37,615 nucleotides of DNA from a virus, in the IMG/VR virus record IMGVR_UViG_3300008107_006555, positions 1 through 37,615 of that record. One strand, 5' to 3'. This document shows, in pieces, positions 1-37,615 of the stretch; positions within the stretch are counted from its first letter, which is position 1, and each line of letters starts with the position of its first letter. The position numbers and the translations under genes are program-made. The notes beneath the pieces are model-generated. The model saw only the letters and a list, made by a program, of their open reading frames with translations. It was not told the origin of the DNA and did not search any database.

Positions 1-215
1 TTGGCAGCATCGCCATCTTTATACCAAGTTGTATCGTGTTCTAAAGAAACGTTATTATGTTTATAATATTCTTGTTCAATTTCATTTAAATCAAAGCCTT
101 CATGATCTACATGGCATGTATAATTTAATAAAACATGTTGTGCAATATCATCAGGTAATGGTTTTGAAATTGTAATATCATGATAAATAGGTTTTGATAC
201 GTTATAACTTAACAT
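1..215 (-). CDS. Hypothetical protein, 3' part missing (runs off the window edge)
   Basis: An ATG at 215 opens a frame that has no stop through base 1, giving about 71 codons with the C-terminus outside the window. The start MLSYNVSKPIYHDIT overlaps the stop of the upstream gene as TAATG, the coupling used throughout this genome, which supports it as real. The visible part is polar and acidic, with no membrane segment and no motif I recognise. It belongs to the same run as the putative virion-associated genes upstream, so a late or structural role is possible but unproven. Confidence 0.6.
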   Translation of the reverse strand, partial: MLSYNVSKPIYHDITISKPLPDDIAQHVLLNYTCHVDHEGFDLNEIEQEYYKHNNVSLEHDTTWYKDGDAA

Positions 216-613
216 TACATCATGTTTTTAATTATATTTGCAAAATTTGTTTTTGAATTATTAAAATCAGAATTAGAATCATCAAACAATGAAGTTTCAT
301 ATGAGTTTTTTGATTTACGTATTAGACAAACCGTAGCATCGAATTGTTCTAATCCATTTAGTAAATAAACAATTCCAAAGTATGCATATGTGTCTGAAAT
401 TTTTGCTATGAATTCAGCTTTAGAAAATATCAATTTCAACGTACCTAAATCTTCTATAGGCGCACTGAATATATGTTCTTTATTTTTTAAACCCAAATAT
501 GAAAACTTAGGTGAAACTTTCATTTGTTTTGAAAATTCTTTGAAAAATGGCGTTGCCAATTGTTTTGGATCAACCACATCATTTTCGATCAATATGTTTT
601 TTAATTTCATCAT
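215..613 (-). CDS. Hypothetical protein with capsid-targeting-like N-terminus
   Basis: A 132-residue protein of unknown function. It begins MMKLKNILIEND; the start overlaps the previous stop as ATGATGA, and either of the first two Met codons could be used. The N-terminal stretch KLKNILIE resembles the short amphipathic capsid-targeting peptides of T4 internal proteins, which the prohead protease cuts after (L/I)-x-E; here the candidate cut is after LIE at residue 10. The body is a mixed alpha/beta-looking sequence ending in an Asn/Ser-rich tail. The gene directly upstream has the same type of N-terminus. Function beyond possible packaging into the head cannot be inferred. Confidence 0.65.
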   Translation of the reverse strand: MMKLKNILIENDVVDPKQLATPFFKEFSKQMKVSPKFSYLGLKNKEHIFSAPIEDLGTLKLIFSKAEFIAKISDTYAYFGIVYLLNGLEQFDATVCLIRKSKNSYETSLFDDSNSDFNNSKTNFANIIKNMM

Positions 614-1029
614 TTGGTTAAATCCTTATCATCTAATGATCCGCCTGTTACCCAAGCAGTACAACTTCTTGAACCTGCACATTTAAAATGAAGAAAATTG
701 CAATATCCTAAATCTGCTTTTTGAATTGTAGCTAACGCATCAATATTTTTTTCATCGCCTTCTATGCCTTTAGACATACATTTCCACATTTTATCGGAAA
801 CGTCAAATGCAGCACAATTGGCACATTTCATTGTTTTAGCAGTAGCTTCATCTATCTTCCAACGCTTTGCAGCATCTTTCCAATAGCTGCCTGGTTTTTC
901 TGGATTTGCTGGACCGTAATAATATTCATCGATTGCATGTTGTCGATTTTTCAAATTAACGTGAATATCTTGAGTTGCAATAGGGCAACCTGTTTTAGCT
1001 TCAATCAATAAATGTTTAAGTTTTTCCAT
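610..1029 (-). CDS. Cys-rich hypothetical protein with capsid-targeting-like N-terminus
   Basis: A 139-residue protein. Residues 1-14 read MEKLKHLLIEAKTG, very close in pattern to T4 internal-protein targeting peptides, with LIE followed by A, the preferred residue after the T4 gp21 cut. The C-terminal half holds Cys at about 69, 72, 84, 110, 117 and 123 (KCANC, WKC, GYC, FKC, RSC), a spacing that suggests a zinc or iron-sulfur site. I do not recognise the family by name. The gene follows the 157-residue gene with a one-base overlap. A packaged, metal-binding protein is a reasonable inference, not a demonstrated one. Confidence 0.7.
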   Translation of the reverse strand: MEKLKHLLIEAKTGCPIATQDIHVNLKNRQHAIDEYYYGPANPEKPGSYWKDAAKRWKIDEATAKTMKCANCAAFDVSDKMWKCMSKGIEGDEKNIDALATIQKADLGYCNFLHFKCAGSRSCTAWVTGGSLDDKDLTK

Positions 1030-1502
1030 TATTTACCACGTTTATGTTTTGAAATTTCAACAGCTGCTAATTGCGCCATTGCAGCTTTTTTAGATTTAGG
1101 CTTTTTAGATAATCTTCTACCTGTTTCAGTAGTAGCAAAATAGCCAGCTTCGGTTTTTTCAATACGCTCTGGCATCAATTGTTTTAAATGATTCTTAAAT
1201 CCTGCAGGAACAAATTGAGGTTGTTGCATATTATATGAATCCATTTCGTCATCATGATGCATTTCATTCATTAAAAAATCCCCAACTTCTTGTACGTCAT
1301 CTTTCGATGTTGCAATATGATCTGCAGCCCAATCATGACCGTTACTTAGTATTTCTTGAACTTGATCCGGATTCATTTGCAATATTGCATCTACATATTT
1401 TTTAATGATTTTCAAATTGCCAAAAAACATATAGTTTGATTGATCATTGCTGCAGTTTTCCGGATCATCACAGCCACATCCGCATTTATTTAAATGATTC
1501 AT
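1029..1502 (-). CDS. Hypothetical protein with Cys cluster and basic C-terminal segment
   Basis: A 157-residue protein. The N-terminus carries the cluster CGCGCDDPENC (residues 7-17), possibly metal binding. The middle (about 45-80) is acidic and helical, with the stretch NGHDWAADHIATSKDD. The C-terminal 40 residues are basic, GRRLSKKPKSKKAAMAQL followed by AAVEISKHKRGK. I remember this type of tail as common in environmental phage proteins: a short domain with a TGRRL/LSKKP turn then a helix ending in ..E.SKHKR. It shares the CGCDD motif with the adjacent 69-residue gene. No enzymatic function can be assigned. Confidence 0.65.
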   Translation of the reverse strand: MNHLNKCGCGCDDPENCSNDQSNYMFFGNLKIIKKYVDAILQMNPDQVQEILSNGHDWAADHIATSKDDVQEVGDFLMNEMHHDDEMDSYNMQQPQFVPAGFKNHLKQLMPERIEKTEAGYFATTETGRRLSKKPKSKKAAMAQLAAVEISKHKRGK

Positions 1503-1708
1503 TTTGTATCCTTGTTTCTTTTCTTATAGATCGGCCAATTTTTTGTTTGTTCATTAAGCCATGTTTGTCTATCATCACAACCACAATCTTCATCTAACAA
1601 CTGTGCTATTCTTTTTGCAAGTTGATCTAATCCAGTTGCCTTAGTTATTTTTTTAACATCATCGCCTAAACCTTTACTTTGCATATCGCGATCCATTTCT
1701 AATAGCAT
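1499..1708 (-). CDS. Small hypothetical protein with ITKATG...DCGCDDR motif
   Basis: A 69-residue protein that overlaps the upstream nucleotidyltransferase gene. Starts are possible at 1708 (MLLEMD), 1696 or 1684 (MQSKGLGDD). The sequence GLGDDVKKITKATGL is followed by EDCGCDDRQTWLNE. I recall this pairing of ITKATG helix and CGC(D/E)xR motif as a small protein type widespread in phages, where homologs start near GLGD, so 1684 is plausible. Overlap with both neighbours suggests translational coupling. Function is unknown; the Cys pair and Asp residues might bind a metal. Confidence 0.6.
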   Translation of the reverse strand: MLLEMDRDMQSKGLGDDVKKITKATGLDQLAKRIAQLLDEDCGCDDRQTWLNEQTKNWPIYKKRNKDTK

Positions 1709-2708
1709 TCAATAATTGTAACACCCATGTATAATATTGCGGAGTAATTGGTATTTCAAAAACCTTTCCGCCAGGGTATTCATATTCTTGTTCAGGATGC
1801 ATCAATTGCATATGTCCTGTATCATCAATACCTAAAACTTTATGTGGAACACCTCGCATTGTAATTCTATTGCTAGGAATCATTGTGCAACGTCCCGGGT
1901 GCTGCCACTGTCCATTTATATCTTCAACGCCGTTGGTTTGTTTCATAACTAATTCCCAGCCCGGGCCATCTAATATTTGTTTTTTAGTTACGTGGTTAAT
2001 TAAGGGGCTTACAACTGATTCATTAATATCCAATTGACCTAATGTCGTCTGTTGCAACAATTCTTTTAAACGTGCTAAATGACCTGAATTACGCAAATGT
2101 TTATAAGCTAAATTTTCTAATGAATATTCACCAGTTGCTTCTAACCCAGAACGACGTAGATTTTGTAATCGTTTCAGTATATCTTTGATCTTTATTTCTA
2201 AATTATTATCATCTAGATTTAATTTATCAATTTCATATGCATATGGATCTGCTTTTTGTTTGATTAAATCATCATCAATTGTAACTAAATCAGCTGATGG
2301 CTTTCTTATCCATTCGCCGCGCATTACGGAATATATACCAACTGAAGAATGCAAGTCATCATTAGAATCTTGAGCATATAACTCAATGTTCATTCCTTGA
2401 TACGTTAATGGATAATTAACATTCCATATGCTTTTTTTAGCTCGAAGATACTTGTCTACTAAATGAAGATTATCACCAACTTGTAAATAATTTATAATAA
2501 CATGTAAATCAATATCACTATATTCTGTCCAATTGTAGTTAGCATTGCTTCCAATTAAAACAACATCATATACATCAGCATCCGTTTCTAATGTATCATA
2601 AAAATAATCTGCAATTTTCATGAACTTTTTACGTAGCCCAGGTTTTAGCTCATCAGCAACCCAAAGCTTTGGATTCAATGTATTCTGTGTTTGATATTCG
2701 TTAATCAT
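1674..2708 (-). CDS. Nucleotidyltransferase-fold protein
   Basis: A 344-residue protein. Residues about 47-73 contain VLIGSNANYNWTEYSDIDLH, the pol-beta nucleotidyltransferase signature GS-x(10)-D-x-D, with the metal-binding Asp pair in SDIDLHV. Such domains transfer nucleotides to proteins, RNA or small molecules; the substrate is not apparent. The rest (about 180-344) is a long helical region followed by a beta-rich domain with GPGWELVMKQ and HPEQEYEYPGG and no recognised motif. The start is supported by GGGAAC about 9 bases upstream of ATG. It sits among putative head-packaged proteins, and MINE at the N-terminus fits an (I/L)-x-E cut, so it could be an injected enzyme, by analogy with T4 Alt; this is inference. 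Confidence 0.75.
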   Translation of the reverse strand: MINEYQTQNTLNPKLWVADELKPGLRKKFMKIADYFYDTLETDADVYDVVLIGSNANYNWTEYSDIDLHVIINYLQVGDNLHLVDKYLRAKKSIWNVNYPLTYQGMNIELYAQDSNDDLHSSVGIYSVMRGEWIRKPSADLVTIDDDLIKQKADPYAYEIDKLNLDDNNLEIKIKDILKRLQNLRRSGLEATGEYSLENLAYKHLRNSGHLARLKELLQQTTLGQLDINESVVSPLINHVTKKQILDGPGWELVMKQTNGVEDINGQWQHPGRCTMIPSNRITMRGVPHKVLGIDDTGHMQLMHPEQEYEYPGGKVFEIPITPQYYTWVLQLLNAIRNGSRYAK

Positions 2709-2709
2709 T

Positions 2710-4542
2710 TTATTTATACGTTCCCGATGCTTTTGGTTTGAAAGGATCTTTTGATTTATCTTTCATTAATTCTGAAGCTCCTTGTAATCCTTTATCAGCT
2801 CCGATTGCAGTGATAAAATTCTTAATTGAATCTGATGTTTCAACCGTTGTTTCATAAACACCTGGGAAGAATTCAGATACAGCTTTTGCTAATGCTGGCC
2901 ATACTACGCCATCTGCTGCATCTATCTTATTTTCTGTTGGCAAACTAGTGCCATCCCATTCCAAACCAGCCGATTCTAATACATCGTGTATTTCATTCCA
3001 TATAATGTCTAGAGACTTTCTCGTAGATAAATTGATATCCGTAAATATAGTTTTACCTGCAGGAATCATATCTCTACTCAATACAGTCTTAAGATTATTC
3101 AAATCATTAGTTTTAAATGTATTGAATATAGGTGAATTGGTTTTAATTGATCGATTGATTACTGTAGTTGCTACTTTATTATATACATCTGTAGCCTCAT
3201 TTTGTAAATAACGAAATAATATTTGTATGTCTGTAGCACTAGTTGGATTCAAACTTCGTACGTATGATAATTGTGACGGAGAAAGTTGTCGTTCTATTAG
3301 TTTTAAAATTGTTGAAAAATCTGTTGTAGGCAATGTTTTTGTTAACGCAGTCAATTTTAAAGGATCGCGCATTTCTCTTTTAAAACGACGTTCTAACCCT
3401 TTAGCAATTTGAGCAACTTTATTTTCAGGAAACCATTTCATACCACGAAGCTTAAGCATAATAGTGCTTGTAGTTTTATTGATTTTTTCAATTTGTTTTA
3501 ATGTTTTAGCAGATGCCCCGGTTAAATCTGTTACAGACTTAAATGATGTTTTTCGTCCAACTTTTTTAGCATTAGCAAGTTCTTCAATTGATTTTCCATT
3601 AATACGAAGCCAATTTGCAAAATCATCTAATTGTTGTATGATATCATCTGCAGCTTTATTTGATATAGGTGCTTTTTTAATAGTACTATATGATGAACGT
3701 AAAACACTTTCTAATGATTCTAAACCATTTCCAATTTTTGCTAAATCTCTAGGTTTAATTACACCAGTTTCAACTAATTCATCCCACATTTTCATTTGTG
3801 CTGATATATCATCACTTCCTTTAAACGAAGCCCGGATCAGTTTTTCTAATTTTGCAAGACGAGCTCCTTTATATATTGATTTAGCTGTTACTTTTATTAC
3901 AGAACCAATAATTGGAATAACTGCTATAACAGAAAAGAATGCATCAAAATATTTACCACGAGCAGCATATATTGATGCATTAATTATGTCAATTATATCT
4001 CCATAACCTGGAATGAATCCTAACCAATCCATTACGGTTTGCAAATAATCTATCCAAGTATTAGGTTGTTCCTTTTTTGCTTTTGGTTCTGCTTTTATAG
4101 CATTTTCTTTAGATAATGTTAAAACCGGTTTGCCTCCTTGCATTGAAATCTTGCCAACTTTCCATGCAGTTTTTTTGTGACGTTCTGGGTGCGGTTCATT
4201 CCACAATACGATAACGCCATTTTTAGTTTCATAACCTAATGTACGAATTTGTCCTGTACTATATACTGATCCATCTTCATAAAACCAAAAACGATCTTCT
4301 TTAGTATCTAGTTCATAACCATGCGGATTCAATCCTAAAGCAAATGGTTTTGCGCCCATTTGTTTTAATAAATCTTCTGAAGATTTTTTATCGTCTGGCC
4401 ATGGTTCTCTGATTTTATATGTTGGATTGTATTTAGATTGTGTCACATATTCATGCAATTTTTTAATATTTTCCATCAAGATTTGTTTCTTAATAGAAAA
4501 TACTTCTTCTACAACAATCTGTTTTAATATTTTATTTTTCAT
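2710..4542 (-). CDS. Large hypothetical protein with polymorphic-toxin-like hydrophobic hairpin
   Basis: A 610-residue protein. Residues 1-35 are amphipathic and hold (I/L)-x-E sites (IVVE, ILME), like a capsid-targeting leader; an internal start at 4476 (MENIKKLHEYV) has an AAGAAA element upstream and is an alternative. Residues about 60-145 look beta-rich (FWFYEDGSVYSTGQI). Residues about 167-215 form a hydrophobic hairpin, WLGFIPGYGDIIDIINASI then FFSVIAVIPIIGSVIK. This closely resembles the IPxxGD...IPxxG pretoxin segments seen before toxin domains in polymorphic toxins. The remaining 390 residues are mostly helical with no recognised catalytic motif. A virion protein that enters the host membrane during injection would fit; not proven. 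Confidence 0.7.
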   Translation of the reverse strand: MKNKILKQIVVEEVFSIKKQILMENIKKLHEYVTQSKYNPTYKIREPWPDDKKSSEDLLKQMGAKPFALGLNPHGYELDTKEDRFWFYEDGSVYSTGQIRTLGYETKNGVIVLWNEPHPERHKKTAWKVGKISMQGGKPVLTLSKENAIKAEPKAKKEQPNTWIDYLQTVMDWLGFIPGYGDIIDIINASIYAARGKYFDAFFSVIAVIPIIGSVIKVTAKSIYKGARLAKLEKLIRASFKGSDDISAQMKMWDELVETGVIKPRDLAKIGNGLESLESVLRSSYSTIKKAPISNKAADDIIQQLDDFANWLRINGKSIEELANAKKVGRKTSFKSVTDLTGASAKTLKQIEKINKTTSTIMLKLRGMKWFPENKVAQIAKGLERRFKREMRDPLKLTALTKTLPTTDFSTILKLIERQLSPSQLSYVRSLNPTSATDIQILFRYLQNEATDVYNKVATTVINRSIKTNSPIFNTFKTNDLNNLKTVLSRDMIPAGKTIFTDINLSTRKSLDIIWNEIHDVLESAGLEWDGTSLPTENKIDAADGVVWPALAKAVSEFFPGVYETTVETSDSIKNFITAIGADKGLQGASELMKDKSKDPFKPKASGTYK

Positions 4543-4560
4543 AATACAGTATATTCATTT

Positions 4561-4573
4561 TATATAAATATAA
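4561..4573. promoter_or_regulatory. AT-rich TATATAAATATAA element before the 610-residue gene
   Basis: The 31-base gap between the membrane protein gene and the 610-residue gene contains TATATAAATATAA (plus strand), about 18 bases before the ATG at 4542. It shares ten bases, TATAAATATA, with three other gaps. No ribosome binding site is visible at that ATG. A promoter here would start transcription of the putative virion-protein block separately from the lysis genes. Confidence 0.35.
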
Positions 4574-4921
4574 TCATTTCCAAAAGAGCTGTACTAAAAT
4601 AAGAGAGAATGCTAATGTTAAAGATATTGCTGTTTTCATATTAATACCTTCATCTTTAAAAATGTAAGTCATTAATGTAAATATCATTATTCCAGACACA
4701 AAAGAAAGAAACCTGCCTGGCCAAAAGGCACCGGCAAAGCCCGATACTGATAATCTAGTTGCTTCCATAAATGCCCATGTTATTGGAACTCCTAATAACA
4801 TTAATGAGAATCTATATTCTTTTGCCCATGGCCAAATTAGTGGCCCGTTGGTTTGAACCCAAACAACAATTTGACCAAATAAAAATATTAAAAATGAATA
4901 GGCTAAATGTTTATAGTTCAT
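4574..4921 (-). CDS. Small four-helix membrane protein
   Basis: A 115-residue, strongly hydrophobic protein with about four predicted membrane segments: residues 6-24, 38-55, 68-88 and 96-114. It contains the conserved-looking turn AGAFWPGRFLSFVSG. The gene starts inside the end of the holin gene (overlap of four bases) and ends the lysis block, so it may help lysis or act as an antiholin or membrane anchor. I do not recognise a named family. Confidence 0.65.
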   Translation of the reverse strand: MNYKHLAYSFLIFLFGQIVVWVQTNGPLIWPWAKEYRFSLMLLGVPITWAFMEATRLSVSGFAGAFWPGRFLSFVSGIMIFTLMTYIFKDEGINMKTAISLTLAFSLILVQLFWK

Positions 4922-5286
4922 AATAAATAATAAAGAATATTAGCATTTTTTAATGCACTAATTAATTGAAATATAATAAAAGGGACTAGAACGGTCTCAC
5001 TTAACCAACTAGTCCCTTTAAATCCTTTTTCAACCATTAACAACACAGTAAGAAGAATAATCCATGTTACTAAAGTTTTTAAAACTTTTAGTGCCTTATA
5101 GGTTTGAAAACCTTCTCGTTTTACTCCAGCAATTACGCCAAAGAAGCCATCTGCCATTACTACTCCAACCAATGCCAAATATTGATCTGAATTTGCCATT
5201 GCTAAGTTGAAAAAATAAGTGCAGATAAATGCTGCAATTGTACTCAATGAATATATTCCTGTTGCTGTTAATGTGGTTGTTTTCAT
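4918..5286 (-). CDS. Holin, phage holin family 4-like
   Basis: A 122-residue membrane protein with about three to four hydrophobic segments (13-33, 38-55, 69-89, 97-115). The stretch ADGFFGVIAGVKREGFQT, a membrane segment with Asp followed by a basic KxxGF turn, matches the pattern I know from the Phage_holin_4_1 (toxin secretion/phage lysis holin) family. Holins form the membrane lesions that release or activate endolysins. It lies directly downstream of the M15 endopeptidase and the GH19 endolysin. Assignment rests on pattern and context rather than a catalytic motif. Confidence 0.7.
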   Translation of the reverse strand: MKTTTLTATGIYSLSTIAAFICTYFFNLAMANSDQYLALVGVVMADGFFGVIAGVKREGFQTYKALKVLKTLVTWIILLTVLLMVEKGFKGTSWLSETVLVPFIIFQLISALKNANILYYLL

Positions 5287-5295
5287 TGCGATATC

Positions 5296-5763
5296 TTATT
5301 TGTAAGGTACGTAAGAAGTTGTTCCGCCTTTTCTTACCGCACGAAGAATTTGTTTGCGCTGCTTACCAGTAGATTCATATGATACATGAACCCAATCCGG
5401 ATTAGCATCTGTTCCAAATTCCCAAATCAATTGATCAAATTCTAAATTGTCTTTAATATAATCAAATACCATTTTATTAGTGACGCCGCCTGCATGACCA
5501 TCCATATCAATATCAATAGCTTCACCCGAACAATGTTGAGAGCTTAATGCTCCTCCGATTGCTGTGTTTAAATCTTTACTGCGATATCCAGATGAAATAT
5601 GAATTGGTTTACCAAAATGATTGCGAATTGGTTCAAAAACCTTTTCAGCTAATAATTTAAAGTTTGCAATATGTGCGTCTGTAGGCATATTGCTAATTCC
5701 GCGACGTTTTGCAGTTTCACTGCGTGTAACTTCTGCTAATGATAAGTGTTCACTTAATTGCAT
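5296..5763 (-). CDS. M15 family peptidase (endolysin)
   Basis: A 155-residue zinc peptidase of the Peptidase_M15_3 (VanY/D-Ala-D-Ala carboxypeptidase-like) type. The signature runs SGYRSKDLN (about 58-66), SSQHCSGEAIDIDMDG (about 73-89) with the first zinc His and Asp, and a C-terminal WVHVSYE supplying the last His. The full domain length is present. These enzymes cut peptidoglycan stem peptides, so it is a second lytic activity next to the GH19 gene. No signal peptide is visible, so release should depend on the neighbouring holin. The start is well supported by AAGGAATAAAAT upstream of ATG. Confidence 0.9.
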   Translation of the reverse strand: MQLSEHLSLAEVTRSETAKRRGISNMPTDAHIANFKLLAEKVFEPIRNHFGKPIHISSGYRSKDLNTAIGGALSSQHCSGEAIDIDMDGHAGGVTNKMVFDYIKDNLEFDQLIWEFGTDANPDWVHVSYESTGKQRKQILRAVRKGGTTSYVPYK

Positions 5764-5773
5764 ATTTTATTCC

Positions 5774-6351
5774 TTATTTTACGTATTCGTAATATTTTTT
5801 AGTTTTAGCATTTCTATCTTCTAAACCATGAGTTCCGCCGTTGATTCTTTTTGTCAATGCTAAGATAGCTGCATCGTTAACGCCTTGGTCACAATTGCTG
5901 ATTCAAATGCATATGTTGTTGCAACTAGATCTGGGGTATCTAGTATTTCTGGTTTTTTAAGATATTCTGCAAATGCTTGATAATTCGCTTTTCCTGTGAG
6001 TTGTAGTGCACCTCGGCCCCGATACTTCCAACCATCCCCTGATGCTTCATCGCCATTCCCCATTCGGCTTGCATACACTCGGTTGGCAATCTTTTCTGGT
6101 TGCCGCGCATAAGACTCTTCTAATGTTCCAGGAAAGTATTTTCCAAAGATCCCTTGTAGACCCGATGCTGAATAATTTAAATTTTCTGAAAAGGCCTTAA
6201 AGCCGCCAGTTTCATGTGACGTTTGCGCAAAAAAGTGAGCTGCTCTAACCGGAGTTAATTTATAAAACTCCATTGCTTTTTTCATTGTGCCCGGGCCAAA
6301 TGCTCCATCTGCCGTAACACCAATTTTTTCTTGTAAACTTTTTAAACTCAT
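5774..6351 (-). pseudogene. GH19 chitinase-like endolysin, frameshifted near the 3' end
   Basis: The first frame (6351 to 5860) gives 163 residues: a short N-terminal LQEKIGVTADGAFGPGT repeat-like region, then the GH19 lysozyme/chitinase core with catalytic-type SHETGGF, SENLNYS and YRGRGALQLTGKANY. It runs into a stop soon after FESAI. The expected GH19 C-terminus lies in another frame and continues to a stop at 5774: CDQGVNDAAILALTK, then RINGGTHGLEDR and ending YYEYVK. The aromatic segment that normally sits between these parts is absent, so a deletion of 3n+1 bases (perhaps about 30) rather than a simple slip is likely. It is either a broken gene or an assembly error. The start has GGAAGAATA upstream. 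Confidence 0.85.
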
Positions 6352-6602
6352 TATTCTTCCTCAGTAGTAGTATCTTTTCCTTTGCCTGCAAATTTTTCTA
6401 AACCTGCAATACCTAAGCTACCTAATGTTACAACAACAAATGAATTATAAATGTATTCATTTAATTTTAATTCGTTACCAAAATAACCAGTAACTAAATC
6501 AACAAACATTGCAATGGTCATTACTGCAAATGACATAAAACCAATAATAGTTTTTTCGTTAAAGTCATTTGAATTTTTAAAAATGTCCGTAAACTTTGCC
6601 AT
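6351..6602 (-). CDS. Small two-helix membrane protein, holin candidate
   Basis: The ATG at 6602 is preferred because AAGGAGAGAATTT lies directly upstream; a longer frame to 6641 lacks such a site. The 83-residue product MAKFTDIFKN... has two hydrophobic segments, about residues 20-40 (GFMSFAVMTIAMFVDLVTG) and 52-68, and an acidic, Lys-rich tail ending TTTEEE. Size, topology and position immediately before the endolysin fit a holin or accessory lysis protein. Two other membrane proteins lie in the same module, so which one forms the lethal hole is open. Confidence 0.65.
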   Translation of the reverse strand: MAKFTDIFKNSNDFNEKTIIGFMSFAVMTIAMFVDLVTGYFGNELKLNEYIYNSFVVVTLGSLGIAGLEKFAGKGKDTTTEEE

Positions 6603-6625
6603 AAATTCTCTCCTTTTTTTATTTT

Positions 6626-6637
6626 TATATAAATATA
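6626..6637. promoter_or_regulatory. AT-rich TATATAAATATA element before the lysis genes
   Basis: The gap upstream of the 6602 start holds TATATAAATATA on the plus strand (TATATTTATATA on the minus strand), about 23 bases before the start codon. It includes TATAAATA, the octamer of T4 late promoters, although in the orientation opposite to the genes; the element is nearly palindromic. Similar elements lie at 4563, 22346, 30980 and 32527. A promoter role is inferred from recurrence and placement only. Confidence 0.35.
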
Positions 6638-6656
6638 GCAAAGGACATTGTTTATG

Positions 6657-7826
6657 TTATTTTTTTGTAGTTAGATTTATTAAATCGTCAAGATATGATT
6701 TTATAGTTACAATTGTAATTGTTAAATTGCCTAAATTAAATGTTCCTGGTTCTCCTGATTCAGTTATAATTTTTGGTAGCATTTGTAAATAACTTAAATC
6801 TTGTTGTGTAAAACGACTTCCATCAATTTCAACTATGATATCATCATAATCATAACGATCTGTATTAGTTAATAAGTGACATCGTTTTGTTAAATCATAC
6901 ATTGTATTTGGCTGTTCTAAAGTAATATACTTCATCCATTCAGCGTCAGAATATATTCTATCGCAAAATGGTTCTAACAACTTTAATAAATCATTGCTAC
7001 AATTTTCTATTCGATATGCAATATTGTATTTGGGTGTAATGATTGGATATTGATATTCATTATTTTCAACCCACGTTCCCCATTTTCGTAAATAGTTACG
7101 TGCTGCTCTTTCGGATACTTTTTTAAAATAATCATCATCTTGTCCCACTTGTTCTGTCCATCGATGGCCCCTACAAGTTAAATGATATACAAATGCATCT
7201 CGGCTTTGAATTAATTCATATCCTGCTAATATCCATCGTTGAAAGATATCTGAATCTTCGTATGGGAACGGGGCAAATAGCGGATCGTGTCCTCCTATTG
7301 CTTGGAAATCTTTTTTGTAAAGAATCCATGGAGCAAACATTCCATATGTTACTTTGTCTAATTCTTCTTCTTGTTTATGCATAACAAATTCTTCAAATGC
7401 ATCGATATCTAATGTATCAAAGTCTTGTCCGAAATCCATTATGATCTTTTCTTTACCTTCTGGGTGTAAAGGTGGCTCTATACGGGTTGCACAGACAACT
7501 TTCCCTGGTTGTAAGTGCTTTAACATATTTTCGATATACAAAGGACCAATAATCATATCAGCATGTAAGATACCCACTATATCATTTGTAGCAAGTTCAA
7601 TGCCTTTGTCATATAGTATTGTGTGACCTACACGTTTTTCGCTTCTTATTATTCTGGTTTTATTATTTACTTCAGACTCTACTTGTTGCATCCACTCCCA
7701 TGAACCATCTGTTGAACCATCATCTAATAAAATAACTTCTGCTTCTGGCGCATGTTTTTGAATACTTGCGTATACATTTTTTAAATGTCGCAAATTGTTG
7801 TAACTAGGTATAATTAGTGATATCAT
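6657..7826 (-). CDS. Family 2 glycosyltransferase with extra C-terminal domain
   Basis: A 389-residue protein. Residues 1-230 are a GT-A fold: MISLIIPSYNN at the start, DDGSTDGSW at 35-43 for nucleotide-sugar binding, and HADM at 88-91 as the metal-binding DxD-type site. The acceptor part includes FPYEDSDIFQRW (about 187-198), a typical ED catalytic region. The last 150 residues (after about 240) are a separate part with no recognised motif. It is the last gene of the glycan block and overlaps the upstream transferase by four bases. Donor and acceptor cannot be told from sequence. Confidence 0.85.
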   Translation of the reverse strand: MISLIIPSYNNLRHLKNVYASIQKHAPEAEVILLDDGSTDGSWEWMQQVESEVNNKTRIIRSEKRVGHTILYDKGIELATNDIVGILHADMIIGPLYIENMLKHLQPGKVVCATRIEPPLHPEGKEKIIMDFGQDFDTLDIDAFEEFVMHKQEEELDKVTYGMFAPWILYKKDFQAIGGHDPLFAPFPYEDSDIFQRWILAGYELIQSRDAFVYHLTCRGHRWTEQVGQDDDYFKKVSERAARNYLRKWGTWVENNEYQYPIITPKYNIAYRIENCSNDLLKLLEPFCDRIYSDAEWMKYITLEQPNTMYDLTKRCHLLTNTDRYDYDDIIVEIDGSRFTQQDLSYLQMLPKIITESGEPGTFNLGNLTITIVTIKSYLDDLINLTTKK

Positions 7827-8545
7827 ATTGTATAGTTTTCTCCGTATTGTCTCATAATAGAATATAATGAATTAAATTCAGAATTCAAAAAATATGAATT
7901 CATATTTGATTCTGCATTCCTACAAAATTCCGACACTCCAATGTTTATCTTGTTTTCTTTAAATGTTAATGAATTCATATGTGCAATAGTATTGTTGTCT
8001 GATACAATGGTTTTCAATCCGTATTGTTCAGCAACGCAACCTGCATAAAAATCTAGTCCCCATCCATATATTAATTCATTTGGAAACTGTTGTATTTTTT
8101 CTAAGATATCTCTCCGGAGCAATGGGGCTTGAAAATCAATCCAACGTGTTGTTCGTAATCCTTTACCCCAATTCCACATTTGTTTCCAATGACATTGATC
8201 TATAGATGCATTGATAACTGATGGCGAATAAACTGATGCGTCTGATTCTAAAGCTTCGCGCATCGATGTTGTTAAGAATGCTGGGCCGTGAAATACGAGA
8301 TCATTATTTAAAAAATAAAGATATTCATGATCTGTTTGTAAAAAATAATCTAATACTACATTGAACCCGCCGCCAAAGAATATATTTTCATCTAACCGAT
8401 GTGTAGTTGTTTGTGCTAACGGTTCTGTAGACCCATTATCTAGTACCATCAATTCACATTTTTCAAAGTATGAATCTCGTTTTAATTGATTTACTAAATT
8501 ATCCGTCCATGTAGGTAGATTATGATTAAGTGTTGCTATTAACAT
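7823..8545 (-). CDS. Family 2-like glycosyltransferase
   Basis: A 240-residue GT-A protein. LDNGST at 35-40 and FLNNDLVF at 78-85 are the nucleotide-binding and DxD-equivalent motifs; YGWGLDFYAG (about 163-172) is the usual acceptor-side W-G-x-D region. It resembles rhamnosyl-type family 2 transferases in layout. The start is strongly supported by AGGAGAAC before ATG, even though the gene then overlaps the previous one by 20 bases. It belongs to the glycan synthesis block; substrates are unknown. Confidence 0.8.
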   Translation of the reverse strand: MLIATLNHNLPTWTDNLVNQLKRDSYFEKCELMVLDNGSTEPLAQTTTHRLDENIFFGGGFNVVLDYFLQTDHEYLYFLNNDLVFHGPAFLTTSMREALESDASVYSPSVINASIDQCHWKQMWNWGKGLRTTRWIDFQAPLLRRDILEKIQQFPNELIYGWGLDFYAGCVAEQYGLKTIVSDNNTIAHMNSLTFKENKINIGVSEFCRNAESNMNSYFLNSEFNSLYSIMRQYGENYTI

Positions 8546-9446
8546 GTTCTCCTAAATAAGTTGTTTTGTATTGTATATGTTCATTTAATGAATTCTGATG
8601 CAATGGCACTACGTAGCATTGTGCATATCTAGACATACAGTCTGTGCCATATCCTCCTTGAAATCCAATTATTGTCTTTGCTTTGCTTTTAACATAATTT
8701 TGTATGCGTAAAGTCATTTTGATATCTTTAACGTCTATAACATTACCAGATGTTTTATATCTAAATTTATCGCCTGCTGAAAAATATAACCATGTTAGAT
8801 CGTGATTATTTATTTCTTCTTGAATTAAATTGCGGCGCCGTTGTATTTCTGATTCTTCTAGATGAATTGAATATAAGAATGTGTCATCTATATATAGAAA
8901 TCCAAAATCTTCTTTGCCGAACAATGTTTTAATGATAGCATTACCTTGAGTTTGTTCATCATCTGACCAATATAATTCTGGTTCACAATCTTGCATTTCA
9001 TGATCTGCAAATCTCCAAAATTTAAGCATCTGTTGAACTAATGCGGTATCTGGTTTATCCGTATCATAAATTCTAAAATGATCATGATATATAGGATATC
9101 CTGCAGGTATATCATCTATCATACCATCAACATATGGATTATTTGCAAATACTTCTATTACGTTGTTAAATGGATTTTCGTGTTTATTCATCCACGTACC
9201 TGGACTAAAAAATTTAGCAATACATTCAGGTGATGGTATAATTACTGTACAGTCTGGGTATTTTTGTTTGAGTAATCTAGGCATCGCTGACAATATAACC
9301 CAATCGCCATATGAATGGCAAGTCCTAAATATAATAAACGTACCTTCATTTAAATAATATTCAGGAATATATTGTGGACTAGTTGTCGAAAACCCAACCT
9401 GAGATACATCTGCTATGCCTTGTAAATATTCATTAAAAAATATCAT
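8526..9446 (-). CDS. GT-B glycosyltransferase, heptosyltransferase (GT9)-like
   Basis: A 306-residue protein. FRTCHSYGDWVILSAMPRL (about 40-58) followed by KQKYPDCTVIIPSP matches the N-terminal GDxxL..P.l..lk..yP pattern of ADP-heptose-type (GT9) transferases, as does NNPYVDGMID. The C-terminal IIGFQGGYGTDCMSRYA corresponds to the iGvDTG..HlA nucleotide-binding region but is diverged. There is no lipid A or Kdo gene nearby, so the real donor need not be heptose. It overlaps neighbours on both sides. Confidence 0.65.
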   Translation of the reverse strand: MIFFNEYLQGIADVSQVGFSTTSPQYIPEYYLNEGTFIIFRTCHSYGDWVILSAMPRLLKQKYPDCTVIIPSPECIAKFFSPGTWMNKHENPFNNVIEVFANNPYVDGMIDDIPAGYPIYHDHFRIYDTDKPDTALVQQMLKFWRFADHEMQDCEPELYWSDDEQTQGNAIIKTLFGKEDFGFLYIDDTFLYSIHLEESEIQRRRNLIQEEINNHDLTWLYFSAGDKFRYKTSGNVIDVKDIKMTLRIQNYVKSKAKTIIGFQGGYGTDCMSRYAQCYVVPLHQNSLNEHIQYKTTYLGEHVNSNT

Positions 9447-10162
9447 AATTCTCCGAAAATTTTATTGTAATTTTCTACATAAAATTGTTCATATGGTTTT
9501 GGATTTTGATGATCTCCAGAATTAGATTGAAATATTTCAATATTGATCGATGTATATGATTTTTCTGATTGCATTGTTATGTTTTCATTTTTTGGAAAAC
9601 TATTAAATGATTCTGGTTCTGATGCTAAATCAATAAATTTCTCCGTCATATGCCCCGGATAGTCACCGTGCCTGCCTACGAATTCAGCATCTTCAAAACC
9701 AATTCCAATGTATTTTTCATTAAAGAATGTTACAGATGTTAAATATTCTTTATTTACTATAAAACAAGCCCAACCATTATTTATTTTCAATATGCGTTTT
9801 GTTTCATTTGCATATAATTGTTCATATTGATTAGTAATCTCATCAAAGAATCCAGGTTGAATAGTTGAATCGTCATTCATGATAATTAGATTATCATAAC
9901 ATGCATTTACAACCATATCATTCCACGCTTTAGATAAACCTCGAAATTTTAAATAAAATAACGGATATACATTTTTATGTTTTAAACATAATTTTAATAT
10001 GAAGTCTCGATATTTTGGATCAAATGGTTGATTGTAATCACAATTAACACATAAATATACTGGAATGTCTGAATCAAGTCGAATTTGATTTAGTAAATTT
10101 TCAATGTATTTTTTTCTTTTAGAGAATGTTAGTATTCCAACACAATAATTATCAACGATCAT
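9443..10162 (-). CDS. GT-A glycosyltransferase-like protein
   Basis: A 239-residue protein with a GT-A-like core: YCVGILTFSKR at the N-terminus, the metal site IIMNDDSTIQPGFF (about 93-106) and a catalytic-side GIGFEDAEFVGRHGDY (about 152-167). The family number is uncertain. It overlaps the sugar reductase gene upstream by 11 bases and the next transferase by four, consistent with one polycistronic message. It may use the deoxysugar made by the two enzymes encoded just before it; that is inference. Confidence 0.7.
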   Translation of the reverse strand: MIVDNYCVGILTFSKRKKYIENLLNQIRLDSDIPVYLCVNCDYNQPFDPKYRDFILKLCLKHKNVYPLFYLKFRGLSKAWNDMVVNACYDNLIIMNDDSTIQPGFFDEITNQYEQLYANETKRILKINNGWACFIVNKEYLTSVTFFNEKYIGIGFEDAEFVGRHGDYPGHMTEKFIDLASEPESFNSFPKNENITMQSEKSYTSINIEIFQSNSGDHQNPKPYEQFYVENYNKIFGEL

Positions 10163-10874
10163 AATAATACTTTCTTAACTTGTTTAATTGATCATTAATA
10201 TTATTAGTTTTAATATCTCCAACAAGACATTTGTCAATTAAATCAGTTTCTTTTTCTAATATAATGATTTCTTTTTCAAAAACCAATTTGAATTTATTTA
10301 ATAATTCAAATTTTGAAACACATTCGCCTTGTAATATAGTTTCTATTTTATATGAATCCCATGAATTAATTAATGCATAACATTGTTCGGCCCATTCTAA
10401 AGTAGTATTACCATTCCACATTGCGTTAGTATAACCATATACTAAATCTGTTTGTGATAAGAACCATTCTAATAAGCTAGCGTTTGAATTTAATTCTGGG
10501 CCAATTATTGATGATTTTAATATTTTAGTTTGATTGCTATGTTCTACTATATAGTCTCTAGCTCTTTTTTTAGATATGCCATAATCATCTGAATCCATTT
10601 CGCAATCAGTGCCTGGATGTATTATTTTGCAATTAGCATTTGCATCCAACCAAATTGGTAATTCATAATTAATTGAAAAGTCTTTAGTTCGTTGCGGAAT
10701 AGCACCGATACAATTAATTATAAAATCTCCATTAAATTGTTTAATAAATTCTTTGAATTGTGTACTGGGATATCTATACTCACACGTAACAATATCACAA
10801 TTGTTATCGGATAAATACTTTGCAATCATATGGCCTAACATACCACTATGGCCCAATACTAATACTTTATTCAT
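10152..10874 (-). CDS. SDR sugar reductase, RmlD/CapF-like
   Basis: A 240-residue Rossmann protein. VLGHSGMLGHMIAKYL (6-21) is the GxxGxxG dinucleotide site, and YGISK at 98-102 is the catalytic YxxxK. NCIGAIPQ at about 54-61 matches RmlD-type reductases that reduce 4-keto sugars. It follows the UDP-GlcNAc 4,6-dehydratase-like gene with a one-base overlap, the same order of activities as CapE and CapF, so it probably reduces the keto-sugar made by that enzyme. It is shorter than typical RmlD (about 290), and the STD motif is replaced by HPGTDC. Confidence 0.75.
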   Translation of the reverse strand: MNKVLVLGHSGMLGHMIAKYLSDNNCDIVTCEYRYPSTQFKEFIKQFNGDFIINCIGAIPQRTKDFSINYELPIWLDANANCKIIHPGTDCEMDSDDYGISKKRARDYIVEHSNQTKILKSSIIGPELNSNASLLEWFLSQTDLVYGYTNAMWNGNTTLEWAEQCYALINSWDSYKIETILQGECVSKFELLNKFKLVFEKEIIILEKETDLIDKCLVGDIKTNNINDQLNKLRKYYYDR

Positions 10875-11833
10875 TAAATAACCTTAGTTGATTTTAAAAA
10901 ATCATATACTTGTTCTCCAGGCATTACTGAATCATATGAATTATAAGAAACGCATTTATCATGTATGATATCATCACTAATCAAATAATGTTCGTGTTCT
11001 TCCGTACGCATCCATTCTTCTGCTGAAATCATTTCTTCATGCAGTTTTTCGCCTTTTCTAATTCCAACGGTTCGTAATTCAATACTATTCTCATCACCTG
11101 TATAATGTTTAATCAATGCTCGAGCGATATCTGTAATTTTAAATGATTGAACTTTTGGAATTGCAATCTTTCCATGTGAATGCGGACTATTATATGACCA
11201 CTCGATTAATTTAGCTGCTGATTCCAATGTTAATAAGAATCGAGTCATTCGTTGATCAGTGATTGGTAAGAATTCTGAATTTGATTGAATCAATTGTTTG
11301 AAGTATGGAATAACAGATCCCGTTGATTCTAATACATTTCCGTAACGAACTAAACAAACTTTGATATCATTTTGTTTCTTCGCAAATTCAATATACATAC
11401 GTTCTGAAATTGCTTTTGACATTCCATATACATTTACTGGTTTACATGCTTTATCAGATGAAATATAGATTAATGTTTCAATTTTATGAATACTTCGTCT
11501 AACCGCTTCTAATAAATTTTGATGTCCGATAATATTAACATTTACTGATTCATATGGATTAAATTCACAAATCGGAACATGTTTCAATGCAGCTGTGTTG
11601 ATAATAATATGTGGTTTAAAATCTTCAATTGCATTTAGAATTGAATTCTTATCTTTAACATCTCCAATCATATATGAAACATTGTTTGTATATATTGGGT
11701 TTGCTTCCATTGCAACTTGTTTGTGTTCGTCGCGACTTAAAACTTTGATAATATTATTATTTTGATATAAACTAATCAATGTTTTACCTAAAGCACCCGT
11801 ACCGCCTATTAAAAGAATTTTTTTATTGTTCAT
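10874..11833 (-). CDS. UDP-GlcNAc 4,6-dehydratase, FlaA1/PseB/CapE-like
   Basis: A 319-residue SDR enzyme. GGTGALGK at 10-17 binds NADP. TAALKHVPICEFNPYES (80-96), SSDKACKPVNVYGMSK (125-140) with the inverting-dehydratase DK and YxxxK residues, RYGNVLESTGSVIPYF and RKGEKLHEEMIS are all diagnostic of the FlaA1/PseB/CapE group. The reaction removes water from UDP-N-acetylglucosamine to give a UDP-4-keto-6-deoxy sugar, often with C5 inversion. The reductase gene follows directly, so a UDP-6-deoxy-amino-sugar donor is the likely product for one of the surrounding transferases. Length is normal for the family. Confidence 0.9.
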   Translation of the reverse strand: MNNKKILLIGGTGALGKTLISLYQNNNIIKVLSRDEHKQVAMEANPIYTNNVSYMIGDVKDKNSILNAIEDFKPHIIINTAALKHVPICEFNPYESVNVNIIGHQNLLEAVRRSIHKIETLIYISSDKACKPVNVYGMSKAISERMYIEFAKKQNDIKVCLVRYGNVLESTGSVIPYFKQLIQSNSEFLPITDQRMTRFLLTLESAAKLIEWSYNSPHSHGKIAIPKVQSFKITDIARALIKHYTGDENSIELRTVGIRKGEKLHEEMISAEEWMRTEEHEHYLISDDIIHDKCVSYNSYDSVMPGEQVYDFLKSTKVI

Positions 11834-12548
11834 CGTTCACCTTTTTTGATTGAATCATTTGTTTAACTTTTGGAGAATATGATGGACCTCTTCCATCATG
11901 TAAATTTTCTAAATAATATGTCTCATCTGCTGGCATATTTTTAATGTCATAATACCATGGCATATGTTTTGCCATAAAATTTCCAGCCATTCGAATAACT
12001 TCACAATCTAATAATGGTTTAGTATTTGGCGCATATACAGCAAATGTCGTATCTACTGCCGCATGATATAATTCATATGTTGGATGCGAAATTTTATTTT
12101 GCCAAAATGAAGATTCTAATGAAATAATATGTTTACTAAATTCAGTATCAGGTAAATCATCAATCTTTAAACCTAATCCAACTTTTGCAACATTAAAATT
12201 CTTACAAACTTCAATCATACTATCAATAAAATCATCTGGCGCGGCATCGATCGGTACTACATCTGAATCAGTAAATACATAAAAATCTTTGACTATTTCA
12301 GAAAATATTGGATGATTTATTTCATATGCTAATCTATAAAACGTACCAGTATCATACAAAGTTTGATCTATTGTATTTTTAAAAACAGTTACTCCACATT
12401 GTTCATACCAATCTAATGTTGGCTGATATGTTGTTTGATTATCAATAATAATGATGTTGTTATAACCTCGCTGTGTTAGTGAGTTAACTAACATTTTAAG
12501 TGGATCTAATCTATCTTTATTTAAAATTACTATAGGTATGTTTTTCAT
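11823..12548 (-). CDS. GT-A glycosyltransferase-like protein
   Basis: A 241-residue protein with a GT-A layout: IPIVILNKDRLDPLKMLV at the N-terminus, an IIIDNQTT turn at 34-40, and the metal site FTDSDVVP at 92-99. FMAKHMPWYYD and DETYYLEN near the C-terminus may form the acceptor side. It is the first gene after a 45-base AT-rich gap and overlaps the dehydratase start by 11 bases. I recognise the fold but not the family number or the sugar. Confidence 0.7.
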   Translation of the reverse strand: MKNIPIVILNKDRLDPLKMLVNSLTQRGYNNIIIIDNQTTYQPTLDWYEQCGVTVFKNTIDQTLYDTGTFYRLAYEINHPIFSEIVKDFYVFTDSDVVPIDAAPDDFIDSMIEVCKNFNVAKVGLGLKIDDLPDTEFSKHIISLESSFWQNKISHPTYELYHAAVDTTFAVYAPNTKPLLDCEVIRMAGNFMAKHMPWYYDIKNMPADETYYLENLHDGRGPSYSPKVKQMIQSKKVNDEQ

Positions 12549-12593
12549 ATGTTATTATATAATAATGATTTTTATTTAATTTTCCAAGACATT

Positions 12594-13148
12594 TTACATC
12601 CACGGTAAATCTTTGCTAGCAACTTTTTTACATATGGTAACACCAGGATTAAATGGTAATGTAACAATTTCAAATTGTTTAGTAAATTGTTTTTTGATTT
12701 GCAATGGTGTTTTATAACAATCGTGAGACATTGTAGCATCTAACATATATTCTGCATATGGATATGTGTCGTGAAAGAATATGAATCCATCTTCAATTAC
12801 TAAATCTTTAACATTGATAAAATCTTGATATGATTGTTCGTAGCTATGATCTGCATCAATAAATACCATATCAAATTGTAAATTTTCATTACGTGCATAC
12901 TCCAAGTATGCGTCAGTTGTCATCTGATGTATTTCTATATTAGGAGCTGGTGATAATGGCACTGGTGCCATATCTACTGAAATAGCTAATGAACAATGTG
13001 GCTGTATTCTAGTAAAACACCGACCATCTCTCACACCTAATTCTAAATATCGTTCTGGTTTAATCCAACTTGCAAAAAATTCTAATAATGCAACATGGTC
13101 AAATGTTTCCAACGGCGGCGGAACATTTCTTAAAAAAATTGGGTTCAT
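12594..13148 (-). CDS. Class I SAM-dependent methyltransferase
   Basis: A 184-residue protein with motif I YLELGVRDGRC at 34-44 for S-adenosylmethionine, VDMAP at the acidic end of beta-2, and FDMVFIDADHSYEQSYQD at 92-109. These match the Methyltransf_24 type of small-molecule or sugar O-methyltransferases. FIFFHDTYP follows at about 122-130. AAAGGAAACT precedes the ATG, a clear ribosome binding site. In this neighbourhood it most likely methylates a sugar of the phage-made glycan. It ends in KDLPWM, with no extra domain. Confidence 0.8.
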   Translation of the reverse strand: MNPIFLRNVPPPLETFDHVALLEFFASWIKPERYLELGVRDGRCFTRIQPHCSLAISVDMAPVPLSPAPNIEIHQMTTDAYLEYARNENLQFDMVFIDADHSYEQSYQDFINVKDLVIEDGFIFFHDTYPYAEYMLDATMSHDCYKTPLQIKKQFTKQFEIVTLPFNPGVTICKKVASKDLPWM

Positions 13149-13158
13149 AGTTTCCTTT

Positions 13159-14013
13159 TTATTTTATATTATTTTTTATCCATTGGTCTACCGATATCGT
13201 TGGTTTCCAATTTAATTTACTACATGTTTCATTGTATGTTTGCGGATCACTTTCTGATCGATCACCTAACCTAGGTTTTATAAATACAATGTTATCTGAA
13301 AATAATTTTGCTATTTCTAATATAGAAAATGATATTGGATTAACTAAATCAAATTCATCGTTAGATTCATATTGCCATGCTTTAATCAAACCATCAACAA
13401 TATCATCTACATATGTAAACATTCTTCGTTGTGCACCAGTGCCGACAATTGTTATTGGTTCATTATTTTTATATTGCGTTTCGAATACACTTATTACAGA
13501 TTCATATCCCGGTACGGGTGAACTATCATGTCCGGGACCAAACACGTTATAAAAATAACAAATTGCATATTTAGATCCATACCATTTTGCAAATGATTTA
13601 ACTAAATCAATACTCATTGATTTACTTAATGAATAAGGAGAATGATCAGTTCCTTCTGATGCGAATCTTGTACTAGAAGCTGCATAAATAATTTTTATAT
13701 TTCGTTTCATACAAAAATTAACTACTTGAAATGTTCCAACTGTATTGTAATCCCATACGCGTTCATATTCCTCAAACGATGGGTGTATTCTAGAATATTC
13801 GCCTAAATGAAATACTACATTAGGATCAAATGGTAAATCAATATTATTGATATTTTTTGTATGATCTTTGATATATGTTACACCTTGTATTTCATTTTCA
13901 TGTTTACCTGCACTATAGTTATCTATAACTACAATACGATGACCTTCAGATTTTAATCGTTTAACTAAATTGCTGCCGACAAAGCCAGCTCCTCCTGTTA
14001 CTAATATATTCAT
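13159..14013 (-). CDS. NAD-dependent nucleotide-sugar epimerase/dehydratase
   Basis: A 284-residue extended SDR. MNILVTGGAGFVGSNLV is the NAD-binding GxxGxxG, DNYSAG follows beta-2, ASSTRF at 112-117 holds the catalytic Ser/Thr and YSLSK at 127-131 the YxxxK. FGPGHDSSPVPGYES and GTGAQRRMFTYVDDI are typical of GalE-like epimerases acting on UDP-hexoses. It probably supplies an epimerised sugar donor to the neighbouring transferases; GalE, WbpP and related activities cannot be separated by eye. AAGG upstream of the ATG supports the start. Confidence 0.85.
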   Translation of the reverse strand: MNILVTGGAGFVGSNLVKRLKSEGHRIVVIDNYSAGKHENEIQGVTYIKDHTKNINNIDLPFDPNVVFHLGEYSRIHPSFEEYERVWDYNTVGTFQVVNFCMKRNIKIIYAASSTRFASEGTDHSPYSLSKSMSIDLVKSFAKWYGSKYAICYFYNVFGPGHDSSPVPGYESVISVFETQYKNNEPITIVGTGAQRRMFTYVDDIVDGLIKAWQYESNDEFDLVNPISFSILEIAKLFSDNIVFIKPRLGDRSESDPQTYNETCSKLNWKPTISVDQWIKNNIK

Positions 14014-14017
14014 ATTT

Positions 14018-14824
14018 TTAATACCTTAATGGTGCATTCCAATTAGATTGCATTACAATACCCATATATTGCTCTGTAAAATCTAATTCCGAAAACCCTA
14101 ATTGTTTATAATATTGATATAATTGTTCATAATGAAAGAATTTGAATATAGGTTCTATAGGCATTAAATCTATAACTTTATTTGTTAATAACCATTCGCC
14201 ATACCAAGAAAATTCTGATGGACAAAATTCAATCAATGTTTCAAATTGTAAGTTGTTTGGTTGCAAATATTCTGTTTCTAAACTTTCCCATACTTTGCTA
14301 CTCCAAATAATCGGGCCCGGGCCGAAATCATAAATCCTTCCAGATCTTCCAAATATTTCCATGATTCGCATTCTATCTTGTTTGAAACTTTGATATGGGT
14401 TGAACCCTAACATGGATTGTCCAAATTTAGATGTCCAAGCAAAAAGATCTTTTTGTTCATGCATTACAGTATATGGCGTTTCATCATTATACATAAAATC
14501 CGATTGTTTAAAATCTCGAATAAAATATGAATCAGAATCAAGCATTACGTAATTTTTACATACACCTAATTTCCAAAAACTACTTTTTATAATTTGTTGT
14601 GTATGCCAGCTTTGATCAATGTTTTTTGATAAAATATCTTCATCAGCTATTAAATTTACATATGTAGTATCAATATTTTGTTTAAATAATTCCAATTCTG
14701 ATTTAGGAACGGATACATAATATGGTATATTATCTACATTATGTTTTTTAATTGATTCAATTGATACTAACAATCTTTTTAAATCACCTGAATAAGATTT
14801 TGTATAGAGTACTATCGTTTCCAT
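14018..14824 (-). CDS. Glycosyltransferase-like protein, DUF6492 type
   Basis: A 268-residue protein. METIVLYTKSYSGDLKRL at the start, QSWHTQQIIKSSFWKLG (71-87) and YVMLDSDSYFIRDF (92-105) match the pattern I know from DUF6492 proteins, which have a GT-A-like core with a DSD metal site. YGEWLL near residue 215 is also typical. DUF6492 genes usually sit in polysaccharide loci, consistent with this context. The gene follows its neighbour by one base. Sugar specificity is not visible. Confidence 0.7.
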   Translation of the reverse strand: METIVLYTKSYSGDLKRLLVSIESIKKHNVDNIPYYVSVPKSELELFKQNIDTTYVNLIADEDILSKNIDQSWHTQQIIKSSFWKLGVCKNYVMLDSDSYFIRDFKQSDFMYNDETPYTVMHEQKDLFAWTSKFGQSMLGFNPYQSFKQDRMRIMEIFGRSGRIYDFGPGPIIWSSKVWESLETEYLQPNNLQFETLIEFCPSEFSWYGEWLLTNKVIDLMPIEPIFKFFHYEQLYQYYKQLGFSELDFTEQYMGIVMQSNWNAPLRY

Positions 14825-14825
14825 A

Positions 14826-15647
14826 TTATAATCCTACTGTTTGTTTATATGTTTCCAAATATGTTAATTGATTTTTTGAAATCCATTCATCTATCATAGG
14901 TTGCATGCTAGCACCGGTGGCCCAATTGCCTTTGACTAAACCTTGATAATATCCAGATCTTGTTGATAAAAAATTTGAAATTTCACATTCAAAGAAGTAG
15001 CGTCGAAGTTTCGTATCAAAGAAATTTGAATATCTATCTAAGAACTTATACATTAATTTTGCATTTAGTGCAAACATTGTTTCTACAATAATAACATGAC
15101 AAAATTCGCATGTAAAATCATCTATAACTGGCTCAGTTGACCATAGTGCGTGCATAAATGAATTTGTTATATGAGGTTCAACTGGGTTGGAATGATCAAT
15201 CCAATATTCGCCAGCTCGATAACCATATACGCCTAAATATTCATGATTTTGAAATTTTGATTCAATTTGATTTCTTCGACCGAAAAAATCATGAATGTAT
15301 GTGTGTCGTTCAACATCTCTACTATTAAATCCGCCTTTAGTATGTACAAACCAACATACATCATATCGAGTCGGATCAGCATAAAATAGTTTTAATGCTA
15401 GTTGATATGCTGAATCATCACTTGCTGTATGCAATGATTGATCTAATAATCGTTCATATGTCGAATTCAATTCGTATGAATCAATAATTGCTTCTACTAA
15501 GTGATTACAGCCATAATTAATTCCTATGAAAACTTTGCAATCTGAATATTGCATTTTAATCATAGTTAGTATTTCATGTAATACGTATAATTTAGTGTCC
15601 GCTTCAATTGAAACACCTAATATTATACAAGATTTAAATGTTTCCAT
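14826..15647 (-). CDS. Putative glycosyltransferase or glycan-related protein
   Basis: A 273-residue protein of uncertain family. CWFVHTKGGFNSR at 98-110 resembles the HTKG motif of some GT-A-related proteins found with rhamnan or capsule genes. The region ASDDSAYQLALKLFYA before it and the C-terminal ECEISNFLSTRSGYY carry no motif that I can name. It overlaps the gene upstream by 14 bases and is followed by another METxxx protein. A role in the glycan pathway is inferred from location and this one motif. Confidence 0.55.
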   Translation of the reverse strand: METFKSCIILGVSIEADTKLYVLHEILTMIKMQYSDCKVFIGINYGCNHLVEAIIDSYELNSTYERLLDQSLHTASDDSAYQLALKLFYADPTRYDVCWFVHTKGGFNSRDVERHTYIHDFFGRRNQIESKFQNHEYLGVYGYRAGEYWIDHSNPVEPHITNSFMHALWSTEPVIDDFTCEFCHVIIVETMFALNAKLMYKFLDRYSNFFDTKLRRYFFECEISNFLSTRSGYYQGLVKGNWATGASMQPMIDEWISKNQLTYLETYKQTVGL

Positions 15648-16509
15648 AAATTAATTTCTTTGCTGTATATTCAGTTGTTAAATAGTTTCTCGTATGTTCT
15701 AATATAGAATTAACTTCATTGTCATATGATGAAGATAATCCATTATTAATTAAATTGCTATTATTTTCCATAATTAATGTTTTTGGAAATAATGTCATTG
15801 TATTTGCTGGACATTCATTTAAACCTGGAAAAAATGGTATACATCCATTCATTAAAATTTCATAATGTCTCAGACAATCCCAACCGCCTTTTTTAAAAGT
15901 AACACCATAATATGATTGTTGATAATCTTCGTAGTATGATTGTTGATTATCATATATGTACGTAGAAAGATCACCTGGAATAATATGTGCATAATCTTTA
16001 ACTTTGTTTGGCATTTTATCTACAATTAATTCTTTAGGTATACAAAAATTAATTGGCTGTAAAATTTCTGATATTTCGTAAATTAATTCTCGTTTATAAT
16101 ATATTCCTTTATCATAATAACGAGAATCGATTATAGTATTATCTTCGCCATCTATTATTATAATATCAGATTTTTCATAATTTTCCAAGACAATATTAAA
16201 ATAATGATCGCACCTGGTAATAGAACCATATACTATTTTATCATAATATTTATTTTTAATTTTTTCTGCAATATTACTTCTATCGATATCAATATTTTCA
16301 AGTAATCCATATAATGTAAAACCGTTGCCATAACTCTTTCCATTATTGGGTACACGTATATTCCAATATGATTTCATCATATCCGAATACATATACCACA
16401 TCGGATTTGAATCAACGCAATCGGCTCCTAGCAGTGAACGTAGTCCGTGAAATACCATATCACATTGAAAATCTGGTAATTCTGCTCTTGATATAAATAA
16501 TACTTTCAT
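15634..16509 (-). CDS. GT-B-like glycosyltransferase, exostosin-type C-terminus
   Basis: A 291-residue protein. The C-terminal stretch KGGWDCLRHYEILMNGCIPF (208-227) followed by CPANTMTLFPK resembles the donor-binding region of exostosin-like or GT1-like proteins, where W-D-C-x-R-HYEI-x-x-GC(I/V)P is conserved. The N-terminal half is Rossmann-like (MKVLFISRAEL, then DIIIIDGEDN at 115-124). A short internal repeat of QQSYYEDYQQSYY lies at 189-201. It is an ordinary member of the glycan block; acceptor unknown. Confidence 0.6.
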   Translation of the reverse strand: MKVLFISRAELPDFQCDMVFHGLRSLLGADCVDSNPMWYMYSDMMKSYWNIRVPNNGKSYGNGFTLYGLLENIDIDRSNIAEKIKNKYYDKIVYGSITRCDHYFNIVLENYEKSDIIIIDGEDNTIIDSRYYDKGIYYKRELIYEISEILQPINFCIPKELIVDKMPNKVKDYAHIIPGDLSTYIYDNQQSYYEDYQQSYYGVTFKKGGWDCLRHYEILMNGCIPFFPGLNECPANTMTLFPKTLIMENNSNLINNGLSSSYDNEVNSILEHTRNYLTTEYTAKKLIYGNI

Positions 16510-16511
16510 TA

Positions 16512-17441
16512 CTATAAAAATACTTTATTAAATTGTTCCATAACCTTTTTCGGCGTAAACTCTGTATAACGATTCCAATTTTTATCTTTGATATCTGCTG
16601 TAGAAATATTCATTAGTATGTTAACTAAACTATTATAATCTGAATAATATATTCCAGCATCTCCTAAAATATCAATATGATTTCTTTCTGCAGAACCATT
16701 AAATGTTATAACAGGTTTATTTAGTGTAGATGATTCTGCAACTGTTAAGCCGAATGTTTCTCCTCTAAATCTTCCATGAATCATTACATCGCACGTATTA
16801 ATAAATGCAACTTTTTCATCCATGTTATGAGTTCCTTGTATGAATTTTACATTTTCTAGATCCGTAAATGGATCATGATTCATAAATAAAAATTCAATGT
16901 CTTTACGTGCCTGTGCAACATTGATCACTGCTTGTTGTGCAAAAGGAATATCAAAATTATTTCCGCCATACCAACCAACTACAAATTTATTATTTAAATT
17001 GAAATGTGTCTTATAATTTAAATCATGAGTTGGTAAATCTATCATATATGGTACATATGGTATAATTCCATTTGACATTTTATCAGATAACCATTTTGAT
17101 ATGTATGCATACACATCTCCATGTACTTCTTTTTCCATGAACACTGCGTGAACCAAATTACGAGCATTTGATACTATTCTAGAATCAAAATCACCAGCTT
17201 TTTGTAAGTATAAACAATCAACTGAATTGACATCAATTATTGATTCTACTTCTGAAAAATTGTTATAAAGAAATACAGGAAAACGAGCATTGAATTTATC
17301 ATATGAATCCATCGTTGCATTTTTATCTGATATAATAATAGATGTATTACCTAAAATTTCTTCATTATATCTTGCATAGTCATATAATGATACTTCAGTA
17401 CCTCGTAATCCTAATTGGTTGCTATGAAATGCTATTTTCAT
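16512..17441 (-). CDS. Family 4 (GT-B) glycosyltransferase
   Basis: A 309-residue protein. MKIAFHSNQLGLRGTEVSLY has the usual N-terminal G-T-E acceptor loop. FVVGWYGGNN begins the C-terminal Rossmann domain, and RGETFGLTVAESSTLNKP (about 229-246) is the E-x7-E donor motif of GT4 retaining transferases. IHGRFRGETFG is intact, so an active enzyme is expected. Length is short for GT4 (usually about 350-400), with a compact N-terminal domain. It is two bases from the methyltransferase upstream. Confidence 0.85.
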   Translation of the reverse strand: MKIAFHSNQLGLRGTEVSLYDYARYNEEILGNTSIIISDKNATMDSYDKFNARFPVFLYNNFSEVESIIDVNSVDCLYLQKAGDFDSRIVSNARNLVHAVFMEKEVHGDVYAYISKWLSDKMSNGIIPYVPYMIDLPTHDLNYKTHFNLNNKFVVGWYGGNNFDIPFAQQAVINVAQARKDIEFLFMNHDPFTDLENVKFIQGTHNMDEKVAFINTCDVMIHGRFRGETFGLTVAESSTLNKPVITFNGSAERNHIDILGDAGIYYSDYNSLVNILMNISTADIKDKNWNRYTEFTPKKVMEQFNKVFL

Positions 17442-17443
17442 TG

Positions 17444-18100
17444 TTATTTTTTAATTAAGAAACAAATTTCAGATTCATTACCTTTATGCATGTTACATGA
17501 TGCAATATTATCTTCTAAATATTTACATTCTTCTGGTGTCATGAACATACTTTCCATTTTACCGGTTTCAATAAATTCATATAACATATCCAATGTTCTG
17601 GTATCATTATCAGATAATCGAAATTCAGATGGTTGAAACGGATGTTTAGGATGTGATGTATGCAAATCTTCAATAACGAATATTCCGCCTGATTTTAAAT
17701 GTTTAAATAAACAGGCTAATGATATTTGTTGATGATGCATAAAATGACTGCCATCTTCAATAATAATATCAGCTAAACCTATTTTATTAAATACATTATC
17801 TAACTGTATACGCTCACCTTGATCAGCAATATGTATATTTAAACGTTCGTCTGCCATATGTGTATGATCAACAATATCAATTCCATGAATCTCCGAATTA
17901 ATAAAATAATCTCTCCAAAGAAGTAATGATGCACCTTCATATGGTCGAGCTGGGTGTCTTAATATTCCGATTTCAGCAACAACTAATTTTTCATCTTTGA
18001 TTTTATCAAAATATTGATGATAAAATTCAGTATAATTATGATCTGACTTTCTTTTGTCAGTTTCATAAAAATTTGCAATTTGTTCTAAATTTCTTTCCAC
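17444..18100 (-). CDS. SAM-dependent methyltransferase, sugar O-methyltransferase type
   Basis: A 218-residue protein. FYETDKRKSDHNYTEFYHQY at 11-30, then VAEIGILRHPARPYEGASL (41-59), HGIDIVD, and IIIEDGSHFMHHQQ with IFVIEDLHTS fit the group of sugar O-methyltransferases related to macrolide MycE and similar enzymes that start with a Y-x-TDK motif. It presumably methylates a hexose while the sugar is on a nucleotide or glycan. It begins directly at the stop of the GT2 gene upstream (one-base overlap). The second methyltransferase of this block is at 12594. Confidence 0.75.
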   Translation of the reverse strand: MERNLEQIANFYETDKRKSDHNYTEFYHQYFDKIKDEKLVVAEIGILRHPARPYEGASLLLWRDYFINSEIHGIDIVDHTHMADERLNIHIADQGERIQLDNVFNKIGLADIIIEDGSHFMHHQQISLACLFKHLKSGGIFVIEDLHTSHPKHPFQPSEFRLSDNDTRTLDMLYEFIETGKMESMFMTPEECKYLEDNIASCNMHKGNESEICFLIKK

Positions 18101-18951
18101 TATTCTATTCCTTTAATTGTTCCGAATTCATCAAATACAGGCATCCCGCCCCATTTGTTATAGAATTTCGTTTGGTTTACTGTTTCTGCTGTTTTTTGTC
18201 GGATATCTGTTTGTCCATTATTTTCTTCTAAACGATGCGAACCTCTTGCTCCAAAATGCCATACTAATGATTTAGTTGTTAATACAAAATGATATCCTGC
18301 ATTCCGCATTCGTAAAAATAAATCCATATCTTCCCAAGAAGCTGGTGCAAACTGAGGATCGTTGCCGCCGATATGATCCCAATCTTTCTTTTTAATTAAT
18401 CCAGACACACCTTCGGTTTTTGGTATTTTAATATTATTAGTTTTAGTAAATTCTTTTGCCCATTCTTCAAATGCATTTGCGTCAAAATCATCATGATATG
18501 CACCAAATGCATCTTTCGGAACAATAATTGTTCCTGGACGAGATTGTCCATTACCAAACATATCTGGTTCCATTCTATAACTAAATACCCAAGTTGGAGC
18601 TTGATACTTTTCATGTTCTTGTAAACATTCAATATCCCAATTTTCAGATACATAAAAATCCGAATGAAGGAACATGATATATTCTGTTTCAACATGATCA
18701 GCACAAACATTCATTCCGCCGCCAATACCTCGAACTTCAATATTTTCAGGTTCAACAAGTAAAGTTAAATTATATTTATCTCGATTTTCAAATAACCATT
18801 CATTAGTTCCATCAGTACAATTTTCAGCGTGAATAATAAATGGGGCATCTTTAAAATAACTATTCTTTCTAACTGATCGAATTGCTAATTTAAGATATGG
18901 TAAATTGTTATATGTGGATATACAAAATGTTATCGGACTAGAGTGTATCAT
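18100..18951 (-). CDS. Family 2 glycosyltransferase
   Basis: A GT-A protein of 283 residues if started at ATG 18951 (MIHSSPITFCISTYNN); a longer frame to 19032 begins at TTG and would overlap the upstream gene by 95 bases, so I prefer 18951. Motifs: FCISTYNNLPYL at the N-terminus, HAENCTDGTNEW, the metal site FLHSDFYVSENWD, and ASWEDMDLFLRMRNAGY as the catalytic ED region. It fits GT2 fully and probably adds one sugar of the phage glycan. Confidence 0.85.
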   Translation of the reverse strand: MIHSSPITFCISTYNNLPYLKLAIRSVRKNSYFKDAPFIIHAENCTDGTNEWLFENRDKYNLTLLVEPENIEVRGIGGGMNVCADHVETEYIMFLHSDFYVSENWDIECLQEHEKYQAPTWVFSYRMEPDMFGNGQSRPGTIIVPKDAFGAYHDDFDANAFEEWAKEFTKTNNIKIPKTEGVSGLIKKKDWDHIGGNDPQFAPASWEDMDLFLRMRNAGYHFVLTTKSLVWHFGARGSHRLEENNGQTDIRQKTAETVNQTKFYNKWGGMPVFDEFGTIKGIE

Positions 18952-19567
18952 AATATGCGTTTTGTTTTTCCTGTCGGTCAATTGTTTTTGGATGATATAA
19001 TGCCCATTCTTCCTCCATTGGCAAGTAAGCAAATTGTTTATGCCCTTCTAATCGTTCATGAACTTTATTTTTCCATTTTATTTCTGGAAGATTTTTATAG
19101 ATTCTAGTTTGAAAATCAGGCCAATTAACCCATCCATTTTCATTCACATTCCATCTCCAGTTTTGAATATGTTTATCCGTTAAACCATCTACAGTATTAA
19201 TTCTTGGAACAGCATATAATTCAACAGCTGAGTTATGTTCTAAGATTGTAGGAAGATTTTGAATTAAATATTCTGAAGGGATTTCATCTGCATCAATCTG
19301 GAAAATATATTCTCCTTTACATGATTGAGTTAACATATTTTTCCAATCAGAAAAATGTCCATTAAATAAATCTTCAACTAAAGTAATTTTGTTATTAGAA
19401 CTTAATTTGTGTAAGTATCCTAATAATTCAGATGTTGGTTCATTTTTAGTCATATCGACTAAAACTACTATCTCATCTTGTGGTCTTTTATTCTTTAATA
19501 AGAATATAATGAGTCGTTGTATTTCAACAAATTCATTACAGACTGTTACAGCATAACTTATTTTCAT
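18938..19567 (-). CDS. Family 2 glycosyltransferase, WaaE/KdtX-like
   Basis: A 209-residue GT-A protein. VTVCNEFVEIQRLIIFL (8-24) and EYIFQIDADEIPSEYLI (86-102) with the DADE metal site match lipopolysaccharide core beta-glucosyltransferases of the WaaE/KdtX type, as does WPDFQTRIYKN followed by KWKNKVHERLEG. The start is supported by AAAAGGTATAAC. No other lipopolysaccharide core gene is nearby, so the acceptor may differ from that of WaaE. The sequence is short but holds the whole core. Confidence 0.8.
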   Translation of the reverse strand: MKISYAVTVCNEFVEIQRLIIFLLKNKRPQDEIVVLVDMTKNEPTSELLGYLHKLSSNNKITLVEDLFNGHFSDWKNMLTQSCKGEYIFQIDADEIPSEYLIQNLPTILEHNSAVELYAVPRINTVDGLTDKHIQNWRWNVNENGWVNWPDFQTRIYKNLPEIKWKNKVHERLEGHKQFAYLPMEEEWALYHPKTIDRQEKQNAYYDTL

Positions 19568-19568
19568 G

Positions 19569-20825
19569 TTATACCTTTTGTAATTTAGGTAGTTCTACTT
19601 TTTTAAGTTGAGGTAATTTTAACTCAACTGGTCTTGGTAATTTATCTAATGCTAAATCTATATCAGTTAATACTGTTTTATATACTTCAGCAACAGCTGT
19701 TTCATTAAATGTTGTATTTACAAAATATCGTTGGCGTTTTGCTAATTCTTGCCATTTTTTATAATTTTTACGAACTTCTTTTAATAAATTAGATGCATAA
19801 CCATAATCGGGTGTAAACCACTTTGCTCCGCCAATTAAAAATTCATTTTGTGCACTAGGATGAATTTCAGTTAATCCGCCTAATACTTCAGCAATAAAAT
19901 CTTTTTTAAGAAAATCTGCTTGTCCGGAATAATGAGGAGCAATAATTGGTTTTGCTGTTGTTGAAAATTCTAATAGCGGACGACCAAAACCTTCTGCTTT
20001 AGTAAAAGATATCATTGCTTTTACTTTAGGATGATTATATAATAAATTCATTTCAGAATCTGTTAAATCTCCATGTACTAAATAGACATTTGGCAGTTTA
20101 TCATTAGGAAACATATCACGGATACTAAGAATTTTATTTTCAATATCAATTCTATCCATAATTGAATATGTAGCGCCACTTGATTTTAAAATTAATGCTG
20201 GCTGATCTTTTTGATTTTTAAATGTATTAAAGAAACAATGAATTACTCCAGCAATATTTTTTCTATCTTCGCCTAGGCTACCTTGCAACCAATGCCCTAC
20301 AGTTAAGAATGCAAATGTTTCTGAAATCTCATTTAAAATTTCTAATTCATTTTCACGCTTACCGTTATATATGTTACTATCATAATATTCTGGAATAACA
20401 AACATCTTTGTAGTTATTACTTTATTATGTTGTTTTGCTGTATTTTCGAATACTTCTTTAGTAAAGTTACTTGGAACAATTACAACTTGCATTGTGTTAA
20501 GTTTATCAATCCACTCTGGCGGACAAATATCTCCTTCAGTTCCTGCCGTTACACCGATATTGAATTTACCTATAGATTGAAATTCATTTGGCACTGTAAC
20601 TTGAATCCAAATATCTGGTTGCGTTTGTAATGGTAATGGAATTACTCTTGTTATTAAATCTGCAGATAATGGATATGTAAATGGAGTATGCCCCCATGGT
20701 AATGAAACTAACTTGATGTCCCATTCTGACCCGCGTTGTTTAATTAAATTATTGATAATTTCTCGAGCGTGATGTCCATATCCGGATTGAGTTGCTACTG
20801 GTGATGCTATAACTACGTTTTTCAT
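19569..20825 (-). CDS. Family 4 (GT-B) glycosyltransferase with ELPKL tail
   Basis: A 418-residue protein. VATQSGYGHHAREIINNL is the N-terminal glycine-loop region; LILKSSGATYS and VYLVHGDLT lie in the C-terminal domain; SFTKAEGFGRPLLEFSTTAK (about 273-292) is the E-x7-E donor motif of GT4. The last 25 residues, LKLPQLKKVELPKLQKV, form a repeated LPxLxKV tail that is mirrored by MELPKLRKI at the N-terminus of the transferase encoded directly upstream. The tail may be a docking element between the two enzymes. The start overlaps the upstream stop by one base. Confidence 0.85.
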   Translation of the reverse strand: MKNVVIASPVATQSGYGHHAREIINNLIKQRGSEWDIKLVSLPWGHTPFTYPLSADLITRVIPLPLQTQPDIWIQVTVPNEFQSIGKFNIGVTAGTEGDICPPEWIDKLNTMQVVIVPSNFTKEVFENTAKQHNKVITTKMFVIPEYYDSNIYNGKRENELEILNEISETFAFLTVGHWLQGSLGEDRKNIAGVIHCFFNTFKNQKDQPALILKSSGATYSIMDRIDIENKILSIRDMFPNDKLPNVYLVHGDLTDSEMNLLYNHPKVKAMISFTKAEGFGRPLLEFSTTAKPIIAPHYSGQADFLKKDFIAEVLGGLTEIHPSAQNEFLIGGAKWFTPDYGYASNLLKEVRKNYKKWQELAKRQRYFVNTTFNETAVAEVYKTVLTDIDLALDKLPRPVELKLPQLKKVELPKLQKV

Positions 20826-22315
20826 TATGCTACTATTCCTGTTTGTTTATATTTTTTTGGAGTTACTTTATTCAATGTATATGTTGGTCGTTTTTCTTTA
20901 TTAACAGAAAATAAATAATCAATCATATGAATCATTTTATTACCCATTTGTCTAGCTGTTAATCCATTTTTCAAAGCCCATTCTCGTCCTTCTAAACCGC
21001 ATGCAGCACGATTTTCTTCAGTCATATTATACCAATATGCAATTGCATCTGCTACATCTTCAAAACGAACTCTATCATCGAAAATATATGGTGTTTGTGG
21101 CGATCCTTGAAGCGATCTGTTACTCGGAAATACTGGTTTAACCCATGTTCCATGATTTTTGAATTTGCCATTATGATTAGTTGCAAATTCGCCATCGAAA
21201 CAAATCCAATTGCCGTTTTCATCTGTAAACCCACATTGATCTTGTAATCCACCGGTTACGTTATTAATAATAGGAGTTCCTGATAAAATTGCTTCAGTTG
21301 AACTAAGTCCCCAACCTTCATTTGAGCCAATATTAATTACAACATCAGATACATTGTAAACTGCATTAAGTTCCTGCGCAGACAATTTTTGTTCAGAAAA
21401 TAATACTTTATAATCAGGTGCTAATGCTTTCCAAACTGCACGTAAATCAGTTCCATTATCATCAACTGCTTGTGTATGCATTACTAATCCAATTCTTTGT
21501 CTTTGTTCTTCTGGTAACTGATCAACAAACGTTTTAAATGCTAAAATAACATCACCGGGTTGTTTTCTTCGGATATTTCTATTATTCCAAAATACCATGA
21601 AATCAATTCCATTATTAGTTTTAAATGCAGCATACATTTTTTTGTATGTTTCATCTTTTTCTGTTAATGGTTTGAAAATAGTATCATTTAAGCCATGTGG
21701 AACAAAACCTGTAATTACATCATTCCATTTTAGATCCAGCGGAGCCGAATCATGTTCGTCATAATCTACAACACCAAATCCGTTCTGTTTAAGCACTTCT
21801 CTGTGGATATTATCTGATTGCTTACTAATTCCCATGATCATATCACAACTACCGTAAAATGGTGCGTTCCACATAGGATATGGAAGATCATCCCAAATTG
21901 AATAATATACAATCGGAACATTAAATGTAGTTTTAATTTCATGTTCTAATTGATATAACCATGTCCAATATCTAGGATCAGTAAAATGGAAAATTGCATC
22001 CGGTTTTTCTTGATTTAAGATTGCAAACAAAATATTTCTATCTCCATAGCCAGACCACGGAATTAATTTCACATCTGCATCTTCGACGCCTGTTTCTTGC
22101 GCAACGTGTTGAGACATATCCATACCATTTCCGTGTTCCGGATGTTGTAGTGCTGCTCCTAGTTGTACCCAATCATAATGTTTTACAGTATTATAAATAA
22201 TTTCTTTACTAACCGTACCGATTCCTGATGGCAAACGAAAATCATCTGCTAATAGCAAAATTTTCTTTTTCTTGGGTTTAGTTGGATCGATTTTTCGTAA
22301 TTTTGGTAATTCCAT
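20825..22315 (-). CDS. Family 4 (GT-B) glycosyltransferase, first gene of the glycan block
   Basis: A 496-residue protein. The N-terminus MELPKLRKIDPTKPKKKK is a charged extension before the fold begins at ILLLADDFRLPSGIGTVSKE. FMVFWNNRNIRRKQPGDVI starts the C-terminal domain, and NIGSNEGWGLSSTEAILSG (about 331-349) is the GT4 donor motif. Its length exceeds most GT4 enzymes because of an insert-rich middle. AAGAAAGAG lies upstream of ATG, preceded by an AT-rich TATAAATATG element at 22346, so transcription of the 15.7-kb block may begin here. Confidence 0.85.
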   Translation of the reverse strand: MELPKLRKIDPTKPKKKKILLLADDFRLPSGIGTVSKEIIYNTVKHYDWVQLGAALQHPEHGNGMDMSQHVAQETGVEDADVKLIPWSGYGDRNILFAILNQEKPDAIFHFTDPRYWTWLYQLEHEIKTTFNVPIVYYSIWDDLPYPMWNAPFYGSCDMIMGISKQSDNIHREVLKQNGFGVVDYDEHDSAPLDLKWNDVITGFVPHGLNDTIFKPLTEKDETYKKMYAAFKTNNGIDFMVFWNNRNIRRKQPGDVILAFKTFVDQLPEEQRQRIGLVMHTQAVDDNGTDLRAVWKALAPDYKVLFSEQKLSAQELNAVYNVSDVVINIGSNEGWGLSSTEAILSGTPIINNVTGGLQDQCGFTDENGNWICFDGEFATNHNGKFKNHGTWVKPVFPSNRSLQGSPQTPYIFDDRVRFEDVADAIAYWYNMTEENRAACGLEGREWALKNGLTARQMGNKMIHMIDYLFSVNKEKRPTYTLNKVTPKKYKQTGIVA

Positions 22316-22345
22316 TTGTAACTCTTTCTTTTATTATAACTTTAT

Positions 22346-22355
22346 TATAAATATG
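22346..22355. promoter_or_regulatory. AT-rich TATAAATATG element before the glycan block
   Basis: The 42-base gap between the SLOG gene and the first GT gene contains TATAAATATG on the plus strand, nine of ten bases identical to the element seen in four other gaps. It is about 30 bases before the ATG at 22315. Further TTATAAT sequences lie closer to the gene on the minus strand. AT-rich background weakens the case. Confidence 0.3.
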
Positions 22356-22357
22356 TA

Positions 22358-22762
22358 TTAACCTAATATAACCACCGGTTTTTTAAGTTTATTTACATTG
22401 TTGTATGCTGTTTTTAATACTGGGTCTAATGCGTCTTCATTAGTTAAAATCATCATATAATCACAACGTTCTGCAATCAATTTCATGCGGTGATGCAATT
22501 GCGAAAAATGATATGGTTTTCCATAATATGATTCTGGCATTGCTGAATATATGTTATATCCCGAAAATGATGGATTATATTCTTCATATCGCATACCCAT
22601 TTCTAAGGCATACTTTTTAACCATGCTATTCGCGCCTTCATTGCCGCCGGCACCTACAACAATTAATTCATCGCCAAATTGTTTGTTTAAACGAAATAAT
22701 GTATCTTGAACTTTCCGTTTATTTTGCCATCCAGTATTTCCAATGATTGCTACGCGCTTCAT
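22358..22762 (-). CDS. SLOG-fold (DUF2493/YspA-like) protein
   Basis: A 134-residue protein. VAIIGNTGWQNKRKVQDTL (4-22) and VVGAGGNEGANSMVKKYALE (35-54) are the two glycine-rich ligand loops of DUF2493/YspA-type SLOG proteins (G-S/T-R...D and GGAxGADxxA-A). CDYMMILTNEDALDPVLKTA follows with the late acidic turn. SLOG domains bind nucleotides or nucleotide derivatives, including NAD- or ADP-ribose-type ligands, and occur in phage and in immunity systems. The ligand here is not known. It ends 42 bases before the glycan block. Confidence 0.7.
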   Translation of the reverse strand: MKRVAIIGNTGWQNKRKVQDTLFRLNKQFGDELIVVGAGGNEGANSMVKKYALEMGMRYEEYNPSFSGYNIYSAMPESYYGKPYHFSQLHHRMKLIAERCDYMMILTNEDALDPVLKTAYNNVNKLKKPVVILG

Positions 22763-22974
22763 GATATCTTTTCATATAAAAATTTAACACCTTTAGGCAT
22801 ATGTCCATATACCGTACGTAGCATTTGTTCTAATAACAATCTATTTTGTTTATGATTTGGTCCATCAATATTAGTACATAATGAATATTCCATTTTGCAT
22901 GTACTTGAGCCTGGATATGTAGAATGATTTTTCATCTCAAATTGATAAACATAAACATGTTCGTGTTTGTACAT
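22759..22974 (-). CDS. Small hypothetical protein
   Basis: A 71-residue protein, MYKHEHVYVYQFEMKN..., with two Cys residues, ending in GVKFLYEKIS. It overlaps the SLOG gene start by four bases (ATGA), and an AAGAAT element lies upstream of its ATG, so it is probably translated. I see no motif and no membrane segment. Function is unknown. Confidence 0.5.
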   Translation of the reverse strand: MYKHEHVYVYQFEMKNHSTYPGSSTCKMEYSLCTNIDGPNHKQNRLLLEQMLRTVYGHMPKGVKFLYEKIS

Positions 22975-22993
22975 ATTCTTATTATATAAAATT

Positions 22994-23950
22994 TTATTCG
23001 CGAATCCTATTTTCTTTAGGACAATTTACATAATCTGTTTTAAATGGGCAATACTTACAATTTTTATCACCCTTACCTGAAAATGCATGATATACTGCAT
23101 CAGCTCGTTTATTACCTTCTGCATCAAAACAATTTTCAACAAATGCATCAATTTGACGTTGTACTTTCTTTTGTGTTACGGAGCCCGCAGATGGTCGATG
23201 ATTTTGTATGCGCTTTTGTGGAAACATCGATTCTTCAATAAGTTTGCGTTTCACAATAAAGAATTCAACATCAATATTTTCTTGTGGTACTCCAAATTGT
23301 TTTGAAAAATAAGTTTTATATGCAACCAATTGGGCAGATTTCAATGAATCTGATTTTTGATATTTATTCCAACCTGAGCGTGATGTTTTGATGTCAAACA
23401 ATACAATGCGATTAGTTGCTGGATGGCGCATTACAACATCGATGAAACCATACCAATAAACTGAAGGATTCTTTTCTGATGCTTGTACACATAAATCCAA
23501 TTCGATGCCTACAAGCTCCCAACCCTTCGAAGAAAAGTATTGTGCCCGGCGTTTCTTAAACCATTCTAATATTGCAACGCCATCTTCTAGATATTCTGCT
23601 AATTGCAACGGATTAGAAAAATGTTCTCCACCCATTTCTGTTACGCACTTAACATATTCTTCACGAAGCTTGTTTTGCAATATGCTACGAAAATCTAAAT
23701 TCTCTGCTTTCTTTACAGATTCATTATACATTACCGTAAGGAAGTATTGAAATGTCTCGTGGAAGGCAGTACCAAAAGTTGTGTCAATGGATGCTTGGAA
23801 TGGAGCTAAGCCATCAATATAAGCAAGTTTCCAAGATAATGGACATCGTTCATACATTGACCATTGTGAGTAAGATATTCTTCTCGGTACCGTTTCTGGG
23901 TCTCGTAATGATAAACGGTAAATTGGTGCAATATATTGTCCTGCTTTCAT
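22994..23950 (-). CDS. PD-(D/E)XK nuclease, Cas4/RecB-like, with four-Cys iron-sulfur pattern
   Basis: About 318 residues from ATG 23950 (MKAGQYIAPIYRL). A longer GTG frame to 23983 would begin within the terminator's T-run and is not preferred. RISYSQWSMYERCPLSWKL near the N-terminus and GTAFHETFQYF supply the first Cys and the motif-I His. FIDVVMRHP and LFDIKTSRSGW hold the catalytic D and D-x-K, and SAQLVAYKTYF the helical Q-x3-Y. The C-terminal CKYCPFKTDYVNC gives three more Cys, so the protein probably binds a 4Fe-4S cluster like Cas4 and AddB. It is a DNA exonuclease likely to act in recombination or host DNA degradation. Confidence 0.85.
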   Translation of the reverse strand: MKAGQYIAPIYRLSLRDPETVPRRISYSQWSMYERCPLSWKLAYIDGLAPFQASIDTTFGTAFHETFQYFLTVMYNESVKKAENLDFRSILQNKLREEYVKCVTEMGGEHFSNPLQLAEYLEDGVAILEWFKKRRAQYFSSKGWELVGIELDLCVQASEKNPSVYWYGFIDVVMRHPATNRIVLFDIKTSRSGWNKYQKSDSLKSAQLVAYKTYFSKQFGVPQENIDVEFFIVKRKLIEESMFPQKRIQNHRPSAGSVTQKKVQRQIDAFVENCFDAEGNKRADAVYHAFSGKGDKNCKYCPFKTDYVNCPKENRIRE

Positions 23951-23983
23951 ACTATTAATATAAGAAAAATAATTCAAGAACAC

Positions 23984-24011
23984 AAAAAAAGCTCGACATT
24001 TCTGCCGAGCT
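23984..24011 (-). terminator. Rho-independent terminator after the replication block
   Basis: Read on the minus strand, AGCTCGGCA, a GAAA tetraloop and TGTCGAGCT form a nine-pair stem (one G-T pair), followed directly by seven T residues. It lies 18 bases past the stop of the gene at 24030 and before the nuclease gene. This is the only textbook intrinsic terminator I find in the window, so it should mark the end of the replication transcript. Confidence 0.9.
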
Positions 24012-24029
24012 ATATTCGTAACTTATTAT

Positions 24030-24599
24030 TTATTCTGATAAATCTTGTTGAATGAATGATAAAACTTCATCGAGTACCATTTGCCTACGATCATCCATTT
24101 CTTCATAGAACTCTTCATCCCAACAATCATCATCATCTTTGTATTTATCTAACTCATCAAAATCTGGGTGATGATATTCAACATCTCGAAATTCTTGATT
24201 AGAAGCAGCGGCGCCGACAAAATTGTATCCTTCATCTTCGAATGTAACTTGCATTACAGCATTCGGATAATGTTCGCGAAGGAAATCGGATAATTTGAAG
24301 AATAATCCTTCTGGGAAGTCCCATGCAGACGTTGCGTTGATATAAATAGATGTATCATCTCCAAACGCAATGTCATCAAAATACATCCATTTAGCACCTA
24401 CATTGGCGTTCCTCCATTGTCTTGTATCTTCTTGATCAGGATATAAATTATCCATCATGATGTTGCAACAAGCTTCAATTCGCTCACCCCATGTAATGTG
24501 TTCATTGTGTGGTAATAACCCAATCCATTCTGCAAAACGGGTACAATCAGCTTCTGATGCGAAGTTGATGTTGAAATAACTGCTAACGTGATTTGCCAT
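24030..24599 (-). CDS. Hypothetical protein, DUF1281/YubB-like
   Basis: A 189-residue acidic protein. MANHVSSYFNINFASEADCT at the start, NANVGAKWMYFDDI (about 64-77) and SAWDFPEGLFFKLSDFL match the pattern I recall for small phage/plasmid ferredoxin-fold proteins of the DUF1281 (YubB) type, which begin M(A/P)NHV and contain a GAKW motif. The C-terminal 45 residues are very acidic, with KDDDDCWDEEFYEEMDD. The function of this group is unknown. It is the last gene before the terminator. Confidence 0.6.
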   Translation of the reverse strand: MANHVSSYFNINFASEADCTRFAEWIGLLPHNEHITWGERIEACCNIMMDNLYPDQEDTRQWRNANVGAKWMYFDDIAFGDDTSIYINATSAWDFPEGLFFKLSDFLREHYPNAVMQVTFEDEGYNFVGAAASNQEFRDVEYHHPDFDELDKYKDDDDCWDEEFYEEMDDRRQMVLDEVLSFIQQDLSE

Positions 24600-24624
24600 A
24601 AACTTTTTTTTATATTATAAGTAA

Positions 24625-24828
24625 TTATTTGTTAGAATCCAATTGTTCTTTCAAATAAATGTCAATAAGATCCTTTGTCTTGGTTAAATCTTGTTCAAAG
24701 GAACCTTTATGCCGGCATCTTACAATGCGTTTAATGATGTCGAACTCATAGGTATTCAAACCCCACTCTTCTGCAAATTTGTAAAGACTATCCTTGCCTT
24801 TGTAATGTGATTGCGTATTTACGCTCAT
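24625..24828 (-). CDS. Small DUF3310-like protein
   Basis: A 67-residue protein. SHYKGKDSLYKFAEEWGL and IIKRIVRCRHKGSFEQDLTK resemble the HYK...GNxIKYixR...KG...DL-K layout of DUF3310 (SaV-like) phage proteins; I judge this by eye. AAAGGAATCAA upstream of ATG is a strong ribosome binding site. It lies directly after the clamp loader small subunit in the replication operon. The role of DUF3310 proteins is not established. Confidence 0.6.
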   Translation of the reverse strand: MSVNTQSHYKGKDSLYKFAEEWGLNTYEFDIIKRIVRCRHKGSFEQDLTKTKDLIDIYLKEQLDSNK

Positions 24829-25277
24829 TTGATTCCTTTCAACATTTTCTTTTTGTCGCCTTCGCTATATCCGTACATTGTTAAAATGCGTTCGCAACTT
24901 GTTTTATCCATTAATTCAACATAATCAGCAGCTTCGGATTTGCTTACTTGATAATGTTCAGCTATTTGAGCAACTAATTCTTTATCAAACTTATCTTCCG
25001 ATTTGCCTTTTATGTATTTTGCAAATGCTTTGTTATTTGGCAGTAATTCATGATACAATTTGTATGTCTCTTGCGGACGAAGTAATCCAATTGTATATGT
25101 TTGGAATTCGTTGATTAATTCTGTTAATTCCATTCGCATTGATAAGAATCGATTCATCATGTAAGGGCTGAATGCTTTTTGATCTACATCAGACCATTTT
25201 GACCATTCTTTCTTTTTATGAGTTACCCCATCAATAAAATCAAACATTGTAGCTGCTTTACGTTTTTCTTCGGCCAT
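24825..25277 (-). CDS. Clamp loader small subunit, T4 gp62-like
   Basis: A 150-residue protein. After a short leader, MFDFIDGVTHKKKEW, then FSPYMMNRFLSM, LLPNNKAFAKYIKGK and ELVAQIAEHYQVSKSEAADY match the layout of gp62-like proteins in T4-related phages, where PF-MVNR-LS and K-RF-KW-K occur in the same order. Together with the gp44-like ATPase it loads the sliding clamp onto DNA. Shorter than T4 gp62 (187) but within the range of marine relatives, as I recall them. It overlaps the 71-residue gene by one base. Confidence 0.8.
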   Translation of the reverse strand: MAEEKRKAATMFDFIDGVTHKKKEWSKWSDVDQKAFSPYMMNRFLSMRMELTELINEFQTYTIGLLRPQETYKLYHELLPNNKAFAKYIKGKSEDKFDKELVAQIAEHYQVSKSEAADYVELMDKTSCERILTMYGYSEGDKKKMLKGIK

Positions 25278-25492
25278 TATAAATTATATTTTTTACGATA
25301 TTGTTGTTCTAACTGTATACCCATTCCCATTTCTAATATCACTGCATTTTCTGGAATACCGATAATACGCTTTGCGTTCAGAATATCATCAATTGATTTA
25401 TTGCGAAATGACTTTATTTTACATTTTGCATTGCTACGAGTTGATGTTTTAAACACAATTGTAACTAAATCTTTGTGATATGCTTCTGCCAT
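25277..25492 (-). CDS. Small hypothetical protein between clamp loader genes
   Basis: A 71-residue protein placed between the large and small clamp loader genes with one-base overlaps on both sides. The sequence MAEAYHKDLVTIVFKTSTRS is followed by basic KCKIKSFRNKS and an acidic-hydrophobic segment, IPENAVILEMGMGIQLEQQY. I do not recognise it. Tight coupling suggests a replication accessory role. It is too short to be a RegA-type repressor (about 120 residues). Confidence 0.6.
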   Translation of the reverse strand: MAEAYHKDLVTIVFKTSTRSNAKCKIKSFRNKSIDDILNAKRIIGIPENAVILEMGMGIQLEQQYRKKYNL

Positions 25493-26418
25493 TAGATTTC
25501 GCCTAACAAATTAACAAACATTGCCATGATATTGATTTCTTTATCAACCACACTAGCATCTTTAAATTGTGCTTCTGCTATAATCAAAATGCAGGGTGCA
25601 ATATGTCCATGAGCAAAATCATCTAAGTTGTCATATAAAAATGTATATAATGGAGTAAAGTCTTTAACTTTGCTATCTGCGATACATTGTCGAATCTTAG
25701 TAAAAGTTGCTTTTTTATCTTTAGCATTTTTAAGCATTTCTAAAACTTCGGTCATGTAATTTGCTTGAATTGCACTTGCTTTATCCAATTGCAATACTCC
25801 ATTTACTACTGATGCTTGAGCTGCATTAATTGCTCGGCGGACATCTGGATACGATGCATTGATAATTGCTGCAATATCTTTGATATCATATTGAACACCC
25901 TTTTCTTCTAATACAGTAACCAAACGCTTTGCTACATCTGTTTTATTTGGAGGTGTAATTGCAAATGTCTGACAACGTGATTGAATTGGGTCAATAATCT
26001 TTTCAACATAATTACATGTTAGAATGAATCGCGTTGTTTTGCTATAAGTCTCCATTAAGTTTCGAAGAGCAGCTTGTGCATTCGGCGTTAAATAATCTGC
26101 CTCATCTAGGATAATGATTTTCCAACGACGGAAACCTACTGTTGATGCATAACGCTTAATCTTATCACGAACTGCATCTACTGAGTTTTCATCTGATGCA
26201 TTAATATACATCAAATCAGCATCAACACTATTTGCAATAATCTTTGCCAAGGTAGTCTTACCAGTTCCTGCGGATCCGTAAAACAATAAATGCGGTACAT
26301 CGCCGTTTGCAATGAAAATTTTAACTTTTTCAATAATGTGTTCATTGCCAATGTATCCTTCTAATGTGTCTGGGCGAAATGATTCTACCCAAAGTGTATT
26401 TTCTACGTTTCCTATCAT
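25492..26418 (-). CDS. Sliding clamp loader ATPase, T4 gp44-like
   Basis: 308 residues from ATG 26418 (MIGNVENTLWVESFRP); the longer frame to 26469 starts at TTG and is less likely. Motifs: LWVESFRPDTLEGYIGNEH typical of RFC/gp44 N-termini, Walker A LLFYGSAGTGKTTLAK, Walker B IIILDEADYL, sensor 1 RFILTCNY, and the arginine finger IQSRCQTF. The C-terminal helices form the collar. It is an AAA+ ATPase that opens the gp45-like clamp and places it at primer ends, working with the gp62-like protein encoded 215 bases downstream. All catalytic elements are intact. Confidence 0.92.
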   Translation of the reverse strand: MIGNVENTLWVESFRPDTLEGYIGNEHIIEKVKIFIANGDVPHLLFYGSAGTGKTTLAKIIANSVDADLMYINASDENSVDAVRDKIKRYASTVGFRRWKIIILDEADYLTPNAQAALRNLMETYSKTTRFILTCNYVEKIIDPIQSRCQTFAITPPNKTDVAKRLVTVLEEKGVQYDIKDIAAIINASYPDVRRAINAAQASVVNGVLQLDKASAIQANYMTEVLEMLKNAKDKKATFTKIRQCIADSKVKDFTPLYTFLYDNLDDFAHGHIAPCILIIAEAQFKDASVVDKEINIMAMFVNLLGEI

Positions 26419-26429
26419 AATTTTATTTT

Positions 26430-26942
26430 TTAAATTCCAATACGATATTTTAAGTATAATGATAACCAACCACCGTTAACTTCTATATAATTGTATCGTA
26501 TTTCATTGTGTATTATTTGTTGTGCTAAACGATGATTTCCATCAACAACGTAATTTTCATTGTTAATTCTTGCAATTATTGGTAATTTATTTTTAATATA
26601 CCATTTTTCTCTAATCCAAGTTGAATCAATATTTTTCATGAAATAATTTTTATAAAAATCATTGCCGATAATTGTCTTTAAATTTAATAAATCAACTTTT
26701 GTTTTTATTTGTACTGATTTACCCATTAATGCTACTAATATGTATATAGGTAATGCACGATATAATAAGTATGAAACTAATTTTCGTGTTCGCCAATCTG
26801 TAACACTATCATCTTTATCTAAATCAAAATATAATTTAAATATTTCAGTTTGTGTAGGTGTTAATTGATCATCTGTTATTAAACTTGGAATAATAATATG
26901 TTTAATCATCCACCACTTAAGTTCAGCTTTAAATTTTTTCAT
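26430..26942 (-). CDS. ParB-like (DGNHRL) domain protein
   Basis: A 170-residue protein. ARINNENYVVDGNHRLAQQ (124-142) matches the ParB/sulfiredoxin-like nuclease-type core (DG-x-HR), which in ParB binds CTP. The N-terminal 110 residues, with KAELKWWMIKHIIIPS and YRALPIYILVALMG, are helical and unlike ParB, and there is no helix-turn-helix DNA-binding domain. It interrupts an otherwise canonical series of replication genes between dUTPase and the clamp loader. A regulator, nuclease or enzyme role is possible; I cannot choose. Confidence 0.6.
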   Translation of the reverse strand: MKKFKAELKWWMIKHIIIPSLITDDQLTPTQTEIFKLYFDLDKDDSVTDWRTRKLVSYLLYRALPIYILVALMGKSVQIKTKVDLLNLKTIIGNDFYKNYFMKNIDSTWIREKWYIKNKLPIIARINNENYVVDGNHRLAQQIIHNEIRYNYIEVNGGWLSLYLKYRIGI

Positions 26943-26944
26943 TG

Positions 26945-27373
26945 TTATTTACCTGTTGATCCGAAACCTTTTTCTCCTCGTTTTGTACCAGAATCAAGAC
27001 TGCCCAATGCGTGCCACTGTATATGCTCTACTTTTGACAATACCATTTGTGCAATTCGGTCTCCTACATTGATATCATAAGGTACTGTGCCATGATTAAT
27101 TAAAATAACACCGATTTCGCCACGATAATCGGAATCAATTGTTCCCGGAGAATTTAATACAGTAATTCCATGTTTCAATGCCAATCCGCTGCGCGGACGA
27201 ATTTGTATTTCATATCCATAAGGTATTTCTACAAATAAACCAGTTTTAATTAATTCAAAGCTTCCTGGTTGAATAGTGGTTCGCTGATTGCTTCTAATAT
27301 CAGCGCCAGCACTTCCCCCGGTTTCAAATTGAGGAAGTGCGTTGCTTGATTTGTTTACTATCTTTACTATCAT
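26945..27373 (-). CDS. dut: dUTP diphosphatase
   Basis: A 142-residue trimeric dUTPase with all five motifs: GGSAGADIRS (18-27), RPRSGLALKHG (60-70), NSPGTIDSDYRGEIGVI (74-90) with the catalytic Asp, VGDRIAQMVL (102-111), and RGEKGFGSTGK at the C-terminus closing the active site. It hydrolyses dUTP to dUMP and pyrophosphate, keeping uracil out of phage DNA. It lies one base after the sliding clamp gene. Length and motif spacing are normal. Confidence 0.96.
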   Translation of the reverse strand: MIVKIVNKSSNALPQFETGGSAGADIRSNQRTTIQPGSFELIKTGLFVEIPYGYEIQIRPRSGLALKHGITVLNSPGTIDSDYRGEIGVILINHGTVPYDINVGDRIAQMVLSKVEHIQWHALGSLDSGTKRGEKGFGSTGK

Positions 27374-27374
27374 A

Positions 27375-28085
27375 TTAATTCTGGAGCATCACCAACCAAT
27401 AACTAGATTCAAAATCAGATCCAACAAAATCAATACGAGATAAGCCATCGGGCGATACATGTAATTGGCCTACATCTCCGCGATTTGCTACAAGTACTTC
27501 TTTTAATTTATCTGCAGAAAAACAAACTGGGTCCATATCTGCACCAGGCGTGCTGCCAACTTCAAATGTAATATTATCAGAATTAACTGTGGTATAGTTA
27601 ATAATAAATTTAACAATTCCATTTTGAACTTGTACCGCAAAGTTTTTAGCATCTGGTAATGCATTTTTTGCTTTGATAAATTTGCTAATAAATTCTTCAT
27701 TTACTGCAATCTGTACTTGATATTCAGGTTCTGCATTAATTGTTGGTACTGCCGGAATAACTGTCGTATCAGCTAACATAAAAGTTGCTTGAGTTGTTCC
27801 TTCTGAAATTTTCATTGCATAATTCTTACCAGCTGCTTCTTTAACATCAATATTGATATTTTCTCCAACAGCTCCTAACATTTTAATTAATGCACCGGTA
27901 TGATTAATACCCAACATACCTTTCATAAAAGGTGTTGTATTCCATTTGATCTTACCAACTACGGTTTGATCCATATCAATCAACTCACAAGTAATTGATT
28001 GTTCTGCTTCTTTTAACGTAACCGCTTCGCAATTTCCTGCTAAATAATAACGATTGATAAATGATTGTAACTTGCTTTTTTCCAT
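27375..28085 (-). CDS. DNA polymerase sliding clamp, T4 gp45-like
   Basis: A 236-residue protein similar in size to T4 gp45 (228). It begins MEKSKLQSFINRYYLAGNCE, followed by IKWNTTPFMKGMLGINHTG, FMLADTTVIPAVP and a C-terminal GLSRIDFVGSDFESSYWLV, a pattern I recognise from gp45-like clamps of T4-related marine phages. The clamp forms a ring on DNA, tethers the polymerase and, in T4, couples late transcription to replication. It starts 11 bases after dpdA, with GGAAAACA before ATG. DpdA and the polymerase share a C-terminal KFF(S/T)F that may bind this ring. Confidence 0.85.
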   Translation of the reverse strand: MEKSKLQSFINRYYLAGNCEAVTLKEAEQSITCELIDMDQTVVGKIKWNTTPFMKGMLGINHTGALIKMLGAVGENINIDVKEAAGKNYAMKISEGTTQATFMLADTTVIPAVPTINAEPEYQVQIAVNEEFISKFIKAKNALPDAKNFAVQVQNGIVKFIINYTTVNSDNITFEVGSTPGADMDPVCFSADKLKEVLVANRGDVGQLHVSPDGLSRIDFVGSDFESSYWLVMLQN

Positions 28086-28096
28086 TGTTTTCCGAT

Positions 28097-29356
28097 TTAA
28101 AATGTAAAGAATTTATTAAAGTTTTCTGCATCGGTAGTCGAAATACTACTTCCACCGAATTTTTTATATGTTTTAATGTATTTTTCATAAACTTGTGGTG
28201 CAGCTTCTGGATCTGCAAACATTTCGTGTAATGAAAGAATTACATCATATAAGTCTCTAGGTATCACTGTTTCTAACAATTCTACGTGACTGTCTACCAT
28301 TTGATTGATTTCATTTGCAGCTTGAACATACAAATGTGTATTATGAACAACCATTCTAGGCATAGCTTCTTGTGAATAACGATCTAAGCCTGCATCAGTC
28401 TTACCACCTAATAATTCATAAGTGAAATCTGAACAAGCTGGACAACCCATTGCACAAGGTACATGTTGAGTTAAGTCAATTGCAACTTCTCCCGTTTTAC
28501 CTTGACGAATATGTGCTTGTCTGCGATATTCAGCATTTTTAGGAAAATATAATTCTGAGAATGTTTGTGACTTGTAATTTGTTGAATGGAGATATGTTCC
28601 AAATACTGGATATTGTCCTGGTGAACTAGAATCCGTTGTTATATAGATTCTATTACCATAATGCTTATTCATTAATTTTTGCAATGTTGCTAAAATGAAA
28701 AAATCAGATATTTTACTAATTCCTAATAAGTGGACATATTCCAATCGTTGATTTTCAAATTCGCGTTCTTTAAGCATCAAAGATACCGCAAACATAAAGT
28801 CTACTAATTTTTGCGGGCCGCCGATGGCCCATCCTTGGAAATCAAAATGCTTAAATTTATGATACCACCATGTATACTCATCTGTGTTAGATCCCTGTAA
28901 CATGTTAAGAAATTTTGTCTTACCACTTTGATGTTTTTCAAAATAAGCAAAGTTATCATAACTAATATCTGCACATTCTGCAAATTTATTTCGATACTTT
29001 GTCTTAGGTGGGATATCTAAGTTAGCAGCAACGTCTGAATTGGCTTCTAACCAATGAAAGATCTTTTCTCGTAATTCATTACTATATGGTAATGCACCGG
29101 TTGCAATCTGATAACCTCCAGAGTCACCAAATACTAGTACATCTTTTTCTAATCCTAATTGATCACGGAAATCCATTTTTTTGTAATGATGACCCGCAGT
29201 AATCAAGAAATATGGATGGCGCCATTTTTCTGGATAACGAGAATCAAAAAACTTTACTGGATCGCCATTGTCAAACTTCATATCTTTCTTAAATGCAGAA
29301 ACCATAGATCCTGCAGATAAAGATGGAAAGTATATGAATCTTTTGTTATCGCTCAT
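28097..29356 (-). CDS. dpdA: DNA 7-deazaguanine transglycosylase DpdA
   Basis: A 419-residue protein of the tRNA-guanine transglycosylase fold. DSGGYQ at 78-83 carries the general acid/base Asp, LDIPP at 113-117, GWAIGG at 175-180, HLLGISKI at 209-216, and Asp242 in TTDSSSPGQ is the candidate nucleophile. CAMGCPAC (301-308) plus His338 form the zinc site. DpdA proteins swap guanine in DNA for a preQ0-type base, making phage DNA resistant to host restriction. QueE (36565) and a QueD-like gene (31021) support this role. The C-terminus NFNKFFTF mirrors the end of the phage polymerase. The start has AAAGGAATACA upstream. Confidence 0.88.
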   Translation of the reverse strand: MSDNKRFIYFPSLSAGSMVSAFKKDMKFDNGDPVKFFDSRYPEKWRHPYFLITAGHHYKKMDFRDQLGLEKDVLVFGDSGGYQIATGALPYSNELREKIFHWLEANSDVAANLDIPPKTKYRNKFAECADISYDNFAYFEKHQSGKTKFLNMLQGSNTDEYTWWYHKFKHFDFQGWAIGGPQKLVDFMFAVSLMLKEREFENQRLEYVHLLGISKISDFFILATLQKLMNKHYGNRIYITTDSSSPGQYPVFGTYLHSTNYKSQTFSELYFPKNAEYRRQAHIRQGKTGEVAIDLTQHVPCAMGCPACSDFTYELLGGKTDAGLDRYSQEAMPRMVVHNTHLYVQAANEINQMVDSHVELLETVIPRDLYDVILSLHEMFADPEAAPQVYEKYIKTYKKFGGSSISTTDAENFNKFFTF

Positions 29357-30371
29357 TGTATTCCTTTAAATTATTGATTAAGTGTGTTGCTGAAAAAAAG
29401 TTATTATGTAATTTTAATGCCATTTGTGCAATTGCTTCTGACATATCTCGTTGCTCATATTTCAATATTGCTGCAACTGCTTCGTCGATGCTGTCTGCTT
29501 GTTTAAACAGCGGATCATACATTTCTGTATATGATAAACGATTTGGAACAATTGGGCATGCACCGGCACAAGCCGATTCATACATAGAAATGCCTAATGT
29601 TTCTTGATCTGCAAATGAAACTGCAAATTTAGATCTTTGAAGCAAATCATGATATTCTGTTTTATTTAAATTCATTTCCATTGCTACGCAAAATTGATAA
29701 TGTGACAATTCTGGTCTTGCTGCCAATTCTTGAAATAAATCTAAACGTTTCTCTGGTGCAATTCGATGTGGAAACACAATGATATTTTGTTTTTTATGCC
29801 ATAGAGTTGGCGCAATCATGCTTCTTGTATATTCCATAGGCCAGCCCGTTTTATTAAATGTCGGGTTGAAAAAGATATCATATGTTTTATTAATTAAATC
29901 AAAATGTGCCTTAGTTGCAATCCAATTGTGATCAAATGCTGCAATCATTGCTTGCTCAGCGTGTCTAATCCATGGTTTATCTCCTACGAGACGACCTAAA
30001 AAATCATTTGGGTCATATGAACCCGCGTGCCAAAGTCCGTGCGTTACAACGGGAATATTTAGAAGCTCGCTCATATATTTTACATTAATAATACCTGGAT
30101 GCCAAGCATCTGTAAAAATAATGTGATCTCCTGGCTTAATACATCCTTTAGTAAATATTTCTGCTAATTTATGTACCTGAGTTGCTTTATACATATTAGT
30201 GCCGCCGAAATTCAAAAAAGCACCTGGTGTTGTTGATTCTGGAATAAACTGATCTCCTTCTACAACATGAACATCGAATCCATTATCGCGTAATAGTTTT
30301 GGTACATGTGTCTTCCATTCACATGTATATCGTGTCGGTATTGATTCTAAATCTACTAAAAATACTGTCAT
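29346..30371 (-). CDS. GT-B glycosyltransferase with queuosine-mannosyltransferase-like C-terminus
   Basis: A 341-residue protein. The N-terminal half includes FTDAWHPGI (86-94) and THGLWHAGSYDPND (110-123). The C-terminal domain starts IIVFPHRIAPEKRLDLFQEL and contains SFADQETLGISMYESACAG (252-270) then ACPIVPNRLSYTEMY (271-285). By eye this matches the C-terminal pattern of the GTDC1/DUF3524 group (tRNA-queuosine mannosyltransferase), where S-T-A-x-x-E-x-F-G precedes P-N-R-L-x-Y-P-E. The N-terminal half does not show the DUF3524 motifs. It overlaps the dpdA start by 11 bases, so modification of a deazaguanine base is a serious possibility. It could instead belong to the glycan pathway. Confidence 0.75.
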   Translation of the reverse strand: MTVFLVDLESIPTRYTCEWKTHVPKLLRDNGFDVHVVEGDQFIPESTTPGAFLNFGGTNMYKATQVHKLAEIFTKGCIKPGDHIIFTDAWHPGIINVKYMSELLNIPVVTHGLWHAGSYDPNDFLGRLVGDKPWIRHAEQAMIAAFDHNWIATKAHFDLINKTYDIFFNPTFNKTGWPMEYTRSMIAPTLWHKKQNIIVFPHRIAPEKRLDLFQELAARPELSHYQFCVAMEMNLNKTEYHDLLQRSKFAVSFADQETLGISMYESACAGACPIVPNRLSYTEMYDPLFKQADSIDEAVAAILKYEQRDMSEAIAQMALKLHNNFFSATHLINNLKEYNER

Positions 30372-30390
30372 AACTTATTATAATAAAATT

Positions 30391-30975
30391 CTATAACATA
30401 TCCAAATAATATTGAATATGTTCTGGAATATAGATGATATTTTCGCGTTTCTTGGAATTTTCGATACCTGGAATTATTCTTAAATTTTTTATATCACCGA
30501 TTAATTCTGCTGGTATTTTATTATCAAATCCTTTAGATTTAGGATAAATATGATCAATAGCATAGCCGCCTAATTCAATTCTTCCAATTTTATCAAAATT
30601 TTCTAGAGTATGTAATGGCTGTTTTTTTGTAACACGTAAGACTTCTAATATGTATAAATAACGTTCGTCTTTTGTTTCTGTCCAACGTTCTGCAGTCATT
30701 CCGAATTGAGCTAAAAAATATTTGTCTCGATAATGCTGGTTAAACATTGGATTATTTTCTTTTAGCCATTTGCTATGACTAGGTCGTTTTTTACCTTTGC
30801 TCCAACCTGGTTTGCCATACATTGGATTATTTTGTCCAGCTGAAGAACAACTTTTACATTTACGTTGTTTCCTTTCAGCTTCTCGCGATGTTTTTTTATG
30901 ATTTTTTCCATCATATTTTAATTCACTAGAGCATAAAGGACAATTTCGTATGCTATATGTATCTAAATGTTTCAT
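30391..30975 (-). CDS. HNH homing endonuclease with NUMOD3 motif and zinc-finger N-terminus
   Basis: A 194-residue protein. CPLCSSELKYDGKNHKK with RKCKSCSS is an N-terminal four-Cys zinc-finger-like part. NNPMYGKPGWSKGKKRPSH and ENNPMF are NUMOD3-type DNA-binding repeats, common in mobile endonucleases. The nuclease core is GGYAIDHIYPKSKGF with NLRIIPGIENSKKREN, the H-N-K residues of the HNH fold. Such free-standing genes spread by cutting related phage genomes. It sits between the QueD-like gene and the transferase, with no ribosome binding site evident and a TATAAATATA element 4 bases from ATG. Confidence 0.8.
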   Translation of the reverse strand: MKHLDTYSIRNCPLCSSELKYDGKNHKKTSREAERKQRKCKSCSSAGQNNPMYGKPGWSKGKKRPSHSKWLKENNPMFNQHYRDKYFLAQFGMTAERWTETKDERYLYILEVLRVTKKQPLHTLENFDKIGRIELGGYAIDHIYPKSKGFDNKIPAELIGDIKNLRIIPGIENSKKRENIIYIPEHIQYYLDML

Positions 30976-30979
30976 TTAA

Positions 30980-30990
30980 TATAAATATAA
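30980..30990. promoter_or_regulatory. AT-rich TATAAATATAA element before HNH gene
   Basis: The gap 30976-31020 holds TATAAATATAA (plus strand), ending 4 bases before the start codon of the HNH gene. If it were a promoter for this gene the message would be nearly leaderless; it may instead act in the other orientation. It is identical over ten bases to the elements at 4563, 6628 and 32527. Confidence 0.3.
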
Positions 30991-31020
30991 CTTACTTTTC
31001 AAAATCTTCCCTAATACTGC

Positions 31021-31374
31021 CTAATCTCGTTCTACAACACAACCATTTTCCCAATCTTCCCAAACTTCTACTTTATATAAACTTGGAAATGATTCCAATA
31101 ACCATTCGCCAATTGCCTCACATGACATTGATCCAAATTCTAATACATTTGTCTCCGACCCGGTGAATCCAATACGCAATCCTTTTTGTATCTTGCGATT
31201 CAATAAAATGAATTCTTCATCGCGATCGGTATGCGTTACATGAGCATAACATCGAAACCCAAACATATGACGATGTCGGTCTGATAAGAATGCTACTTCT
31301 GGAAAGATGTCTTTTGCTGCAGGCCAATTATGAAATCCTTCAATATTAAATGTTACTACTACACTATATTTCAT
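31021..31374 (-). CDS. QueD-like (6-carboxytetrahydropterin synthase fold) protein
   Basis: A 117-residue protein of the QueD/PTPS fold. His15 (GFHNWP) and His34, His36 (DRHRHMFGF) fit the three zinc ligands, and SMSCEAIGEWLLESF then VEVWEDWENG match the C-terminal (S/T)-x-E and V-x-V-x-E-x region. The catalytic Cys, expected four residues before the first His of HxH, is Leu30 here, so classical QueD chemistry is doubtful; Cys42 lies nearby. Alongside QueE and DpdA it is a candidate deazaguanine pathway enzyme with altered mechanism, or a pterin-binding protein. It starts within the end of the 149-residue gene. Confidence 0.7.
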   Translation of the reverse strand: MKYSVVVTFNIEGFHNWPAAKDIFPEVAFLSDRHRHMFGFRCYAHVTHTDRDEEFILLNRKIQKGLRIGFTGSETNVLEFGSMSCEAIGEWLLESFPSLYKVEVWEDWENGCVVERD

Positions 31375-31820
31375 TGTTCAAATCTATCAAATTTATAATC
31401 ATCTGGCAATACTTGTTGCATATTATGCACTGTCGTACAATACAATGAATAATCATTATAAACAACTTTAATGCTATCTGTTTTCTTTAACAATCCAGCA
31501 TCCTTTTCATTAAGCATCAAAAGAATATGTGCTCTGATTCTAATCATTGGAGGAATCTTTTCTAACATACCCGGTTCTACTTCAATTGAAACAAATTGTT
31601 TGTCTGTCATCATATTGAATACATTATCCCAATTAAATCCTTTTAAATTGCCATCTACCAATTGACGAGTTGCTGGAGAACAAATATAAACATGAGATAC
31701 AGGTTTCCAATGTTCTTTTCCTAATAACAATGTATTGAAATCGGAAACAAACATTGTTTCTATATCGGTAAATCGACCTTCGACTTCTTTACCGAACCAT
31801 ACGCTTTTATAACCAATCAT
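31371..31820 (-). CDS. Hypothetical protein coupled to the QueD-like gene
   Basis: A 149-residue protein, MIGYKSVWFGKEVEGRFTDI..., with IYICSPATRQL-type and IRAHILLMLNEKDAG segments. No motif is recognised. Four-base overlap with the QueD-like gene suggests a common function, possibly in base synthesis or modification. The pair is flanked by two HNH genes. An alpha/beta fold is likely from the alternating pattern. Confidence 0.55.
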   Translation of the reverse strand: MIGYKSVWFGKEVEGRFTDIETMFVSDFNTLLLGKEHWKPVSHVYICSPATRQLVDGNLKGFNWDNVFNMMTDKQFVSIEVEPGMLEKIPPMIRIRAHILLMLNEKDAGLLKKTDSIKVVYNDYSLYCTTVHNMQQVLPDDYKFDRFEQ

Positions 31821-31843
31821 ACTATATTATAATGAATTTATTT

Positions 31844-32431
31844 TTATTTTCCAAAACTAATTTTATTTTTATAATATAGTTTCTTGTTTTCTTTTTGAAT
31901 TATATCCCAATTAGGGTCTGGTGGGTTGTTAACTTCTTGAAAATTTAAACCAGATTTCATACTACGATCTACTTTCGTATTCCAATGAATTGAACTTGCA
32001 GGTATATTAAAAAATTGCGACAAACCATTGAGATAATCAACTTTTCCGGTAGTTAATTCAATATATTGTTTAGAATTAGGTTTCGGCCCTTTCATATTAG
32101 AACGATGGCATGATGACTTAGGTTTTCTCATTTTTTGTTTAGTTTGTTCAGAATGTGAAAGGTTTTCTTTAATTCGTTGGTATTGTCTAGATGTTGCCCT
32201 TCCCCAATTTGCTAACATGTTTGCGGCGCGCCATAATGATGGAGTGTTATATAATTCAGCTAATAATAAATGAATAATAAAATGTTCGCGAGCTGTTAAA
32301 TCAATAAGATTATCTGCATCATCTGTTCCTCCCATACATCGTGGAATGATATGATGCCTTTCTTTGTAACCTTCTAATTGGCGATTCTTTGCTCTTTCAA
32401 TAATATCATCGTGTATTTTTTGGTATTTCAT
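31844..32431 (-). CDS. HNH homing endonuclease
   Basis: A 195-residue protein. ERHHIIPRCMGGTDDADNLI (24-43) followed by LTAREHFIIHLLLAEL is a complete HNH core with the H-H, N and H residues. QTKQKMRKPKSS and KGPKPNSKQ follow as a basic DNA-binding linker, and FNIPASSIHWNTK near the C-terminus resembles a small helix-turn-helix of the type (NUMOD1-like) that gives target recognition. It lies directly after the polymerase gene, a frequent insertion place for mobile endonucleases in T4-like phages. The 106-base gap before it is unusually structured. Confidence 0.85.
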   Translation of the reverse strand: MKYQKIHDDIIERAKNRQLEGYKERHHIIPRCMGGTDDADNLIDLTAREHFIIHLLLAELYNTPSLWRAANMLANWGRATSRQYQRIKENLSHSEQTKQKMRKPKSSCHRSNMKGPKPNSKQYIELTTGKVDYLNGLSQFFNIPASSIHWNTKVDRSMKSGLNFQEVNNPPDPNWDIIQKENKKLYYKNKISFGK

Positions 32432-32537
32432 ATTAGTAAGAACCTTATGCTGTTCGAGGTGGAAGTTCTCTACTAAGCATAAGGCCTATTATTTAATGTT
32501 TTACATTGTAGCTTCCACTCTACATATATAAATATAA
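32432..32537 (-). other. Structured intergenic element between polymerase and HNH gene
   Basis: The longest gene-free stretch of the window. On the minus strand it carries a perfect nine-base inverted repeat, CCTTATGCT and AGCATAAGG (32476-32484 and 32443-32451), a second repeat GTGGAAG and CTTCCAC (32512-32518 and 32459-32465) that interlocks with the first, and a small AATGT/ACATT hairpin. The arms occur in the order A-B-A'-B', which would allow a pseudoknot. No T-run follows, so it is not a simple terminator. Role unknown: an RNA control element, a small RNA, or a remnant of the HNH insertion. Confidence 0.55.
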
Positions 32538-32538
32538 C
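32525..32538. promoter_or_regulatory. AT-rich TATATAAATATAAC element at the polymerase stop
   Basis: TATATAAATATAAC (plus strand) touches the TAG stop of the polymerase gene and lies about 94 bases before the HNH start. It shares TATAAATATA with three other gaps. If active on the minus strand it would transcribe the structured element and the HNH gene. Confidence 0.3.
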
Positions 32539-35051
32539 TAAAATGAAAAGAATTTGGCTACATTATTATTTTCAGGAAATGCTCCCCATCCCAATGCTGC
32601 ATAAAAATCATCCAATTTATTTTTCAATTCTTTATCAAAGATTTTATTACGATCAATATATTGTGTAACGAAATCAACTGTAACTTGTGGATCTTGATAA
32701 CCTCGAAGTGCCATTGTTTCAAATCCTAATGGATTATCTGATAAATACGCCCATTTAACTTTTTCGCCATCTTGAATAGGATCAATGTCTCGAATTCCAT
32801 TCATATGCAATAAATCATTGTAATTGATTGCAGATTTAACATGTGCCGGTGTTCCTGACAAATATCCGCTAAATGGTTTACGCTTTTTAGTATATTTTGA
32901 TATTTCCTTAACGCCAGAATTCTTCATTACATTTAATACCGGTGAATTTTTCAAACCAGATTTAAAATTATGGATCATATCACTCGTAGCTGTTTTATCT
33001 TTTTCTTTAAGAATATACCACAATGTTTCTTTCATGATTTTTTTGAAATCTTCTGGGAAACTTGATCTTACAACATCTAATCCTTTGATATCAATTTTAT
33101 CCGTAGGTTTACCTTCTTTGAAGATAACCCATTGTGCATAGCGTTTCTTTGCAATCCATAAACCAGATTTTGCAACATATTCTTGTTTGATTTTGAATCT
33201 ATGAGTATCTGTATTATGAAATACTTTTGCATATTGATCATACATCTTATTTACCAAGCCTTGTACTTCTGATGCAATAGCATTAGTTTGATCAATCATG
33301 AATTGCTCATCAGTTTCGTCGTAATTTGGATAACGTTTTTCAATCAACGGCAAACTAGATACAAAGGTTGAATCTGTGTCTGTATAAAATGCAAATTCTG
33401 CTTTGCCTTTAGTTGCATTGATAAAATGATCTTGGCCAATTTCTTTAGCATAATGATTATTGATAACCTTTGCAGAAAATTTAATTACTGCTTGACCAAC
33501 TGATGTAATTGCACCCGCATTATCCAAATCATGGAATCGAAATGTTTTAAGTCCTAATACTCCATAAAATGAATTAAGCAATACTTTTTGTGTTAACTGC
33601 AATGCATCATAGAATTTATAATCTTCAGATCCTACTTCATATTCATCACGTTTGTCTTTATATTCAACACGTTCATCAAACCATTTTTCTAGAATGGTAG
33701 GTAAGAATCCTCTGATGTCAGTTCGATAAACAGTTCCATTACTTGCTACAGTATATGCATTATCATTGAGCCATTGTTTAACATCTTGCACAACGGTACC
33801 ATTAGTTAATGATACTTGAGTTGAATCAGATTTTAATAAACATTCTTGATTCCAATTTTTAATAACACCTACTTTAGTTTCTGGTGAAATATTCAATGTC
33901 ATGATGATACTTGGATAAAGTGAAGTTAAGTCCAAGTCATATATCCATTTGTATAATCCAGGTACTGGGGGCATTACATATGCTCCTGCTAATGCATCTG
34001 CTTCTGTTTCTTCTTCAACAAATCGAAATCTTTTATTCGGGGCAACTAATCCATTGCGTTTCAAATCTACAATTGCTGCACCATCCAAATATTTAGATGC
34101 ATAATAAACATCTTCATATGGGACATGGCCTTTGTGACAAATTGTACGTGCTAATGGAATCAATTGAAGTTTGTCATCTAAGTCATAAACCAAGTTAACA
34201 TCGACCATGTTATATTCAACAAACTTTTCAATGTCTGTAGCAAATAATTGATTTAAGTCACCTTCGTATTCAACTTTACCTCTACCTAACTCAAACTTAG
34301 CAACTGTGTCTAATCGATAATTAGGAAGTTCTGTATATGTAAACTTTTTATAAAGTGTCAAATAATCTAAACTAGATACACCAAAAATTTTATATCGTTC
34401 TCTGTTTTTATTCCACTCAACAATACCCGCAGGTGATAATTTTTTAACAGCGCCGGCACCTAGCAATTTTTTGATTCTATTAACAAGATATGGAATATCA
34501 TAATTATCTGTATTCCAACCTGAGATAACTGTAGGTTGTATCTCTGCAAATGCATTGATAAAACGAGTTAACATAGCTTGTTCTGAAGTGAATATTTCAA
34601 CTACATAGCCATCGCCTTCATAACCCGTACGATCTAATCTGCATTCTTCATCTAATAACAATACTCGGCGGTCTTGGCCTGCTTTGTCATAATATGCAAT
34701 TGAAGTGATTCTAGCACGAGCTTCTTCTGGAGTGGAATATCCATTTTCATCTCGTTCTGTCTCGATATCAAAAAAGAAATCTCTATGTCCTTTAGATGAT
34801 AAATCTGATTCATAATACAAATCAATAAGAGTTCGCATTTCCTCATTGATATCAGATTCATATGCAGATGAATTGTCTTTGTGATTGCCAGGAACCATTT
34901 TTAGTTTAGTTCCATCTAATGATTGATAATTTCCATTATCATCCGGTAAATATGCATATGGTTTAAATGGGAACTTTTGATGACCTAATTCATCATCCCA
35001 TACGTGCATTATACCTGTTTTTTTGTCGTAACCTATTGCTTGATATGCCAT
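32538..35051 (-). CDS. Family B DNA polymerase, T4 gp43-like
   Basis: An 837-residue replicative polymerase. The 3'-5' exonuclease is intact: FFFDIETE (Asp95, Glu97), SGWNTDNYDIPYL (178-190) and EYNMVDVNLVYD (279-290). The polymerase motifs are DLTSLYPSIIMTLNISPET (374-392), KVLLNSFYGVLGL (489-501) and YTDTDST (556-562); KKRYAQWV lies in the palm-thumb link. The palm motif is nearly that of T4 gp43, and length is close to T4 (898). The C-terminus NVAKFFSF is the expected clamp-binding tail. No intein or intron is visible. It starts at the stop of the phosphoribosyltransferase gene (TAATG). Confidence 0.97.
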   Translation of the reverse strand: MAYQAIGYDKKTGIMHVWDDELGHQKFPFKPYAYLPDDNGNYQSLDGTKLKMVPGNHKDNSSAYESDINEEMRTLIDLYYESDLSSKGHRDFFFDIETERDENGYSTPEEARARITSIAYYDKAGQDRRVLLLDEECRLDRTGYEGDGYVVEIFTSEQAMLTRFINAFAEIQPTVISGWNTDNYDIPYLVNRIKKLLGAGAVKKLSPAGIVEWNKNRERYKIFGVSSLDYLTLYKKFTYTELPNYRLDTVAKFELGRGKVEYEGDLNQLFATDIEKFVEYNMVDVNLVYDLDDKLQLIPLARTICHKGHVPYEDVYYASKYLDGAAIVDLKRNGLVAPNKRFRFVEEETEADALAGAYVMPPVPGLYKWIYDLDLTSLYPSIIMTLNISPETKVGVIKNWNQECLLKSDSTQVSLTNGTVVQDVKQWLNDNAYTVASNGTVYRTDIRGFLPTILEKWFDERVEYKDKRDEYEVGSEDYKFYDALQLTQKVLLNSFYGVLGLKTFRFHDLDNAGAITSVGQAVIKFSAKVINNHYAKEIGQDHFINATKGKAEFAFYTDTDSTFVSSLPLIEKRYPNYDETDEQFMIDQTNAIASEVQGLVNKMYDQYAKVFHNTDTHRFKIKQEYVAKSGLWIAKKRYAQWVIFKEGKPTDKIDIKGLDVVRSSFPEDFKKIMKETLWYILKEKDKTATSDMIHNFKSGLKNSPVLNVMKNSGVKEISKYTKKRKPFSGYLSGTPAHVKSAINYNDLLHMNGIRDIDPIQDGEKVKWAYLSDNPLGFETMALRGYQDPQVTVDFVTQYIDRNKIFDKELKNKLDDFYAALGWGAFPENNNVAKFFSF

Positions 35052-35557
35052 TAATTTATCTTATATATGTCTCTTAATTCTCGTTGCGTTCCGTTGTTAT
35101 CTAATCCGTAGCCGATTACCCACTCTTCATTAATTGTAAATCCACAATAATCAGTCATATCAACGCCGCCGCCTCTTCGAAGCAATGTAACAACTTTTAC
35201 TTCTTGTGCCATTCGACTGTTAACTTTAAATAATGCTTCTAAAATTGTGGCACCAGAATCACAAATGTCATCTACAATATATACTCGTTTACCTTTAAGT
35301 TCTAATTCTAAATCTTTAAGACAAACAACGCCTCCGGAATTATCCTGACCTTCATATGATTTTAATCGTAAAAAATCAATCTCACAATTAATTGACATAT
35401 ATCGAGTTAAATCTGAAAAGAAATGTATTGCACCGTTTAATAAACAAATCATTACTGGTGGTAATGCATTTTCTGACTGCACATGATCAACTGAAATTTG
35501 TTGTGCTAATTCTAATACTCTGTTTTGTATTTCTTCGTTTGTAATAAGGAGTTCCAT
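35051..35557 (-). CDS. Purine phosphoribosyltransferase, HPRT-like
   Basis: A 168-residue type I phosphoribosyltransferase. VYIVDDICDSGATILEALF at 92-110 is the PRPP-binding signature, CLLNGAIHFFSDL at 38-50 the PPi loop and hood region, and DFLRLKSYEG at 61-70 the flexible loop. Layout and the C-terminal WVIGYGLDNNGTQRELRDI (GYGLD for the purine-side lid) match hypoxanthine-guanine enzymes. It would make IMP or GMP from free bases, for example from degraded host DNA or from guanine released by DpdA. It overlaps the small membrane gene by 46 bases. Confidence 0.88.
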   Translation of the reverse strand: MELLITNEEIQNRVLELAQQISVDHVQSENALPPVMICLLNGAIHFFSDLTRYMSINCEIDFLRLKSYEGQDNSGGVVCLKDLELELKGKRVYIVDDICDSGATILEALFKVNSRMAQEVKVVTLLRRGGGVDMTDYCGFTINEEWVIGYGLDNNGTQRELRDIYKIN

Positions 35558-35754
35558 ATGCCGTATAAATTTATAATAATAATAATAGCACTCAATGCTA
35601 AATGACTGTAATTATCAATAAAACAATCATAAGTTATCCAACCGATATCTCCTATGATCCACGCAATCATTGCGCCGCCTCTAATACATTTAGCATTGAG
35701 TACGTAACCTGTTAGTACTAATGCCGTGCTAATCCAACCTAATGCATCAATCAT
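35512..35754 (-). CDS. Small membrane protein, CBU_0592/PQ-loop-like
   Basis: An 80-residue protein with three hydrophobic segments: LGWISTALVLTGYVL (5-19), MIAWIIGDIGWITYD (29-43) and LALSAIIIIINLYGIWN (52-68). The G-W-x...GY start and N-x-x-x-IWN end resemble CBU_0592-like and SemiSWEET-type three-helix proteins. It might be a half-transporter or membrane anchor. It sits between GroES and phosphoribosyltransferase with overlaps on both sides. Confidence 0.6.
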   Translation of the reverse strand: MIDALGWISTALVLTGYVLNAKCIRGGAMIAWIIGDIGWITYDCFIDNYSHLALSAIIIIINLYGIWNSLLQTKKYKTEY

Positions 35755-36050
35755 GGATGAGTATTTATCATAGCAATTTCATGCTCACGAATTAATATAA
35801 AATCTTCCGAATCTAATTGCACTTTCTTTTGTGAACCTAAATTACCTGAATAAACTTTTACTCGATCACCAACTTTAACAGTCATTGGAATCTTATTTCC
35901 TGTTTGTGTAAATAAACCATCTCCTACTGCATAAACATCGCAATCAATATAATCATCTAATGAATTCATGATGATAATACCACTTTGCGTTTTATCTTGT
36001 TTTTCTAATTGTTTTAGGAGTACTTGATCTCCAATTGGTTGCCAATTCAT
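35751..36050 (-). CDS. GroES-like co-chaperonin
   Basis: A 99-residue Cpn10 protein. WQPIGDQVLLKQLEKQDKT at the start, a mobile loop with GIIIMNS (about 24-30) that carries the hydrophobic GroEL-binding tripeptide III, VYAVGDGLF, VKVGDRVKVYSGN and EDFILIREHEIAMI at the end. These match GroES in order. Like T4 gp31, it probably replaces host GroES to let GroEL fold phage capsid protein. AAGGAAAAAGTT before ATG supports the start. Confidence 0.9.
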   Translation of the reverse strand: MNWQPIGDQVLLKQLEKQDKTQSGIIIMNSLDDYIDCDVYAVGDGLFTQTGNKIPMTVKVGDRVKVYSGNLGSQKKVQLDSEDFILIREHEIAMINTHP

Positions 36051-36060
36051 AACTTTTTCC

Positions 36061-36309
36061 TTATTGATTAAATGATTCTACAATTCGTTGTTCCGTAATA
36101 TTATTTCCTACTAATCTACCAATTTCATTGCCATTATTTGTAACGATTATCGTAGGGACATTTCGTACAGAATATTTGCTACAAGCCTCTGCATTAGTAT
36201 CTACATCTAAAATAGTTATAGGAAGTTTACTTTGCAATGCTTGAATTTTTGGCTTTAGTAGTTTACATGGGCCGCACCATGATGCTGTAAAATATAAAAT
36301 CTGTTTCAT
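36061..36309 (-). CDS. Thioredoxin
   Basis: An 82-residue thioredoxin-fold protein. FTASWCGPCKLLKP at 8-21 carries the redox CGPC site, VRNVPTIIV has the cis-proline, and NEIGRLVGN is the G-loop. It is shorter than E. coli thioredoxin (109) because the N-terminal beta strand and helix are missing, as in glutaredoxin-like phage forms. It may reduce a ribonucleotide reductase or serve other phage enzymes. AT-rich TATAATATAATA precedes the start, without an obvious ribosome binding site. Confidence 0.9.
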   Translation of the reverse strand: MKQILYFTASWCGPCKLLKPKIQALQSKLPITILDVDTNAEACSKYSVRNVPTIIVTNNGNEIGRLVGNNITEQRIVESFNQ

Positions 36310-36367
36310 TTTATTATATTATATGTTATTTTGACATCATTTCCAAATGTCGTTGTTACTATCCAAT

Positions 36368-36565
36368 TCATTTTCGGTCTCTTTGTGAAATCCAAAATTG
36401 TAATTCTGATGTTGTTGGTACTTTTGTTAAATCAAAATGCCGAACATATTCATCTGCCAAATAAGCTGGCATTTGAACTGATTCATAAGTTAATTGATTC
36501 CATGTTACCATATTTAAATGGTTCTTTTTACGTTTTGGACGTTTAAGTGGTGTTTGTCGTTTCAT
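36368..36565 (-). CDS. Small basic hypothetical protein
   Basis: A 65-residue protein with the strongly basic N-terminus MKRQTPLKRPKRKKNH and a mixed C-terminal part, MPAYLADEYVRHFDLTKVPT then ELQFWISQRDRK. The start overlaps the queE stop by one base. Nucleic-acid binding is suggested by charge only. A 58-base AT-rich gap with a weak hairpin follows before the thioredoxin gene. Confidence 0.55.
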   Translation of the reverse strand: MKRQTPLKRPKRKKNHLNMVTWNQLTYESVQMPAYLADEYVRHFDLTKVPTTSELQFWISQRDRK

Positions 36566-37383
36566 TATACTCCTCGTTTAGTGTCAAATGCAATGATGTG
36601 GTCTCTTCCGGTCATGTTATAACCTCGTTCAGCACACATATCAAATACAATTGGATACATTTTAATTAATTCATCTCTAGTGTCGCCAGCTGGCATAATA
36701 AATGTCTTTGATTTTGGTATTACATGTTGAATTCGAAAAATTTCAATTTCTCGTAAATTTTCTTCTGTACCATCCCATACTGGTTTGTAATGATAATCAG
36801 AATGATATGATAACATTTTATCTATTGCTTCGTGATTAAGACGAAATTTATTATGTTGCTTAACCATTTTTTCATCCGTAATTGTGCCTTGTGGCGTAGC
36901 AACACCTACAACAGGAACGCTATTATTAAACTTAGGACTGAGACTAATAAGCCCAAGTGGATAATCAGTTTCAATAAAATGAGATCCTTCCGTCTCAATA
37001 GTGATAAGAATATCTCTTTCATGGGCAAAATGCGTTAACTCATTTACTAATGCAGGGTGCATTGTAGGAGAACCGCCAGTTAACATCATTTCATTAATAT
37101 GAGGATTCTCATCATAAATTGCAATGATATCATTAAAAGTAAATGTACCTTTTTCTGGGTGGATACTCGTATACCATGAGTCACACCAACCGCCTTCGCC
37201 GAAATAGCATCGATGGGTGCAACCTGTAGTTCTAACTGCAATAGTAGGTCGACCAAATCGACTGCCTTCGCTCTGCACACAACGGTACAATTCTACTATT
37301 GGTAATGTTTTTGTGTAATCTGCGATTCTTCCTGGTTTCATAACTGGCTTAAAAAGGTAATTCATCATCATCGGTATTGACAT
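36565..37383 (-). CDS. queE: 7-carboxy-7-deazaguanine synthase QueE (radical SAM)
   Basis: About 272 residues, or 258 if started at ATG 37341 (MKPGRIADYTK), just after the upstream stop; no start has a clear ribosome binding site. VELYRCVQSEGSRFGRPTIA (30-49) is the QueE N-terminus. RTTGCTHRC at 51-59 and GGWCDSWY bind the 4Fe-4S cluster, and LTGGSPTMHP at 101-110 is the GGEPxL-type motif; TIETEGS and SLSPKF follow. QueE makes 7-carboxy-7-deazaguanine from carboxytetrahydropterin. The cluster spacing is C-x3-C-x7-C, not the common C-x3-C-x2-C. With dpdA in the same window it supports base-modified DNA. Confidence 0.88.
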   Translation of the reverse strand: MSIPMMMNYLFKPVMKPGRIADYTKTLPIVELYRCVQSEGSRFGRPTIAVRTTGCTHRCYFGEGGWCDSWYTSIHPEKGTFTFNDIIAIYDENPHINEMMLTGGSPTMHPALVNELTHFAHERDILITIETEGSHFIETDYPLGLISLSPKFNNSVPVVGVATPQGTITDEKMVKQHNKFRLNHEAIDKMLSYHSDYHYKPVWDGTEENLREIEIFRIQHVIPKSKTFIMPAGDTRDELIKMYPIVFDMCAERGYNMTGRDHIIAFDTKRGV

Positions 37384-37615
37384 GGCCGGGTTGATTATCT
37401 AGTTTATAAATTAATTGATTGAATTTATTTTCTAACTCTACAAGCTTTTGATAGATCTGATCGATCATATATGCCTGAGGTGCTGGGTCGTTACCGAAAT
37501 GTTTATCCAAGAATGATTTAGGATAAGTTGCAACTTGTTTGTAATTATCTCGTTGCACTTCTATTGGTAAATCGCGCCAAACTACTTTAATGCCATCTCG
37601 TTGAGCAGCGTCATT
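37349..37615 (-). CDS. Partial protein with SSB-like acidic C-terminal tip
   Basis: The frame is open to the right window edge, so only the C-terminal 88 residues are seen. It reads NDAAQRDGIKVVWRDLPIEV, then SFLDKHFGNDPAPQAYMIDQ, a coiled-coil-like stretch LVELENKFNQLIYKLD, and ends HVNTDDDELPF. That end resembles the acidic tip of bacterial SSB (DDDIPF) that recruits repair and replication proteins. It may be a single-strand DNA binding or replication protein. The stop lies inside the queE reading frame if queE starts at 37383. Confidence 0.65.
   Translation of the reverse strand, partial: NDAAQRDGIKVVWRDLPIEVQRDNYKQVATYPKSFLDKHFGNDPAPQAYMIDQIYQKLVELENKFNQLIYKLDNQPGHVNTDDDELPF

Follow-up and report, generated by a model that had tools for sequence, protein, structure and literature searches.

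A polymerase-like C-terminal tail in a phage DpdA-like protein suggests tethering of 7-deazaguanine exchange to the sliding clamp

The polymerase-clamp-dpdA locus

The window (the whole stretch of DNA analysed here) is a 37.6 kb IMG/VR virus record, and most of its genes, including all those described below, are carried by the minus strand. A family B (gp43-type) DNA polymerase of 837 aa is encoded at 32538..35051 (PF00136, 1.2e-38; PHROG 262, 4e-184), together with a sliding clamp of the gp45/PCNA type (27375..28085, 236 aa) and the large (gp44-like; 25492..26469; PHROG 168, E 7e-85) and small (gp62-like; 24825..25277; PF16790, 2e-7; PHROG 225, 4e-18) subunits of the clamp loader. A dpdA-like gene is located at 28097..29356, whose product of 419 aa is a putative TGT-fold DNA 7-deazaguanine transglycosylase. 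The clamp gene starts 11 bp past the dpdA stop, in agreement with the initial annotation that the two genes are adjacent. Immediately upstream of dpdA is a glycosyltransferase gene (29346..30371), a conserved neighbor whose product is 39% identical to its dpdA-adjacent counterpart in Pseudomonas phage PAC2, and a QueE-like radical SAM enzyme for 7-deazaguanine precursor synthesis is encoded at 36565..37383 (PHROG 2076, 3.6e-47).

Since Pfam searches gave no DpdA or clamp family match for the two window proteins, fold comparison was required. The AF2 model of DpdA (mean pLDDT 79.5) contains a TGT-like barrel fold that was matched by Foldseek to tRNA-guanine transglycosylases (E 1e-8) and to the DpdA structure 7ui4 (E 2.5e-7). 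Profile comparison by hhalign gave no meaningful score between the DpdA profile and the DpdA of phage 9g, and DpdA2 of phage nt-1 aligned to the DpdA profile weakly but genuinely in the core region. The DSGG(F/Y)Q and DSSS motifs are invariant across the DpdA family (columns D78, S79, G80, G81, and Q83, and D242 and S245, in an alignment of 29 sequences), and the DSGGFQ and DSSS regions are presumably the sites of the catalytic Asp residues. With regard to the synthesis context, FolE and QueD were found in all eight relatives searched in addition to the QueE-like gene of the window, and QueC was not detected in any of the nine records searched. Taken together, fold, motifs, and context justify regarding the product of 28097..29356 as a DpdA with putative activity, similar to the DpdA and DpdA2 proteins of phages 9g, CAjan, and nt-1, which are also TGT-fold enzymes encoded alongside 7-deazaguanine synthesis genes (PMC6884629). 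For the clamp, the AF2 model shows a two-domain clamp fold matching PCNA and T4 gp45 (3u61/6drt; Foldseek E 4e-11 to 7e-10); hhalign of the window clamp profile against T4 gp45 gave no meaningful score, in contrast to the match to the PHROG 223 processivity factor (1.3e-7).

A shared C-terminal peptide and its conservation in close relatives

The starting observation of the initial annotation, that the polymerase and DpdA end in the same type of peptide, proved accurate in coordinates, strands, and residues: the polymerase ends in NNVAKFFSF (VAKFFSF at 32541..32561) and DpdA in AENFNKFFTF (FNKFFTF at 28100..28120). A scan of all window ORFs of at least 60 aa revealed no further C-terminus of the form [KR][FY]FxF, as had also been claimed. 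The identity of the KFF codons is real as well (AAA TTC TTT in both genes) but proved uninformative, and we rejected it as evidence because these codons match in just 13 of 48 same-locus dpdA/polymerase pairs of relatives.

In T4 and RB69, short C-terminal peptides of this kind are ligands of gp45. A crystal structure shows the RB69 gp43 tail on gp45, and in T4 the gp45-binding tails of gp43, gp55, and gp33 can be exchanged freely for one another (PMC2988020); the binding site is a hydrophobic patch present once per gp45 protomer (PMC7892883). RB69 gp43 (LFDMFDF), the window polymerase (VAKFFSF), the window DpdA (FNKFFTF), and the polymerase of phage Phosso (FNDLFTF) can be aligned without gaps, and the T4 tails of gp43 (LDFLF(G)), gp55 (LDFLY), and gp33 (LDFLL) are similar to them. 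The window tails follow the pattern h-x-x-[LF]-F-x-[FW], with which the RB69 gp43 and T4 tails can be aligned. VAKFFSF, which corresponds in both position and pattern to the known gp45 ligand ...SLFDMFDF, is a putative clamp-binding tail. FNKFFTF likewise shows the hydrophobic h-x-x-[LFM]-[FY] C-terminal motif on a flexible tail and is a candidate clamp-binding motif. As in the T4 and RB69 clients, a short hydrophobic C-terminal peptide with a hydrophobic-x-x-aromatic/aliphatic-aromatic pattern follows a flexible linker, and one motif would serve the polymerase plus other clients; unlike those clients, which are polymerases and transcription factors, the additional carrier here is a DNA-modifying base-exchange enzyme.

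The peptide is strongly conserved in close relatives. Without exception, the 79 distinct dpdA genes recovered from the phage group, which reach down to about 70% overall identity, encode a C-terminal Fx[KQE][FY]F with varying codons, and the terminal Phe is kept in 71 of them. Because the KFF peptide is kept while its codons vary, selection acts on the peptide rather than on the DNA, and the conserved entity, as judged from these alignments, is the peptide. The exception is a subgroup of ten loci (L070-L077 and kin; DpdA about 80% identical) ending in FNQFFGQKTN/KQN, in which FxxFF is retained, the final aromatic residue is lost, and five residues are added; T4 gp55 likewise carries residues past its motif (LDFLYEAND). 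Close DpdA homologs lacking the tail, which the initial annotation had named as evidence against clamp binding, were thus not found, as this subgroup only adds residues after FxxFF. In these phages, every polymerase carries a terminal [KR]FFx[FY], with a few residues at most beyond it. Near-complete relatives were also scanned for orthologs: among 124 proteins of the relative G003 that have orthologs in two or more of the others, the [FY]FxF ending was limited to polymerase and DpdA. Microcystis phage Mel-JY01, which is the closest isolate, has a polymerase ending in LSKFFNFK and gave no DpdA match. It was also observed that the approximately 30 residues leading up to the tail (KTYKKFGGxSISTTDA) are well conserved in the window group.

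In the AF2 model of DpdA, a helical domain stops at around residue 400, and residues 402-419 (28100..28153) beyond it, with pLDDT values below 50, form an unstructured C-terminal extension, as expected for a tethered short motif. This bears on the possibility that the tail serves DpdA structurally, through a dimer or domain contact, and that its likeness to the polymerase tail arose because both converged on a widespread hydrophobic pattern. The conserved KTYKKFGG stretch and a short helix modelled with low confidence at 410-416 would fit such a role, but the low pLDDT of the region does not, and in distant homologs the distance between motif and C-terminus varies from 0 to about 40 residues, within acidic low-complexity tails in which FxxLF is nevertheless kept (many DpdA homologs thereby differ from the gp45-binding tails of T4 and RB69 in holding the motif inside an acidic tail). 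In addition, tracking of the phage's own polymerase tail, described below, would not be expected of a structural part, and we consider this explanation unlikely. By contrast, putative clamp binding by both the DpdA and the polymerase tail is well supported by the comparisons, one ground being that the DpdA tail combines conservation with a position beyond the folded part of the protein.

Distant DpdA lineages and their own polymerases

Isolates from unrelated jumbo phages, whose DpdA homologs are just 22-33% identical to each other, were compared with respect to the tails of both proteins. In Vibrio phage 2.275 the polymerase ends in NNTDLFDW and DpdA in NNNDLFGW, in PAC2 (Wroclawvirus) the respective endings are FDSLFGW and SNSFNSLFDV (core FNSLF), and the DpdA of Phosso has VEGLF at its extreme end. 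Single-sequence scans of IMG/VR with the Vibrio 2.275 or PAC2 DpdA as query detected nothing; profile scans succeeded and provided 79 distinct distant DpdAs in approximately 48 clusters. Close or exact agreement is seen in many of these; for instance, polymerase and DpdA end in LQAFFEF and LNEFFEF (L226) or MQQFFEF and MNEFFEF (L291), and the two proteins have identical endings at L237 (FNKLFDF) and at L282 (FGSLFSF). Weak motifs were found in several other DpdAs (L216, L222, L277, L298, L321, and L339).

FxxLF or FxxFF was present within the last 60 aa in 27 of the 48 DpdA clusters versus 5 of 404 other same-locus ORFs, an enrichment from which shared ancestry is not fully removed; of these five ORFs, one is a split polymerase and two (L218 and L239) look like genuine further carriers. 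For the strict pattern hxx[LFM]F in the same interval, the corresponding numbers were 33/48 and 25/404. The tail of the own polymerase fits DpdA better than the tails of other lineages do (permutation p 5e-5, with shared ancestry not fully removed), and the same test restricted to deep lineages gave p 0.001. On the DpdA core tree, the polymerase tail switched between the FF and LF types only twice and DpdA followed both switches; the independent-pairs analysis of covariation correspondingly has DpdA following the polymerase in 1.9 of 2 pairs, although two pairs cannot reach significance. Co-variation of the two tails among relatives, which had been suggested as a check in the initial annotation, is positive in several deep lineages.

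These results also bear on whether the likeness of two short Phe-rich C-termini might be due to chance or shared ancestry, without any docking role. Taken alone, agreement over five residues carries little weight in a genome rich in AT, and the codon identity is incidental; however, purifying selection on the peptide, its recurrence in distant lineages, and its enrichment over other ORFs all argue against coincidence, and this disfavoured explanation appears extremely improbable.

The neighborhood of dpdA and clamp gene is likewise found again in unrelated phages. Wherever all three genes were present at distant loci (117/117), the order was polymerase-clamp-dpdA on a single strand, and the gap between dpdA and the clamp gene was 8-20 bp in all 121 measured loci of relatives. 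In PAC2, one gene separates clamp and dpdA, and dpdA is followed by the glycosyltransferase gene mentioned above; in Vibrio 2.275, two genes lie in between and preQ0 genes come after dpdA. The siphovirus 9g also has polymerase-clamp-dpdA, its dpdA adjoining the clamp and polymerase genes as in the window. Conservation of the clamp gene as neighbor is relevant to another possibility, namely that the tail docks on a different replisome partner (the clamp loader, the polymerase, or the single-stranded-DNA-binding protein). An SSB-like protein of relatives also ends in (A)FNDLFN, and the tail type is thus common to several replication proteins; against this, the receptor of gp43-type polymerase tails is the clamp (PMC2988020, PMC7892883), and it is the clamp gene that is kept next to dpdA. 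We regard docking on another partner as very unlikely.

Certain DpdAs are devoid of the tail. A terminal clamp-like motif is missing from the homologs of NCTB and Peetri, two phages whose records gave no PolB hit (an internal SSLF is present in Peetri). Unlike the window protein, the DpdA of 9g (317 aa) stops with the core helix and has no long C-terminal extension; it ends in LQDLFDE, which was not counted as a motif. DpdA2 of the T4-like phage nt-1, a member of a different subfamily, has no such tail, and clamp tethering is therefore not universal among DpdAs.

Proposed clamp tethering and replication-coupled base exchange

Considering the alignment with gp45-binding tails, the match to the own polymerase, and the gene order, we think that the sliding clamp serves as a tether for DpdA. 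It is highly likely that FNKFFTF is a clamp-binding motif on a tether, which shares the pocket of the polymerase tail and places base exchange on fresh duplex. In the proposed mechanism, FNKFFTF on its flexible tether would dock in the hydrophobic pocket of the clamp that is also taken by VAKFFSF, the probable sites being clamps from which the polymerase has moved on, or a free protomer of the trimer. DpdA held in this way on freshly replicated duplex could then swap guanine for the 7-deazaguanine base on the unmodified new strand rapidly and locally. From the sequence comparisons we infer the binding to the clamp, the pocket, and the timing at or behind the fork, as well as a functional coupling of base exchange to the fork. 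As the same pairing of DpdA and polymerase tails is found in unrelated phages, the phage probably disguises its DNA with 7-deazaguanine at the replication fork or immediately behind it.

This explanation would extend beyond the window phage to a broad range of phages with PolB. In its broadest form, DpdA exchange in many of these phages would be a replisome activity, with DpdA and perhaps the conserved neighboring glycosyltransferase forming a modification unit tethered to the clamp, which would rewrite the guanines of nascent DNA behind the fork, and with the tail being kept matched to the clamp motif of the polymerase during divergence; we see about equal chances for and against this proposal.

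DpdA has so far been studied as a free enzyme. In the literature outside subscription journals, we found no description of a clamp link for DpdA or for a tRNA-guanine transglycosylase. Clamp-tethered DNA-modifying enzymes are already known from T4 alpha-glucosyltransferase (alpha-GT) and Dnmt1, and the transglycosylase case would be new. T4 alpha-GT co-purifies with gp45 whereas beta-glucosyltransferase does not, which confirms in a 2026 study the interaction reported earlier (Sommer 2004; PMC13216743). Similar to the role proposed here for DpdA, alpha-GT is a phage DNA-base modifier that binds the clamp of its own phage, but it transfers glucose to hmC without base exchange and has no obvious polymerase-like C-terminal tail. 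The functional weight of its gp45 interaction was found to be small, as the larger glucosylation share of alpha-GT is not primarily explained by binding to gp45, and the study serves as a warning for inferring fork coupling of DpdA (PMC13216743). Dnmt1 binds PCNA (PMC9690074) and offers a parallel for replication-coupled DNA modification via a clamp-binding motif, as supposed for DpdA, although it is an unrelated enzyme of eukaryotic maintenance methylation.

If clamp tethering is true, the tail would tie 7-deazaguanine modification to replication, which bears on how phages achieve high-level and timely modification before host nucleases act. It would also explain why dpdA, clamp, and polymerase genes are clustered in several unrelated phages and would extend the idea of alpha-GT/gp45 and Dnmt1/PCNA to transglycosylases.

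Clamp-motif-like and acidic tails in other proteins

In relatives (loci L121, L167, L156, and others) and in Mel-JY01 (L191), the nearest isolate, a Microcystis phage, the gp32/SSB-like protein has the C-terminus (A)F[ND]DLFN. Judged by sequence, this tail resembles the clamp motif, and the gp32/SSB-like protein is possibly a third client of the sliding clamp. FNSLFDV or FQNLFAY was also observed close to the C-terminus of further ORFs in distant DpdA-carrying loci (L218:12269-12817 and L239:11557-12141), which are candidate additional clients. At the window edge, an incomplete minus-strand ORF (37349-37615) ends in DDDELPF, a sequence resembling the acidic tip that bacterial single-stranded-DNA-binding proteins carry.

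Genes flanking the polymerase

Two genes on the minus strand, located between the polymerase and the dpdA/glycosyltransferase genes (30391-30975 and 31844-32431), encode small proteins with HNH-like endonuclease features. In Pseudomonas phage PAC2, which carries a distant DpdA, the polymerase gene is split by a putative homing endonuclease. Immediately upstream of the window polymerase gene lies a hypoxanthine-guanine phosphoribosyltransferase-like gene (35051-35557, minus strand), whose product might recycle the guanine freed by DpdA. A phosphoribosyltransferase-domain gene is likewise close to dpdA in PAC2; comparison of the two proteins revealed no sequence similarity.

Supply and possible modification of the inserted base

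Examination of the window and relatives G001-G009 identified a QueE-like gene in the former and FolE and QueD in the latter, but QueC (PF06508) in 0 of 9 records. Thus, QueC may be supplied by the host, or the 7-carboxy base itself may be inserted. The glycosyltransferase gene immediately upstream of dpdA (29346-30371, minus strand) shares 39% identity with its dpdA-adjacent counterpart in PAC2 by sequence comparison, and is more conserved between the two phages than DpdA. The inserted 7-deazaguanine could be a substrate of this putative enzyme, resulting in DNA glycosylation.
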